Of a DNA stretch of 64,000 nt, positions 1-64,000 are shown one piece after another (the first letter of the stretch is position 1; every line of letters begins with the position of its first letter). The stretch is taken from the NCBI GenBank assembly GCA_949358305.1, contig OX442315.1, positions 22,470,427-22,534,426 of the forward strand, given 5' to 3'. A program made the translations under genes and the position numbers. The notes beneath the pieces are model-generated. The model was not told the origin of the DNA, did no database searches, and was given only the letters and a program-made list of their open reading frames with translations. The stretch comes from Strigamia acuminata. Its lineage: Eukaryota > Arthropoda > Chilopoda > Geophilomorpha > Linotaeniidae.

Positions 1-951
1 GATTCCCGCATAGCGGTGCAGTTTTTATTCATTTTCAATTAAATGCAAAAATTGGAACGACGCGCTGCTTCAACTTGCCGCTTTTTTCAATCCCTTTGGT
101 GGTTCTTGTGAAGTGATGGGTCCGTTGATTAAACTCATTTTGCCATCATTTGCAAAGAAAGGTGAACGGCAAACCTCCAGAGATGTCATCCCACATGAGG
201 GCCGAGACATATAAAGGAAATGCAAACGAATTCTTTCCGTAAAGGAAAGAAGAAAAAAAAATTATTCTGCTTAAATTTAATTTTGTAACTTTACTTTAAT
301 AAAAAAAGAGAAAGAAAATGAGTAACCAGGGAAAAGAAAGAAAAAATATTTATATTCAATTGCAGATATTTAGATAAGCTAAAAAAAATAGGATGGCCGT
401 GAATCAGATTGTGCGTTTGCATCTCATTTATGGATCAACTTAAAAGAGGTCACTTTGTTTCTTAATCCTTCTTTTCTTATTCTAATGTGACTCACCTGGA
501 TTTGTGTTTGAGCTTGAGGCAATAACAGCTGCGCAGAGAAAAGAAAAAGAAAAAAAGGTTTGCTGTATAATATTGAGAAAGGAAAAAAAAATATTCTACC
601 ATTTTTTTCTCAAAAGCAATTATCGAGTTGAACGATTGCAATAATCATTTAGCTGGAATGGATTTTGGTTTTTATTTCTCCATCTTCACATTTACCGTTT
701 TAAATTAGGTGGATGAAATTACTTTTGTGTTGGAAATCAAATGGGTGAAAAAAATTAATATCTTTTATGATTAATAAACTGAAGTTTAAATTTGAGAATT
801 TTTCTAAAATTCATTTTAACATTTAAAAAAAAAAATTATATTTATTAAAACTGAATTAAACGTTGCGACTCGGGGACGCCAACGTGCCCCAGTCATTCCC
901 CCACGTTGCAAGATCTCACCGCTAGGGATCTGGGGAAAAGACCCCCAGAAC
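1..951. other. AT-rich non-coding stretch
   Basis: No open frame, RNA gene or repeat that I recognise. Many A/T homopolymer runs. From about 855 to 950 the base composition becomes clearly more GC-rich, leading into a TATA-like box. Confidence 0.6.
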
Positions 952-958
952 TATAAAA
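952..958 (+). promoter_or_regulatory. TATA-like box of a possible small transcription unit
   Basis: TATAAAA lies at the 3' edge of a locally GC-rich stretch (about 855-950) in otherwise AT-rich DNA. An ATG-initiated frame follows 150 bp downstream and an AATAAA follows that. TATA-like strings are common by chance in such DNA, so this is weak on its own; the ordered combination is what makes it worth listing. Confidence 0.25.
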
Positions 959-1109
959 TGTAAATTCTTTGTCTAACGAAAGCCTTGAACTCAATCGCAT
1001 CGTTCTTGACTCACAAAAATAGTGCTGCATTGCTTTATTTAGTTGTTCAAATCTTCTACCTGCGACTGTCATTCGCCTGCTATCAATTAACGAGAAGGGA
1101 AGAGAGAAA

Positions 1110-1337
1110 ATGCGGTTAAATAAAAGCAGTAAACAAGGATTAGGATCCTATCTAACCAGCAGAACAGACGTTCCCATACAAGTTGTGTTTTTCCATCTGG
1201 TGGCTGGTCCAGATGGCAAAAATACGCTTCAAGTGAAGTGGTGCGCGACCAAGTGTGAAATACCTTTTTTTCCATGTCAGTTTAACACTTATCAGCAATT
1301 ATTACAACAACGTAAAGCACGTAGTATGCAAAAATAA
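1110..1337 (+). CDS. Hypothetical 75-aa ORF, unrecognised
   Basis: A 75-codon frame starts at an ATG, preceded by a purine-rich stretch, and ends at a TAA that overlaps an AATAAA (1333-1338). It sits downstream of a TATA-like box at 952. The product is basic with four Cys/His-type residues near its middle, no signal peptide and no domain I recognise. It could equally be a chance frame or part of a non-coding transcript. Order TATA, ORF, poly(A) signal is the only support. Confidence 0.15.
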   Translation: MRLNKSSKQGLGSYLTSRTDVPIQVVFFHLVAGPDGKNTLQVKWCATKCEIPFFPCQFNTYQQLLQQRKARSMQK

Positions 1338-1339
1338 AA

Positions 1340-4300
1340 GAAGTTTAAAAATAGGTTGATGCAAGCCACTTCTCTCACAATTTCTTCGAAATATTTTAAA
1401 CAAAACTCTTTTTACTGTACATGTCAGGAGGAAATTTTTTGTTAATTTTTTTTATCATGGACGAATGTCTCCAAAGCGTACTAAGAATCACCACAAATCA
1501 ATTTAGCATGCAAAGTGATCAAAAGATTAGATGAAAGTTGGTGAAAGCTATAGAATCAATAGAAATTATGTGAATTTACAAGTGATGAAGTGAGTCTTAA
1601 TACCCGTTGAATAAATTTAAGTTGTCAATAATTTCCAGATGGAGCTTTACCTTTAGCCATTGGCTCTCTAATATACTCGCACAATCAGAAACATGTCGGA
1701 TTTTATTGCTAAAGTTTCAAATTAAAATCTAAATTTTCCGATAAATTTAAAAGTCATCAATTAAATTTCTAGTGAGAATAATTTGCTTTTAAATGAAAAA
1801 TGTGGCAATAAATTGCAAGGAAGCCAGTATTTCACGTATAAATCAAAACCTTTTGTTAAAATAATAATTTTTTTTCTCACGCCATTGAGTCTAATAACAT
1901 TTCACTAACAGTTTTGAAAAGTAAACTTTGCTCTTTGTGTTATTACTTCTGCACTGGCATTTTAGGCGTACATTACACTCCATTAAGTTAAGGCATAAAA
2001 AAGGATGAAAAAAAAACACTAAACCTACATGATATAAAATGCTAATTTCATAAAAGATTTTTTTTTAGTCTTTAATTTTAAACAAACTTTGCTGTTGTAG
2101 TAGTTGGTTCAATAAACATCAATAGACATTAATTCCTTCTGGTCAAACGATTGTTAATGCTGTATATGCGCCTTTAATTCTGCAGTAATGAATCACATCT
2201 TTCCCTGTAGGCTTTTGGACACCATTTAGCGGAGGGCAGGAGGTGTAATTAACAAGATATCAATCATTTTTATCTAGGGACCAGTATTAATTGCAAGGAA
2301 AGCTGTCATGCTCTTTATGAGCGACAAGGCGATTTGATAAAAGCGCATTGTTTTTGTTGTTTTGTTGTCAAGAAATTTCATTACATCAAATTAGAGGCAG
2401 TTCACAGAGCAAGGCTCCCAAGAAACGGTCAACACTTATAAAATGGTATACCGGTAACTTTAATTTTTGCATTAATTTTAATGGTATTAATTTGATTGGA
2501 ATTAATTGGTTTTATTAGATTAGGCATTAAATATTCAAATTTTCAAACGATACGCAACACACATTCAATATTAAGTTATTAAAAGGATAGCTGATGAAAA
2601 CGCAGTTGCAATTGAAATTCTTGTACATTAAACTAGACAAAATTCCAGAGATTCCTGGAGATTTAATTTTTCTAGTAAAATCAAAATTACGCATAAAGAC
2701 CGGATGTGCACAAGTATACTAGACCCGGAAGCTTTTGCAATTAATTTTGCGAATAAGGTAAAGGGAAATATTTAAGGCATTTAAGAGAAAACGTTTTAAA
2801 GACTATAAAAAAAAATATTTGTGTGGAATTTAATTCGTGATAAAACAATTGAAAATACAATTTTAAAGCAAACATTTTGATATACGGTTTGTTTTATTAA
2901 AGTGCTTGTATCATAAAATAAAAATGTATCAAGAAAATTTAAGTGTCTCTTGTGACGTCAACACACTATTAACTTACTGATAGCTCGGGTAAAATTGCTT
3001 ATTATCCTTCTCTCTTCCAAGTCACCGCGGGCGCAAAAAAAGCACCGCCTTGATATCAAAATGGCTTCTCTGTCTTACATTTAGGCATAGCACTTTAAAA
3101 GATAACCAAGTTTGCCAAGTTTGTTTAAAACTTTATTAAAAGTATGAATATCGAATTTAATTGACTTGTTTCTTTTAAAATTTAAGTACTGGATTGAGTT
3201 TCCGTCAAAACGAGTAAAGATAAAAGTGTAAATGTTGAATTTATCTTTTTTCAAACGATGTACGTATAATTAATTTTTTAAAAATTTAACCAAAATCCAT
3301 AAAAAAGATGTTTCGTTTGTAACTGTTTAACTTTTGTTTTTGTTAAATTCCAGACTTAATTCATAAACAAATGAATTAGTCTCTGGGTACGATTATACGT
3401 GAAAAGATTACCTGCACGTATTTCCTACGAAATTTACGAGTTTGCTTTCCCAGGAGAAAAAACAGATGCTTGTCAGAATGTTGCTTCATAACATTTTTTT
3501 GTACTTTGAAAGCACCTTCACTTCAGTGAACACTTAAAACACGCATAGCAAAAACCAAAACCATGCACAAAGCTGATAAGCTACTGTGCTGCGTTGCTGA
3601 AGTAATTTCATTTTTCTATTTTTTTAACCTCTCTCTGGTGATTTACGCTTCTTTGCTTTTCAAATTCATCAACAGTTTTAGAAAAGAATTTCTATTTGAA
3701 TGTTTAGACCAGGATATTGTATACAAATATTGTATACAAATACTCAAAACAAGAAATGAACACTCGTAGGAATGAATTTTCCGAGTGTTTGTCATTGCAT
3801 TATGAAATTGTAATCTGATTTATTTCTTAAAACGGGCAGACAATTTTTTTTAAGTTATTCTTAAACGGGATTAAAATGGATAAAAACGAATTAACGGCTA
3901 TTGTGCCCTTGAATTTTGCATAAATTGCATTATTTAATCAGCTTTGCAAACGCAAGCCAGGAAAATAATGTTTTGGAAAAAAACCGAGATTAAATTTCCG
4001 TCGACAGATGTCGAGTCCAAAGTGAGAGTCGGTGCGAAAAGTCAGTGAAGTAAAAATCTCGTTGTGACTGCTGTGAACAAATCAAAGAACGTTAGACATT
4101 TTTTTTCCTTCTTTTTCTATCTTTTTCTTTCTTGTGCAGAGAAATTTATTACTTTTTTGTTTTTCTTTCCTCCCTCGTGTTGTAGGACCAAAGGAGTAAT
4201 CTAAGTTGTCACCTCCCTTGACATCATTTATCACCAGTCAACCGATTGCAAAGACAAACACAAAGTGACTGCAGTATAGAAAATAAGTTTAAAAAAAAAT

Positions 4301-7300
4301 AAAGAATAAAAAATAAAAGAAACCACCATTCCTTTGTTGAATATTTAAAACACTTCCACTACCTTTTCTCGTCTAACAACACAGTACATAAACATAAAAT
4401 GGCTTCCTGCTGAGTGAAAACAACTCAGATTATTCAACCATATTTCAAATTTAAAGTTGATACACACTGAGCATACATAAATAAAAATGTATAGCCTATA
4501 TCACTAATATTTACACAAAAATCGATTTGTAACTGCTGTTAAAGACGGTACAAGTGAAACTAGACCTGTTCTAATGTTGATTTTGAAAATATTTTCTTTG
4601 CCCCATCAACTGTCAAGTTTGAATATGCTCACCCAAAGCAGACCACTTATATTTATTTATAGCAACGGGGTTAAAGATGTTGGTGGATAAATAAAGAACA
4701 ACACGCTTCGAGTCACGAACCAGGGCAGCGAGAGCACGTTTCAATTTTTATGCGGAGACAATTCATTACGGAAGCTCTTAGATTGCATCTTAGTTGGCAT
4801 GGCAACGCATATTCATCTAGCTTCTTTTGCTAAGTAGGATTTATAAGCGAAAATCCAGCAAAAGTTTTCGTTTTTTAATTTTTTTTAAAACTTTTTTTTA
4901 AAACTTTTTTTTATTTTTTCAAATCCGAAATTAAAAACAGTAGAAATTTCACTTTGTCAACTTATTTACAATTTGCCCTCAACATGCAAATTTCGCAATA
5001 TTTTTGCTCGAGCTCCTGTCTCAGCATATAAATGAAACTGGTGAAAAGACGTCGCTAATTGACTTTCTCCACGCCCCAATCCACTTGACATTAATGAGTG
5101 CTTTTAATGTCGTTTGCTTTGTGCTATTACCATTCATTAGGCCAAGTGCTTTACAACTTTGCAGTGTCTTTTCCACCTCACAAACATCTTTCTTAAACTT
5201 CAAAAACACTTTTTGTTCGATTTTGAAATAAGTTTTAATTAGTTCTTTACATGTGCCAATTTTATTATCTCATTCGACGATTAATCAGCAGTGATATTCA
5301 TAAAAGAAACCACTTTTTCTGTGTCCGTGCCAGAAGCTATTGTCATTTTATATATTGTCAACTGTCCAAGTGATGCTTTGAAAGGGACATCTAAAAAGGA
5401 TTAACCTTTTCAGTCGTGACAGGCTATCTACTCATCTGCTGACATTATACTGCAATTGCCAAAAGGGGACAATTTGCTAAGACAAGTGCAGCCGTGTCAG
5501 TGTCTCACGACACACATGATGCATGTTTCTAGTCGAAAGATACATCAAGTCACTTTCATTACACGTTTGCAAACCCTCAAGACATACTTTCTGTAGTCGC
5601 CAACCAACGAATAAATGTGTTTCTGTCAGTCCGGAAGCGTGTCATCAACCTTTTAACCGCCACTTTTTCTTGTAAATGTGACACAGTTTGTGCTTTTACA
5701 CGCGTTACAGCATACTAATGTGATAAATTCCGTAGCTAACAACGTTTGAAAACCGTGTTTGTTTTTTTTTCAACACAAAACAAGTCTAGGAAGAAGTAAT
5801 AAGAACTAGACTTGTAAATTTTTAGTCGTACCTAATCTATAACTACGGCACACAAACACTTTTATACGTGTGTTATACTTGCCCCCTCTAGGTATAAATT
5901 ACTTGATTAAATTTGTAAGGGACGATAACTCGCCATCGTGACCAACAGGTGAGTTTTCCGTTGTGGTAGTAGAGAAGTCGAGGAGAGGAAATCACATTTG
6001 TGGACAACCGAGGCTTCCTGCTATACCACATCCACTCTTTAGCTCCTACTTCCCAATTTCGCTCTCTTTCCCTGCGGACATTACAAGGCGGCAAACTGTC
6101 GTATCCTACAGGTATGGGAAGAAGCCAAACTCTAAATTGAATCATGACAATCCCCTGTTGATGCTGAGAGGGAGAAAATGAAATTTGGAACAAAAAGTGA
6201 GAACAACTTTCTCTTGCCTTCGTTTTTTTTTTGTTATAAGAAGAATCTTCTCATATCATATACCTCAGGTCAAAGAAATATGAGAGTTCAATATTGGATG
6301 ACAAATTGTTGTGTACACTCTACTATTCAACCGAGGTGGATTTTTGGATTTTTTAATTGGATTTTTTTTTTTTTAAATAAAAAATCATATATATTTGTAA
6401 GACAAATATAATGTATTTATCTTTAACGCAATTAGATTTAGAAAACTTTGTAAGCTCTTTCAACAAGTAAACAGTATGGTTTGAAAAAAGAGAGAAACAA
6501 AAAAAAGGAAAATGTGTTATGCATTTTCAATCCAGTTTAAGCAGTTTACTTACTTCTGTTTTAAGTTATCTTGCAGTTTCTTCACGTTTGCAGCCTGATG
6601 CTGATAGTTTGTTTTTGGAGTGAAGAGGTTCCTAGGAACACACTACCAATAGCAACGACAACCATTGGGGATGTGATAACGTCAATAACATACAATATAA
6701 AATTGAATTTGCACATAGAATAATTATAACCTATGGAACCATATTTTATATAGTTATAAAATGTAAAATGTGCTTAAGTTAATTTAATCATTGTAAGTTA
6801 GTTGCACGTGTATTACCGCTACCGGTTTGAGACTTTTGTTGCTCTTTAATCGCTAATTATGAATATTTATTACAAACATCCCATGCGAAGTTGCATTTTG
6901 TTCAAACACTCTTACATCACGTTTCCTCCACATGGTACTTCATTTGCCTTGGTTAGGAATCATAAAACAAAAAGTCTAGAAGGGAAAAAGAAAAATAAAA
7001 GAAAGTGACACTTGTAATGTACTGAAAAAATGCGTGAAATGTGACGTTTTATTAAAGACCAAAGTTGACACAAAGCAGATAAACAAAATTGCACCACTAC
7101 ATTTCAGTTTAGAAAGTGAGTGAAAAATTTACTCACCAAATAATTGACTTACAAGTTAAGCAAAACAAATTTATACCTACAGATTTGAATAAAACAATTA
7201 TTTTGCATTTAACATACGGTAACCCAAAATTACGTATACCGGTATTTAGTTATCTAGTTTAGTTACAAATCCAGATTTTAAAAATATCACTTGTGCCAAA

Positions 7301-7420
7301 AGTTTAGAAATTTGAAAAAATAATTTCTTAAGTTTAGAAAGTGCAACATAATTTGCAAACTGTGATGTATTGCATACACTCCTGCAAACTGGGTACGTTA
7401 TTGTCATTTACTAGTCAATA
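1340..7420. other. Gene-poor AT-rich stretch
   Basis: Open frames here are all under about 100 codons, lack family resemblance and look like chance frames. Local patches of balanced composition occur (for example about 5,940-6,190, which includes a donor-like CAG|GTGAGT at 5,946-5,954) but I could not build an exon from them. The distance between recognisable genes would suit intronic or regulatory DNA of a gene lying outside the window; that is inference. Confidence 0.5.
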
Positions 7421-7429
7421 TTGCCAATA

Positions 7430-7774
7430 ATGGGCAAAGCTAAAAAATTATCTCATGATGAAAAGGTGAGAATTCTGGAGCTTCGATGTGCAGGAAAAAA
7501 AATAAAAGAAATAGCTTCTGAACTCCAGAGATCTGAGTCTTCAATCTCAAAGTGCCTAACACGAATTAAAGAAGATGATAACGCCAAATTAGGACCAAGA
7601 AAACGCTCGGGAAGACCAAAAATCACTACAAAGCGAGATGTGACTGCCCTGAAAAATACGATTCATGCCAATCATTTTTCATCTTCAACTACTCTGGCTC
7701 GAAAGTGGTCTACTTCTATTAGAAGAAAGGTTTCCAGATCCACTGTTTGGCAACGGATTCAGAGGGCCATGTAA
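7430..7774 (+). pseudogene. Tc1/mariner-type transposase, N-terminal DNA-binding half only
   Basis: The 114-aa product begins MGKAKKLSHDEKVRILEL and shows a first helix-turn-helix (about residues 8-45), a basic linker with an AT-hook-like SGRPK motif (about 63-67) and a second helix-turn-helix-like segment (about 72-112, ending SRSTVWQRIQ). This is the bipartite paired-like DNA-binding region of Tc1-family transposases. The frame ends at a TAA directly after it, and I find no DDE catalytic domain in any frame of the next kilobase. Full-length family members are about 340 aa, so this is a truncated relic, or a DNA-binding-only derivative. I chose ATG 7430; an upstream in-frame TTG is not a credible eukaryotic start. 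Terminal inverted repeats were not found. Confidence 0.75.
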
Positions 7775-8910
7775 TGGATGTGATGGAGACCTTTTTGTAG
7801 TTGTAATTAGTGGTTGACTTGTTTTAGAATTTTTATATTTTTATTTTGTTTGACAATTTGCTTCTTCAAATATCAATTTTTTCCCCGTTGCTTTGCTAGT
7901 AAGAAGAGTTTTGTAACTTAAGTAGTTTGTAATGTTTTCAACTTTTTGATGTGGATTATTGGTAAAAATTTTCAGTTTTTAAAGTTTGAGTTTGTTTCTA
8001 TCATGTACAGGCTGTACGTGACGTTGGTGAAAGAGGAAAAAACTGGTTTTGAAAAATATTCCACATTGATTTGACATTAAGAAAGAGAGCTAGAAGCAAG
8101 AGAGAGGAAAAAAAGTGGGGAAAGTTCAAATTTAACCAATAGACGGAAAAGTTGTATAGTACCCTGTTATCTGATATAATTAAAATGGCAACATTAATGT
8201 TCACATTCTGATGCACACAAGTGCTTGTTAACTTTTTCTCTCTCTCTCATGTTTTGACGTTTCAAGCATCAAAAAATAAATTTCTTCTCCAGCTGTTGCA
8301 AAAGTACAATTTAAAAATGCAAAAAAATAAATATATCTTCTATACAATAACTTAAAGACCGAAGAAAATATAAAACTAAATTAAATGAAAAACAACTTAG
8401 AACAGAAGTGCTTTAAAAATCGTTGAATTATAATTTTACATTTTTTTCAGCTAGAAGTTTGAATTTGAAAACTCAATACAAATTGTGCATTAAAATTTAT
8501 GTGCGCAAGGCTAAAGAGGCAGAATTAATGTCATTTAAAAAGAGTAAAAAGTAGAATGACAGATTGATCCACTTGTGGAATTTTTATCAAGTGTTGAAGG
8601 ATTAAAAGAATTAATATTTAAAATATGAAACTTAATCCTTTTTCTATCTTGAAAGGAGACATTTTTCTTATCTTCTAGAGTGATTAGGTCTTAGATATAT
8701 ATTAAGTCGCATTTAATGCTAGTTTAATATTGATCAATTTAACTATTTTTTATGTTATGAATTAAAGGTCCAATGCTCTTTCACCTCCTGGTGAGCGGTA
8801 CATTTATCGTTGATAATGATAATCAGCATTCCGTCTTGATGCCTATTCTTTCATAAAAGAATAAGAAATTTATATACTGGTATAAAGTGAAAACGTCCCT
8901 TTGTAGAAAG
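7775..8910. other. Non-coding AT-rich stretch downstream of the Tc1 relic
   Basis: No credible coding frame, no remnant of the missing transposase catalytic domain and no clear inverted repeat partner were seen. Confidence 0.5.
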
Positions 8911-8919
8911 GGCTAACCG

Positions 8920-9234
8920 AGCCCCCTCTACAGTTTGTGCCCAGTATCTTGATACTAAATCCGTACTGCGCATCCCATTCTGCGCAGATGATTTTCTAAT
9001 TCCAGTTGTTATTTATAGATAAATAAATAAATAAAAATATTTGGGTGCTACGCTGTAAATAACTTTTAATAATGAGTTTATTGTTGTTTATTTACTTTAT
9101 TTTAGCATTATTAGGTCTAATATTAGGCTTAATACTGCAAAATAACAACTGGAATTAGAAAATCGTCTGCGCAGAATGGGATGCGCAGTACAAATTTAGC
9201 ATCAAGATACCGGGCGTGAACTGTAGACAAGGCT
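8920..9234. mobile_element. MITE-like foldback element with about 94-bp inverted repeats
   Basis: The left arm (8920-9013) and right arm (9141-9234) are inverted copies of each other over about 94 bp. They share blocks such as TCTGCGCAGAATGGGATGCG on the right and its reverse complement on the left. I count roughly ten mismatches, concentrated at the outer ends. The AT-rich spacer is 127 bp and encodes nothing. Similarity may extend weakly a further 15-20 bp outward on both sides (about 8901 and 9255). I could not identify a target-site duplication, so the exact ends and superfamily are unknown. Confidence 0.75.
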
Positions 9235-9255
9235 TAATCTAGTCCGGGCAAAACT

Positions 9256-12200
9256 CTGGGACTTAAACCCTTTTAATGTTCGATAAATGCCTAAAACTTT
9301 CTCTATATCGGGCACCGAGCACTGACTCACGGTTCTGGGACCAAGGTTGATCTCGCGTGCTGGAGGGACACTCGGCGGGTTTGCAAGTATGTGATGCACA
9401 TGCGCATGTACACGGTCGAAGATTTTTCCCTCTTGTTCTAACTTGATGTGCTCGTGGCCGCGCGATTTAAATATCATATGTAAAGTGCAGCAATATCATT
9501 TAATGTCTAAAATCAAGACTCGTGGACGTTCGTAAAGGTTAGATTTGTATAAGTATGATTAATTAATTTTGCTAAAACATATTCTTAATTCAGTTTGAAT
9601 TGGATCTTGGAAATGTACAACAAATAGCTCGTGTTTGTTTGGTATTGTATCGTTGCTGGAGCTATACAGATACAGTTCATTTCTTCCCCATTGTACACAC
9701 AGAATTCAATTGTCCGATGTGCGTTGTGAAAAAAAGTTTTTAGTTCATCTATTGATTGTCCAATATCCGCCTGTGGTTTAGGCTTTCAGGAAACCAATTC
9801 CAACATGACAGAAAAAAATAAGACGAAAAAAAAATTGTTTGGCGGCTTTCAGTTTGTTTAACAGTAAAGTGCAAAGAAAAATACGAATCACTAAAAACGT
9901 ATCTGACTTGGATAGAATCACAGAAAAAGAGCTTTTCGACATCATTATCTTAACGTAATCATGTTGGATTTGATAATTGAATTAAGATTTGATAATTAAA
10001 TTATGATTTGATTTCTGCGGTTGACCGGAGATTCTGACGAAGCTTTTCTGATTTTGAAGACAAGAAATCTTTCTCGTGTGTTTTTACTTTGATTATTTTT
10101 TTATTAAGTAATTTGGGATTCAGTAAAAGATTTTTTTTCTCTTCTTACTTTGCATTAAATAACATATAGAGTCATAAAAACTTTTCTTGGGGATGAGGAT
10201 GAGTTTCAGAAAAAGCCGTTGGCAAGATAAGAACTAAGATCTTGTGAAATCCTCCTCCTTCAAAAAGCAATTCCTTTCCATTTGGTGTGTGTAGCCAGTC
10301 ACCTGTTTATTTATTCATTCATTCATTCAAATTCCACGTTTTCTGGCCTTCTTCTCGACTCCATTTGCGAGAACAGGAAGAGATCAATGTTTGTTGTGAG
10401 TGGTTGAGTTTCGCACATAGCAGGAAGATTTAGTCTTTCCCTTCTCCTTTTCTGCGTGTGACTATCAGATATGGAACCGAGGATATTGCTCAGTGAAGAT
10501 GTAAAGCCAAGAAGCCAGGGAACCGTTAAGCTTTGTTTTTCCGTTAGAAAATTTAAAAAAAAAAGTTTTATTTAATAATTTATATTTTGATTGAAACTAG
10601 TACTTATATATATGTGCAAATTTAGTTATTTTAGACTGTAATTACTTTAGGTGCACAAACACGAAGATCTATACCTCGAAGGAGATGCACATATTTGAGG
10701 AATTGAATTTTTAAAATAGAAATATGATTTAGTGCGCATTACTTGAATTCGAAATTTGACTGCCGTCATGAATCCAAAATAACCCAAATATAGGATCTGT
10801 GTGCATTCTTACTTGTTAGATCAATAATCTTAAATGCAGATTTTTTTTATACACCGGCAAAAATGTTGACATTTTAAAATAAAAACATAATATTATCTTC
10901 TGCTACTTGAGTTATACGTAAGGTGTTCTCTCACCTTCTCTTGGTAGATACGATCATAAATAACCACGATGACATTAAAAAAAATTATTGATTGGTTCAT
11001 ATTATAGCAAAAAAATTCCACAAAATAAATTAGAAAAATAGAAGAATTTTTCTGCTGAAGCTGGAACAAATGAAAATAAATTAAATCACCTGTAATGTGA
11101 AGTTTATTCTTGATAACATATGTGTTTGTTTCATTAATTTTCTTTTTATTAATTTTTTTCCAAACCGCAGCATGTGTGTTCGCAAATGACAACTTTGAAA
11201 AAAGGTCAAATCATGAAGTCGATGAAGGCGTGGTCATGTTTCCCTGTTTTTAACATGTATTGCCGCATCTGTAGCAATTCTCGCTCGCCAGGTGCAATTA
11301 ATTAAATAAATCGACTTACCAACTTTACAGACCATAAGCTATAATTATCGGAAGTAAATAAACGGCTGAGCAATGTATTTATTTCTAATATTACAGCTAA
11401 TATTACAGTGATATTTGTATTACGAGGGCAAACACTAATGAACCACGCGTAATAAAGTTGGAAAATAAATAAAAAGTTTGCTTTGCATTTAGTAAATGTT
11501 GATTCAACTGGAATGTGAAAGAAAACACGAGGTGATGTGAATTAATAATTAGTATATTGGCTATTGGGCTATTTGTTGGCTCAGTTTGTGTGAATTCGAC
11601 CACAAACAAGTCTTGAACTAAATAACGAGAAAAACAAGTAAAAATACAAAATTGTAAAAGCGGCTTAAATATGTCAAAAGAATAAATGATGTAATTTTTC
11701 ACTTCCTAACTGTTACAACATTCCGCGTGAGCATTAAAATTTAATCTTGTACAAACACGTACCTGATTGCCAACAGGATTAAATTTTCACGTTCAAGTCG
11801 TATGATGTAGTGGTGAATCACAAACCATAAAAATAAACTTGGTGTGATGAGTCTCATGCAAAGGGCTAATGCATCTAGACTAGATTGCGCTAAAGGGTGC
11901 TTTTTCGTCTCAAAACGGCTGATTTTACACATCTTATTAACATTTTTAAATGAAAAGTACTGTTTAATTCAAATTGAGTCACATCTGCGAGATAGATGCA
12001 CTTAATTTGTATTTACAGTTGCCAACGCAAGCAAAAAAAGGTCACATCGTTATCAGTCAAACACAGTACCCATTCTTGGTGGAACTAATATAAAACCAAA
12101 GACAGATACAAGAAAATCCAACCCATCGATCTTGGCTCGACCATGACCACAAATTGTGATAGAGAAACATCGTAAATTTTATCCAAAAGACCTCTTATTA

Positions 12201-14750
12201 TGCTTATTTTTTGTTGATTTGATTCACCAAACTAATAAATTGTTTTTAATGGACCAATGATTTGTTATATTGGCAAAATATCTTTTAAAAATCATGAATA
12301 TTGATCAAATGAATAATTTAGATGAAACTATTACCTTGATTAATAATTCTGATGATTGTATTCGCCCGTCAAATTTAATGACCTCATTAGTTTTTAGTGC
12401 TCATGTGCAGCGACCACAAGTATGGCAATCTTTTCAACAACAAAAAAACAAACAAACATCTGTAACATTTTTCTGTTTTTACTATTTACGCAAGCCATTG
12501 GGTCCACTAGAGTTTTTATCCTGAGAATGTTTTTCTTCCGGATTTAAGTTTGGTTTTACTCTTTTTCCCTTTCTCTCTCTTTCCAGGGTAACAAAGGCAG
12601 GATTAGCCCTCACCCCTTTTCGGCTTTTAGAATGAAAAGAATAAAATGCTAATGAGGGATGAGGTTGCAGATTCTTTTCTCTCAAAACCCCAACTTAATG
12701 CTTTGTTTGCATCTTGTGTGCATCAAGAATCTTCAAGTTGATTGCACATTTTATCGTACCACCTTCTGTTTTTCTTCAATTAAATTTTAATTGTTTTTGT
12801 CTATTTATTGTTTTATTACTGTATCTATCTAAATTGAATTTGAAATGTGTTCGGAATTTAGCGTATAATGAGTAATGTTGGTTTTGTTGTGCATAAAAAA
12901 AGAATTGATGGGATGCGTTTTTTCGAGCGTCGAATCAATTGTAATTTTTCTGTTTCGTTTCGAATTCGGGAAAAAAAATCACAGCATACTAACACAAAAA
13001 TCGCCTGCAAAAGGAAGAAAAATTGGTAAATACGTTTTTAGCGATATTCCAAAAAGAAAGGAAAGGAAAGGTATTTAAAATTTGATTTATTTAAAAAATT
13101 AAAATGAGAGAAATGTCGCGGAAAGAAGTGTTGGAATAGAAAAGAAAAGAAAGGTGAGGATTTGGCAGGGTTCCACATTGAACAATAGAAAGAATAATTC
13201 ACCTTTCGGCACTTTTTCCACTATTAAACCTTAGAAAATCCTTCATTCTTAACCATTTCACAATTTCCTATTATGAATTTGGCAAACACTACTAGCATAA
13301 CCTCCTCACCTATTCTTTGGATAAAGTTTATAGAGTATGCTAAACATTTAAAGAACCTACTTCAAAAATGCTTTAATACTTCTAAAGCATGTCGATAGAG
13401 CATAAACTGAATGAAAATGAGAGTTATATCAGCGAAAAGTAACTGAAAAGAAGTAAATGTAGTTTGAAGATGATACATTGGTATTCTGTCCAAGTTCCAC
13501 AAGAATGTGCTGGAACCACTTGATGATAGGTAGCAGTCGAAGATTTTTGCAACTGCCTACCGACTGTAGTGATAGCTTACATTATTTAACAGATAGTGCG
13601 AATATAGTTATTTTAAATATTTTTTAATTACGACGACAATAATTTCTTTCAAGGCATATTTTGCGAGTTCTAATTTTGTATTTAAATTTTATGGCATGTA
13701 GAATTGCAGAATTGCTTTCCTTCAGCTTTAATTTAATTTTGTTTACTGGTAGAAATAGAAAGTAGATATAAGAAGACTTGTGTATTAACCTTTATTTAGA
13801 TTACTTAATTATGTTAATACAAAATACTATACGGTAGATGTAAGATGACACTTAATGTCACTTACCGTAAGTATAATCTTTATATATATTAGCAAATGCA
13901 AATTTTAAATCGTAAATTTTATTTTGCGACTTGTACTAAAACAGAAGAGATTATTTAATTTGCCCCGACACAATAAAAATGTAATGCAAAATTGTAATAA
14001 GTTCCATGTAAACGCAATTATTTGAACATATCTCACTTGAGTGACATTTGCGTTTATTGACTTTACTGTAGTTCCAATCTCGAACATGTCAGTCAAAATT
14101 GAGAAAACTACTTTTTTCTTGGCAACTTTAGGAATGAAATTCAGTCGGCCACATATTCACCCTCAACACGAAACGAAGGAAATCGATATCCAAAATGATG
14201 CGTAATGCCTTCAGACAAGAACAAACTGCGTCGTATTCACAAACTTTTCTTTATTAAAATTACAGTGACAAATTACGTAGCGCTGTGCTCAAATTATGTC
14301 AAAACAAACTCTACATAACGGAGGCATCTGCATCAGAAAGGTCTGTGTGTTGTACCTGCAATTGACTACATTGTGCAGATCATAATTAAAGGTTCAAAAT
14401 GTCAACCAACTAATTAAATTGGCCTGTATGCAGGCAGGACTCACTTAATTAGACATTTAAATTGCATATGAGAGTAATATCAACAAAGGTGGATACTTTT
14501 ATTGAAATTGCAATAATTGATGTCAAATATGTTTTTAAACTTTGCAATTGCGTAGCAGGAATTTGTAAAATAATCAAACAAGTAATCTTAATTTAATTAA
14601 TTATGCACATAGAATTTCAGTTATATTAGTCAATTATTTCCCAAGTCAAATGAAAAAGGCATTTTTCTTACTTTGAAAGAGAAAAACGAGGGAAAATTCC
14701 TCGTTTCTTTAATATATTTGCCTTTCATCCTTCTTCACTTCCCTTTTTCC
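9256..14750. other. Gene-poor stretch with scattered GC-richer patches
   Basis: A GC-richer patch at about 9,230-9,480 abuts the foldback element and contains the 12-bp palindrome ACATGCGCATGT (9398-9409). A short ATTC repeat lies near 10,310-10,331. A strong pyrimidine tract followed by CAG occurs at 12,560-12,586 and resembles a 3' splice site, but no coding frame follows it. Other frames look like chance. Confidence 0.45.
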
Positions 14751-14756
14751 CCGTCG

Positions 14757-14960
14757 TCAGCAGCTCGAGAGGAAGTGGAATTCCTGCTGCACGGAGATGA
14801 ATGGCTTGGCAATTGGTACCAACACGGGCGCCTGACTTCACCCACACGTAGCAGAACGGTGACTGATGTTCCAGAATACAAAGAAACTTGCTCAGAGAGC
14901 AAAAGAGCCAAGAAGAATTGAACTGCAGCTGAAGTACGGCACTGGCATTTACACAGCGCT
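14757..14960 (+). CDS. Candidate coding exon of an unrecognised gene
   Basis: A pyrimidine-rich tract ending in GTCGTCAG precedes about 200 bp of clearly GC-richer DNA, which ends near a donor-like TTAG|GTGTAAGT (14,960). One frame is open from the acceptor for about 53 codons and reads as plausible protein (for example EFLLHGDEWLGNWYQHGRL) before a TGA at 14,919-14,921, so this would be a terminal coding segment. I do not recognise the product and found no partner exons. Composition contrast and splice-like borders are the evidence; it may instead be a conserved non-coding element. Confidence 0.3.
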
Positions 14961-17900
14961 TAGGTGTAAGTTAGATTTGAAACCAAAGACCCCGCAAAAG
15001 GAGTAAATGGAAAAACGTACAAAGCAAATTGAAAGCAATTTATTTCGTTTTTAGGGCAAAAACAAAAAGCAAAAACCAGTCCAGCTTTTGTATAATGAAA
15101 TGTAATTTACAAATAACTTACACTATGGATTTGGCCTTTAAGGAGTCAGAGGAGAAAATAATTATTTTCAATATTTAAGAATAAGAAATAATAATTCGTG
15201 GGCCGTCATTGAAGCGTTGTTAAAATGCGCTCTTGCTGATTTATGACTCGTAGTTTTTCCTCTGCAGGTGCTTATCAAGCGCCTGGCAAAATAAGTGTAG
15301 TAGGAAGTGAGAATACAAATGAAGATGGTTTTAACTTTCAAGTATTATGATTTGCTCTTAAAATTCTAATTGCAAATAAATAAATTAAAACTAAGTGGTT
15401 TGTGGTAGCGACTTGTATCAAGTTGCCTTTTAATTTTCTGGTGACTTGTTTCCCCCTAAACTTTTTTTCATAGTTAGTGCATAGAAAATAAAAGTGCAAT
15501 TTAAGTTTAACGTACCTGTATACTTCATTTCAAATAGATAAATTCATCAGAAATTTTTTTTCTGGAATGTTATGAAGACCAAACGACCATTAAATATCGA
15601 ATATAAACTTAAGATAAAAAAATATATAAAATTTAAACCGGTTATATACATAGAGATAGCGGCCTTTTTTTCCTCTTTTTTTGTCATATATTATAGTTTA
15701 GGCTATCATGAAAACAAGTTTTGATAGAAACAAAGTGCAGTAAAAATATTACTCAGATAATTTTTGACGTCGGCACTTTAATCAGATTAAAAGGCTGGAA
15801 ATGAAGCCGGTATAATTTATTGTATCACACTTAATTTTTGCACAGAAGCAAAACCATAAACAAAACATGCGTCCTCATTTCGAGAAAAAAAAGTATAAAA
15901 TCAATTAAAGATTTATTTCTAATCAATAAACGTCATGTAGGTAGACGAAGTTTTTAAATATTTCTATTTGTTTCCGAACGAGTTATTTCTTTTAAAGTTT
16001 AAGTAACAAAAATGAAATTAATTTTTTAGTTTAGTTAAGAATAAGAGCTCGGATTCGTGATGTTTGATATATATAATTTATAAATTCCATTCTCTATCGT
16101 ACGGATATTTTGACATACGAAAGCCAAAAAAAAAACATTTATTTGCCAATCACAAGCTTTTACAGTTAAAAAGATAAATCCTTTAGTATTTTTTTTTTTA
16201 CAAAAACCAAATTACCAAATTAATAAGCATCACATTTTCTGCGAGGAATTGTTTCAATTAAGATTTCGACTTAAGTCATTTCTAATTTACCCTGAGCAAA
16301 TTAAACAAACTAATTTTCCTATATCAAAAAATGAAAAAGAATTCATGCCACCTTATTTCATAATTAACTTTTCTTGAAGGTTATTCATTAAGTGAAAAAC
16401 TTGAAACGGTAAACCGCAACGTCGTCTTTAATGTATCACAGAAACGTCCATTTTATATTTTTTATTACTATAACTAAAAATAACTTGCGAGTAAACTTCT
16501 AGACTACATTTATATTCCTATTCGATGGGGTACGATATTTCATAAAGTAATTATATAATTAACATTTAATTGCAATTTGTTAACTGCAGGAATTGCGTAC
16601 AGATCTCGTTTTCGTAATTTCGTTCTGTATTTGGGTTTAAAATGACTCACAATCAGTTTGGAAATGGCAATTTAATTGAGAAATTAGGTTAATTAATCTT
16701 TGGCCAACTAGATTTAATCTGCATGTTTACATGTCTCTGGAAACAGATAACGATAGGAAATGAAATGATTGATTACTATGATTAAGAGATTTTTTATTTT
16801 CTAAGAAAATAAAATAAACTGCTCGCAGCTTTTAGTCATTTACTTTTATTTTATGAAAGAAGATTATTAAATTAAAAAAAGAAAAAAAAACTAAGATGTA
16901 GGAAGAATCTTTGTGAGCAATTAACGTAAACTTCATCAAAATTCTTAGGCGCTTTCAGAGCGTTGGTCTTGGAATAATTGCTTTAATCAAATATAAGAGA
17001 GTTAATGGGTTATTGAATTAGTGCATAAAAAAGGAACCAATCAAAAAGTGTAGTTTAAGTGGTTTATTGCATCATAAATTCATAACGTTTTTAAGTCACA
17101 ACATAAAATATATTTTTGACAGTAGTGCTATATAATTAATGTTGTAGATTGAAAAAAAAAAATTAAAATTGGAAATTATACACTTTTTTTGTAATTAATC
17201 AAAATCTATGTTTCACAACATTGTAATCCGTCATCTTCAACTAGAGATTTTTTTCTCATGTGTTTGTAGGCAAAACAAAACATTTCAAAAGAAAATATGT
17301 TTGAAATATATTTTGTGATATTAAAATTAAATATTATTTCCATTACATCGTGCAAGTTTCCAGACTTATTTTCTTTTACCTACTACAGTACAAAGAAATT
17401 CTAGTAAAATATTAGTTATTCAGGCAAAACCTACTTAATTTCTCTTTTATTTATTGCAGCAATGGCTATCGGTAACTTTAAAAAACGTTAATTATATTGA
17501 TTTGATTGAAGTAATGAACAAAGAAATGAGACAATTAAAACTGATAATTGCCGTAAATTAGAATTAGGATCTTGAATCACACTTCTGCTTCAACGTTTTG
17601 AACTTGTACTCTTTAACACAAGAGGGAGTGCGATTACAAGCACAAAGACAACATATTTTTAAATTTGCAAATTTAAAAAATAGTTTGATCAAACATGTAT
17701 TTAAAAATAAGTCTCATTTGAGTATGACACCGTAGACAAAAACTTAGGATTAACTACAAATAAAAAATAAAAACCTTTTTTTGTTGTGAATGGATAATTC
17801 CTGCCGACGTCATTTCGTTAGAATAATTTGCCGCCTATTACTAGTACCAAGTGCTGCGATGGTGCTTCGAGAACTAGTCAGATCGTTATGGAAAAAAAGA

Positions 17901-18666
17901 AGACAAGAGACCAGTGGTTAGACATTGCACAACAGGGAGAGGTTTTTGTAACGAAAATGGGAAAACAGGTGTTACAAGGAGCAAGTCAAAGCCAAAAGGA
18001 GTTAATGGCTTCAGGAAACGTGGAAAATTGGAATTTAAAATTGCTCTGTCACTTACTGCGACGAATGGATTTTGGAAAAAAAAATCTCAAAAAAGGACAA
18101 AGCAAGAATTGTCTTGCTGTCTGGTGCAAGAGACGAAATTGCTTATTGTCCAAATCTAACTTTTACCCATTCAGATTTTATACGGTTGTGGAGAAACATT
18201 GAAGAAGTTTTCGTTCATTTTGGACAATCTGCAGCCAAATTAAAAGCCTGAGAGTTGCCAAAAAAATGAAATTATTTAATAGCAAACATTCTGCGTACTG
18301 ATATTCCCTAGGTGTACTCAAAACTCGCGTTTCCAAGGGATTCGAGATAACCACAGACCTGTGAGATAACACTACTTTTGAAACGAGCTGTGGCTAACAA
18401 GTAAGTTTAGTTTCTAATAATTCATTGTAGAATATTGCTCATCAGAATTCAATTAATTTTGAGCTTAAAAAAAAGTCTTCCAACACAAAACAATATTGAT
18501 AATGTGACTGGCCCACGGAATATAATCTCACTGGACACTGCATTCCCAAAAACCACAAGCAATATTCAATCCTAATGCCAGTTATAAAAATGTTGTGACT
18601 AATTTTGCCAATAGATGGCGGGTTCAATCATTTAGCGGTAAATTTATCAGGAATGTTATAAAAGGA
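14961..18666. other. AT-rich stretch without a recognisable gene
   Basis: Mostly long A/T-rich sequence. A 124-codon frame from 17,828 (basic, Lys-rich, no family resemblance) is the longest but has no supporting signal. The last few hundred bases run into the left arm of the large foldback element. Confidence 0.45.
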
Positions 18667-19128
18667 CCGGGCTGAAGTTGGCACCACATTCACATTCGCC
18701 CAAACTAGAGATATAACAAATCCCAATTTTTTTTTACCACAGATTTTAATGGTTTTTACACCAAAAGAAAGAGGACTTTCTCCTTAACAAACCCTGAAAA
18801 GCACAAGTCTCTACCCCTCTTAGTTTTCGAGCAGCAACCATTTGAATATGACAAAAAAAAGTTGTTCTACAATCCCGAATCTGGTGCCACAACTTCAAAC
18901 TGGAATATCTCAACAACCTGACCACGGATTTCTTTTTTTAAAAAACCAACAGAAAGAGGAATGTCTTCTCTACAAACCCTGTAAAGGACAACACTGCAGC
19001 CCTCTTACTTGTTAGTTTTCGAGCGGCGACCGTTTCAATATGGCGCAAAAAAGACTTGTCCTAAATTTCCGAATCTGGTGCAACAACTTCACACTGCAAT
19101 ATCTCAACAACCTGACCACGGATTTTGC
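18667..19128 (+). repeat. Left arm of the foldback element (186-bp units)
   Basis: Two full units (period 186 bp, measured between aaccctg at 18,789 and 18,975) and a partial third run up to the start of the 22-bp minisatellite. Each carries a GAGCRGCRACC block, an ATATGRC block and the segment running to accacggat. The inverted partner is on the right side of the block. Confidence 0.75.
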
Positions 19129-19268
19129 CACGTTTTTGAACACATTTTACCACGCTATTGCACACATTTTGCCATGTTTTTGCACACATTTTGCCAGGCT
19201 ATTGCACACATTTTGACAAGTGTTTGCACACATTTTAACACGTATTTGCACACATTTTGCACATTTTG
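19129..19268 (+). repeat. 22-bp minisatellite, about 6 copies
   Basis: Consensus unit is close to cacgtttttgcacacatttt plus gc, repeated six times with point differences and then a partial copy. It begins immediately after the left foldback arm. Confidence 0.85.
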
Positions 19269-19293
19269 TACCATTCCTCCATAGGTTAGCCTA

Positions 19294-19324
19294 ATGCTTC
19301 CCGAATGCTTCCCGAATGCTCCCG
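19294..19324 (+). repeat. 11-bp repeat, 3 copies
   Basis: Unit atgcttcccga occurs twice exactly and a third time truncated. Confidence 0.8.
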
Positions 19325-19330
19325 TGTGTG

Positions 19331-19425
19331 CTTTTTGGTCTGTTTGGTCTTTTTGGTCTGTTTGGTCTTTTTGGTCTGTTTGGTCTTTTAGTCTTCTTGG
19401 TCTTTTTGGTCAAAATGGTCAAAAT
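19331..19425 (+). repeat. 9/18-bp pyrimidine-rich repeat
   Basis: Alternating 9-bp units ctttttggt and ctgtttggt (18-bp period) repeat about four times, then degrade into ggtcaaaat copies. Confidence 0.8.
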
Positions 19426-19431
19426 GCTCGC

Positions 19432-19530
19432 CGGATGCTCCTCGGATTTCCTCCGGATTTCCCCCGGATTCCCCCCGGATTTCCCCCGGATTTCCCCCGG
19501 ATTTCCCCCGGATTCCCCCCGGATTCCCCC
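19432..19530 (+). repeat. 11-bp C-rich minisatellite, 9 copies
   Basis: Nine head-to-tail units with consensus cggatttcccc fill exactly 99 bp. The complementary strand carries regularly spaced runs of four to six G, a G-quadruplex-capable pattern. Confidence 0.9.
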
Positions 19531-19541
19531 TAAAAACATGC

Positions 19542-22375
19542 TGAAGGTCGTTTAAAGGTTGTTTAAAAGTCGTTTAAAGGTCGTTTGTAGGTCTTTGGTA
19601 GGTTGTTGAAAGTCATTGGAAGGTCGTTTGAAAGTTGTTAAAAAGTCGTTTAAAGGTCGTTTAAAGGTCTTTTTAAGGGTACTGGAAGGTCGTTGGAAGG
19701 TTGCTGGAAGGTCATTGAAAGGTCGTTGGAAGGTCGTTTGTAGGTTGTTGAATAGTTGTTTAAAGGTTACTGGAAGGTCGTTGGAAGGTCATTGAAAGGT
19801 CGTTGGAAGATCATTTGAAGGTCGTTGGAAAGTCGTTTAAAGGTTGTTTGAAGGTTGTTTGAAGGTTGTTGAAAGGTCGTTTGAAAGTCATTTGAAGGTC
19901 GTTGAAAAGTTGTTTGAAGGTCGTTGGAAAGTTGTTAAAAGGTCATTTGAAGGTCATTGAAAGGTCGTTTAAAGGTCATTTGAAGGGTGTTTGAAAGTTG
20001 TTGGGAAGGTTGTTGGAAAGTCGTTGGAAGGTTGTTAGAAGGTTGTTGGAAGGTTGTTGGAAGGTCATTAAGGTCGTTGAAAGGTCGGTTGAAGGTCAAT
20101 AAAAAGTCGTTGAAAGGTTGGTTGAAGGTCATTTGAAGGTTGTTGAAGGTCATTTGAAAGTCATTGAAAAGTCATTTGAAGGTCGTTGGAAAGTTGTTAA
20201 AAGGTCGTTTGAAAGTCGTTGAAAGGTCGTGTAAAGGTCATTTGAAGGGTGTTTGAAAGTCGTTGGAAGGTTGTTGGAAAGTCGTTGGAAGGTTGTTGGA
20301 AAGTCGTTGGAAGGTTGTTGGAAGGTTGTTGGAAAGTCATTAAAAGGTCGTTTGAAGGTCGTTTAAAGGTTGTTTGAAGGTTGTTTAAAGGTCGTTTAAA
20401 AGTTATTTGAAGGGTGTATGAAAGTCGTTGGAAGGTTGTTGGAAAGTTGTTGGAAGGTTGTTGGAAGGTCATTAAGGTCGTTGAAAGGTCGGTTGAAGGT
20501 CAATAAAAAGTCGTTGAAAGGTTGGTTGAAGGTCATTTGAAGGTTGTTGAAAGGTCATTTGAAGGTCGTTAAAAAGTCGTTAAAAGGTCGTTAAAAAGTC
20601 GTTAAAAGGTCGTTTGAAGGTCGTTGAAAGGTCGTATAAAGGTCATTTGAAGGGTGTTTGAAAGTCGTTGGAAGGTTGTTGGAAAGTTGTTGGAAGGTTG
20701 TTGGAAAGTCGTTAAAAGGTTGTTGGAAGGTTGTTGGAAGGTCATTAAAAGGTCGTTTGAAGGTCGTTTGAAGGTTGTAGAAAGGTCATTTGAAGGTAGT
20801 TAAAAAGTTGTTTTAAGGTCTTTTCAAGGTTATTGAAAGGTTGTTGGAAGGTTGTTTGAAGGTCGTTAAAAGTACGTTGAAAAGTTGTTTAAAGGTCGTT
20901 TGTAGGTCTTTGGTAGGTTGTTGAAAGTCATTGGAAGGTCGTTTGAAAGTTGTTAAAAAGTCGTTTAAAGGTCGTTTAAAGGTCTTTTTAAGGGTACTGG
21001 AAGGTCGTTGGAAGGTTGCTGGAAGGTCATTGAAAGGTCGTTGGAAGGTCGTTTGTAGGTTGTTGAATAGTTGTTTAAAGGTTACTGGAAGGTCGTTGGA
21101 AGGTCATTGAAAGGTCGTTGGAAGATCATTTGAAGGTCGTTGGAAAGTCGTTTAAAGGTTGTTTGAAGGTTGTTTGAAGGTTGTTGAAAGGTCGTTTGAA
21201 GGTCATTTGAAGGTCGTTGAAAAGTTGTTTGAAGGTCGTTGGAAAGTTGTTAAAAGGTCATTTGAAGGTCATTGAAAGGTCGTTTAAAGGTTATTTGAAG
21301 GGTGTTTGAAAGTTGTTGGAAGGTTGTTGGAAAGTCGTTGGAAGGTTGTTAGAAGGTTGTTGGAAGGTTGTTGGAAGGTCATTAAGGTCGTTGAAAGGTC
21401 GGTTGAAGGTCAATAAAAAGTCGTTGAAAGGTTGGTTGAAGGTCATTTGAAGGTTGTTGAAGGTCATTTGAAAGTCATTGAAAAGTCATTTGAAGGTCGT
21501 TGGAAAGTTGTTAAAAGGTCGTTTGAAAGTCGTTGAAAGGTCGTGTAAAGGTCATTTGAAGGGTGTTTGAAAGTCGTTGGAAGGTTGTTGGAAAGTCGTT
21601 GGAAGGTTGTTGGAAAGTCGTTGGAAGGTTGTTGGAAGGTTGTTGGAAAGTCATTAAAAGGTCGTTTGAAGGTCGTTTAAAGGTCGTTTGAAGGTTGTTT
21701 AAAGGTCGTTTAAAAGTTATTTGAAGGGTGTATGAAAGTCGTTGGAAGGTTGTTGGAAAGTTGTTGGAAGGTTGTTGGAAGGTCATTAAGGTCGTTGAAA
21801 GGTCGGTTGAAGGTCAATAAAAAGTCGTTGAAAGGTTGGTTGAAGGTCATTTGAAGGTTGTTGAAAGGTCATTTGAAGGTCGTTAAAAAGTCGTTAAAAG
21901 GTCGTTAAAAAGTCGTTAAAAGGTCGTTTGAAGGTCGTTGAAAGGTCGTATAAAGGTCATTTGAAGGGTGTTTGAAAGTCGTTGGAAGGTTGTTGGAAAG
22001 TTGTTGGAAGGTTGTTGGAAAGTCGTTAAAAGGTTGTTGGAAGGTTGTTGGAAGGTCATTAAAAGGTCGTTTGAAGGTCGTTTGAAGGTTGTAGAAAGGT
22101 CATTTGAAGGTCGTTAAAAAGTTGTTTTAAGGTCTTTTCAAGGTTATTGAAAGGTTGTTGGAAGGTTGTTTGAAGGTCGTTAAAAGTACGTTGAAAAGTT
22201 GTTTAAAGGTTATTGGAAGGTCGTTTGAAGGTTGTTGGAAGGTTATTGAAAGGTCATTGGAAGATCGTTTGAAGGTCGTTAAAAAGTCATTTGAAGGTTG
22301 TTGAAAAATCATTTGAAGGTCATTTGAAGGGTGTTTGAAAGTCGTTTAAAGGTCGTTGATTGATCGTTGGAATGT
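19542..22375 (+). repeat. 11-bp minisatellite array, about 255 copies
   Basis: Diverged 11-bp units of the type gaaggtcgttg / gaaggttgttg / aaaggtcgttt fill about 2.83 kb. Because 33 bp is 11 codons, the minus strand shows frames of 60-90 codons with peptides like TFQQPSNNFPTTFQ; these are by-products of the repeat, not genes. The array contains a near-identical internal duplication of about 1,315 bp. Confidence 0.9.
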
Positions 22376-22717
22376 TGATTTTTCAGCTCATTTTACGTCT
22401 AATCAGCAAGTTTCTGACACTTTTAATTTTTGACCATTTCTCTATACATTTGCCTTTCCTTTTTTGCCAAATTTTAAAAAGTGTCAAAACGTGCTGAATA
22501 CATGTAAAATGAGCTAAAAAGTCGATTTACGTTGGCGGAATTTGCATATCTGGCACCGTTGCAGAGAAAAATCACTTTTCTGCCTATATCTCTGCAACGG
22601 TGCCAGATATGCAAATTGTGCAAATGGGAATATAATCGCAATAATTGCAATAATCGCAACAATCGCAAGATATCGCAATATCGCAAAAACACAAGTCAAG
22701 TCACATGTACGTTCGAT
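22376..22717. repeat. Hairpin-forming segment between array and right arm
   Basis: An imperfect inverted repeat pairs about 22,378-22,400 with 22,503-22,525. It is followed by a perfect 28-bp inverted repeat (22,540-22,567 with 22,589-22,616, 21-nt loop). After that come short AATCGCAATAATTGC-type repeats to about 22,690. Confidence 0.85.
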
Positions 22718-22833
22718 CAGAGAAGACATTCCTCTATCGTTTGGTCCTTAAAAGGAAAAAATCCGTGGTCAGGTTGTTGAGATATTGGGGTGTGAAGTTG
22801 TGGCACCAGATTCAGGATTTTGCAATTTCAGTT

Positions 22834-23653
22834 TGTCGCGTCCTACTTGGTATAGGTTTAAATAGCGCTAACGTGTAATACTTTACCTGTGATCAATTAT
22901 GTAAATACCCAAATGAATACCAAATGTATGTAAATAAACAGGTAATTTATTCACCAGGCTTTATGCCTTTAAAATACACTCAGTAATAATTCTAGAGTCG
23001 ACGTGGTCAGCGTCGAACAAAGGATTTCTCAAGATGGCGTCGTCGATTCCGCGTGGTCGGCGGAACAAAGGCGGCGTCTCGAGTTGTCGTTAATTCGTCA
23101 CGGATTCGTCTTCACGGACGCGGTGGAATGCTCTTTCGAGTCTTCTATCCGTGCCTGTTGTCTAGGGTTTGTTTAGCGTCGCAGAGGCCTCGTCTAGGAA
23201 CTTTGGGGTTCCCTACAAAGCACTCGGACACTTACTTCGGCGAATAATCGTCTGGGCGATTATTCTGGGTGATTTCACAAGGGCTATTCTCGTGCTTTCG
23301 CAGGAATAGCTCGCAAGTGACTTCGTGAGAGTTACAGTTTGCACTTTACTCAGCGATCCTCGATCAATCCTAACTTGTAGTTGAAGTTGGCCTGACGGTG
23401 AGGTAGTTGCTGTGTTCTTGGTGTCGTTTGTGTAAGTTCTGCCTTTAGGCGGGAAACACGGCCTTTTATGCAGTGGGGTGAAGGGCCGGCGATCAACCAA
23501 TGGGGGCTGACCACCAGCCGCTTCCTCCCCCTCGGGGCACACACCTGCCATGGGGAGGTGGAGCCAACTCGGGGGGGAACGACTCTTTATTCATAGTGAC
23601 TCAGAGGACAAGTATCCGCCCTGGGGGGACACTTATCCAACTGGGTCACCACA
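22834..23653 (-). repeat. 3' LTR of the Gypsy element
   Basis: 820 bp. On the element's strand it begins TGTGGTGACC and ends CGCGACA. It contains a TATA-like CATAAAAGG (about 23,462-23,470), an AATAAA (22,946-22,951), two stem-loops (23,242-23,265 and about 23,281-23,310) and an AAGATGGCG motif on the plus strand at 23,031. Confidence 0.95.
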
Positions 23654-23655
23654 CG

Positions 23656-23665
23656 TCCCTCCTCC
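23656..23665 (-). other. Polypurine tract
   Basis: GGAGGAGGGA on the element's strand, two bases upstream of the 3' LTR and just after the stop of the third ORF, in the position expected for plus-strand DNA priming. Confidence 0.75.
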
Positions 23666-23701
23666 AGCTTCGATCTCGGATCGGAGCGATCTCAAATTTT
23701 C

Positions 23702-26700
23702 TCATCGCTCTCCTCTGCGAAGAGCCGGCAGCACTCCTCTGCATGGGCGGAGGATCACGGGTGGCACTGCCGGTGGCGGTGGTGGTAAATCCGGGGGAAG
23801 AGAGGTTGTCAGATCCGCAGGATTCTGCCGCTCATTGATGAAATACTGTGGGTGACCACCGACGGGTTCGCCGATCAGTCCCGTACGCTCATGGATCCAA
23901 ATCCGGGTAGAGGCCGGGAATCGGTCTGGAACGAGCCGGATCCTTCGTGACTCGGCGCTCGACCCGGGTTTCCTGTGGGCCCGTAGGATACGGCGATGGA
24001 AGACGGCGTCCATGGTGGATCGGGCTTCTCTGTTTAGCCATTTGAGGATCGATTCGCCGTGATCATCGGAGTCAGTGATGCGCTGTCGCGTGAACTCCGA
24101 CATCTGGAGGAATGGGTATTCCACTCCCAACCTCAAGTAAAGCTGCGCTGCTGGGGGCGGCGGAGGCGATGGTGGAAGCGGAATCTCCATTGGGCTCTCC
24201 AACGGTGGCGTAGCCGGCTCTGCAGAGAGAGCGGCCAGCCCTGCCGCTGGTGGTGAAGGAGAGGGCAGCGGAGGAGTTCGGGGTCCTCGCTTGGAACGCT
24301 TCGGAATCAATATGGGTCGATTCGCGTGCCGCTTCTCCTTCGGGAATACCGGCTTTGGGGTCGGTATGTATGGTTGGACCGCCGCCTCTGGGGGGGCGGT
24401 CTCGATGGCCTGTGGGAGGCTCGCCGCTGTTCCTGGTACCTCCGGAACCTCCCGAATTGTTCGCAACAAGGAAGGGTGGACTCCGGGGTTCCGGTAGCGG
24501 AATGCTAACGAACGCATCTTTGAAAACTGTAGGCCTGGGTTTTCCGTATTTCTGGCCAGGTCGAAGCGCAGCGAGGCGGGCTCAGGAGTCCATCCGGCCC
24601 ATACCTGGTACAACGCCCGAGGAAGGTGAACTCCCTCACGGTCGACGATTGTCCAGGCCGCCATAGCTTGCCGACTGTCCAAGAAGACGCCCAGGGATAG
24701 CAGCTGGGCCAGTACGTTCGTCACAGCCAAATTCAAACTGCTCCGATGGCAGGGGTGAGCGCGGTCCGGATTGTCACTGAATTGCTGTGACAACGTCCGC
24801 ATCTGTTCGATCGCCCAGTTGATGTGGTGAGTTTGGGCGGCGTCGGCCTGTCGTATGGCCAACTCGGCAATCGCGGGGTTCTCGTATTCGGCCAGATATT
24901 CTTGTAGCTCGCTGAGTGGGGGATAGGCCGCTTCACGCCGGCATCGAGCGTCCATCTCTCGCTGGGCGTACCATCCGGCGTTGCGATAAGGTCGACACAC
25001 TCGTGGCGTTGGGGGTGACGGTGGACGGCCCAGCCCGGGTAGATTATCGTATCTGACCCGCTTCGGAGCTGGATCCCCCACCGGAATCATCCGGGGAGGG
25101 GTCCAAGCGGTCACGGCTGGGTTTGTACCCTCGAGGAGTGGCGGCCATCGCGATTGCACTTGTGGGGGCACAAGCGCGGTGGGCACAGCCGGTGTTGAGC
25201 CCGACGGCCGGTTGGCCGCGTATCCTCGGAAGGCGTTCTTCAATGCTACGGCCAGATCCTGTTTTGTAACCGGCCCATCTTTGTCCGACTCATCTGGGGA
25301 CATCTGTTCCTCCGTCAACTCGCCCAAATCGATCTCCGCTTGGAGCCTGGATGGTCCAGCCGTGGGTCCGAGACTCTGGGGTTCGGACCTTTTTGCGGCG
25401 GCCATCTCTCGCTCCTTCTCTAATCCCTTAGCTATCAGAGATTGTGCACGTATCTTCTGACGTACTTTTCGCTTCCGATTCCTCCTGGTGCTGGCGGCGA
25501 CGGACCTTCGTTGGGCCGTCCTCTGGGGGACGTCCGTCGGAGAATTCGGTCTCTGGTGTGATGAGACGGTTCGTCGCGACGAGGATTGATCTGACGACTG
25601 TGTGGTAATCGCCATGAACAACGAGGATCTTTTCTTTCCTCGATCTTGGTGTGTCTCGGTCCTCGCAGCCCAGTGGGCGGAAGATTCGACTGTTCGCTCA
25701 GCCCGCGCGTCGTCTGGCGAGGCAGGCTCGAGCGTTACTACTCGGCGACACTCCGAGCGCACGACAACTCGAGTTCGGGAACTGGAGCTGCTCGAGCGGC
25801 TGCGGTAGTCGCGGCTCGTTGACGGGCCGGCCTCTATTGGGGAGACGGCCTGTCTTCTTCGTGCGGGTCCGCGTGGGGCGGACTCCGCCGGACGCTTCGA
25901 TCTTCTGTGATGGCGGCGACTTCCCAGGATACCAGCGTGGTATAACTGCCACATCTCAGACTGCGTGGCCGTAAAATTCGCCGGCGGTATCCATCTGGGT
26001 GTCAGATGATCTTCTTCGATGTCGCGAAGCCATCTACGGATTTCTTCGGGGGAGAAACCGTTTCTCTCGAGAACTCGGGTTACTCCGTGAGTCTCGGTGC
26101 GCTTTAAGCGTTTGATCTCGTCGTCCACTATTCTCTGGCGGGCTGCCAAGGTCGGGGCCTCGCTCCACCTATGGGAGGTGTGCAGCTCGGCCACCGTGCC
26201 TGGGTAAGCCTCTTCCAGGTACCCGGAGTAAACGGGGCTCGGCGGATCCGCATCGGGTGGGATCCGCGGCCCCACTCGCTCCCTCATCTCCTTCGTCATG
26301 CACTCGACCAGCGTTTTTGATCGCTCGAATTTTTCCTCGAGGGTCCTGGAATACATCAATCGGATTTTCCAGGCGCTGGTCTCTGCAGGATAGGCCTGCC
26401 GCAGGTAAATCGGCAGGGCTCCGCGAAAGATGTTGTTGGCGGTTGACGCCGTCGGAGGCAGGGCGTCCCACGATTCTAGCGGGTCGACCTGAATAATTTT
26501 AGATCACAAGATTAATATAATAAATCCCAGTTAACGATGGGGATCAGAAATATGCTCAAGATCGACGGTGGCAGCAACTCCTTTCTTTTGTTGCGGCCGT
26601 CGGTCTTATTTTCTTGTTTCGCAGTTCTGCGATGATCTCCGCCGTCGTAGCGCTGATCCAACACTACTTTTGAACTCAGGTGATCCGCTTTTTAGGAAGG

Positions 26701-27167
26701 GGTCGCAGGCAAAACCGATCGTTAAATTTTAATTTTACGTTAAACTTTTTTATTTTAACTCTAATCGTATTTTAATTTATTACGATGTTTAAATTTAAAA
26801 GAAAGAAAACCTTTAGTTTTGGTTTTGGTTTGCCACGACGCCATTCCGCGAACACTTCCTTTGTTCTAGTTTTTTTTGGCGGCCTTGACTCCGAGGTGAA
26901 TCTGGGTCCACTCTCGGGTTTTTTAGCCAGCCTTAAATCAACAATAAAACAGAAAGAAATATATCAGTCACAAGTCACGCTCCAATCTGGGTTGGATGCA
27001 ACAGATTCAAAGAATTATGTGATTTCTCTGGGGAAATCACACTAATTTACCTGCAACGGCGGTTGTTCGTCCCAATTCTCATCTTCTTCTGCATTTACGA
27101 TTAGGCCGTCGCTCTCGTCTCTCGACGATGCGCTCGGCTCTAATCGTGGGTTGCGTCGATCGGCCAT
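23702..27167 (-). CDS. Third ORF of the Gypsy element, probably spliced, function unknown
   Basis: A short exon runs from ATG 27,167 to 27,051 (39 codons) and ends CAG|GTAAAT. An acceptor TTATTCAG|GTCGAC at 26,489/26,488 opens a second exon that stays in frame to 23,702. Phase is 0 on both sides and the intron is 562 bp. The product would be 967 aa. Without splicing the second exon has no ATG before residue 44 of that exon, which supports the split start. It is Arg/Ser-rich (about 230-410), has an alpha-helical, possibly globular part (about 550-720) and Pro-rich runs (about 770-820). I see no signal peptide, membrane segment or furin-like site, so it is not a recognisable envelope. Position after pol is where env or accessory genes sit. 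Confidence 0.65.
26520..27050 (-). other. Intron/spacer of the third ORF
   Basis: AT-richer than the coding parts of the element, without an open minus-strand frame; bounded by the inferred donor (27,050) and acceptor (26,489). Confidence 0.5.
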
Positions 27168-27547
27168 TTCAATTTAGGAAAGAGAAGTTTTTGTTTGAGA
27201 GGTCTTTGTTTTCTCTTTGGGGAGAAGCAAAAAACACGTCTCGTCGTGTTAAAAACAGTCGGAAACTGGGCCTATCGACGCTGAGAATTGTGGGTCTCGA
27301 ACGCGTCTCGTATTTTGCGAGATCCGCCGTGCTGGCAATGACGCTACGGGGTCGACCGCGTGGTTTCGTTGTCACGTGGTCGCCCGATACGTCATAACTT
27401 CTCGTCTGTTAGTGGTGACTGCGACAATTCGTTGCGAAGTTTGGACTTAGCCAAATTTTCGCGTCTCAACATGTGCAGCAGCTCTCGTAAGTAAATCTTT
27501 CTATTTTACAAGGCCTCCGCTCCATGTTATCACATTTTCTTTTATTT
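27168..27547 (-). other. Spacer between pol stop and third-ORF exon 1
   Basis: About 380 bp with no long minus-strand frame. It probably forms part of the third ORF's leader; an upstream leader exon in the LTR/gag region would be expected if a subgenomic RNA is made, but I could not assign its donor. Confidence 0.4.
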
Positions 27548-30500
27548 TTAGTTCTTCCCCACGACTTTGCCGTCCCGAATGAACGGATTATCGCTTCGTC
27601 GTGGTCGAAGGTTGATTTTCGACGTGCTCGTAGATCGTGACTCTACTTGCTCGTTCATCTCTGATGTGTTGGCATTTTTCTCATTATTAATTTTTTTATT
27701 TTCCATTTCAGAAGTACTTTCTTCTGCTTCCTCCCTCTCCGAAATTGCTTGCTCCGGCTGTGCTGGAGCCTCGTCGGCCGGAGATTCGGCGTCGAAGAAT
27801 TCATCCTCGTCCTCCGCTATATTTTCAGCTTCATTTGTTTTTTGGAACGTGTCGACCACGGTGCCCCCTTGGCCGCTGTGTGTCTGACCTTCCAGCCAGA
27901 TTTCTTGGGGAAACTCTGGCAGATATGGCCTTAAATCTCGGCCATGTATCGACTGAAAATTTTTGTTGTCCTCTAAGCGGCGTAGTTGGTATGCGTTGCC
28001 GCCGTGTTCGGCCACAATTACATAGGGACCGTCCCTCTTGTCGGCTAAACCTGCGGCGATGCCCCTCGCTGCATTGGACAACGTGTGTGCCTCCTTCCAC
28101 ACTAGATCATTCACTTTAAAGTTCGCGAAAGCGAGATCGCCTTCTTTATCTGCGATTCTTTCTCTCATGTTGAAAATATGCGCCATCATATGCTGGTATG
28201 TGTCGGATATAGTCTGTTCCAACCGGCACACGTACTCGTGTGGGCTCGATGGGTCTAATACGTTAACAGCTTCGGCAACGCGTGGGTCCCATGGCATCCT
28301 TAATTCGCGGGCGAAGTTGAGGTACGCCGGTGAGAATTCGCGTGTTCTTGACACGGTTGAGCGAATGCTGAAAGCGATTTCTCGCAGGTATTCGTCCCAT
28401 CGATTGTGAATATCGGTGAATACTGTCAGCGCATATTTTACGTCTTTATTTAATCTCTCGACTGGGTTTGTCTGAGGATTATACGTGGAGGTGTTTGATG
28501 CATCCATTTTAAATTTTCTACAGAAGTCCTTATATATTCTCGATCGGAATTGGGGGCCGTTATCCGAAATGAGTTTTCTGGGAAACCCAAATCGCATTGC
28601 CACGTCGTAAAGGCACTCGACTATGTTTTCAGCCGAGGGCTTCGCGAGGGCGTACAGCTCCGGCCATCGGGTGGCCACGTCCATAATTACGAGAATATAC
28701 ATGTTCTTGTTTCCCGTTGTGGGCTTGGGGCCCATCAAGTCTATGCTTAAGCAGTCAAACGGTGCGTAGGGTCCGAGAGACATGGCGTTTCTGGCCACTT
28801 TATCTCGCGGTCTGCACGCTTGGCACCGGGGGCAGTGTCGGATAAATTTCGTTATCTTTTGCCGCGCGCCCGGCCAGAAGAAAAGTTGTTTTACTCGATA
28901 AAGGGTCCTCGCCACGCCAGAATGGCTGGCGAGCGGGTGTCCGTGCATCAGCCACAACAGTCGGGTGTGCAGCGATGCCGGCACGACCACTTTAACCGAG
29001 TTTCCCGCTCCGCTGAGGTCATCTTGAAACGTCGGGTGGTATTTTACCAGGAGTTCATCATCTATGAGGTAGCTTGTTGCTTCTTTGACGAACTGTTTCC
29101 GGCGGTGTGGGTTTGTCATCCCTTCCGGAAATTCGCCGTTCAGCAAATATTGCGTTATAATTTGACATTTTGTGTCTGCTGCCTGGTGTTCGACGAACTC
29201 ACGTCTCGTGGGTGGAGCGTATTGTGTTTTTTCTTCAATTTTTGCTGTGAAGGCGCGTAGTAGTGTTTTGTGGGTTTCTCCGGGGGGCGGAGATTGAATT
29301 TCGGATGTTGAATTGTTTGTCCCAGCTGGCTGGTATGTTCGAGTCCAAAAACCACAAAACGTTCTATCTTCAGGCTCCATCACTGGTAGCTCGTTCGCCT
29401 TTCGCAAACGCCATATTCTCCGTGGAGTCGGGCAGTACAAGAGGTGGGTGTCGTCCTCGCCGTCGTCGTCTGGTCCCTGGGGGTCAGAGGCTGGGGCTCT
29501 CGAGAGGGCGTCGGCCACATGATTGTACTTCCCGGGGCGGTACGTAATTGTTATATCGCACGCCATTAACTCCAGTTGCCATCGTGCGAGTCGGCCGGAG
29601 GGTTCCTTGAGCTTCATCAACCAGCTTAGTGCCTGGTGATCTGTCTGAACCTCGAAGTTCGTGTACTCCAGATAGTCGCGAAATTTCCGAACTGCCCAAA
29701 TTACGGCTAGGCATTCTAGTTCCGTTGCCGTATAATTTTTCTCCGCGCCCTGTATTTTTCTGCTTATAAACATACAGGGTACTTCTTGCGAGATTCCGTT
29801 GTACACGTGGGTCTGCAGAAGGGCTGCACCCAGTCCGATTTTACTCGCGTCGGTGTGCAACACGAACGGTCGGTTTAGGTCCGGTAATGGCATCTTTTCG
29901 ACGTCAGCCAGCATTTGCTTGATAGTGCTAAATGCGGCCTCGCACTGGACCGTCCACTCAAACTCTTTATCCGTTCGTAAGAGATCCGTTATAGGCGCGG
30001 CCACTTCAGCCAGACCAGAGAGTAGTCGGCCGAAGAAATTGACCATGCCCATGAATCTCTGGACACCTTTTATATCTTCGGGGGCGGGGAATCCGTTTAT
30101 TGCTTTGACTTTTTCGGGGTCAATCGCGATTCCCTCGACTCCTATTCGATATCCTAGGAAGGCAAGTTCTTTCCTGCAAAACTTGCTCTTCCCTGGATGG
30201 ATGTGGAGTCCTGCCTTGGCTAGGCGAGAGACCACTCTATCGATGTGGTCTATATGTTCTTCGAATGTGTCCGACGTTATTATGATGTCGTCGAGATACG
30301 CCCACACGAAGTCGTGCAGCATATCTCCCAACACGCTTTCGATCAGTTTCTGGAACGTGCTCGGGGCGTTTACAAGCCCGAACGGCATCACGTTGAACAT
30401 TAGTCTTCCTATCGGGGAGTAGAAAGCCGTTTTCAGTTTGTCTTCGGGTTTTAGCTCCACTTGCCAATACCCCTTTGACAGGTCCATGGTGGTTACCCAC

Positions 30501-31683
30501 TTGAACGGGCTCAGTTCCCGGAGGATCGAGTCTATAGACGGCATCTGAATCGGGTCTATAACCGTTATCGCGTTCAGGGGGCGATAATCAATGCATAGTC
30601 GAGGTTCCGAGCCTGGACGCATCACCAGGACGATCCGCATGGCGTATTCGCCCAGGGCTTGCGTTACTATGCCCTTGTCGAGCATGTCTTGGCACATTTG
30701 CGTCACGATGTCTCTTTTCTGGGGGTTCATCCCCTTGTAAGGCACTCGAATCGGCTTGTCTGTGGTTAAGACTATTTCGTGTGTTGCTTCCGTCGTTCGA
30801 CCAGGTGTCTTGGTCAGAATTCTTTCATGCTTTCGAAGCACTCGCCTTAGTAGCGATGCCTCGTTAACACGCAGTGCTGCCTCCTCGACCAGGGTGTCCA
30901 CGACGTTACTCCTCTGTAATTCCAGAGTGAAGGCTGCGAAATCGTAATCTTGGACGAATTTTCGCAATCCTCTTCCGTATTCCTCTTTGTCCTTGGCTTC
31001 GTCCAGTAATTTTTGGGGAACTACGGGGACTGACCGTTCTCCCTCGGGACTTATCCAGTTCCATGAACGGGTTATCGGGTTTGGCTGAATTTTCAGTTTC
31101 GCCATGATGTCCATCCCTAGGAGGAATACTTTGTCGTGGGATGGCAAGACTATGAAGGGGTGGGACAGGTTCCCCCCCGTCCAGTCGATCATGATGCGAA
31201 CTACGCCCTTCGGCTTGACGTAGCCGTTGGCGGTGAGCAATTCTACGTTCGCGTTCACTTGTGCCACCTTCTTTCCAATATCCAAGTCTTTTACTATATC
31301 TTCGGATATGAATGAACGATCCGCTCCTGAATCCAGTAGACCGAACAATTTTTGGTTTTCTATCTCCACTGGCAGCATACACAGAGTTTCGCAATGTGCT
31401 TTCGTGACATTGCAGTGAAATACGCGTAATGTCTGGGGCTCAACCTCCAGATTGAACGGAAGGTCCGTCCAATCCATGTCGACCTCCGGTTTCGTTCTCA
31501 CTTGCATACTCGTTAACGTCACTTTTTCCTCCTTCTTCGGAACGATCTGTATGTGGTCTTTGATCTGTGCCTCTGCCAAGGCATGACCTGCGGGTCCAGT
31601 GTGATATTTCTTCTTTTTAATTTCCGCGGCTGGCGCAGACGAAGCTGAATTTATTTCGGCGACGCCTGCGCTTGGAAGTTTTT
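27548..31683 (-). CDS. pol: Gypsy pol polyprotein (protease, RT, RNase H, integrase)
   Basis: The frame is -1 to gag and enters by frameshift near 31,680; it has no ATG near its start. Counting from 31,579 it is 1343 aa. Protease has LLDSGAD (about 81-87), reverse transcriptase has YLDD (428-431), and RNase H has HTDAS (575), ELE (620) and TDHQAL (646). Integrase has an HHCC zinc-binding region (about 880-922) and a catalytic triad D947, D1006 (ISDNG), E1041 (VERLNK). A GPY/F module follows from about 1184. All expected catalytic residues are present and the frame is uninterrupted. The order of domains is Gypsy/Metaviridae, not Copia. The C-terminal 120 residues are Glu/Ser-rich and not recognised. 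Confidence 0.95.
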
Positions 31684-31684
31684 T
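31633..31684 (-). promoter_or_regulatory. -1 ribosomal frameshift signal at the gag-pol junction
   Basis: The gag frame contains A AAA AAC (31,684-31,678), a canonical slippery heptamer in correct phase. Six nucleotides later a 9-bp stem can form between GCGCAGGCG (31,671-31,663) and CGTCTGCGC (31,641-31,633), with one G-U pair and a 21-nt loop. The gag stop at 31,653-31,651 lies within the loop. The -1 frame is closed just upstream of the heptamer by a TGA and open downstream straight into pol. The permissible window is therefore only about 40 nt, and the heptamer lies in it. Confidence 0.8.
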
Positions 31685-34600
31685 GCCAGATCAGTTCTTA
31701 ACTCCATCATCATTTTCATCATGGTTTGCATGATGTCCTTTTCTTTGACGGTTTTCTCACATTTATCTGAGTAGTGGCCGTATTCTCCACAGCTGTAACA
31801 TTTGATGTTACTTTTATCCCCTGTGGGAGTGAATCCCGGTTTTTTCGGGACGAAGGGCGTCGGGAATCGTCTTTTTCCTCCCAATGCTCCTCTCGCTTTT
31901 GTTGCTTGCACGTGTGCTCTGAATTGTGTGATTGCCAAGGCCCGGTGTGCATGGTGCAAATAGGGACCTTGATCGTCGCATCCCGTCGATAAGTTTTCGA
32001 GGTGCTCATTTAGGGCTTCCTCGTCGCTCGATGCTGGCTCCTCTTCTTTAGCCGTGGCGAGAGGTGTTGTCTCTTCGACTTTCTCCATCTGGGTGGAGTC
32101 CGTCGAGGTCACCTGCATCGCCGTCGCTGCCGGTGCTTTCTTTGGGGCAGCTATCGGGTTGGCTGGAAGAATACTGCCTGCTTTAGGCGTCAGCATTCGT
32201 CCGAAGGATGCTTCGGTGAGACTCATTATGCCGCTCAAATATTCACTTGGCCTCATTAATTTTTCTGAGGTCTTGTGGCGTTCGGCGCTCGTCTGCAACC
32301 GCTTCTCGTGCGCGTCAGCTTCTTCCGGGGGCAGAGTGGCGTAATACCGCTGTTCTATTTCTAACGTGTTTGTTAGAAGATAGTTACTGACATCTTGGTA
32401 ATCGCCAGTGCGGGGTGCACGCATGTCTAGCAGAATTCTTTGCGAGTGGGCCGATAATCCTCCGTAAAAGATCATCGTAAAACCAGCGGGGTTTATTTCG
32501 TACGGCGCTCTTGCAAACAGGAGTTTCGCTCGGGCGTCGTAGTCGGCTAATGTTTCTCCTGGGGCTTGTCGTAGACCCCGTAATTTGTTACTGATCTCGT
32601 CTGGAGTCTCGCCGTATCGGAGATCGAAACGGACGAGAAAATCGTCCCAGGTTGGGTTTTTCAGTCCCTGGTACCATTCTCGAGCTGACCCCGTAGTTAG
32701 CTCCACTAGCCCGTGGGTTAGCATGTCGGCGACGGTGGCTTTTGTCGCTTTCTTGATACGCATTACTTCGTCCAGGAAGCGGTCTCCGGCCTTCCACGAA
32801 CCGTCAAATCGTGTTTGTATGTAGTGTTGCCAACGGATGTTACCCGTGGCTTCGCTGCTTGGTTCGTTTCGTACGCCATATTTACGCTTAACCCTCTCTC
32901 CAGCGCGATTATGTTCGTCGCCTGGATGGCCTAGATCGATTCCTTCTCTTCTGAAAGAGTTCAGCAGGGCTCGGCCTAGCTCAGACATCGTGTAATGTCG
33001 GCCAGATGAGTCCTGAAAGTTCCCTTCCTCCGAACGAGGGTTGGAGCTCCGGGAGGAGCGGTCTGAAGCATTCGGCCGGTTCGACCGGTGCCCATCGCTG
33101 TCTTCTTGACTCCTCCCTGTAGACGGTCGACTCGGATGGTCGTCGTCCGACGAATCGGAGGGCTCGGAGGGATCTCCTTGGGGGTGAAACCTCGGCCCTC
33201 TCGGTGGGGTCTCTCCGCCAGCCTTCTTCTGTTTCGAGCCTCCGGATGGCGGCGGCTCCCCTCCGTCGTTGTTCTCGTAAAAAGAATGCCATCTGTTTTC
33301 CTCGCTTTCGGGGCGTTCCCGATTTTTATTTGCGTTTTTCTTTTCGAGTAACGCGTCGATGGCTGCTCCCGTCTCGGATCTTTTTGAGGGGTGACGGTCC
33401 TTTGTTTTTGGGACCGACTCGTCTCTCTTTTGAGATTTCCCCCTTTTCGCCGTTTTTGCCGGCTTTGTTGCACCTTCTCCTGTGTCGGTATCAGAGCCGC
33501 TGGGGGGTTCTGGTTTCCGTTTCAGGTTTTCTTCATTTTTCTTCCTGTCCGAGACGTCTTGTGCGTACTCTTTCTGGAACTTTTCTGTCTCCTTCTCCCA
33601 GTTTTCGGCTTCCCATCTTTTTTGCTCATCTATTATAGCTTGTTTCTTCGCTTTGTACTCTTCGGTCCATCTGACTCGATCCCACTCTTCTTTCTCTTTC
33701 AGAAACTGTTCTTTTTCTTTTCTGGCTTCCTCTTCTCTCAACCTCTCGCGATGTTGTTCTTCCCATTTCTGATGTTGTAGAATGGCCTCTTTTCGCAACA
33801 TTTGTAGTTTTTCTGTTTTTCTTTGAGCTATTAGCGCTTGAAATTGGTCCTCGTACTCTTGAGCTTCTCGATGTCGCCCTTCTACTGTTGCGTTCCATTC
33901 TTTTCGAATTTTAGCTTCTCGTTCTTCCCTCATTTTTTGGACCAGTTTCTCTGTTCTCTCGGTGGTTCTTCTCTCGCGTTGCTCCCTTTCTTCCTCTTCC
34001 TTCCAGAGTTCTCGCCGCTCTGCGCTCAGCCTTCGTTGGCGACTAGTCGCTTCTTGTCTGGCTTCCTCGCGGGCCTTCTCTCTGGATTCGTGAAGTGTTC
34101 GGTTGGGGTCTGGCGCGAAACCTCCGGTGTCACTGGGCGTTACCTGGGGCATGGGCGTCTCCGCTGCTGGTCTTGCGACCGGCGTCGGGGCTTGTGCCGC
34201 ACAGATAGCGTCAGTGAGTAGGGTAATCGATTCCCAGACTGACGTTCCTACTGGAATGTCTATCATCGCTTTTAGCTGGGCAGCTTGCTGCGTCAACCGA
34301 ATTAGGTGAGATACTTCGAAGGAAACAACTGCAGGACTCGCCGTAACTCGGGGGGTTATCGGGGTCCCGCCGTCGTTTTTCCGTGGGGTTTGTTTTACGG
34401 ACGTCTGAGCCGTTGGTGGCGATGGGTCTGTGCCGATCGTGACCGTTCTTTTCGGAGCTTCATCCGTCTCCTCGGTCATCAATATCGATACTCGTCCTGG
34501 TGATATCTCGCGAATTTCTTCTCGATTTTCTATGGCTTCCGGATCGGTATCTTCGAAGGGTTGCATATTCAAGGGAACCCGCTCTCGCTCTGGCCCGTCT

Positions 34601-34791
34601 AGGGCCGCGAGCGATGCAGCTTGCTCCTCTTTCTGCGCCTTCGCTCTCCTTTTATTCGCTCGGGCTTTCGCCTTTGCGGACATTTCAGGGACGGGACCAT
34701 CCGACCTTAGGTGGTAGTCGGAGGTCCTTTTTCCCTTCTCGGGCATTCTCTGCTCGGTGTCAGACGTGGATTGCTCATCTTTGTCTGACAT
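31651..34791 (-). CDS. gag: Gypsy gag polyprotein
   Basis: 1046 aa from ATG 34,791 with a leader of about 95 nt after the 5' LTR. An acidic/basic N-terminus is followed by a very long charged, probably coiled-coil segment (roughly 230-435, rich in Glu, Arg, Lys). A disordered Ser/Arg/Asp region follows, then a retrotransposon capsid-like domain (about 655-800, with WYQGLKNPTWDDFLVRF and LRQAPGETLADYDARAK) and one CCHC zinc knuckle near the C-terminus (CYSCGEYGHYSDKC). It forms the particle and packages element RNA. It is two to three times the length of ordinary Gypsy gags, mainly because of the coiled-coil and disordered parts. It ends 39 codons after the knuckle, downstream of an in-frame slippery heptamer. 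Confidence 0.9.
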   Translation of the reverse strand: MSDKDEQSTSDTEQRMPEKGKRTSDYHLRSDGPVPEMSAKAKARANKRRAKAQKEEQAASLAALDGPERERVPLNMQPFEDTDPEAIENREEIREISPGRVSILMTEETDEAPKRTVTIGTDPSPPTAQTSVKQTPRKNDGGTPITPRVTASPAVVSFEVSHLIRLTQQAAQLKAMIDIPVGTSVWESITLLTDAICAAQAPTPVARPAAETPMPQVTPSDTGGFAPDPNRTLHESREKAREEARQEATSRQRRLSAERRELWKEEEEREQRERRTTERTEKLVQKMREEREAKIRKEWNATVEGRHREAQEYEDQFQALIAQRKTEKLQMLRKEAILQHQKWEEQHRERLREEEARKEKEQFLKEKEEWDRVRWTEEYKAKKQAIIDEQKRWEAENWEKETEKFQKEYAQDVSDRKKNEENLKRKPEPPSGSDTDTGEGATKPAKTAKRGKSQKRDESVPKTKDRHPSKRSETGAAIDALLEKKNANKNRERPESEENRWHSFYENNDGGEPPPSGGSKQKKAGGETPPRGPRFHPQGDPSEPSDSSDDDHPSRPSTGRSQEDSDGHRSNRPNASDRSSRSSNPRSEEGNFQDSSGRHYTMSELGRALLNSFRREGIDLGHPGDEHNRAGERVKRKYGVRNEPSSEATGNIRWQHYIQTRFDGSWKAGDRFLDEVMRIKKATKATVADMLTHGLVELTTGSAREWYQGLKNPTWDDFLVRFDLRYGETPDEISNKLRGLRQAPGETLADYDARAKLLFARAPYEINPAGFTMIFYGGLSAHSQRILLDMRAPRTGDYQDVSNYLLTNTLEIEQRYYATLPPEEADAHEKRLQTSAERHKTSEKLMRPSEYLSGIMSLTEASFGRMLTPKAGSILPANPIAAPKKAPAATAMQVTSTDSTQMEKVEETTPLATAKEEEPASSDEEALNEHLENLSTGCDDQGPYLHHAHRALAITQFRAHVQATKARGALGGKRRFPTPFVPKKPGFTPTGDKSNIKCYSCGEYGHYSDKCEKTVKEKDIMQTMMKMMMELRTDLAKNFQAQASPK

Positions 34792-34863
34792 TTTCTTTCG
34801 GTAATTCTACGGTTTGGGTTATCTTATTGAGAGATCACAAGTTCAGATTTGAGATTTATTTCT

Positions 34864-34883
34864 AAATCCCGGACGGGCCCCCA
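34864..34883 (-). other. Primer-binding site, tRNA-Pro-like
   Basis: Two bases inside the 5' LTR end the element's strand reads TGGGGGCCCGTCCGGGATTT. This is the complement of a tRNA 3' end including CCA. From general knowledge of animal tRNA-Pro (acceptor and T-arm ending ..CCCGGACGAGCCCCCA) it matches with a single mismatch. No other tRNA end I know fits as well. Confidence 0.75.
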
Positions 34884-34885
34884 CG

Positions 34886-35705
34886 TGTCGCGTCCTACTT
34901 GGTATAGGTTTAAATAGCGCTAACGTGTAATACTTTACCTGTGATCAATTATGTAAATACCCAAATGAATACCAAATGTATGTAAATAAACAGGTAATTT
35001 ATTCACCAGGCTTTATGCCTTTAAAATACACTCAGTAATAATTCTAGAGTCGACGTGGTCAGCGTCGAACAAAGGATTTCTCAAGATGGCGTCGTCGATT
35101 CCGCGTGGTCGGCGGAACAAAGGCGGCGTCTCGAGTTGTCGTTAATTCGTCACGGATTCGTCTTCACGGACGCGGTGGAATGCTCTTTCGAGTCTTCTAT
35201 CCGTGCCTGTTGTCTAGGGTTTGTTTAGCGTCGCAGAGGCCTCGTCTAGGAACTTTGGGGTTCCCTACAAAGCACTCGGACACTTACTTCGGCGAATAAT
35301 CGTCTGGGCGATTATTCTGGGTGATTTCACAAGGGCTATTCTCGTGCTTTCGCAGGAATAGCTCGCAAGTGACTTCGTGAGAGTTACAGTTTGCACTTTA
35401 CTCAGCGATCCTCGATCAATCCTAACTTGTAGTTGAAGTTGGCCTGACGGTGAGGTAGTTGCTGTGTTCTTGGTGTCGTTTGTGTAAGTTCTGCCTTTAG
35501 GCGGGAAACACGGCCTTTTATGCAGTGGGGTGAAGGGCCGGCGATCAACCAATGGGGGCTGACCACCAGCCGCTTCCTCCCCCTCGGGGCACACACCTGC
35601 CATGGGGAGGTGGAGCCAACTCGGGGGGGAACGACTCTTTATTCATAGTGACTCAGAGGACAAGTATCCGCCCTGGGGGGACACTTATCCAACTGGGTCA
35701 CCACA
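34886..35705 (-). repeat. 5' LTR of the Gypsy element
   Basis: Offset exactly 12,052 bp from the 3' LTR and identical to it as far as I can read. Transcription would start on the minus strand about 30 bp downstream of the TATA-like box at about 35,514-35,522. The poly(A) signal copy lies at 34,998-35,003. Confidence 0.95.
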
Positions 35706-36436
35706 AGTTGCGCCATATTGAAAGGGTCGCCGCTCGAAAACTAAGAGGGCTGCAGTGTTGTCCTTTACAGGGTTTGTAGAGAAGATATTCCTCTATCGTT
35801 TGGTCCTTAAAAGGAAAAAATCCGTGGTCAGGTTGTTGAGATATTGGGGTGTGAAGTTGTGGCACCAGATTCGGAAATTTAGGACAAGTCTTTTTTCCGC
35901 CATATTGAAACGGTTGCCACTCGGAAACCAAGAGGGCTAGAGAGTTGTGCTTTTCAGGGTTTATTAAGGAGAAAGTCCTCTATCTTTTGGTATAAAAATC
36001 ATTGAAATCCGTGAAAAAAAATTGGGATTTGTTCTATCTGTAGTTTGGGCGAATGTGAATGTGGTGCCAACTTCAGCCTGGTACTTCAGCCGGGTTAAAC
36101 AAAGGAAAATTTTTTTGTCCATGACTTTTGTGCCATTACCACTGCACAAAGCAATTTTATCTTTTATGCATACAAGGAACTGCCTCTCAAATTCAAATTG
36201 AGAATTGACTCCACTTCTTCATGCTTTGCACTCGTCGTGGTATCTGAATTACAATCAAGGCCAGAAATTTAAATGGAAAGTTAATTTTTTTCGTCTTTTT
36301 TGAAACTTTAACATAATTCTTTATTTCAGTTGTTTTAGATGGATTGTTTCTCCCCACGTAATTTCAGTAGGTTAAATTGCAGTAGGTGCATTCAAAAAGT
36401 CTAAAACGTATGCAAAACTCGTTTCGTGTTTGAACG

Positions 36437-36444
36437 TGACGTCA
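36437..36444. promoter_or_regulatory. CRE palindrome upstream of WDR11
   Basis: TGACGTCA, a full CREB/ATF site, about 280 bp upstream of the WDR11 start codon. Confidence 0.4.
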
Positions 36445-36561
36445 TTCCCATTGAATAACATCACCATAATAGTAAAAGACTATTATGACATCACCTAGTG
36501 TTTCGAGAATTATTCAGGTCGTCGTAGTAAGCTGCATTGAGAAGTAAGCGAGGAAGTAAGT

Positions 36562-36576
36562 GCCGCCATCTAGTGG
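36562..36576 (-). promoter_or_regulatory. CTCF-like motif between the transposon block and WDR11
   Basis: The minus strand reads CCACTAGATGGCGGC, which fits the CTCF core CCRSYAGRKGGCRSY at all 15 positions. It lies about 150 bp upstream of the WDR11 start codon and about 480 bp from the end of the foldback element. Binding is inference. Confidence 0.45.
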
Positions 36577-36725
36577 ATCAAGAACAAATTCTTGTTTCGG
36601 TTCATGTTCTAAAATTTTGTGACGAGTTCCGGTGTTACGCCATGAGTGTTTTCATGAATTTTTATTTTGCCATTGCAAGGTTTGTTTTTCAATTTAGCTA
36701 AATGGTTGCATTACAATGACATGCA

Positions 36726-39700
36726 ATGGATAATAACGAAAAAACAAGCGGTGACCAGCCGAAATCTTCAATTAATTTCAAAGCTATTAAACCACGAGTC
36801 ATAACAGGATTTTTGCATCAGCAAAATAAAGGAGCAATTGATTGGTGAAATATATATATTTATTTACACAGTACATATTCAGAAATAAATAATTTTAATT
36901 AATTTGAAACATTGTAGGGGCTGGCAATCATTAATAGCTTACGGGTGTCAAACAGCCGTTGTTGTAATAGATCCAAAAACTGTTCAACTTCTTCAAGTAT
37001 TAAATAAACATCGTTCGTACGTTACTAAAGTAAGTTAGAAATTATTAACCAAACGAAAATGTTTTAATTGAACGTTTAGGTAAAATGGGCCAAGGAAAAT
37101 TATTACCACGACATTCCGAATCCATATTACCCAAAACTGGCATCGGCCGATACAACTGGGAACATTATAATTTGGGACGTTGTTTATTCCAAAGTTTCCA
37201 CACTTTTTTCGGATGGAAATAACAAACCGATCTTAGGTAATCTTAAATATACATACAAAAAAAGTTTTGATGTATATGTATTGTTTTTAGACATGCAATG
37301 GCTGTCTTTTTGGAGTTCCTTCAACGATTTTTTAGCTGTTTTGCATCAACCCTACTCTCTAATAATTTGGAACACAACAAATGGAAATAAATTGTGGAAA
37401 AAATCGTATACAGAAACGATACTGTCGTTTTCTTTTGATCCATTTGACCCATCAAATGTTGCATGTGAGTAGCGATTGGTGTGCTGTATGTCACTTAAAC
37501 GCACCTAATCATCTTCGTTTATTTTTCTTTCCAGTTCTTGTTCCAGATGGGATTTTATTCATTGATGATTTTACATTGAGCAAAGTCCCATCTAGCAATG
37601 GTCGTAAATTTTACATTTCTAATCCATCGATGATGAGCTCAAGTTCGAGCAATTTGTTGGCTGCAGCTGGATCAACTCAAGACGAGAAATCATGGACGAA
37701 AGAACGACTTCGACAACGAATGCGATCTCTCGTTAATGCCGAACCTAAAGCGAGTGGCAAGTGAGTGTCACTTTAAAACAACTTGATTGAATAAATAGAA
37801 TCAATAGATAGAATTAATACTACCGTTTGTGAATCCGTTTAGGAATGAGTTTAGTGCGACAAGTGAGTGCCTTGGTTTGATGCATCATCAATCAGTGCGG
37901 AATCAGATTATACTCCTCTATGCGAAAGAAGCTTTGATCATTGATTTAGAATTGAATCAGGCAAGTTATATTTTTCATAACTGCAAATTAAAAACTACAA
38001 TTTCATTCATTTTTAACAGACAGTGGGTTTGCTATCATCTGAAAGAAATGGTTCACCCTTCACCCAAATATATTGCTGTCAACAACGTGACGCATTGTAT
38101 TGCCTTCATGAGAATGGTAGCGTTTCATTCCGAACAAGACGAAAATTTCCCGTTAGTTCACCGGTTAGTGACCCATTATCAACCATGGCAGGAAATCAAG
38201 GTGTATTATTAATCTATTTAAACATTTAAATTAATAAAGTTTATGTAATGAATCTTTTCGTTGTAGGGGATTATGCTAGCGATACGTATTTGGAAATATC
38301 TTACGATGTGCGTAGTCTATCTGATTCAATGCGTCTAACCAAACACGTCCGTTTGATGGGAATGGCATTCTGTCCAGTTAGCGAGACGAAAGCTGTACTT
38401 TTTTTAAGTGAAGGAAAATTAATTTTCATCGAACTAACGACTTACGAAAAAGTAAACATTTAATATTTTAATTTTTAATATTACGAATTTCGTTGTTTTA
38501 TTTAGGTTATAAGCATGGGAGATGAATTGAATGTAAATTCCAGAGATAATGCTGAAATGGGAATTGTTTCCGTTCCGAAGACATGTTTAGCAGATTTAAT
38601 TCCACCTTCGAATACATCCAAAACGATTCAGCCAGTAAATAAGCTTACTATTTGAATTTTAAAGTATATTGTGTACAATATAAAAATTATTGTGATTATT
38701 TTCAGACACATTTCAAATTTCTTGTAACTGGATTTTATTGCGGTGTTGCATCTCCATTATTAGCCATTCGGATGTGTCCACCACTCACAACTAAAAACTG
38801 GGAGTCTTATAAACCACATTTAGTCACTGGTATCAAACTTTATTATTGCTGGACCAATTTAAGAATTATTTATTTAATTCTGACAATTTTACAGGGAATC
38901 TTGAGGGAACAATTCAAATTTTTTGTATGGCGTCTGGAATGCTACAAAAAGAATTAAATGTTCATACTTGTCCTGTTAGGTAACTTGAGTTTTTTTAATA
39001 TAAGAAGTTAAAATATTTATGTCAATTTTTTTCTTCTCCAGGGGAATAGAATGGGTTAGTCTCCATGGTTTTTTATCGTTTGCCTATCCGAATGTAAACA
39101 GTTCACAAGTGCGTAATGAATTGGCTCTTGTTGATGCAATTTCGGGAAAAATTAAACGCATACGATGTGAAAAAGGGGAAGAATCGCCCATAGAAATGTT
39201 ACGAGTTTCATGCTTTAAGTATATAAAAGTAAAAATACATTAATAATGATAATTATATTGATCGTTTTTAATCTGCAGGCAATATTTTATTGTTGCTTTT
39301 AAAGAGGAACCATTTGAGTTGTGGGACTTGGCCAATCTTTGTCTTTTACGTACAATGCCGAAAAAGTTTCCAATTATTACTGCATTGGTAAGACGTTTCG
39401 TGATTTTGTTTATACAACCATAACAGCGTTTTCTTTGTAGGATTGGTCGCCTATTAGTAACATAAAAAAGAAAACGAGTAGTGTAGAAAAATCTTCAAGC
39501 GTGGAAGAGAGCGATTCATCATCGCAAATCGCGACAGAAAAAGCTCCCCTCAAAGAGCAGTTTGTTTTCACTGATTCGGACGGCCAATTGTACAATTTCT
39601 CCGTTGAAGGAAACATTATTAAGGATGGAACTAAAATTCCAGCTACCGTACGACTATTTTATAACGAAACAACACTATTTTGCGTGTTAATTATTAATTG

Positions 39701-41903
39701 TATTTTACTTTAGGCTGGAATGGGAAGTATTACATGTATTGCTTGGCGATTTGAGCAGATTGTAATGGGTGATGTGGACGGAAACTTAACTATTTGGGAT
39801 TTGAAAGCTAGAGTGTCTAAGTATATTGACTTTAAATTAATGTAACACTTAACATTCAATAACTTCGGTGCTGTTTTTTAGAACCGTGTCAACTCATCGA
39901 GGATGGATTAAGAAAATCAGATTTGCACCGGGTCGAGGAAATATGAAAATCTTAATTTTATATAATGATGGAGTTGATATTTGGGATTTAAGTGCCGTAC
40001 GTTTCTTTCATATATTCTCGACTTTTCAACATTTTACAGTAAAATTAATTTTTATAGGTTGAGTTGCTCAGTGGATTAAAGTGTCCGAAAGATTTACCGA
40101 AGATTATAGACGTGGATTGGGCAGCATCTGATACATCAGTTCTAGCTTCAGTCGATGGATGTTTATATTTGATGGATTTGAAATTCAAGCATTCCATGGT
40201 GCCAACCTACAGATATCACTTAGAAGGTAATTTTGATGTAACGCCCCATGTTTTAATAGTTATAACCTTTATTTTTTTCCAATAGAATTAGTATTTAGTC
40301 CTCATTTGTCGACGAGCGAAGCTGCATTAAATTTAAGAACATTTTTAAATTACCAAGGTTGGCGGTCATCGTATAGTTTAGAATTCAGTGAAGCTGATGG
40401 GATAAAAGGAGATGATTTAACAGCATTGAAGCAATACATTTCAGCAATTGATAGGTGATATATCTGTTGATTTTTGCTGATTTATATTTATTTATTTATT
40501 TATTTTGATGTATATTTTCTTTTGAAGTGATATTCGAGATTTTCTTCAAATTTGTCAGTTTGGCACTGCACAGCGATGTTTGCTGACAGCACGGTAATAA
40601 GATTTAAAAGAAAATAGTTCGATATTATTGTGGAGATTTTTAAACTCGCAGATTATTTGGTGATGAATCAGAACTTCATTTCTGGACGGTTGCATTGTAT
40701 TATCTCAAAAAGGAAAGCGCTGCAGCAATAAACAAGGTAAAAATAAGTGACTGAAGACCAATTTGTTAATTGGTGATTATTATATTCTTTTTAAGGATGC
40801 TGCTGATGGAGCAATGACTTCTTCATCGTTACTGGAGCAAATTACACCCGATCCAATTCTTGACTGTTGTTACGATGTGCTGTGTGACACGGCAAGTTAT
40901 GAGAAGAGGCAATTAGAAAAGATAAGCCTTCACGACAGCAAAAGAGCTACCTCAGAACAGACCAAAAAATGTGCCGAGTCACTTATCATGTTAGGCCATA
41001 GTGACCGAGCAGTGAGGTTATTGCTTGAAACTGATTCCAATAGTGAAAGTTATCAATTGGATTGCCTTAAGTATACATTGAAAGTTTTTTTTGGCTATTC
41101 TTATCGTGTAAATGGTTTTGTATTTCCAATAGGGCTTGTTTAGTGACCAGTGTTTGCTCTTCTGGTACTGCTCAAAGCACAATTAAGTTAGTGGCTACTA
41201 ATTTAATAGCCAACGGGCACATTTCTGAAGGCGTCCAGTTACTTTGTTTAATTGGGAAACCAATTGATGCGTGTCGATATTTACTATCGTATGGACAGTG
41301 GACCAAGGCCATTTGGCTCGCAAAGGTTCATAAATACAAATTATTTGTACGATTCAGATAGAAATATAATTTTTTTCTGTTGTTACTACTTTCAGTCGAC
41401 TCTAAATCCAACTGAATGCTGCGAAGTACTGAAACGCTGGGTGGATCATTTATTTTCACCGGTTATTAACCAAAAAGTAAAAAAAAAATACGATTAGGAT
41501 CTTATTTGAATAATACAAGTTGATTGTTTGGATGATTTTTGCAGCAAAAAGGAATTTTAGTACTTTTATCAATTTGCCAATTTCAAAAGGTGGTTGAATC
41601 ATTGGTCAGTACAAAATGTATTGAACGAGCTGTGATGTTTATTCACGCGTGCAATGAATTTGGACTTCTTAAAAAAGATGAATCAAACAGTAAGTTTAGT
41701 TATCTTTAAGTGTTTTTTTTTTATTTTAACATCACTACGTGTATTACATTTCAGGTTCTGTAATAGAAGGTGCGTTTCTAGAGTATGCTCGATATTTATT
41801 TAGTTTAGGCAACACACCAGCTGCATTTCATTACTGCGGTTTGGTTGGTGCAGCCGGCGAGCAATTGCGTAAGGAAATGGAAATCTTAGTCGATGATAAA
41901 TAA
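36726..41903 (+). CDS. WDR11: WDR11, WD-repeat protein of the WDR11 trafficking complex
   Basis: I assembled 25 exons in continuous phase: 36726-36844, 36918-37029, 37080-37236, 37291-37464, 37535-37760, 37843-37960, 38020-38200, 38267-38451, 38506-38634, 38706-38829, 38895-38979, 39042-39218, 39279-39387, 39441-39647, 39714-39820, 39882-39996, 40058-40226, 40286-40454, 40528-40593, 40652-40736, 40796-41070, 41133-41325, 41396-41476, 41545-41689, 41755-41903. The 1218-aa product is almost the length of the human protein (1224). Diagnostic strings include ILSFSFDPFDPS, AIRMCPPLTTKNW, WIKKIRFAPGRGN and STIKLVATNLIANG. Known role: twin beta-propellers plus a helical C-terminus, working with FAM91A1 in vesicle tethering at the trans-Golgi and in Hedgehog signalling. 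Intron 6 is GC-AG (CAG|GCAAGT). AATAAA at 42,035. Confidence 0.95.
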
Positions 41904-42312
41904 GGTTCATTCCATGTTTTAAAAATCCATATATGCTTCAAATATTAGTAACTTAACAAATAGTTAAATGTGCATCATGTGTGAGCGAAAATTATATTTT
42001 GAATTTTCTTTTACGAAGGGATTATGGTAATATAAATAAAACGAATAATAATTGTGAGTTATTTTAAAATGAATTTGAATTGGATCGTTCTGTGATCAGA
42101 GGTAACAGTAAATTCAAGACGTACAGTGCCAGTACTCGGAAAAATACAAAGCCATAATCACGAAGCATAAGAGAATCATCATAAAAAATTAGTTTATTTA
42201 CGGTTTTTAAGCTTACATTTGAGCTTACATTTGAAAATCAATGCAAATGACATCTGGCTTTGCAATTAAAATTTTAATTACTGCCCAAACTTTATACATT
42301 TTGTAAACCTCC
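41904..42312. other. Convergent 3' region of WDR11 and POLR2B
   Basis: 410 bp between two facing stop codons. The WDR11 poly(A) signal AATAAA is at 42,035-42,040. A POLR2B signal on the minus strand is not obvious. No coding frame. Confidence 0.6.
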
Positions 42313-46515
<4,203 letters not shown>

Positions 46516-46706
46516 TTCGGAAAATACGAGTTATTAACTATTTGAACTCTGTAAGAACGGAGGCAACGGGGATAACTACAAACCACAAGCACAACTATTG
46601 TGCACACTGTGCGCCATTACGTTATATATTCGAGGCTACTTACAAGTGCTGGTATCCGGAGTATATGACGTCATAACTTTTAAAAACTAACTGCAGGTGG
46701 TACCAA
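46516..46706. promoter_or_regulatory. Bidirectional promoter POLR2B / zinc-finger gene
   Basis: Only 191 bp separate the two divergent start codons. The interval includes a palindromic TGACGTCA (46,666-46,673), a CACTGTGCGCCATT stretch and an AT-rich TTATATATT. A shared, divergent promoter is the simplest reading. Confidence 0.6.
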
Positions 46707-48223
46707 ATGGCGTCCTTGGTGGCGACAACGATGGCGACTGCAGTGGGGACCGTGTCTGTAGTTTCTGTAAACTGTTCCGGTAGCAGTAATATTTGTCTCG
46801 ATTTATTACCGCAATTGCAGGTACCTAAATGAAATTAAAATACTAAAATAAGGCTTAAATTATTTTGAAAAATCCATTTTTTCATTTTTTATTTTGTTTT
46901 GCAGAAAATTTTGCCAACAACGACAAACTACAAAATTGTAGACTTAAAAAAGTGGAATGAAACTGGTTTCACATCCACTTTGAGAACTACCATCTCAACT
47001 AAAGAAGACGCTGTTGAATGGGTGAAACTATTCGAAAAAACCTCTTTGACTACTTACAGAGTCGACAGGACTTACAGAGAAAATTCACAGCGTCTTGCAT
47101 TTAAGGTAGAATGCTTATATATTCCTCACGATATTTAATCATCACCTATTTCCCCTTGCAGAAGCTTTACCATTGTCACCAGAACACAAAACCTCGGTCC
47201 CATGGAGTTAAAAATCCTCATCCGAAGCATGTCAACTGTAATTCAAAGTTAACTGTAACGATCAAGCAGAAACACATGAGACGGTTAGCAAAAATTACAC
47301 TTGTTTTATTCTCACTAACTTATATTGGAAAATTAAATTGCAGAAGCAAAGATCCATATTTGAAGGAATATCCGTGCGAGATTTATCTTCGATACAACCA
47401 CAACCATCCTATTGAAACACCCGAAGCCCTGAAATTTCGCCGACCCACCGAAGGAGTGAGAAAGATCTTTCTGACTCTGTTTGAAAATGGCTACACTCCA
47501 ATTTCTGCCTTGAAAAAACACAAACTGAATTTGATGAAAAAGTTTGGTGAAGGCGGTTGTGATAATATTTTAGCCGACAGAGCTCATTGCCCAAACGCAA
47601 AGTGGTGTTACGATTTGTACAGAAATGTTTTTAAAAAAGAGAAGTTAGCCGAAAGTACTAGAGAGAAAGTGCAAATAAAATTCGAAAAGCTCATCAATCT
47701 GGGCGACGAAATGGCAATTCAAGAAAATATCGTCGTGAACGAACAACAACAAGGTGCAAACGCAACTGATTCAGCCACGCAGAATGTGCAGAATGTAACG
47801 GATGTGGCGAACGAGCTGGCGTATTGTTTCGATACGTTGAAGCAGAAAGTCGAGGCGAATCCAAATATTTATTTTGAACCCGTGCAGTCTTTTATCAGCA
47901 AATTCCACCAAGCTTCGGCATCTGATGACAATTGCATCTCGTTTTTGAATAATATTGGTAACGCAACACCGGCCAATATTACGATTACGAGTGTGACGCC
48001 AAAGTCGGAGTGTGTGCAGTCGGCGGAAGCAGCGGTTGGAGCCGAGGAGATATTGTACGACGTTTCCGAACACGGTTACAGCAAGAAAACTGAGAACGAA
48101 ATTGCGAATGCCAACGAAGCGATTTTGATTTTGTCTGACGGAAGTGGAATTCCACTTACGAATTTATGGCAGTATGTTTCCAACGATACTGAAGTTGAGT
48201 CCGATGTTATAATTACGTGCTGA
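46707..48223 (+). CDS. Uncharacterised protein with FLYWCH/WRKY-GCM1-like zinc finger
   Basis: Four exons in phase: 46707-46820, 46905-47105, 47162-47283, 47344-48223; 438 aa. Residues about 40-105 form an alpha/beta-looking segment. From about 107 to 170 comes LYHCHQN..., VNCNSKL and YPCEIYLRYNHNHPIE, a C...C...HxH pattern like the DNA-binding modules found with MULE-type transposases. A helical part follows (RKIFLTLFENGYTPISALKKHKLNL). There is no transposase domain. The C-terminal half is acidic and Gln/Asn/Ala-rich. I infer a host gene, perhaps derived from a MULE-like transposon, acting as a DNA-binding regulator. AATAAA at 48,289. Similar arthropod proteins seem to exist from memory, but I cannot name one. 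Confidence 0.75.
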
Positions 48224-48546
48224 TTGTAAAAAAACCAAACCAGTAATTTATGTAACGAGGTTAATTTTTCTTGCATACTAAATACGTCAATAAAGAAAAT
48301 ATTTTTCTCGATATGTTTGTCTTTGAAATTTATGTACGGTAGGCGACATCTGGTGGCGATTTAATGATATCCGAAGTTAAGCCTAACGCATTGTGCTGAA
48401 AAAGACAAGCCACTTTCTGCGGTTAAAATTTTATACCTTTACTATTAAATTGCTGTTGTATACATTTAGGTATAGAAACATCATTGCTACGCGATTAAAG
48501 TAGGTAATTGTTCTATCTAACTTCTTTATTTTCCCAGAATTTCAAA
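48224..48546. other. Spacer between zinc-finger gene and KANSL3
   Basis: Holds the upstream gene's AATAAA (48,289-48,294) and a near-CTCF motif (48,342-48,356, minus strand CCACCAGATGTCGCC, one mismatch to the 15-bp core). KANSL3 may have a 5' untranslated exon here. Confidence 0.45.
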
Positions 48547-51500
48547 ATGGCATCAACCCCGTCGTCGTGCGCAATGTCCCCAATCAGCGATGTTGGAAGC
48601 GACGATGGAAGATATAAACAGGGTTCATACTACGCGCAAATTATTGGTATATCGCCGAAAGAACCCATAAAAGTAAGCAAAATTCAAAATAACAGAAATT
48701 AATTTGTGTAACTTTTCATTATTATTAATATTTATTTGTTTTATTTTTTTAGGAAAGAGAAATTGACGTTATTTCACAGGACCATGCCTATTCTAAACCC
48801 TGGAGTGCCCATCCCGATGCAAGTCACGCTAGACCAACTCGAACATTGTTCATGACAAGGCAGATAAAGGCTCAAAGACCCAACCAAGTCCAAACGTAAT
48901 GAATGAAAATTATTTTTAAATTGAAATTTACCTCGTTTATTTATTATTTTTATTAGTAAGGAAGATGAGGAATTTATAGATGTAGATTCTTACACGATTC
49001 GTAACGTGACCGCCTACGATGAAGCAAAAGCTCGAGTTGTGAAAGACGAATGTGAACGCCATGTGTCGTGTGTTCGATTGGACCCGGGAAACCTGGACTG
49101 GGAAGAAAACATAGCGAATATTAAGTCAGAAGAAATTATTTTGTTTAAAATTAGCATATCCTGATGATTTATCATTATTTTTTAATTTTTTTTAAAGAGC
49201 AAATTGGAGCGTTTCGCAAAATCTTCTCTTTAACAAGATCTTAAAAATCCTTCATTCAGATCGTTTGGCACGATTAGCTTATGTCAATCATCCCAACGAA
49301 TCTGTTTTGCGAAGAGTGTGTGTTGACCGAACTGCTAAAAGATTCCGGCAAATAATGGCTTCAGTTAATTGGGTAATTTAAACAGAAAGAAGTGTATGTT
49401 TGCACAACTTTGTGATCATTATTCTTTGATTATATTTCGTAGGATTTAAAATTGTCGCAGTGGCTTCATTCAACTTTGGTTGAACAAGTATCGCACGCAT
49501 ATTTGGCTATCTATATGGACATATTGCAGACACTTAAAGCAAAGGTTGATGTTTCTATTTTAAAAAATAACTTGTATCATAATAAATTTTAACACTTGTA
49601 GATCCCGAGTTTGATCGACAAAATGGTCGCCCCGTCATTAGTAGCGAATCGTGTTGGCGCCAAAACTGCGGAAGCTGTCGCATTGGTTTTAAAGCGACCG
49701 TGGGATCCAGTCGCGCCACAGTTTGTGTCGCACAAAGCTGTAAGAAATCACAAATTAACCGATAAAATTGCTGTTACCATTTCTTTTTTTTTTCCTTTTT
49801 AAAACAGAAAAAACTTCCAGGTTCTCCGTTGCTCCTCCTCGTGCCTAGTGGACCAGCGCATCCGGTGGCTGGCAATTCGAAACGAACAAGATTTTGGAAC
49901 ACCCAACTCGCCGCGATGGGAAAAGTCATTCCCGTTACAATGCACGCAGTGAATGCGGGAAGCACCCTCACTATCAATCAGTGCTTAGAGCATTTAATTG
50001 GCGCAATTAGGACAAAGGTTTCGGAGCTTCAAACGCATTTCCCAAATAGATCAATTGTGCTAATCGGCTGGAACGTCGGCGCTTTAGCTGCTTGCCACGT
50101 AAAACCATTATCTTCGGAATATTTAAGACTTAATCGCTAATGCAAATCATCTTATTTTAAAGGTCGCTTTAGTCGAAAATGTGTCTTTAGTGGTTTGCCT
50201 TGGATTTCCGTTCGTGGGGATAAATGGAAAGAGAGGGGTAATGTCGGAAGCACTGTTTTAAACCGTTTTGAAGTATAACGTGTTTCTCTTTCCTAGGACG
50301 TAGACGATCCATTACTCGAGTGCAAAGTTCCAATTCTATTTTTCATTGGTCAGAATGCAAATTTGTGCCGGCAGGACGATTTGGAAGAAATGAGGGAACA
50401 CATGCGTTGTGAAACGAGTTTAGTTGTTGTAGGTGGTGCGGACGATAATCTCCGTTTGTCGCACGCAAAGAAGAAATTGGAAGGAGTAACAACGAGCATG
50501 GTTGACAGATGCTTGTTGGTAAAATATTACAAATTAAATTCTCTTCTTAACGTATTTAAATTCTCTATTCTCTTGCACAGGATGAAATAAGCGATTTTTT
50601 GGGTCCTGTTCTTACACGTCATCAAAGTCACAGTTTAGACACAAGCTACACGAGCACTGGGAGCACAAATTCATCCGACAGCAGTTCAGTTAAAGACGGA
50701 CGTAAAAGAAAAAAGAAAGTGCTTCCAGGACTCGCGCAGGACCTGCGAACGTACACTTTTTCACCCGCAGTTCGGCGAAAGGCTGCGACTCATGTCAAAA
50801 ACAATAAAGTACTTAATATTTATAAAATGAAGTCAGTTTTGAGTAATTTCAAAATCGTATTTTAAATTTTAAAGGCCACTGGGATGAAGAACCCAAAAGT
50901 GCTAATGCACAGCTCAACCGTTGGCACGACAACGGGAAAACGACAATTATCACTGGCAGCTAAACGCCGTCGTATTCAGGCTTCACCCGTATCCACGCCC
51001 TCGCCAAACAAACGTCGACCGATGTGGAGTACCGCAACTGCCGACAGTTTATCGAGCGATTCGTCGAATCAGTCGCAGCCCAGTCTATCAACTCCAACTG
51101 GATTAGATTTGGGTGTGTTTGTATATAAACAACATCGTCGCATTTAAAACTTCTCTATTTAATTGAACAGGTCAAGATGAACCGGACATAATAAACATTG
51201 GTTTAAACGATTCACCTAAACGAGTGCAAAGAGGAATCAGTTTAAACATCGGCTCCCTGTCAAGTTTGACCCAATTTAACCGCAATTACGCGGGGAAAAA
51301 CATCTCTGCATCGTGTTCGTCCGAACCAGACGGTCCCCACATGCCTCACGTAATTTACAAACGAATGGTCGGTCCGATTGGTGTTAGCGGTGCCAACTAC
51401 TCCGATATAATATCTCGGGGCCGTGGATCGAGATTAAAAATCGCACGTGGTGGCAACATTTCTTCGAGAAATTCGGCCTTCTTTGCCATTCCCAGATCGT

Positions 51501-52543
51501 CCACCACATCCGCAGCAAGTGGGATGTCCTCACTCTTGTCAGGTGCGGGCCGATCCAATTTTATCTTTGCCACAGTTCCTCCTCGTGAGAGTTTATTATC
51601 AAACCAAATTGTAGAACCTGATCAGTCTCAAGTTCAAGCCATTCAGCGTTTACAATTTCACGATTTCCCCCTCACAACTTCGAGTTTCACCAAAACCGGA
51701 AGTGGTAACCCGATTTTAACGCAAGCAAAAATACTCTCCAATCTAAACAAGGGCTCGTCGACAACCACAACAACTACCGCGTCCACGGTTCGTCAAAGCA
51801 TCATTCCGAGCATTGGCTCGACCATTACCACGACCCAGTCGCTTTTGTCGTCGGGCTCGTCCGCTTTTGTTCGAAACACGCCCACAAGAAAAGCGTACAT
51901 TGCCTCGTCATCTGCCATGCTCGGATCCAAACAAAACCTGGCCACGTCGTTACTCGTCGGCAGCAAGGTTACGCGAATAGTTGACGGTTCCGGAAGAACA
52001 TCTTTATGCGAAATCCTACCTTCAATGTCCCTCCACATTCCTGGCAAACAGTTAGCCGATAAACACCAGGAAGTGGCCGTGTTAATGTTATCCGATACGA
52101 ATGACAAGTTGGACGACGACCTCCCGTCGTCCGATTTGGATATCAACAAAGCCCTCGGTGGAGTGGATTTAACAGGAAGTGACGACAACTTATTGGACAT
52201 GATTGGGGACATCGAAGGAACGTTAGGGGAGAATCCGTTAGAATCATTCGGAGGGGTTAACGAATCGGAGGCTGGAGTATCCGAACTGGGGATCCCACAC
52301 GACCAATTGACTGCGTTGGACTTGCCTCTGCGCCAGTTTGACCCACCCAAACCCGACGATGCACTCTTGGAGAGTTCGATGGAAATGTTTTCCGACATAG
52401 ATCCATTATTGGAAAGTCCAAATGATGAATCGATGTCGGCTAGTGCAGAAACACCGACCGGTAGAGTGCAAAGACCGGTTTTTCCTACCATCGCATCGAC
52501 CAGGACGCGACGAATAAGAACTCCGAAATATTACAACGTGTAA
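48547..52543 (+). CDS. KANSL3: KANSL3, NSL histone acetyltransferase complex subunit 3
   Basis: Twelve exons in phase: 48547-48672, 48753-48895, 48957-49124, 49198-49372, 49443-49544, 49602-49739, 49808-50098, 50163-50237, 50297-50518, 50581-50808, 50875-51112, 51171-52543; 1092 aa. Landmarks are [19 protein letters not shown], an alpha/beta-hydrolase-type core ([17 protein letters not shown]..., [52 protein letters not shown]) and a long Ser/Thr-rich tail ending in a basic [15 protein letters not shown]. Known role: part of the MOF-containing NSL complex that acetylates histone H4 at promoters. The nucleophile elbow reads G-W-N-V-G, so the catalytic serine is missing and the fold is probably non-enzymatic. 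The tail is longer than in human KANSL3 (about 900 aa). Confidence 0.93.
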
Positions 52544-52576
52544 ACAAACTCTATTTCTGGCACAAAATTATACAAC
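52544..52576. other. 33-bp gap between convergent stop codons (KANSL3, XPNPEP1)
   Basis: Too short for two separate 3' untranslated regions and poly(A) sites, so the mature transcripts must overlap antisense. Confidence 0.8.
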
Positions 52577-55552
52577 TCAGCCTAAAGGCTGCGTCTCTCG
52601 TAACAACCATTCGAGGGCTTGTGGACGGCCCTGTTTTTCTAATTCCTTACCGATCACCTCGCGGCATTGTTGATGGTAATTGTCGAGCCACTCAATCTGT
52701 AATAATGGATTCTATTGTAATCAAATTAATTATAACCAACTGGGATGCAGTACCTCCTTTGATGTTAACATTGATGGCTCAAACATTTTGATTTGAATCG
52801 GGACTAAAGTGATTGGTTGGAAGGTTAGAAAGGTTTGGTTGCGGAAATTGTGTTTTGTTTCAGCTTTTTTAACCAATACAACGTTTTCTATTCGGATACC
52901 AAACTTGTTCTCCTCGTAATAGCCTGGTTCTAAAAAAAAAATTAAACATTTATTATAATTAAATTTCTTCTATTGTAATAAGTGAAAAATAAATTAACCG
53001 ATTGTTACTATCATTCCCTCTTGAAGACCTGGATCATCGGGCATTACCCGATTTCCAATACCCATAGGGCCTTAATAATGAATAAAAAAAAATTAATTAA
53101 AGTTCTAAATTTTCATTTTTTTCTTCTTCTTTTACCTTCGTGAACATTCAAATATGAGCCAACTCCATGGCCTGTTCCATGTTGGTAGTCCAATCCTTGT
53201 TCCCACAACGCAGTTCGTGCTAATGTGTCTAACATTTGGCCTGCGGTTTTGAAAATTATGATGATATTAAGTCTAAAAATGTTTTACAACTTCACCTTTC
53301 AGGTAATGGGGAAAGATTGAAGTCGACAACGCGATGTGGCCTTTCAAAACGCACGTAAAGCATTGCCGTTCGTATCGCGATGGAGTTCCGAAATGAACCG
53401 TTCGTGTTACATCTGTTGTTCCGTCTCGATACTGACCACCCGAATCGCATAAGTAGAGTTCGTGAGTAGTGACGGCTCGATTAGTCTCTTCTGCTGGTCT
53501 GTAATGAATTATCGAACCATTCGGACCAACGCTTGAAATTGTATCGAAACTGAGACCAATAAAGTCATGCTGTTCTCTAAAAAAATGAATAAAATAAGCA
53601 AAAGCAACGTAGGTAGTTAGAATGTCTTCACTTTCTGAACTGGAGTAGTTGTTCGGCGCCACTTATTTCAGTTACATTTCCTTTGGGAACCTCAGTCTCT
53701 AACCAAGCGAAATATTCGCACAAGGCAACAGCATCTTTTATATGCGCTTGCTGCATCCCCGCAATTTCGACCGGGTTTTTAACCGCTTTCATGGCGGCTA
53801 TAGGTGATGGCTCAATTAGCCGCCGGTTCTTAAATTTAAAAAAAAAGTTTTCAGTATTAGAACTTGATTTTTTGTTTTACTTTTACCCACTTCTGGAATT
53901 AAGCTGTGAATGCCATAACTAGACGTTTTATTCACCTACAAAAATTCGACAATTTAATAATAATTATGAATAGCGTTTTTTTTTCTCATTTACATACCCA
54001 AACTTTTCCTGATGTTTCCAAAATTATCGTGTTTATGAAGTCTTTGAAACTAGTGTATGGATGAATGTGTACTGTTATTGCAGAGAGGTTTTCTGGTTTT
54101 AAATAATTTATGACCGTATTTGATAATTTAGACTCATCTACAAGAAAACTAAAATAAACAAACAAAATATTAGAAATTTAGTGCAAACGCGATAAATGGA
54201 TATGCTTAACTGCACAGAATGCTGAGTTAAAACTACATAAGAAAAAAATACCGGGTTGAAATCGATGTCCGAACCACGTAAATTTAGTAACCCTAGAAAT
54301 AATTTCATCATTACAAACCGAATCAAAAAAACACTGCACAATAATTACAGGCAATATCATCCAGGGCAGTAACCACACAAATACCGTACTGCCTCGATTT
54401 AACGCCGGGGCGTTTATTCATTTTTTCTAGTTGACCCCCCCGGCGTTCATTCAAAGCCCGGCGATTATTCGCGCCGGGCGTCTACCCGAAAAAAAAAATT
54501 GGAAAGCCACTCATTGCTAGCTATTCTTCGATGTTTCGACCAAAAGACCTCTCAAAACGTTTAAAAAACGTTTCAACCCGGCGTTTAAACAAACCCGGCG
54601 TTCATTTAAGGCCGGCGTTTATTGCCATTTCGTCCTCAGTTTGCCCGGCGCTTAATCAGGAGCCGGCGTTTAGATACGACCGGCGTTAAATCGAGGCAGT
54701 ACGGTAGTCGCATTTTTTTCTGCCATTTTCGCCTGCACATTTCTAATTTTATCTTGCCAAGGGCTACCTGAAATATTATTAAATATTATTACCAAAAATG
54801 CAATGATAAATTCAAAATATTATCAATAATACCTGTATAAGTAACAGGATGAACCACGATTGGGGATGTAGGAGGTAAAGGTTGATCATCCCAAACTACA
54901 TCTATTAAATTCGAATGCACGGGAACTAAACTGTGTCCATTCGCCTCGAGTTGCTTCGACAATGGAGTCCAAGCATCTGAACCCATTAAGAACGGATCTA
55001 CTCCAACTCGACTGCCCAATGGAAGCACTTTATTCAACCATGCAGCCTGAGAAATAGGATGAGGAATGCCTGCAACGATTATTATTTGTAATCTTTCAAA
55101 GAAATCGACATAGAGTACAAATTACCTTCTTTCATTAATACCCAATTCTGATCGAGTTCTTCTATTGCCTGTAGAAAATATCGCCCGTCAGTCCACAGAG
55201 CAGCTTCTCGTTCGGTCACCACTGCCGTTCCTGAATAAATAAATAGCAAAACAAAATTGATTATTTGTTTAAATTGATGTCGGAATACAAAAAGCACCCA
55301 TCGATCCAGTGAAACCAGAAATAAAAGCTCTTCTTTTATCGCATGCCGCAACATATTCGCTCTATATTATCCCAAAAAAACGTAGAAAAATCATTAATTT
55401 TAAGGAAATTGATTAATTCTTTTCTGTTCTTTAACCTGGTGGTAATCATTTGATGGGATTATGTAAGCATGTAAAGCTTCTGTCACGTAGTTGGTGTTTT
55501 TCATCAGCAATCTCAGATTTTTAAGTAAACTACCTGTTTGTTTAGGAGCCAT
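52577..55552 (-). CDS. XPNPEP1: Cytosolic Xaa-Pro aminopeptidase 1, coding exon interrupted by a MITE
   Basis: Exons in phase: 55436-55552, 55298-55361, 55126-55230, 54833-55069, 54703-54767, 54388-54349, 54211-54292, 53998-54148, 53891-53935, 53632-53828, 53296-53576, 53136-53240, 52999-53070, 52754-52929, 52577-52696. The product is 618 aa (human 623). It removes an N-terminal residue that precedes proline. The C-terminal pita-bread domain keeps the metal ligands in [27 protein letters not shown] and IRIENVV. The exon at 54,349-54,767 is split by a TA-flanked inverted-repeat element (54,382-54,706); the two inner borders given here assume splicing at GT/AG within its ends. If the element were retained, a TAA at 54,672-54,670 would stop translation. 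Apart from this the gene is intact. Confidence 0.9.
54382..54706. mobile_element. MITE with 27-bp perfect terminal inverted repeats inside XPNPEP1
   Basis: Ends are TACCGTACTGCCTCGATTTA... on both sides, 27 bp identical in inverted orientation, with TA as the likely target duplication (54,382-54,383 and 54,705-54,706). The 321-bp body holds several internal CCGGCGTTTA-type motifs in both orientations and no coding frame. TA duplication and small size suit a Tc1/mariner-class non-autonomous element. Removing the element and one TA restores the continuous family reading frame of the host exon. Confidence 0.9.
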
Positions 55553-58500
55553 AGTTTAGTATTTGCTCCGATATAAACAGGAATTTTAGATATATATTTC
55601 AATCGCAACAATAAACGACTCTAAACTAATCAGTTAAATGATAATCGTGATGATAACGACGCCACAAATAAGATCCGCGCTCGTAAAATGATGATGATTT
55701 CAAATTTTCACTCAAGATGGCGGGTCAGCATAGACGGAAATAAAGTGTAAACATAAACCCCAAAAAATGCATCAGGTTTTTGTTTTAGCTGAAATAAAAC
55801 GCGAAAACTAAAATGAAAATTAAAACAATAAAAACGTTTTCGCGTTTTCGTTTATTCTCCATTTCTGCATCTCGCAAAATTTATAAATAAATAAAAATAT
55901 GTGCACATGTTACCTTGGCAACGAATCATTGCAATAAACCCCGGATGCAAGTGATAAATGAATGTCCTATTCCATCTCATCATGTGGATGTTCAATCAAA
56001 CCGGGGCTCTTATCGTCGTCGATTAGAAGATAGCGGTACAATTTTGCAGTGATTTGAGCTTGCATCTTTTAATATAAACCAGTCTCTCTCTCTCTGCTAA
56101 ACTAAACTGCAAATCCTTCCATCTTCCATCCTCCGATGACGATTTCTTTAGCATGTGCGCCTTATTCAGCCTACATAAATTAAAAATCTGTTTGCGAATA
56201 AATATTTTGAAATTTCTATTTTCCTCCGTGTTTATAGTTTACACAACCCATTCTTGTCCTGTTGTAAATTTTGCAGACTTTTGTTTATTATTCCTTTAAA
56301 AGCTTTAATTTATGGAATGCTTAAAACAAACAATCACATTAATCCTTCGACATAATATACCGCAGGATATTTGTTTAACTTGCATAGTGATGAAGCCAAG
56401 TAATGCAATTTGAATTGTTGTTTCCAATTTTATTTTTGGACACACGTTCTGCATCTTGACACTCAGCTGCGTCATCCATCGACGTCATAACAACACATAT
56501 ACGCTCGTTCCTTTATTATGGAGGTCACAATGACGTCACGGAGAGATTGTAATGAGGATTTATTACCGATATTTCCTATTTTTAGCAATAATCTGATTAT
56601 ATTTAGTTTAGAAATATAAAAAAACATTTTACGCAATAAAAATAAAAACAATTATTGCAGCCATTTGTTTCTCAGCAAGCAGATTGCAAAATTATTCGAA
56701 TAAAATTAAAACATCTACAATTTCCGGATTACTTTAAATGCAATAATCAATAGCATAAAACTTTCTCCCCTCTGATTGCATCAATTATGAATTCAGTCAC
56801 TTAATACCAGTGTTGGTGAGAAATTGCAGGTTATCAAGGTCGTAAATTATACTTTTGATTACCACTGTCGAGCTATATTGTCAGGTGACAGGTGAAAATG
56901 TTCGTGTTGAGTTGTAAATAAAAGTTTGATTTGTTGTTGCTAGTGCCTTTCTCTTATTTAGGAACATAATTTCGATTTTTTTCAATATCAAGCCAAAACC
57001 GAAAAACAAAAACAAAAAAACACAAAAACATAACAAAATTTTTTTTTGTTTAATAAATAAAATAAAACAAAATAAAACAAAAATTGAAGTGGGAAGTTCA
57101 TCCTTAAAAATCGATTAGTTGCACTTTTCATTTCTCTTTTGACTTCGATTTGGGTTATGTCAATTTAAACGAATGCGCATCTGTTGCGGTTTATCACCGT
57201 TATATGTGACTTGCAAGAAGACAAGAGCGCCTGCCGTGACGTCATTTCGCAAAATTTCCCATAATCCTTGTAGTGGAGACCGCTGCATCTGGGCACACAG
57301 TGATCTGTCTCAGACTTCGATCCGAACCACGTGTTCTCCTTGGATATCAGCCGGGCTGGCGCCTCTCGCAAACCAGAGTGGAAGCTCAGATAAAATGATG
57401 CATTAACAAATGCAGCAGATGCAATTGGACGCTTTTTTTTACTGGAAAGAAAAAAATAATATTTGTACGTTCGGTGAAAACAAACACTAACAAAGACGAC
57501 ACAAGAACTGCAAGGACGAAAGCCCACCCTGAATGTTGGTTTCACTGCTTAGCATTAGTCATTGAAGGTGAGTGCTTGAAACGTTTCAAATGCGATTTGA
57601 GTTTAATGATGTTTCAAGTGTTTTTCTCCACATTAATGAAGTATAAACCTGGAGTGGTGGTACTACCGTGTGTTTTTATGTGATAAGTTATCGCTTGATT
57701 TTTTGGTAATTTAATACTTTCTTTTTTGAAAATTTAATTGCATGCAATCAATAGAACATTTGATTTTCTAAATACTCAAGGGCTTGTTAATGCCATTTCA
57801 ACTTTAAAATTTTGACTGCTATTTTTAAACTTCATTTTCAGTAACTGACGTCATTGCGTTTGTCTTATTACCTAGACAAGCGTTAAAGTTTTAGAACGTC
57901 AACAAACAAAAAAATTACATAAAAGTAGCAAAATAAAAGCAGTTTTTAGGGGAAAAAACCAAAGAAAATACATTTCAGCATCTAATTTTCCTTGATTATC
58001 GATTGAATAATGTGTTTCATTAAACACGATAACCATTTTCGATCACGCTAGAGTGCGTCACTATGTGATTAAATATTATTTTAGAATACCGGTACTAGAA
58101 AAGTAATGCCAACCATTGTTTATTTATATATTTATTTATTTATTTATATTGTATGCGTTGCGTTTGTATGTTCAGTTTACCGCTATAGAAACAGTTGTTT
58201 ATTTAAACCTCTAATGTAAGAAAAAAGAAAAAAAAAGATGTGAATAGTTTGATCGTTTTTGAGATGCAAATGCAATCGTAAGTGCTCTAAGAATATCAAA
58301 TTGGAGAAAACTATATTCTTACGAGGAGCTTTCGTTTGAAAAGAGGATTTTGATGCAGACAGGGTGCATTTTGGCGATATCTGTACAGAAGGATGTTTTT
58401 TTCCGAAGGGCCATTTACTGACGAAAACCTCCTCCAACTTATGAGGATTCAGCTCTTGTCCATTGACGGCGCCTCATGGTTGCCGTGGAGACTGTAAACA

Positions 58501-59540
58501 GTGATAGAAGTGAGTGAGACTTATGGACACAATACAGAACAAGGCTTTCAGCCAAGATAATGAAGTTAGACGTTTGTTCGTTACCAAAGCATGTTTAAAA
58601 CTGTTGAAAAATAAAAACGTAATGAAAACAAACTTTTGTTCGATTTTTATTTTTCTTTTCTAAATTTATATTATTGATTTTCAATTTTTTTTTTAAAATG
58701 TCGAAAAACAGCATTTCGGCGTAGGAATATCAATAATTCAGGGAGCCTCAAACCACACAAAGATGATTTTATTTGTTCCGATCCCTATCATTGAAATGCG
58801 GGAAAAGTGATGGTAGTAGTGGGTGAAGTTCAATTGATTGGCATTGACCGGCCAAGCGCACTACCGATGACTGAGTCGTCATCATCCGGCAAAAGCAAAG
58901 CGTACAGCCGGGGAAACCACGAGTGGAACCAAGGTGGAACTTGACACGTTGGGAACGCCTAGGGAAGGAGAATGAGATGATGCCGAGTGCACAGAACAAT
59001 TTTGATTGATCACTTATTAGTTTATTACTTCTAAATGGCTTAATTGTCCAATAGAAGGCGAAAAGAAAATTAATGCACGTTTTAATAAATTTTAAATGTG
59101 GCTCGGTTTAAGCTCGATCTAATATGGAAGCGCCTTCTTAAAGCATTAAGTAAAAATTGAAGATGGGAAGCTCAAAGACGGATGATATCGATGTGGAATA
59201 GCATTTGTAGTGTATTGATGTGCGAGCATAAAAAGCAGAAAATTGATTTTTTTACGGAAGGAAGGAATTGAATGCAGACATAAAAAATGAGTAAAACATG
59301 TAAAAAAAAATACGGATATTATTCTGAAAATGATACGAAAAAAAAAAAAAAAAAAAAATAGAAAGCAGAGACGCCATAAAGTGCAATTAAAGATTCATTG
59401 TATTAAAAATAAGTTATGCAAAATGTAAATACGAGGCCAATTAAGAGTTTAAAAATAAGGGTGATGTGTAAACATTAATTAAGTCATCTGACCAATCGGA
59501 GCAAAAAAAAAATTTACATGAGCATTTAACACTTTCAATT
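55553..59540. other. Upstream region of XPNPEP1 and gene-poor stretch
   Basis: A YY1-like CAAGATGGCGG lies at 55,723-55,733, in line with an XPNPEP1 promoter. A CT microsatellite is near 56,083. A GC-richer patch (about 57,270-57,570) ends in a donor-like GAAG|GTGAGT (57,566-57,572) and might be an untranslated exon of a plus-strand gene lying to the right. A run of about 22 A lies at 59,337-59,360. No coding frame is supported. Confidence 0.4.
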
Positions 59541-59552
59541 GGGTAGTGATTT

Positions 59553-60210
59553 CTAATACACCCCCTCAAAACGCAATTGTGTTAATCGAGCTAACCCCAT
59601 CTCATGAATATATTTATCATGTTTTTGGGAGAATAATCCCTTTGTTAATACGACGGTGGGAAATTTTGTAAACTGAAAATATTTGATTTTTACAAACAAA
59701 TTGTTAGTTCTCGAGTGATGGATTGAATTCGCAGCTAATTTTTTGGTGCTTTGGTTGTCACTGTAAATAATAATAAAGTTTGTGCTTTGCCATGTATTCG
59801 AGTTCGGTTTTTGAGCTGTCCAACTTCCGACGAGTATCTGGTGTGGGAGTGGCGATCATTCAAGTCGCCGGCCCAGTCTGCGTCAGCAAAACTGATTAAA
59901 TTTTAAATTAAAGTGTAAGGTTGCCTTTAAGTATCTCAACGTTCGTTTTCTAGCAATTATCTCGGTGAATCAAACTCGGTATTACATTGGACGGGGTCAC
60001 TTACAGCGTACATTATGTAGGGCCTGTTGAAACGGCCAAATACATGGCTTTGATACGCGTACCGGTACGGAAAGTTTTTAACGCTGGGTTTTCTGTCCTC
60101 GATTTCTGTACTTCTGTTATTACGGTATGTTGTTTTATTCCTGATGGAATTCCATTTCAAGGCAAAAACTGGTGCTGATTTGGCAAAGGTACTTCTCAAA
60201 TTTGTTTTTG
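59553..60210 (-). pseudogene. Copia-type pol relic (RT/RNase H C-terminal part)
   Basis: Broken minus-strand frames show Copia hallmarks. One is DADWAGDLNDRHSHTRYSS, the equivalent of the DADWAGD...DR.S.SGY block. Another is an RNase H tail with IYSDNQSTKKLAAN and HHSRTNN, then VLTKGL and the terminal FEGVY before a TAG at 59,555. A VPYR...-like and RPYIMYAV-like stretch lies at about 59,990-60,090. Several frameshifts, stops and an internal deletion are present, so it cannot code for an enzyme. Confidence 0.75.
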
Positions 60211-61186
60211 TAAACCACTTTTTAAGTTTGTCTACAAGGTGGCATAAAGAACGTTGAGATTTAATGACATCATTAACTTATTTGCACAATCTATCGTTTA
60301 ATACTATTGTTAAGGCAAGACAAGAGACTGGGTCAAGATTGATGTCATTGAATCTCAATGGAGTTTTATGCCACCTGGTAGATAAACTTAAACAGCTTAA
60401 CGCCTTAACTGAAGGGAAGTTTTTTTTTGTTCAAGGGTGTACATACTGATGATGGCAATTTCGTTTCCATTTTCTTGAAGTGTACACATCTGTAGGATGG
60501 AATATAATGATTTTACTTCAAATTTTCTAAGTTTATAGTCAAATTTTGTTTTATTTCATTTGATTTTAAATATTTGATGTACTACACTACAAGAGAAATA
60601 TACAATGAGAAAAATTATTATTCGGACAGGCAACATCATCACAAACAAGGGGTGATTTGGTTAATAAAAATAGGTTGAACCCTTTGATTTATTTTCCTCA
60701 GTTGCCCCTGTATATCCACTACTTCCATAAAAAGTTTCAAATTTATTGCACTTTAGGAGGCGAAAATAATTCGGGCAGAATAAAAAACGAATTAAAAATC
60801 ACAAAAGTTGGCTTGTTGGGGTTTCTTTTTACTGTATAGCTGTAATGACTGCTTCTAATCTATTAAACTTCTCGTACTATGATTCCTTCAATAAAATATA
60901 GAGTCCAACACCCTGACTAACCGTTCAGCATCGTCCCAAAATCGAACCTTTAGCTAAATCAGCACTACAGACCGTAGAGCATAGAAACTGCAATTTTTTT
61001 TATAAAATAGACGTTTGAGTCCATAAATTGATTATTTTACAGTAGTTGTTGCTACCAATAGGATGAGCGGGTTTTCCAGTTGATATGAGACGTCAGGTTT
61101 TGATTTTGTGGATAGTCTTCCGAACTTACGGTAATCATTTCGTCATTAAGCCGCTAATCATCGTTACGATTTTCATGACACCAATT
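60211..61186. other. Interior of the deleted Copia element
   Basis: Between the gag and RT relics I recognise no integrase or protease motif; most of pol has been lost or degraded beyond recognition. Confidence 0.35.
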
Positions 61187-61481
61187 TCACGATGAATTTT
61201 TTTTAAAATTTTCTTCTACATTTTGTGTGATTTCTTTAGGTCCCTTAAGTGTTTTATTTGCGGTCATTGACAACTGTAAGTCGCTTTTCGACTTTCCGTT
61301 TGCTTCATCCCATTCGGCAGATTTTGCTGCGGTGGCTGGGTCTTTAGCGTCGATTTCTGGTCGTTCGCTTTTCGTTGTCAATGTTTCCCATGTTTCATGC
61401 GTGCAACACACGGCCTCGAGCTGCATTCTCCACGTTGTATTTATCGACGGTCAATTTTTCGATTTTTGAAGCATCAGACAT
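61187..61481 (-). pseudogene. Copia-type gag relic (N-terminal part)
   Basis: The minus strand from ATG 61,481 reads MSDASKIEKLTVDKYNVEN, and after a frame change continues MQLEAVCCTHETWETL and further. This is the typical start of Copia gag (DK.NY..WK.QM...L). It is interrupted by a frameshift near 61,425 and ends at a stop at 61,187. Confidence 0.65.
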
Positions 61482-61494
61482 TTTCGAAATAACT

Positions 61495-61587
61495 TGTTGG
61501 ATTGGCAATTCAATAAATACAATTTTGATTCGATTTGTTTTGAAAAACAATTTCTATACACAGCGGAAGCCTGCTGGGCCCATAACA
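61495..61587 (-). repeat. Probable Copia 5' LTR remnant
   Basis: Directly upstream of the gag relic, bounded on the element's strand by TGTTATGGGCCCAGC and ...GCCAATCCAACA (TG...CA). About 93 bp is short for a Copia LTR and I found no matching 3' copy, so it may be truncated. Confidence 0.45.
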
Positions 61588-64000
61588 TATTATTACAACG
61601 ACAACGAGCGTCGTTGTATGTTTTGAACGATAACTAAGGATTTTGTTTATTTATTTAAAAAAAATAAGAGTTCTGTACCCTACAAAACGTGACACAATCG
61701 AAGCACATCATCAGATGTGGCATTTGCATTTTCAATTGGGTATATTTTAATATTCTTTTAAACATAATATTATATAGTTAATATAGCACATTATAAACGA
61801 ATGAATATTTGTCTAGTTTCTTTTCCAACTAATTAGTTAAAGTGAAAACATTTACCTCGAAAGTGTACGAAATTCGTCAGTAGAAAGAATGGAAGTTAAT
61901 GAAAAGGCATGGAGTCGTATAAACCGAATGCAAACTCTTGTTGACACTAAAATGAAATAAATGTGAACTATTGGCCCACGTATAAGTGTATGGGTTGGTG
62001 TTTATATATAATTGTTGACGTCATTGGGCGCAATTAGGATAATTTGCTAGTGTTATTGCGTTTGCATTTATGCTAGGAATTTGGTTCTCATTCCCCCGCT
62101 TTTAATATGCGCTGGCATTCATCCAAAGCATTTACTGTTAGTTGCGACTGAGTTTTCCCTTCATTGACTGAAGGAAAACATCCAATAGATGTTGAATCTT
62201 ACTTTATTGCTTTCATCCATCCAAGTATGAGTCCAGGCCCATTTTTACTACTTCCGCTCCAAATCATTTTAGGAAAAAGTTTCTTATTTTTATTTGTGGT
62301 AGGCCAAAGTTGGGCAGTTAAAAACCAATTGGCCTGCTGACATCTGATGAGAGTTTGCAGCTCGTTCTTGAAGGTGATAAGGAGGCCATTGTGATCGTTC
62401 TTTGGGTTAATTAACTTCTTGTTGATAAGAAGATTTTTCACATTAACAGACATCTGAATGCTTTTTAATTTTAGCGTTTGGTTCCGTAAAGCATCAGTGA
62501 AAATCATCATTACCTCCAAAAGTCAATATAGATTATACATGATTAATGATGAAATGCAATAAATTCATTAATGTGTTTACTGAGTGACCGTTTGCGAGAT
62601 ACAATTCTGCAGAAACATTTTTTCCCCTGGACATTTCAAAATTACTTTCCATTGTTTTCAACTGTTGTTTACATGTAGTGTAGTACAAAGTAAGGCAACA
62701 GATAAGCACGGGCACATGTTTTCAACTGCCAGAGGATTTAAATCATTTCTTATTGTTTTGGTTGGAATGAGCCCAAAAACAGTTGGTTTAACTCCAAAAA
62801 AAGGTCAAGTGTTTATAAATGAGAACGTGCTTGATATTCTTATACAAAAGTTGGACCACACAAAAGTTGGGTATTGTTATCTACTTTCAATGGCTCTCTT
62901 GGGACAGTGTTTGAGTGTTAGTCTAATTGCTGCAAACATAAATTGGGTCAAAAATGGTTGTGCTGTTCGTGTAAACTTACCACTTCAATTAAAGCAGAAG
63001 TCAAGCCATAAAGGGGTCATCACATTGCGGCACAAGAATTTACAAGCATCCCCGCAATAAATAATATAGAAAAACTTCTCAGAAATGATCATATCTCATA
63101 AATTTCCTTCGCAACAACAGCACAGCGAAAAATAAAAGTTCAGAGTTAAATCCTTTGGATAAAAACAGATACAAAAGGAAAGTGCGAAAAGTCATTTAAG
63201 TTGCAACTCATGTTTCAATATATTTTTTTCTTTCTTCTAAATTTTTTCTTTTTTGTGTCTTTAGAGTCTTCCTGTTTTGTTAGCTTTGATTTTCTTTCTT
63301 CTTGTATATTCGGATGCTGTGGTGCACCAGTTTATTGATTTGGTTGTACTGCTGTTGCTTCAGACCGAGACTATTGTATTTTAGGGCAATTTTCCACTGT
63401 CACACACAAACACCACAGTTTTGTGTTGTCCATTTTATTTTGGCAACGACGGAAATAAACACCACACGTGATGGGTAATAGTTTTTTTTCTTCTTGTTGC
63501 ACAATCCAGAAATATATCAAAGAATTTACACTCAAGTGGATTTATAAATGAATTTTTTTTATTGCGCTCTTTTTTTTTTCCATCCCCAGCTGTTTACCGC
63601 CAGATGCATTCCTATAATTCTCCGTTATTAATAGTTATGCCATTAATTTTAATTAGTTTATTTATTACTTTTTGATAAATGCTGCATGAAAATTGCAACG
63701 TGTTTTCTTTTGCAATTATTAAAGACGAACTTTTGTTAAACTTTTAAAACACTTCATAAATACGATCAGTTAGCCATGTCAATATAAAATATTTTACATG
63801 TCGGAGCATTGCATCCAACAAATTATTTAACAACAAAATAGTTACTACAAGGATAGTTTGTCGTGTAAAATCGAATTTGCTTCTCTAAACAATGTTCTGA
63901 TAAAACATTCATTGATATTCTGTCCTGTCTTCAATATTGGATCCAATGAGTTGTGTTCCTTCTGTTCTATCCAAGCCGAGACGCATGCCCGAAAGGTTTT
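61588..64000. other. Gene-poor stretch to the right edge
   Basis: An 11-bp inverted motif ACAACGACAACGAGCGTCGTTGT lies near 61,594-61,617. A plus-strand frame from ATG 62,716 to 63,060 (114 codons) is the longest; it has no recognisable family and no splice or promoter support. The rest is AT-rich. Confidence 0.35.

Follow-up and report, generated by a model that had tools for sequence, protein, structure and literature searches.

A young pogo/Tigger-type MITE lies within a coding exon of XPNPEP1, the gene for the cytosolic Xaa-Pro aminopeptidase, in the window, i.e., the whole stretch of 64,000 nucleotides that we analyzed. We consider it fairly likely that the MITE is a recent and probably segregating insertion that disrupts the gene, with leaky splicing at most. 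We favor this explanation over efficient removal of the element as a new intron (an introner), which we regard as possible but rather unlikely.

The element (subfamily A; positions 54382..54706, no strand assigned) is 325 bp long when both copies of the TA are counted, and the net insertion is 323 bp. Its terminal inverted repeats, each 27 bp including the TA, are located at 54382..54408 on the plus strand and at 54680..54706 on the minus strand, and they are complementary at 27 of 27 nucleotides. The window copy is flanked by TA on either side. The first-pass annotation, which had described a 325-bp segment with perfect 27-bp inverted ends and flanking TA, is confirmed by the sequence. The element is short, has terminal inverted repeats and a target site duplication, leaves no room for a transposase, and occurs in many near-identical copies, as is characteristic of a MITE.

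The host is a centipede, as its XPNPEP1 is most similar, among the matches listed, to that of Strigamia maritima (86% identity). Spliced alignment with the S. maritima protein (615 aa, P0001) places XPNPEP1 at 52580..55552 on the minus strand and gives 618 codons, 543 of which are identical. The alignment contains 13 native introns, each 55-74 nt in length. Its fourteenth gap spans 314 nt and corresponds to the MITE cut at 54702/54389; the only residues added at this gap relative to S. maritima are T, Y, and G. The interrupted exon consists of an upstream half (54707..54767; ...KMAEKNAT) and a downstream half (54349..54381), both on the minus strand. When the MITE is removed, the alignment of the protein with human XPNPEP1 (3ctz) has no gap at this position, in agreement with the earlier claim that the spacing of the human enzyme would be restored, and the site is ungapped and uninserted in all 30 aligned orthologs (picked from 120 listed), including S. 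maritima. The spliced alignment and the orthologs also support the earlier assignment of the element to a coding exon of XPNPEP1; its description as lying between codons did not hold strictly, as the target TA spans the codons ACT/ATT.

Outside the MITE, XPNPEP1 is intact. If the MITE is left unspliced, the additional 323 bp break the frame, and translation ends at about the 12th codon, upstream of the M24 domain (Pfam; protein residues 315-534). A search of the genome with the S. maritima XPNPEP1 protein gave 11 matches, all of which belong to this locus, and the MITE-bearing exon itself was unmatched; no second XPNPEP1 locus was found in this search of the whole assembly.

The first-pass annotation had proposed a genome search with the 27-bp end. 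This search, allowing up to two mismatches, gave 198 + 195 = 393 matches in 237.5 Mb (157 contigs), and the reversed control gave none under the same conditions; thus, the number of ends is far above chance. In a search with the whole element, 34 of the 40 scored places (out of 422 candidates), the window copy included, were identical over 325 bp. Exact 26-mer ends, which were retrieved in three sets split by the preceding base (90, 46, and 81), totaled 217 and merged into at least 153 distinct copies, 64 of which have both ends exact. No exact 26-mer end was seen on contigs C2 and C7, which may mean nothing. We read the flanks of 66 of the 153 copies, which were taken in the order of the contigs or for the quality of their match (C1 and C3 supplied 52), and resolved 58, i.e., all but eight. 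Among the copies with flanks read, 24 of 30 in subfamily A (325 bp) are identical, as are all 10 in subfamily B (314 bp), which shares 82.7% identity with A; shorter relatives of 150-175 bp also exist. Except for the window copy, the TA at the ends is present by construction, the copies having been cut with a TA-ended motif. The identity among the copies shows that the family is young. A search for variants of the inverted repeat gave 226 matches; among the 100 listed, 99 have the same end and one has TACTG for TACCG, and no other family was seen.

The genome contains 31 matches to the DDE_1 transposase domain. Three of these are in open frames of 596 aa each with equal score, and in all three exactly 774 bp separate the end of the domain match from an exact MITE-family end (match C8:287958-288470, end C8:289244; match C8:3651587-3652099, end C8:3650813; match C3:1655444-1655956, end C3:1656730). 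The segment read from the third, L084, has a frame of 443 aa that is open on its 5' side and matches DDE_1 at E=3.4e-17. Since this segment shares 95.7% identity with the MITE over its terminal 115 bp, the MITE is related at its end to these coding elements, which probably mobilize the family. No second exact MITE end was present near C3:1655444 in the scan of exact ends. A related coding element thus combines a DDE_1 transposase with the common end, and the protein is restored without a gap when one TA is kept, which identifies TA as the target; both features are those of the pogo/Tigger class. A search of the PDB with the transposase gave no match at or under 0.1. The ends of Tigger elements resemble CCTCGATTTAACG, which was not used in the analysis. 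In Tigger, the inverted repeats range from 8 to 33 bp and the transposase frames from 300 to 685 aa, according to the part of PMC9219625 that describes them; the passages on pogo in PMC7325037 give no sequence of the inverted repeat.

On either strand, the MITE reads TACC/GT...AG/TACGGTA, so that removal between GT and AG leaves CCTACGGTA after the target TA. On the minus strand of the window, the candidate 5' splice site is acc/GTACTG (54701..54702), and the candidate 3' splice site is gaggcAG/TACGG (54389..54390). The spliced alignment selected exactly these sites, giving an open and nearly collinear protein, as would be expected if the spliceosome removed the 314 nt. This agrees with the first-pass annotation, which had proposed that splicing between the GT at 54702 and the AG at 54389 would remove 314 nt and leave nine bases, i.e., three codons; in this frame, CCTACGGTA is indeed Thr-Tyr-Gly. 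Depending on the frame, the nine bases are read as YLR, PTV, or TYG, without a stop in any frame in both orientations. The equivalence of the two orientations, also asserted earlier, is borne out by the donor, the acceptor, and the residue, which are the same on both strands. The candidate sites are located within 4 and 7 nt, respectively, of the two ends of the element, all 217 exact ends contain them, and the similarity between copies extends to the candidate splice boundaries.

We scored these sites with a weight matrix built from the 13 native introns of one gene, XPNPEP1. The MITE donor (2.4; native donors 0.8 to 7.9 when each was left out in turn) scored above three of the 13 native donors, and its hexamer GTACTG is also that of one native donor of the gene (gag/GTACTG; intron at 52697..52753, minus strand). 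The acceptor (-3.1; native acceptors 0.8 to 13.7) scored below all 13. The pyrimidine fraction upstream of the acceptor is 0.33 (native 0.40-0.87), the GC content of the MITE is 0.49 (native introns 0.12-0.30), and the candidate intron of 314 nt compares with native introns of 55-74 nt. The donor is thus within the native range, whereas the acceptor, the composition, and the length argue against efficient splicing. Better-scoring donors (54384 and 54389) and acceptors (54549, 54733, 54526, and 54482, among others) are present in or near the window copy. The donor-like site at 54384 (minus strand; CG/GTA completed by the flank) is the best-scoring one around the window copy (6.2); its first three bases would be present in any copy that shares this end.

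The sense RNA of the MITE has a predicted fold of -148.9 kcal/mol (z -8.7), in which both splice sites are within the paired stem of the inverted repeats. In isolated folds of 41 nt, the donor side is unusually structured (z -2.7) and the acceptor side is unremarkable (z +1.2); thus, the argument from the hairpin needs pairing of both ends. Such a predicted stem cuts both ways, as it can mask the splice sites or draw the exon borders toward each other. In a search of the genome, the scar TACCTACGGTA was not enriched (49 matches, compared with 150 for the reversed control), and no transcript-derived fragment of fitting length was found at or under 1e-80 among 1216 candidates; both results argue against efficient splicing.

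To place the other copies, we joined the flanks of 57 non-window copies and read all frames; the window copy was left out as it had been chosen for being exonic. Frames of at least 30 aa that span the junction, with at least 10 on each side, were obtained for 48 of the 57. ORF length was uninformative alone, and for the XPNPEP1 copy it ranked an incorrect frame first; scoring of the sites by codon usage was dropped as too weak (the known XPNPEP1 site scored -6.5). The 83 segments were scanned with Pfam, an approach that may overlook exons with short frames. This examination placed one of the 57 copies inside a coding exon of the host, which answers the earlier suggestion to list exonic copies. 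The copy (L005, C10:4157343-4157667) is identical in sequence and interrupts an exon of a CYP4-like P450. Once joined, the exons match CYP4B1 across the junction (E=1.2e-11), with one extra residue in CYP4B1 eight residues before it, and splicing at the element ends would give ...NNRPINI-PTV-YSFITL, again in an open frame.

Three other copies were rejected as exonic. L049 is separated by 15 nt from the apparent start of a downstream DUF4147 exon, L037 (fn3 exon) lies just past an apparent donor, and L091 sits in an apparent donor. DUF4147 is glycerate kinase-like. In the case of L049 (G000:C1:35131383), a 314-bp B copy, the branch point of the intron may be displaced into the element. In the case of L091 (G000:C3:33639269), a B copy is inserted in the GTA of an apparent 5' splice site of an exon without a Pfam match, and the TA duplication preserves the GTA and alters the bases after it. 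Four copies are in apparent mobile-element ORFs, namely, L060 (ORF with a zinc knuckle), L015, and, as judged by eye, L016 and L068. The ORF at L015 resembles, by eye, a gag-like ORF in the window (31651-34791). That ORF is one of three on the minus strand (with 23702-26359 and 27548-31579) that are enclosed by 820-bp direct repeats (22834-23653 and 34886-35705; 100% identical), a structure that looks by eye like a young, Gypsy-like LTR retrotransposon of about 12.9 kb. Elsewhere in the window, a 117-aa ORF (7421-7774, plus strand) resembles, by eye, a Tc1-like transposase in its N-terminal HTH part.

The insertion sites are AT-rich, with a GC content of 0.326 within 50 bp, compared with 0.374 beyond 600 bp (n=57). 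The density of TA is 57.5 per kb in the XPNPEP1 exons and 72.4 in the flanks. From these densities and the 14,992 gene models reported for S. maritima in the part of PMC4244043 that we used, with about 1.4 kb of coding sequence assumed for each, about four of the 57 copies would be expected in host exons without selection. As Pfam is assumed to see perhaps half of the exons, one exonic copy indicates neither a clear depletion nor an enrichment. No preference for exons or GC-rich sites was apparent in the sampled copies.

We propose that the element is a non-autonomous pogo/Tigger-type MITE that would have been moved in trans by transposase from the related DDE_1-encoding elements and pasted into a TA inside the XPNPEP1 exon. 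The GT and AG belong to the inverted repeat, the presumed recognition sequence of the transposase; because both lie within the repeat, they would travel with the ends to every landing site, and they were probably not shaped for splicing. In an mRNA that retains the MITE, the frame would be shifted and translation would halt around codon 12 without reaching the catalytic domain, and leaky splicing at the element ends may rescue some transcripts, leaving three codons. We infer that splicing is poor from the weak acceptor, the high GC content, the low pyrimidine content, the length, the position of the sites in the predicted stem, and the rarity of exonic copies, and that the insertion segregates. 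Against the disruption of XPNPEP1, the MITE donor outscores some native donors and shares a hexamer with one, and a second identical copy is present in the P450 exon. In addition, XPNPEP1 is otherwise intact and the search gave no second locus, so that the animal would have to tolerate a homozygous null.

The same observations would speak for efficient removal of the 314 nt by the spliceosome at the GT and AG of the inverted repeats, giving a new and nearly silent intron, as would the collinear protein, the stop-free residue, and the open frame of the P450 copy after the same splice. There are precedents. Introners of Aureococcus carry both splice sites and add codons, as described in part of PMC9860276, and those of Amoebophrya have hairpin-forming ends that are proposed to bring the exon borders together, as described in part of PMC7789003. 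The acceptor, composition, length, and hairpin, the AT-rich sites, the single host-exon copy among 57, and the lack of scars weigh against this explanation, and we give it a minority share of our belief. With the same reservation, a pogo/Tigger MITE family of a land arthropod might make introns itself, each repeat supplying a donor and, on the opposite strand, an acceptor, with nine stop-free bases, in either orientation and in any phase.

A third explanation is that the MITE is spliced out at cryptic sites in or beside the element, with a mixture of in-frame and out-of-frame products. Exonic Tc1 elements of C. elegans are reportedly removed from pre-mRNA, for which Rushforth and Anderson (1996) are cited. 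In C. elegans rsd-3, an exonic Tc1 left 48 bp in frame in three of five cDNA clones, and the authors allowed for splicing or for imprecise excision from the transgene array (from the relevant part of PMC4910058). The better-scoring donors and acceptors in or near the window copy might permit such a rescue, but the native introns of XPNPEP1 are only 55-74 nt long, and we consider it improbable. An old intron at this position, or an assembly error, is hardly credible; we found nothing in its favor, the insert is identical to many copies elsewhere, the assembly has a QV of 59.6 (if it is the same assembly as in the part of PMC10556566 that reports it), and all 30 orthologous proteins are ungapped, although an intron that is cleanly spliced out would leave no trace in a protein alignment.

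If the MITE is unspliced, it exemplifies young MITEs that break host genes in one individual. If it is spliced, an intron would have been caught at its birth, in a land animal and during a burst of copies that are identical; its design would be symmetrical and frame-safe, and a direct test of transposon-made introns would be possible. The family, its probable transposase source, and the two exonic copies make the question of splicing answerable.

Our search of the main journal literature gave nothing on this MITE family or on introners in Strigamia among the matches listed, and neither Strigamia nor myriapods, arthropods, or centipedes are named in the main text of the survey of introners (PMC9860276). 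Introners are enriched in genes in 161 of 175 published genomes. Families with such enrichment tend toward GC-rich sites, and those of Symbiodinium have terminal inverted repeats and target site duplications, as stated in part of the same survey. Our MITE resembles the Symbiodinium introners in having both features, and those of Aureococcus in carrying both candidate splice sites and in the codons that it would add, although the added bases number nine here and 12 there. It differs from the published introners in that it belongs to a land arthropod, is known here from DNA, and shows no apparent enrichment in genes among the sampled copies, and from the gene-enriched families in that its sites are AT-rich. 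As in the case of Tc1 in C. elegans (described in part of PMC4910058), a TA-inserting transposon is found in an exon, and an in-frame remnant is possible; in contrast to Tc1, whose products were shown by cDNA, the MITE has its candidate sites at fixed positions within the two ends, and the remnant would always be 9 nt. In structure, the MITE is close to pogo/Tigger transposons (as described in part of PMC9219625): it has the TA duplication and an inverted repeat of 27 bp, and its coding relatives have a DDE_1 frame of 596 aa. A CENP-B-type N-terminal domain was not seen in the C-terminal 443 aa of the frame that were read, nor was the second inverted repeat of the coding element, and in the TA target, the inverted repeat, and the DDE_1 frame the family agrees with this class.
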